From an uncultured beta proteobacterium (GTDB lineage: Bacteria; Pseudomonadota; Gammaproteobacteria; Burkholderiales; Burkholderiaceae), in NCBI GenBank assembly GCA_903938955.1, contig CAJAFJ010000409.1, positions 1 to 8,161 of the forward strand: 8,161 bases of DNA, written 5' to 3'. This document shows, piece by piece, positions 1 through 8,161 of this stretch. The notes under the pieces are model-generated. The model had not been told where the DNA came from. It was given only the letters and a program-made list of their open reading frames with translations, and ran no database searches. A program made the position numbers and the translations under genes. Within the stretch, counting starts at the first letter, position 1. The number at the start of each line of letters is the position of its first letter.

Positions 1-861
1 CGGGCGGCCAAACTGTTTGCGGTCCAGCACGTACTGGCGCGCGCGCAACCAGCAGTCTTCCGCCGCACCCAACGCGCCCCAGGCGATGCCGTAACGCGCG
101 CTGTTGAGGCAGGTGAACGGGCCTTTGAGGCCTTGCACTTCGGGGAAGGCGTTTTCTTCGGGGCAAAACACACCGTCCATCACGATTTCACCCGTGATGC
201 TGGCGCGCAGACCGACCTTGCCGTGGATGGCCGGGGCGCTCAAACCGGCCATGCCTTTTTCCAGCACAAAACCACGAATCGGGCCGACCTGGCCGCTCTC
301 GCTGACCTCTTTGGCCCAGACCACAAACACGTCGGCGATCGGGCTGTTGGAGATCCACATCTTGGCGCCGCTGAGCTTGTAACCACCGGCGACTTTTTGT
401 GCGCGGGTGATCATGGAGCCGGGGTCCGAACCGTGGTCGGGCTCAGTCAGGCCGAAGCAGCCGATCCACTCGCCGGTGGCGAGTTTGGGCAGGTATTTCT
501 GGCGCTGTGCTTCGGTGCCGAACTCAAAAATCGGCACCATCACCAGCGAACTTTGCACGCTCATCATCGAGCGGTAGCCGGAGTCCACACGTTCGACTTC
601 GCGGGCAATCAGGCCGTAGGCGACGTAGTTCAGGCCAGGGCCGCCGTAGGCTTCGGGGATCGTCGGGCCGAGCAGGCCGAGCGTGCCCATTTCACGGAAG
701 ATCGCCGCATCGGTCTGCTCTTTGCGGAAGGCTTCCACCACGCGGGGCTGCAGCTGCTCCTGGCAATAGGCGGCCGATGCGTCGCGCACCATGCGTTCGT
801 CGTCGCTGAGTTGGCTGTCCAACAAAAAGGGGTCTTGCCAGTTGAAGCTTGCGTGGGCCAT
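1..861 (-). CDS. gcdH: Glutaryl-CoA dehydrogenase, C-terminus cut off by the window edge
   Basis: FAD-dependent acyl-CoA dehydrogenase family enzyme that oxidises and decarboxylates glutaryl-CoA to crotonyl-CoA in lysine, tryptophan and glutarate breakdown in the cytoplasm. The window holds 287 codons of a family usually about 390-400 aa, so roughly the last quarter, including the expected catalytic glutamate, lies outside. Visible marks are the N-terminal helical domain, the stretch [16 protein letters not shown] at residues 91-106, which is typical of glutaryl-CoA dehydrogenases, the acyl-CoA dehydrogenase signature [14 protein letters not shown] at about 136-149, [13 protein letters not shown] at about 167-179, and DRKQFGRP at the truncated end. 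The ATG at 861 is preceded by GGAGA with 6 nt spacing, and the N-terminus [12 protein letters not shown] fits the family. It is divergent from a LysR regulator. The family call is firm; only the 3' end is missing. Confidence 0.95.
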
Positions 862-997
862 GAGAAGTCTCCAGAGAGGGGTTGGGGTAAGTGTGACGAA
901 AATAAAGGCTGCATCAGCAGCGGTGAAGGCATGGTAGCGCTGGGCACGGGGTCAGGCAAACGAAATATCGTCATTCAGTTATGCGTTTTTCTCACAT

Positions 998-1028
998 ATA
1001 AGACGTATCTCGTCTGAACCCTTCTTAT
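998..1028. promoter_or_regulatory. Inverted repeats in the gcdH upstream region, possible regulator-binding site
   Basis: AGACG-TATCT-CGTCT at 1001-1015 is a perfect 5-bp inverted repeat with a 5-bp spacer. Around it, ATAAGA (998-1003) is mirrored by TCTTAT (1023-1028). LysR-type regulators bind interrupted dyads in divergent promoter regions, so this is a plausible operator for the neighbouring regulator. The arms are short and could arise by chance in AT-rich DNA. The functional assignment is inference. Confidence 0.3.
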
Positions 1029-1087
1029 GGAAAATTGTGGGGGAATTTATAGGCAAATCTCTCATTAAATACAGGCTGAAAAATAAC

Positions 1088-1140
1088 AAATTAACAACCA
1101 TCACTCTCACTCAGAAATTGCAAAGATGTTGTGTTAATTT
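1088..1140. repeat. AT-rich inverted repeat (hairpin) between gcdH and the LysR gene
   Basis: AAATTAACA at 1088-1096 is the exact reverse complement of TGTTAATTT at 1132-1140. Pairing continues imperfectly inward (ACCATC against GATGTTG), giving a stem of about 15 bp with small bulges and a loop of about 25 nt. It could be a regulator site, a remnant terminator for something formerly encoded at 1150-1385 on the minus strand, or chance. The stem is too AT-rich for a strong intrinsic terminator. Confidence 0.4.
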
Positions 1141-1402
1141 TGCACATCAAGCCGCTCAAATCGCCAGCGCCAAGCGACTGGCCTGTTCAATCGCGCGCTT
1201 GGCAACTTGGTCGTAACGCAGCACAACATCGCCTGGCCTTTGCGCCGGTCTTGCTTATTGCGACTGGCATCGGCTTTGAGGGCTTACTCCAGTTCGTCAG
1301 AAAGGAGGTATTCGTGACTATCGACAGCCGCAGCGTTTGGGGTACTGCCTCCGCAAAAGCCAGCCAATCCAGCCGAATTTTCATGTGTATATTGCGCACA
1401 CC

Positions 1403-2323
1403 ATGCGTAGAAAAATTCCCTCCCTCCAGGCCCTCGCCTGCTTCGATGCCGCAGCCCGCCACGAAAGCTATACCCGCGCCGCGCAAGAGCTGGCGATGAC
1501 GCAAGGCGCGGTGTCGCGCCAGATCACCACGCTGGAAGAATTTTTGGGTATCGCCCTGTTCCGCCGAACCCGCCACGGCGTCGTACTGACCGAACGCGGC
1601 GCCGACTATGCCAACTCGGTGGCGCCGCGCCTGCAGGGGCTGGAGCGCGACACGCTGGACGCCATGGCCCACCAGGGCAGCGGCGGCACGATTCATCTGG
1701 CGGCGGTGCCGACCTTTGCCACCCGCTGGCTGATACCGCGCCTGCCCTTGCTGGCGGCCCGGCATCCTGAGATCACCGTGCATATCGAAACCCGCACGCG
1801 CCCGTTCATGTTTGCCGACACCCCGTTTGACGCGGCGCTGTATTCCGGCAGCCCGGAGCAGGTCAGGCACTGGGCCGGTACCCGCTCGACCCGGCTGCTG
1901 GCCGAAGACGTGGTGCCGGTGTGCAGCCCCAAATTCATGGGTGGTTTGCGCGAGTTAGCGCCCGAGGCCATGGCCCAACTGCCCTTGCTGCAACAAAGCA
2001 CACGCCCTGACGGCTGGCGCCAATGGTTTGATGCCGCGGGCGTCAGCGCGCCCCTGGCCCTGGCCGGGCCGCGCTACGAATTGTTTTCCATGACGGCGGC
2101 AGCAGCCACCCACGGCTTGGGGCTGGCGCTGGTGCCGCGTTTGTTAATCGAGGGCGAGTTGCAACGGGGCGAACTGGTGCTGGCCAGTGACCAGGCCTTT
2201 AAAGGCGAGCGCGCGTATTACCTGGTGACGCCCGAACGCAGCGACGAGCGCCCGGTGATGACCACTTTTTTGGCGTGGCTGCAGCAAGCGGCAGGGTGTC
2301 AAACCAGCGGCTCGACGCTGTAA
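1403..2323 (+). CDS. LysR-family transcriptional regulator, GcvA/GcdR-like, probable regulator of gcdH
   Basis: A 306-aa DNA-binding regulator of the usual LysR length. Residues 4-63 form the winged helix-turn-helix (SLQALACFDAAARHESYT, then AAQELAMTQGAVSRQITTLE, then FRRTRHGVVLTERG). A linker helix follows, and the effector-binding domain runs from about residue 95 to 300. The GTIHLAAVPTFATRWLIPRL start of that domain is typical of the GcvA/AmpR/TrpI/GcdR subgroup. Divergence from gcdH supports a role in controlling glutaryl-CoA catabolism, as for GcdR-type regulators; this is inference from position and subgroup. The ATG at 1403 was chosen because the N-terminus MRRKIPSLQALACFDAAARH is canonical. 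A TTG at 1337 in the same frame would add 22 unlikely residues. No clear Shine-Dalgarno precedes 1403. A TATATT at 1388-1393 would, if a -10 box, give an almost leaderless mRNA. The 3' end overlaps the convergent mutarotase gene by 25 bp. Confidence 0.93.
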   Translation: MRRKIPSLQALACFDAAARHESYTRAAQELAMTQGAVSRQITTLEEFLGIALFRRTRHGVVLTERGADYANSVAPRLQGLERDTLDAMAHQGSGGTIHLAAVPTFATRWLIPRLPLLAARHPEITVHIETRTRPFMFADTPFDAALYSGSPEQVRHWAGTRSTRLLAEDVVPVCSPKFMGGLRELAPEAMAQLPLLQQSTRPDGWRQWFDAAGVSAPLALAGPRYELFSMTAAAATHGLGLALVPRLLIEGELQRGELVLASDQAFKGERAYYLVTPERSDERPVMTTFLAWLQQAAGCQTSGSTL

Positions 2324-3204
2324 ACCGCCGTCAGCCGGTGCTCGGCGCCGGGCGCCACGCTCACCACCTGGTCCGCCGCATTGGCCGTCTCGACACACAC
2401 CATGCCACGAAAACTATCGGCGGCCATATCGCCCATCTTGCTGGTTTTTTCCACCCACGGGTTCCACACCACCGTGGCGCCCGCGCCTTGGCTGGCGATG
2501 CGGATGCGGCGCTGTAGGCCGGGGTCTTCAATCAGGCTATCCGCCGTGGGATTGAGGTAGATGCGGTCCACTTCGCCATCGACCTGAATCGGCCCCTGCT
2601 GCGTGTGGCGCGTGCTGCCCGCCACCTTGTCGAGGTACGCGCAGCCGTCCAGACCGCTGACCCGAATCTGGGCCACGTCGCTAACCTGAAAATAGGTGTG
2701 CAGCGCTTCGCCCAGCAGCATGGCGTCGGTGCCGGTGTTGCACGTGACCAGCGTCAGTTGCAAGCTACGCCCGACGGTGATCTCCAGTTCGGCCGTGGCG
2801 GGGTGCGGCCACTCGGCGCGGGTGGCCGCGGTCATCGGCAGGCCCAGGCGCAGAAAGGTTTGACCATCGGCCTGCACTCGGGTTTCCAGCACCTGCCACA
2901 GCGCCGTGCGCGCGATGCCATGGGCGGGCCGTTGGGGGTCGGTGGCATGCGGGCCAAACCAGGGCCAGCAGACCGGCACGCCGCCCCGAATCGCCTTGCC
3001 CGGCGCGTACGGGGTGCGCTCGGACATCCAAATCACCGGCGCTTGTCCCTGCGGGCAAAAATGCGTGACGTGGGCCCCTTGCAGAGCCACCGTGCAGTCG
3101 CCCAGACCGTTCGCGATCTCGGCAACAACCAAACCACCAGGGCCTTCCTTGAAGCGCAGATGGCCGGGTAGCGCGAAGGCGTCGTTAAGTTCAAGCAGCG
3201 TCAT
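2299..3204 (-). CDS. yeaD: D-hexose-6-phosphate mutarotase (glucose-6-phosphate 1-epimerase, YeaD family)
   Basis: A 301-aa cytoplasmic aldose-epimerase-fold protein that interconverts the alpha and beta anomers of hexose 6-phosphates. Family landmarks are GGVPVCWPWFGPH at about residues 74-86 after Arg73, the active-site histidine in AHGIAR (His95), a second in ALHTYF (His169), and VDRIYLNP near residue 212. VVWNPWVEK lies near 245, and CVETANA carries the probable catalytic Glu272. All key residues expected of the family appear to be present. The ATG at 3204 (MTLLELNDAF) is preferred over in-frame starts at 3222 and 3219, because a strong GAAGGA Shine-Dalgarno sits 7 nt upstream of it. The gene is convergent with the LysR gene and 161 nt downstream of the M50 protease gene, separated from it by a palindromic element. 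Nothing links it functionally to either neighbour. It could be co-transcribed with the protease operon or use its own promoter; no clear promoter was seen. Confidence 0.92.
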   Translation of the reverse strand: MTLLELNDAFALPGHLRFKEGPGGLVVAEIANGLGDCTVALQGAHVTHFCPQGQAPVIWMSERTPYAPGKAIRGGVPVCWPWFGPHATDPQRPAHGIARTALWQVLETRVQADGQTFLRLGLPMTAATRAEWPHPATAELEITVGRSLQLTLVTCNTGTDAMLLGEALHTYFQVSDVAQIRVSGLDGCAYLDKVAGSTRHTQQGPIQVDGEVDRIYLNPTADSLIEDPGLQRRIRIASQGAGATVVWNPWVEKTSKMGDMAADSFRGMVCVETANAADQVVSVAPGAEHRLTAVYSVEPLV

Positions 3205-3211
3205 GTACGTG

Positions 3212-3217
3212 TCCTTC
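3212..3217 (-). promoter_or_regulatory. Shine-Dalgarno sequence that fixes the mutarotase start
   Basis: GAAGGA on the minus strand lies 7 nt upstream of the ATG at 3204 and downstream of two other in-frame ATG codons. It therefore selects the shorter protein beginning MTLLELNDAF. Confidence 0.75.
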
Positions 3218-3262
3218 ATCAAACAAAAGCGCCATCAGACCACAGCGAGCGTGGCGTCGTTT

Positions 3263-3366
3263 ATTCCATTGCCAGATCAATACGAGATTAGGCGCGAAGT
3301 CGCAGACAGTGCTTTAGCACGGCGAAGGCGAAGCAACAACATATCGTATTGATCTGGCAATGGAAT
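3263..3366. repeat. 104-bp palindromic element with 23-bp perfect terminal inverted repeats (MITE- or REP-like)
   Basis: The left arm (3263-3285, beginning ATTCCATTGCC and ending CAATACGA) and the right arm (3344-3366) are exact reverse complements over 23 bp. The 58-bp centre contains GTGCTTTAGCAC (3309-3320), a 5-bp hairpin whose centre (3314.5) coincides exactly with that of the outer palindrome. The centre also carries GGCGAAG repeated back to back (3321-3334). If the ends are taken as TTCC...GGAA, the element is flanked on both sides by TTA (3261-3263 and 3366-3368), compatible with a 3-bp target duplication. The right TTA is the stop codon of the M50 gene read on the minus strand. It may be a small non-autonomous mobile or dispersed intergenic repeat. 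In RNA it would fold into a long stem that could protect the 3' end of the upstream operon. There is no T-rich tract, so it is not a standard intrinsic terminator. Confidence 0.85.
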
Positions 3367-5480
3367 TAAAAGCCGGTTTCCCGCACCAGCACGGCCAACG
3401 CCTGGCGCAGATAAGGCCAGGCGGGTGCCTCCCAGCGGGCGTGGAGGGTGAGCTTGCCGCGCCACGATTGCTGGGCCAGTTCGGTCATGTCCTGGGTGCT
3501 TGGCTCCAGCGCCAGGGTGACGTGGTAAATGGCGCGCTCGGGCACCAACTGGCCGCCCTTTTCACGCGTCAGAATGTGCCCGCCCAGATGCGCGGCCAAC
3601 TCAGGGCGCGGCAGTACCCGCGCGGAATCGCGGTCCACCGCCAGCACGCGCAAATGCAGGGCCGCACTTTGCGCGCCGTCGCTGATGAACAGGGCGCGGT
3701 CCCCCGCCGCCACGCGTTGCACCGCATCTTCATCCAGCCAGGTTTCGACCAGCCAGCGGCCATCGTCACGCACCAGCAGGGCGATTCTTTCTTTGCGCGA
3801 CAGCCACTGGCCGACGTGCAAATCGGGGTCCATGTCGCGCAGCTGCCCGGCAAAGGGCGCCTGCGGCGCGTAGTTGAGCAACTCGGTATCCAGGCTGGCC
3901 AGCTCGGACTGGGCCGAGGTCAGCATCACCTCATTGACCAGCCAGCGGGTGCGCGACTCGGCATCAAAGCCCGAGGCGGCAGCCTGCCAGCGCAGGCGCT
4001 CGACCTTGGCCAACAGGGCCTGCCGGCGCATTTGCAGATCCGGCACATGCAGCTGCAGCAGCACCTCGCCCGCTGCCACATGCGCGCCTTCCGGGTGTGG
4101 CAGGGCATCGATGCGGGCACCGGCGGGCGCATACACCGGCCACACCTCGGCCGGGCGCAACAAGCCGCTGACGCTGACGCGGCCCGGCCAAGGCAGCAGC
4201 ACCAGCAACACCAGCCCGGCGAACAGCGCCGCACTGAAACGGCTGCGCCGACGGGTGCGAATCTCGGGCCAGCGCTGCTGCCAGGCCTGAAATTCACGCT
4301 TGAAGGGCAGCAACACAAACCACAGCATCTCGATCACAAACAAGCCAATCCCCACCAGCTTGATGAAGAAGTGGTAGACCAGCACGGCAATGCCCAAAAA
4401 CAGCACCAGCCGGTACAGCCAGGTGGCCCAGGCAAAGGCGATCAGGCCCAGTTGCTGGCGTGGCGGCACGTGCTCAGGCGGGTCTTCGCCCAGGTCAAAC
4501 AACTGCTCACGCAGCTTCCAGCGCGCCAGCGCAAAACTGCGCTCGTGCAGGTTGGGCATGTCGAGCCAATCTGACAGGATAAAGTAGCCGTCAAAGCGCA
4601 TGAACGGGCTGGCATTGATGGCCAGCGTGGCGACCCAGCTGATGGTGGCCAGCACAAAGGCGGCGGTGCGCACGGCGCCATCGGGCAGCAGGCTCCAAGC
4701 CAGCGTGGCCCAGGCGGCAATGACCAACTCGGTGGCAATGCCGGCGGCGGCCACTTGCAGGCGCTGCAGGCGGTTGGTGAGCCGCCAAGTGTCGTTGGTG
4801 TCGGTGTAGGCCACCGGCCACATCACCAGAAATGCCACGCCCATGGTGGGCACCCGGCAGCCCAGGCGCTTGGCGGTAAAGGCGTGGCCCAGCTCATGCA
4901 GCAGCTTGACCACAAACAGCGCCACGCCGTAGGCCGCCAGCCCTTCCCAGTTGAAGGTGTCGACCAGCGAGGCACTGAAACTCTCCCAGCGGCGCACCAC
5001 TTGGGTCAGGCCCAGCAGCAGCGCGGCGCCGGTCAGCCAGGCAAACGGGCGGCTGTAAAACACCCCGGCCACGCCTTGCCAGCGGCCCAGCCAGGCGTCC
5101 GGGCGCAGCAGCGGAATCCGAAAAAACAGGTAGTGGTGCAGCAGCCATTTCCACACGCTGCCCTGCATCTGGGCCAGCCGGTCGGCCAGTTGGCGCGCGC
5201 TTTGTGCGCCGCCCGGCTGGGTTAGCTGGTTGCTCACCAAAAACTGCGCTACACCCAGCACATCGTCGGCCTCAAGGTGCAGGGGCGTGGCCTCGCAGAC
5301 GGCTTGTGCGATGACGGGCGGGTCGTCCAGCGACCAGCGCTGCAGCACCTCAAAGGTCGGCCAGTCAATGCGGAAAAACACATTGCGCACCGGGTCGTGC
5401 AGCGTCCAGCTGGGCTGGCCATCAGGCAGCACCGGCCCTGGCAGCAGGGCCAGTTCTTCGCGTAAAGGGGGCAGCGCCAT
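3366..5480 (-). CDS. M50-family (site-2-protease type) membrane zinc metalloprotease fused to a HlyD-like lipoyl/barrel domain
   Basis: A 704-aa inner-membrane protein. Residues about 22-88 ([20 protein letters not shown] onwards) resemble a PqqD-like winged-helix peptide-binding domain. The protease core holds HELGH at 195-199 (zinc ligands His195 and His199, catalytic Glu196) and the second M50 motif, Asn289-x2-Pro292-x4-Asp297-Gly298, which supplies the third zinc ligand. Roughly seven or eight hydrophobic segments lie between about 140 and 430. After the last one (about 415-430) comes a periplasmic HlyD-like region: a lipoyl half-motif near 445-480 ([27 protein letters not shown]), a helical hairpin near 482-535, the second lipoyl half and a beta-barrel near 540-680. 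The catalytic residues are intact, so it is probably active. It starts 3 nt after the stop of the membrane-fusion gene, with only a weak Shine-Dalgarno, suggesting translational coupling. The substrate is unknown; the neighbouring surface protein is the natural candidate. Similar M50 proteins are annotated as peptide zinc metalloproteases in export loci. Confidence 0.9.
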
Positions 5481-5483
5481 GCG

Positions 5484-6875
5484 CTAGACGCCCAGGGTCG
5501 AGCGCACGGTCGCCAAGGGTCGGCGCAGCACCCAGTACATCAGCGGCACCCAACGACCGTGCAACTTGGCCGTGCCTTTGAGGCCGACGCGGTGCTCGGT
5601 TGGCGCCTCCAGCGTGGCGCGCACCCGGTAGGCAAAACTGCCGTCCGGGCGTTGCACGGCGTCGTGCGCCATGTAGCGCAAGTGGGCGGAGACGGAAAAC
5701 AAGGGGCTGGCGTTCAGGTACAAACTCACCGCCGAACCGGTGGGCAGCGCAATCGCGTCCGCCAGCGGCAGCCAGGCTTCGACCTCTGCATCGCTCGGGG
5801 CGGCGATACGCATAATGCGTTCGCCCACCGCCACCGGGCGACCGATCCACTCGGTCGGGTCGTCGAACAGGGCGACGCCGTCTTGCGGTGCCAGCACGCG
5901 GGCACGGCTGAGCTGCTCTTGCAGAAAATCAACCTCCGCGCGCTTTTCTTCAATCTTGCCGGTCAACATGGCCAGCTGGGGCTTGGCCTTGGCGTCGGTC
6001 AGCGCTTGCTGCGAGGTTTGGCGGTACTCGGTCTCGGCGGTGGCCAGGGCTTGGGCGGCGACCTCCAGACGGCTCTGGATCAGGGCCTCGTCAAAGCCAA
6101 ACAGGGACTGGTCTTTTTTGACCCGCTCATTGGGCTGCACATGAAACACATCCACCACCCCATCCAGCGGCGCGCGAATCACCACCGGGTGCGCAGGCAC
6201 CAACTCGCCCGGCGCCAACACGGTGAGGCGCACCGGAAACGCCAGCACGGCCAGCTCCAGCGCGCTCCAACGCAGCGCGGGTTGCTGCCACCAGCGGCGA
6301 TCCGGCTGGCGCGCAAAACGGGTTTTCACGCGTGTCAATAACGTGCGCCAGGAGGCGCCGCGGGGCCGGTGCAGCGCGGCAAACGCATGCCACGCCACGT
6401 CGACCCACTCGCGCAGCAAAGCCAGTTCTTCCGGCGACCAGGGCAGGTCGCGCACCAGCAACAGCCCGGCCGAGGCCGCAGCTTCTGGCGCTGTGCCGGT
6501 CCCCGGCAAGGCCAGCCACAGCGCATGGCCGGGCCACCACTCCAGCCAGTCTTGCGCCAGCTCGGGCGGCAAGTCGGCGGCAGTTAAAGCACGGGTGGGA
6601 CTGTCAGGCTGCCCGGCCAGGTAACGACACACCTGGGCCAGCCACAACGCATAAGGCGCATTGGCCTCCACTTGCACCAGGCCCGACAAAGTGTGCACGC
6701 CCTCGCCCGCCAGCCAGAACGCCGACTGCCGGTAAGGCGCCAGCGCATGCGTGTCATTGGCAAGCAAAAAGCCCAGCTCGCGCGCACTGCCCGCCAACCG
6801 GGCGCGACGCGACAAATCCAGCAGCGCCGCGAGGGACTGAACCGCGTCCGGGACGCGCCCGCTGGTCTCGGTCAT
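5484..6875 (-). CDS. HlyD-family membrane-fusion (periplasmic adaptor) protein with a GAF-like N-terminal domain
   Basis: A 463-aa protein. Residues about 15-170 form a soluble domain with a GAF-like pattern (LLDLSRRARLAGSARELGFL, then a strand-rich core and a final helix SPEELALLREWVDVAWHAFA). A basic stretch (180-194) and one membrane segment near 200-222 follow; that segment is imperfect, containing Glu207 and Arg216. The periplasmic part has a lipoyl half-motif (VIRAPLDGVVDVFHVQPNERV, 232-252), a coiled-coil hairpin at about 263-326, the second half (RVLAPQDGVALF, 326-337) and a barrel domain to about 430. This is the adaptor architecture that bridges inner-membrane machinery to an outer-membrane pore. 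The ATG at 6875 overlaps the upstream stop as TGATG; a TTG one codon earlier is possible but less likely. The C-terminus (GTAKLHGRW...LRRPLA) matches the C-terminus of the downstream M50 protein, so the two are probably related periplasmic partners. The GAF assignment is weaker than the HlyD assignment. Confidence 0.9.
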   Translation of the reverse strand: MTETSGRVPDAVQSLAALLDLSRRARLAGSARELGFLLANDTHALAPYRQSAFWLAGEGVHTLSGLVQVEANAPYALWLAQVCRYLAGQPDSPTRALTAADLPPELAQDWLEWWPGHALWLALPGTGTAPEAAASAGLLLVRDLPWSPEELALLREWVDVAWHAFAALHRPRGASWRTLLTRVKTRFARQPDRRWWQQPALRWSALELAVLAFPVRLTVLAPGELVPAHPVVIRAPLDGVVDVFHVQPNERVKKDQSLFGFDEALIQSRLEVAAQALATAETEYRQTSQQALTDAKAKPQLAMLTGKIEEKRAEVDFLQEQLSRARVLAPQDGVALFDDPTEWIGRPVAVGERIMRIAAPSDAEVEAWLPLADAIALPTGSAVSLYLNASPLFSVSAHLRYMAHDAVQRPDGSFAYRVRATLEAPTEHRVGLKGTAKLHGRWVPLMYWVLRRPLATVRSTLGV

Positions 6876-8161
6876 CAAGCGCGCGCCTGCGCCTGACGCG
6901 CAACAGCATGCTCACGTGCCGGCGGCAGCTTGTCAGCACCGGCCTTGTGGCTGGGTGACTGCACCAGGTCCAGCCACGGCGTGGAGCGCTTGGCAGCCAG
7001 ACGAATTTGCTCGCTCAGGCTGCTACGGCTGGAGGTGTTGGCTTTGCCTTTGCCCTCGCCGACAGAGAACTTGAAGATGGAACTGGCTTCGCGGCCTTCG
7101 CTGTCGCGGGCGATCACCTTGATCTGCAACTCTTCATTGAAACCATCGGGTGGGTTCAACTTGAAGGTCCCCGAGCGCGCATCAAACTGAACCCAGGCCG
7201 GCAGGTCTTCACCATTCGCCAACTTGGCCGTGATCGCGATCACGGCATCGGCCTTGGTATGCACAAAGGCATCGGCGGGCAAGGAGAAGGTGGCGGGCTT
7301 GTTGCCTTCAATGAACTGGTCGGTGATGCCGCGGAACACCGTGAGACCGGGGGTGGGCGCTTCGCTCACAGCGACCCGGAAGCCCGACGCACTGGTCAAG
7401 ATTTCACCGATCGATGCCGCTCTTTCAGGGATGGGCAGGGGCGATGGCGTGGTCACTACGGTGGCGGAATCAAACGTGGGTGCGGGGACTGGCGCGGGTT
7501 CAACCGGGGCAGTTGGTGCTGGCGGAGCTTCAGGGGCAATGACTGGGGCGGGGGGCGGCTCTACAGGGGCAGGTGGGGGAACGCGGTCATCATCCGGGGT
7601 GCCCAATGGATCGATCACGCCCTGGTCGTCGTAGACCTTGCCGCTGCCGTCATCGACGATGCTGGCGGTGTCGCTGGCGCTCGCACCTGCGGTGACCGCC
7701 GCTGTCAGCGTAAAGTCTTCCGCGCCTTCGAGTACTTTCGGGCTGTCCGCTGTGGTCGCCACGCTCACGAAGAAGCTGGTCACCCCGGCGGGCAGGCTGA
7801 TTTTGCCGCCCGTGATGGTGAGGCTGGTCTTGGTCGCGCCCACGTAGTAGTAGGCCGTCAGGCTGCTGCTGTAGTCCGCCGCCAGCGCCGTGTCACCACC
7901 GGTGCCCAGCGTCAGGCTGATCTCAGTGGCGCTGGCCGAGGCGTTGCTCAAAACCACGGTGAAGATCGCGTTGCTGCCTTCGGAGACGTCGTCTTTGCCG
8001 GTGACGGTCAGGGTTGGGCGGTCATTGTCGGGGCCAACGAGTGGGTTCGGGCCATAAGGGCCAGGGCCCGTGCCGTCGTCCAGGATCGTGCCCACGCCCG
8101 TGGCGTCGCTGATGGTGCTGCCTGCGCTGTTGTTGGACAGCGTGACGGTGAAGGTCTCGCC
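6875..8161 (-). CDS. C-terminal part of a large Calx-beta/cadherin-like surface protein (5' end outside the window)
   Basis: The reading frame stays open to the right edge, giving 428 residues of what is probably a much larger adhesin-like protein. The segment opens with the end of one Calx-beta-like repeat (GETFTVTLSNNSAG). A full one covers about residues 43-171, with SEGSNAIFTVVLSNAS and LEGAEDFTLTAAV as typical strands. Each repeat ends with a similar Asp-rich linker (ILDDGTG...PDNDRP and IVDDGSG...PDDDRV), the kind that often binds calcium. A Pro/Ala linker spans 195-229. A putative cadherin/dystroglycan-like Ig domain lies at about 275-368, with LPAWVQFDARSGTFKLNPP and IKVIARDSEGREAS as key strands. 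The last 60 residues are basic and low in complexity, without RTX nonapeptides or a typical type I secretion tail. The stop overlaps the next gene's ATG. It is probably the exported substrate of the two downstream proteins; this is inferred from the gene order. Confidence 0.88.
   Translation of the reverse strand, partial: GETFTVTLSNNSAGSTISDATGVGTILDDGTGPGPYGPNPLVGPDNDRPTLTVTGKDDVSEGSNAIFTVVLSNASASATEISLTLGTGGDTALAADYSSSLTAYYYVGATKTSLTITGGKISLPAGVTSFFVSVATTADSPKVLEGAEDFTLTAAVTAGASASDTASIVDDGSGKVYDDQGVIDPLGTPDDDRVPPPAPVEPPPAPVIAPEAPPAPTAPVEPAPVPAPTFDSATVVTTPSPLPIPERAASIGEILTSASGFRVAVSEAPTPGLTVFRGITDQFIEGNKPATFSLPADAFVHTKADAVIAITAKLANGEDLPAWVQFDARSGTFKLNPPDGFNEELQIKVIARDSEGREASSIFKFSVGEGKGKANTSSRSSLSEQIRLAAKRSTPWLDLVQSPSHKAGADKLPPAREHAVARQAQARA
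7475..7579 (-). other. Pro/Ala-rich linker coding stretch within the surface protein
   Basis: About 35 residues (195-229 of the visible protein) are built almost entirely from Pro, Ala, Val and Glu, in degenerate PPAPVEP and PAPV units. Such segments usually act as rigid spacers, for example across the periplasm or cell wall, between folded domains. Here it separates the Calx-beta repeats from the C-terminal cadherin-like domain. Confidence 0.7.

Follow-up and report, generated by a model that had tools for sequence, protein, structure and literature searches.

Lap adhesin retention combines a giant adhesin, a TolC-type anchor and a protease that acts near the adhesin's N-terminus, with LapG as the cysteine protease and LapD as the receptor. 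The gene module described here has the same three elements, a giant adhesin, a TolC-type anchor and a protease that would act near the N-terminus, but this protease is a zinc membrane protease fused to an adaptor. A typical setting for RREs is the RiPP pathway, and RiPP systems (lasso-peptide B1 RREs; the daptide and LiaK M50 proteases) share with the module an RRE-like fold and an M50 protease; in the module, however, the candidate substrate is the neighbouring giant, and the RRE-like domain, protease and adaptor form one chain. Type I secretion systems (T1SS) of the LssB/LapB, HlyB and PrtD types resemble the module in their TolC-type protein, their HlyD-type adaptors and a very long surface protein that is repetitive and has no evident Sec signal. 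Unlike these, the module has a protease-adaptor fusion with an RRE-like domain and a conserved N-terminal tag on the giant, and, because it has no conserved ABC gene, it is by its defining feature not a type I system. The Aat system is classed apart despite its T1SS-like elements, which the module shares, but the Aat substrate is a glycine-acylated lipoprotein, according to the available part of PMC7943197. Tripartite pumps have an energised inner-membrane transporter, as stated in the available part of PMC8277102, in the first 300,000 characters of which the word M50 is absent; the MacAB-TolC and MexAB-OprM pumps thereby differ from the module, which has no conserved RND, MFS or ABC transporter gene. 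Finally, LEPR-XLL proteins (NF012209) are related to the module through the tag, where several module giants score over the cut-off, but the model names the tag only and gives no partner or function.

The window, that is, the whole stretch of DNA analysed, comprises 8,161 nt (GCA_903938955.1, contig CAJAFJ010000409.1, positions 1 to 8,161) from an uncultured beta proteobacterium (Burkholderiaceae). It carries three genes on the minus strand: the C-terminal 428 codons of a surface protein (6875..8161), the N-terminus of which lies outside the window, a 463-aa GAF-HlyD adaptor (5484..6875) and a 704-aa M50-HlyD protein (3366..5480) in which an RRE-like domain, an M50 zinc protease and a HlyD/MacA-like adaptor are fused. 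As the initial annotation had described, the surface-protein stop and the adaptor start share a TGATG overlap (6873..6877, minus strand) and a 3-nt gap separates the adaptor gene from the M50-HlyD gene; the coordinates bear this out. The domain calls fared unevenly: Pfam confirmed M50, HlyD_3, which is common to both adaptor-bearing proteins, and He_PIG, which spans residues 279-367 of the surface-protein piece, while GAF is a fold-level match only and a domain search gave no support for Calx-beta in the window's own surface-protein piece (its last 428 codons).

The three genes were initially taken as a three-gene module with no TolC-like pore seen in the window. They are real, but they are the 3′ part of a conserved five-gene cluster encoding a TolC-type protein, an RND-type adaptor, the giant, the GAF-HlyD adaptor and the M50-HlyD protein; the TolC, the third adaptor and the giant's N-terminal tag are known from relatives and would all lie outside the window. 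A contig scan matched at least 597 stretches, at least 589 of them relatives, and the best 80 were kept as loci. In 33 of these 80 the N-terminal tag of the giant can be seen, and in 31 of the 33 the cluster also contains the TolC-type and RND-type adaptor genes; at the other two (L027 and L061) the contig ends. TolC is thus present in all 31 loci in which the giant's start and its flank can be seen, including one (L013) with a partial gene cut by the contig edge. Both the 33 and the 31/31 are conditional on a visible tag, with L021, L041 and L078 among the loci not extended upstream, and L005 and L053 contain runs of N. An OEP domain was detected in the TolC-type proteins of two relatives (E 1.6e-24 and 5.9e-32). 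At one locus, L038, the M50 and GAF-HlyD genes are present, but about 46 kb of upstream sequence yielded neither a TolC nor an RND match; the giant there is broken by a scaffold gap (a run of N), and a second copy of the module in that genome (L126) does have TolC and RND. In 78 of the 80 best loci among at least 589 relatives, the GAF-HlyD gene immediately precedes the M50 gene, the exceptions (L007 and L015) being stretches that begin inside or just before the M50 gene. Most loci follow the order TolC-RND-giant-HD-M50, where HD is the GAF-HlyD adaptor. In L044 and L047 the order is TolC-RND-HD-M50 with the giant on the opposite strand, in E. coli, Variovorax, L109 and L118 it is giant-TolC-RND-HD-M50, and in the second copies of Pseudomonas it is RND-HD-M50-giant-TolC. 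Plasmid record annotations list a TolC family protein, an RND periplasmic adaptor, HlyD and then a HlyD, peptidase or biotin/lipoyl-binding protein.

The M50-HlyD family is large, with 6,187 of 7,998 scored candidate clusters matching its profile at E<=1e-10. The protein has the HExxH and distal metal-ligand motifs of M50/site-2 proteases, here HELGH at 195-199 and D297, and these metal motifs are invariant in 25 of 25 members; its adaptor half spans approximately residues 428-691. The daptide intramembrane protease model NF041824 scores 155.6 bits (E 2e-45) on the M50 region, below its curated cut-off of 300, and the type_I_hlyD subfamily model, at 23.8 bits, stays under its own cut-off of 208.65. 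A structure model places an RRE-like domain, with the winged-helix beta3-alpha3 fold of leader-binding domains, at residues 2-89. Support from hhalign is weak (probability 20%), about a third of the 21 PqqD rows used in that comparison look like wrong-strand translations, which weakens it as a test, and Pfam PqqD matches none of the 25 members; RRE is therefore a fold-level assignment. The 50 Foldseek matches shown for the M50-HlyD and GAF-HlyD models alike are all adaptor structures, and so the RRE and GAF assignments rest on VIA rows. For the membrane core of the M50-HlyD model, the 50 VIA rows listed include no M50 structure, and in a sequence search of solved structures the only M50 matches came at E 0.17. 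On the strength of the modelled fold, the N-terminus appears to be an RRE-like domain of the leader-recognition type, which would provide a concrete link to the substrate. In the GAF-HlyD adaptor, a fold-level match places the GAF domain at approximately residues 6-173, followed by a helix at 199-212, taken as a membrane helix, and a MacA-like adaptor part at approximately 214-445.

The candidate substrates are exceptionally long. The Limnohabitans T6-5 ORF for the giant, flanked by TolC-RND and HD-M50, runs to 17,576 codons, and a giant gene of up to 42 kb is described in Polynucleobacter (PMC5644125), a source in whose available text the word 'secretion' is absent. Near their start the giants carry a basic stretch and the tag LExRxxFD[GA]. 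By eye, before any regular expression was applied, we found the tag in 14 of 16 printed giants; for L026 it lies in the ORF just upstream, and the L012 giant, the ORF of which starts 154 bases from the contig end, is without it. Because the expression used to find later tags holds L, E, R, F and D constant, part of the invariance of these columns is built in. Among 539 background ORFs in the loci the same expression has a single match, the N-terminal part of the L026 giant. The tag scores over the 17-bit LEPR-XLL cut-off (NF012209) in several module giants and below it in others. Arginine is abundant in the tag region, the LExRxxFD core is polar and no signal-peptide core is evident by eye; hydropathy values overlap those of true signal peptides. 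At the other end, the giants share a motif near GRxxLSEQLRxA, which is present in the window's surface protein (6986..7030, minus strand, SRSSLSEQIRLAAKR). A relaxed expression for it matches 69 of 76 type-A rows versus 3 of 539 background ORFs; a further 14 rows, with an adaptor rather than a giant upstream, stand outside this count. Of the seven misses, four (L009, L011, L034 and L082) are apparently genuine C-termini of giants that lack the motif, two (L069 and L071) seem to have been read in the wrong frame and one (L042) has no ORF. The Magnetospirillum plasmid encodes only a 492-aa untagged protein instead of a tagged giant.

We assessed the association of tag and protease in 150 genomes drawn from the phylum of the Limnohabitans T6-5 genome (G028), and hence from Pseudomonadota. 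The M50-HlyD profile matches 81 genomes at E<=1e-12 and 60 at E<=1e-30, a threshold chosen after a gap between 4.8e-32 and 9.2e-17 appeared. The tag profile matches 52 of the 150 at E<=0.01 and LEPR-XLL matches 24 at E<=1e-4, all 24 being among the 60 M50-HlyD genomes. With the two profiles united, the tag is found in 55 of 60 genomes with M50-HlyD versus 2 of 90 without, and the two tag-positive genomes of the latter group have ORFs of 131 and 82 codons. Once the centre genome, G028, is removed, the counts are 54/59 versus 2/90 (Fisher p 4e-32, uncorrected for phylogeny). The possibility raised at the outset, that adaptor and protease might commonly occur without such a surface protein, therefore applies to few genomes, as no tag was found in only five of the 60. 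Of 114 tag matches, 54 share a contig with a listed M50-HlyD gene, 51 of them within 12 kb, in a count that used M50-HlyD rows down to about E 1e-105. Genomes with several module copies also contain, at other sites, canonical LEPR-XLL giants of 8,600-14,200 codons, seven of which we hand-picked from the long ORFs. The four with sequence on both sides all lie beside a distant M50-HlyD, 26-32% identical, and the association therefore extends to a second M50 clade; the other three run into contig ends and have no M50-HlyD in their visible 5′ flank. We consider it very probable that the giant and the module form a dedicated substrate-machine pair.

How such a pair might work can be outlined from its parts. 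The cytoplasmic RRE-like domain of the M50 protein would bind the N-terminal LExRxxFD[GA] tag of the giant, which would then cross the envelope via the adaptor half of the M50 protein, the GAF-HlyD adaptor, the RND-type adaptor and the TolC-type protein. The M50 active site would cut the tag, releasing or maturing the chain, the GAF domain would gate the process and no dedicated ABC ATPase would take part. Recognition and cleavage of the tag by the M50-HlyD protein, suggested by fold and co-occurrence, is the step we consider reasonably likely. Export through the adaptor-TolC conduit independently of an ABC protein, to which gene content points, has about an even chance of being correct. The reading as a whole is that the module is dedicated to exporting and maturing a single giant surface protein with a non-classical tag; for this we infer binding, cleavage, route, topology and regulation, and we judge the reading evenly balanced between right and wrong. 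A more tentative suggestion is that the module amounts to a Gram-negative secretion system not described before, in which a conduit guided by the leader and independent of ABC proteins takes LEPR-XLL as its substrate tag, exports and trims the giants and draws its energy from something other than a dedicated ATPase.

The ABC genes around the module bear directly on the export step. The initial annotation had seen neither an ABC ATPase nor a TolC and had proposed a distinct surface-protein module; the TolC part of this fell with the 31/31 loci above, while a conserved ABC gene is indeed absent, only one of 31 complete loci having an exporter-type ABC gene next to the module. ABC motifs occur around the module in 6 of the 31. 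In the single exporter-type case (L049), a 709-aa ABC gene follows just after the M50 gene, and RTX-type genes come next; the motifs of the other five belong to ORFs of 265-397 codons whose distance from the module varies, and two of these ORFs precede TolC by about 2 kb. In L126, a 619-codon exporter-like ABC gene, which at 379 bits stays below the cut-off of the LssB model, lies about 3 kb beyond M50. From the 150-genome draw we read nine loci on long contigs; the adaptor, HD and M50 are present in 9/9 and TolC in 8/9, with ABC motifs in 2/9; in G104 an exporter-like ABC ORF of 614 codons lies on the opposite strand just past TolC, in convergent orientation. Plasmid pMSR-1 has no ABC_tran match, and a circular E. 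coli plasmid has three, of which one is below the family cut-off and the closest is some 28 kb away from the module, measured around the circle. We accordingly rejected an ABC gene as a conserved module part, given the adjacent exporter type in 1/31, with L049, L126 and G104 as the exceptions. No energised transporter of any kind was identified as a conserved part of the module in the 31 complete loci.

An alternative that we regard as unlikely, though the strongest of those considered, is that export of the giant falls to a type I ABC transporter encoded at another site and that the module retains, processes or releases the protein in the manner of LapA/LapG/LapD, the M50 protease cutting the N-terminus and the GAF domain sensing a signal. 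The TolC and HlyD-type parts do resemble a T1SS, exporter-type ABC genes stand beside or near the module in L049, L126 and G104, and most module genomes have T1SS ABC genes: an LssB-type gene scores over cut-off in 22 of 40, PrtD is found in 12 and HlyB in one of the remaining 18, and the last five have weaker ABC matches still, one of which comes close to the cut-off for LssB. LssB-like matches (E<=1e-130) in the 150-genome draw occur in 48 of 60 genomes with M50-HlyD versus 26 of 90 without. Against this alternative, the module in relatives has its own TolC and three adaptor-type proteins, exporter-type ABC genes are confined to L049 among the six of 31 complete loci with ABC motifs, and 9 of the 60 M50-HlyD genomes have neither LssB-like nor PrtD matches at E<=1e-130, these being the two exporter types searched in that draw. 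One of the nine, G132, has the giant, TolC, RND, HD and M50 genes together on a single contig of 4,136,480 bases, apparently a closed genome, again without an LssB-like or PrtD match at that threshold. A T1SS in trans thus does not look obligatory for the module.

M50 proteases such as S2P and RseP cut within membranes, and this property favours a two-step route in which the giant, with an atypical N-terminus, crosses the inner membrane by SecYEG, the M50 protein takes the place of a signal-peptide protease and passage from the periplasm outward is by way of the adaptors and TolC. The Aat system offers a parallel in joining T1SS-like and Lol-like elements for a surface lipoprotein (available part of PMC7943197). 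The Arg-rich tag with its polar core, in which no signal-peptide core is evident by eye, argues against this route, and we consider it improbable. That the protease set serves other, small peptides and lies near the giants by chance is very improbable, because the resemblance of the M50 region to the daptide protease model (155.6 bits, cut-off 300) and the usual place of RREs in RiPP pathways are set against a strong co-occurrence with tagged giants, seen in several different gene orders and also in a second M50 clade that is only distantly related.

If the preferred reading of a dedicated export-and-maturation module is true, RiPP-type leader recognition has been applied to giant proteins, and the LEPR-XLL tag, a mark of very long bacterial ORFs, gains a proposed partner and function. 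If export proceeds without an ABC ATPase, what drives such a chain across two membranes becomes a testable question. The parts belong to known families; in the searched literature, which left bioRxiv and most subscription journals outside, we found no description of the module, of the combination of its parts or of the tag pairing, which within that literature are apparently new. The cluster suggests an undescribed way to export or finish very large bacterial proteins. It occurs in many water and soil bacteria, and DNA of a relative's four-gene set is present in 24 of 5,426 complete E. coli genomes, in 22 of them over at least 80% of the set.

The whole module, including a giant surface protein of 13.4 kb that contains DUF4347 and cadherin-like domains, is present on the E. 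coli plasmid pABWA45_1 (loci L083/L085), where it is flanked on both sides by IS elements. The module DNA was matched in 24 of the 5,426 complete E. coli genomes, with a query coverage of at least 80% in 22, and 21 of the 25 match places are located on plasmids.

By joining L065, L112, L158 and L159, loci of Limnohabitans sp. T6-5, we observed a single ORF of 17,576 codons with a tag resembling LEPR-XLL (NCBIfam NF012209), and the longest LEPR-XLL ORFs in other genomes reach 19,427 codons. The module on a Magnetospirillum plasmid (L081) has only a 492-aa ELWxxDGT-repeat protein (12451-13929), which lacks the N-terminal tag and has a C-terminus resembling those of the giants; it is possibly a truncated giant.

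In L049, an HlyB-like ABC exporter and RTX-type proteins (12208-22094) lie immediately downstream of the M50 gene. Separately, a protein that we named Sel1-repeat-like by eye from its sequence immediately precedes the giant in L039, L050 and L076, which are some of the Burkholderiales loci.

The window itself carries an acyl-CoA dehydrogenase-like gene (1-861, minus strand) and a gene for a GcvA-like LysR regulator (1337-2323, plus strand), both with model scores below the listed cut-off, as well as a 307-aa ORF (2299-3222, minus strand), which was not matched by NCBIfam models and resembles a mutarotase. A long inverted repeat (3260-3369; 29-nt arms, 93% complementarity, 52-nt spacing) overlaps the final bases of the M50 gene at its 3′ end. 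No exact copies of a 20-nt arm sequence were found in the 205 loci searched, and the repeat may be a terminator or a small mobile element.
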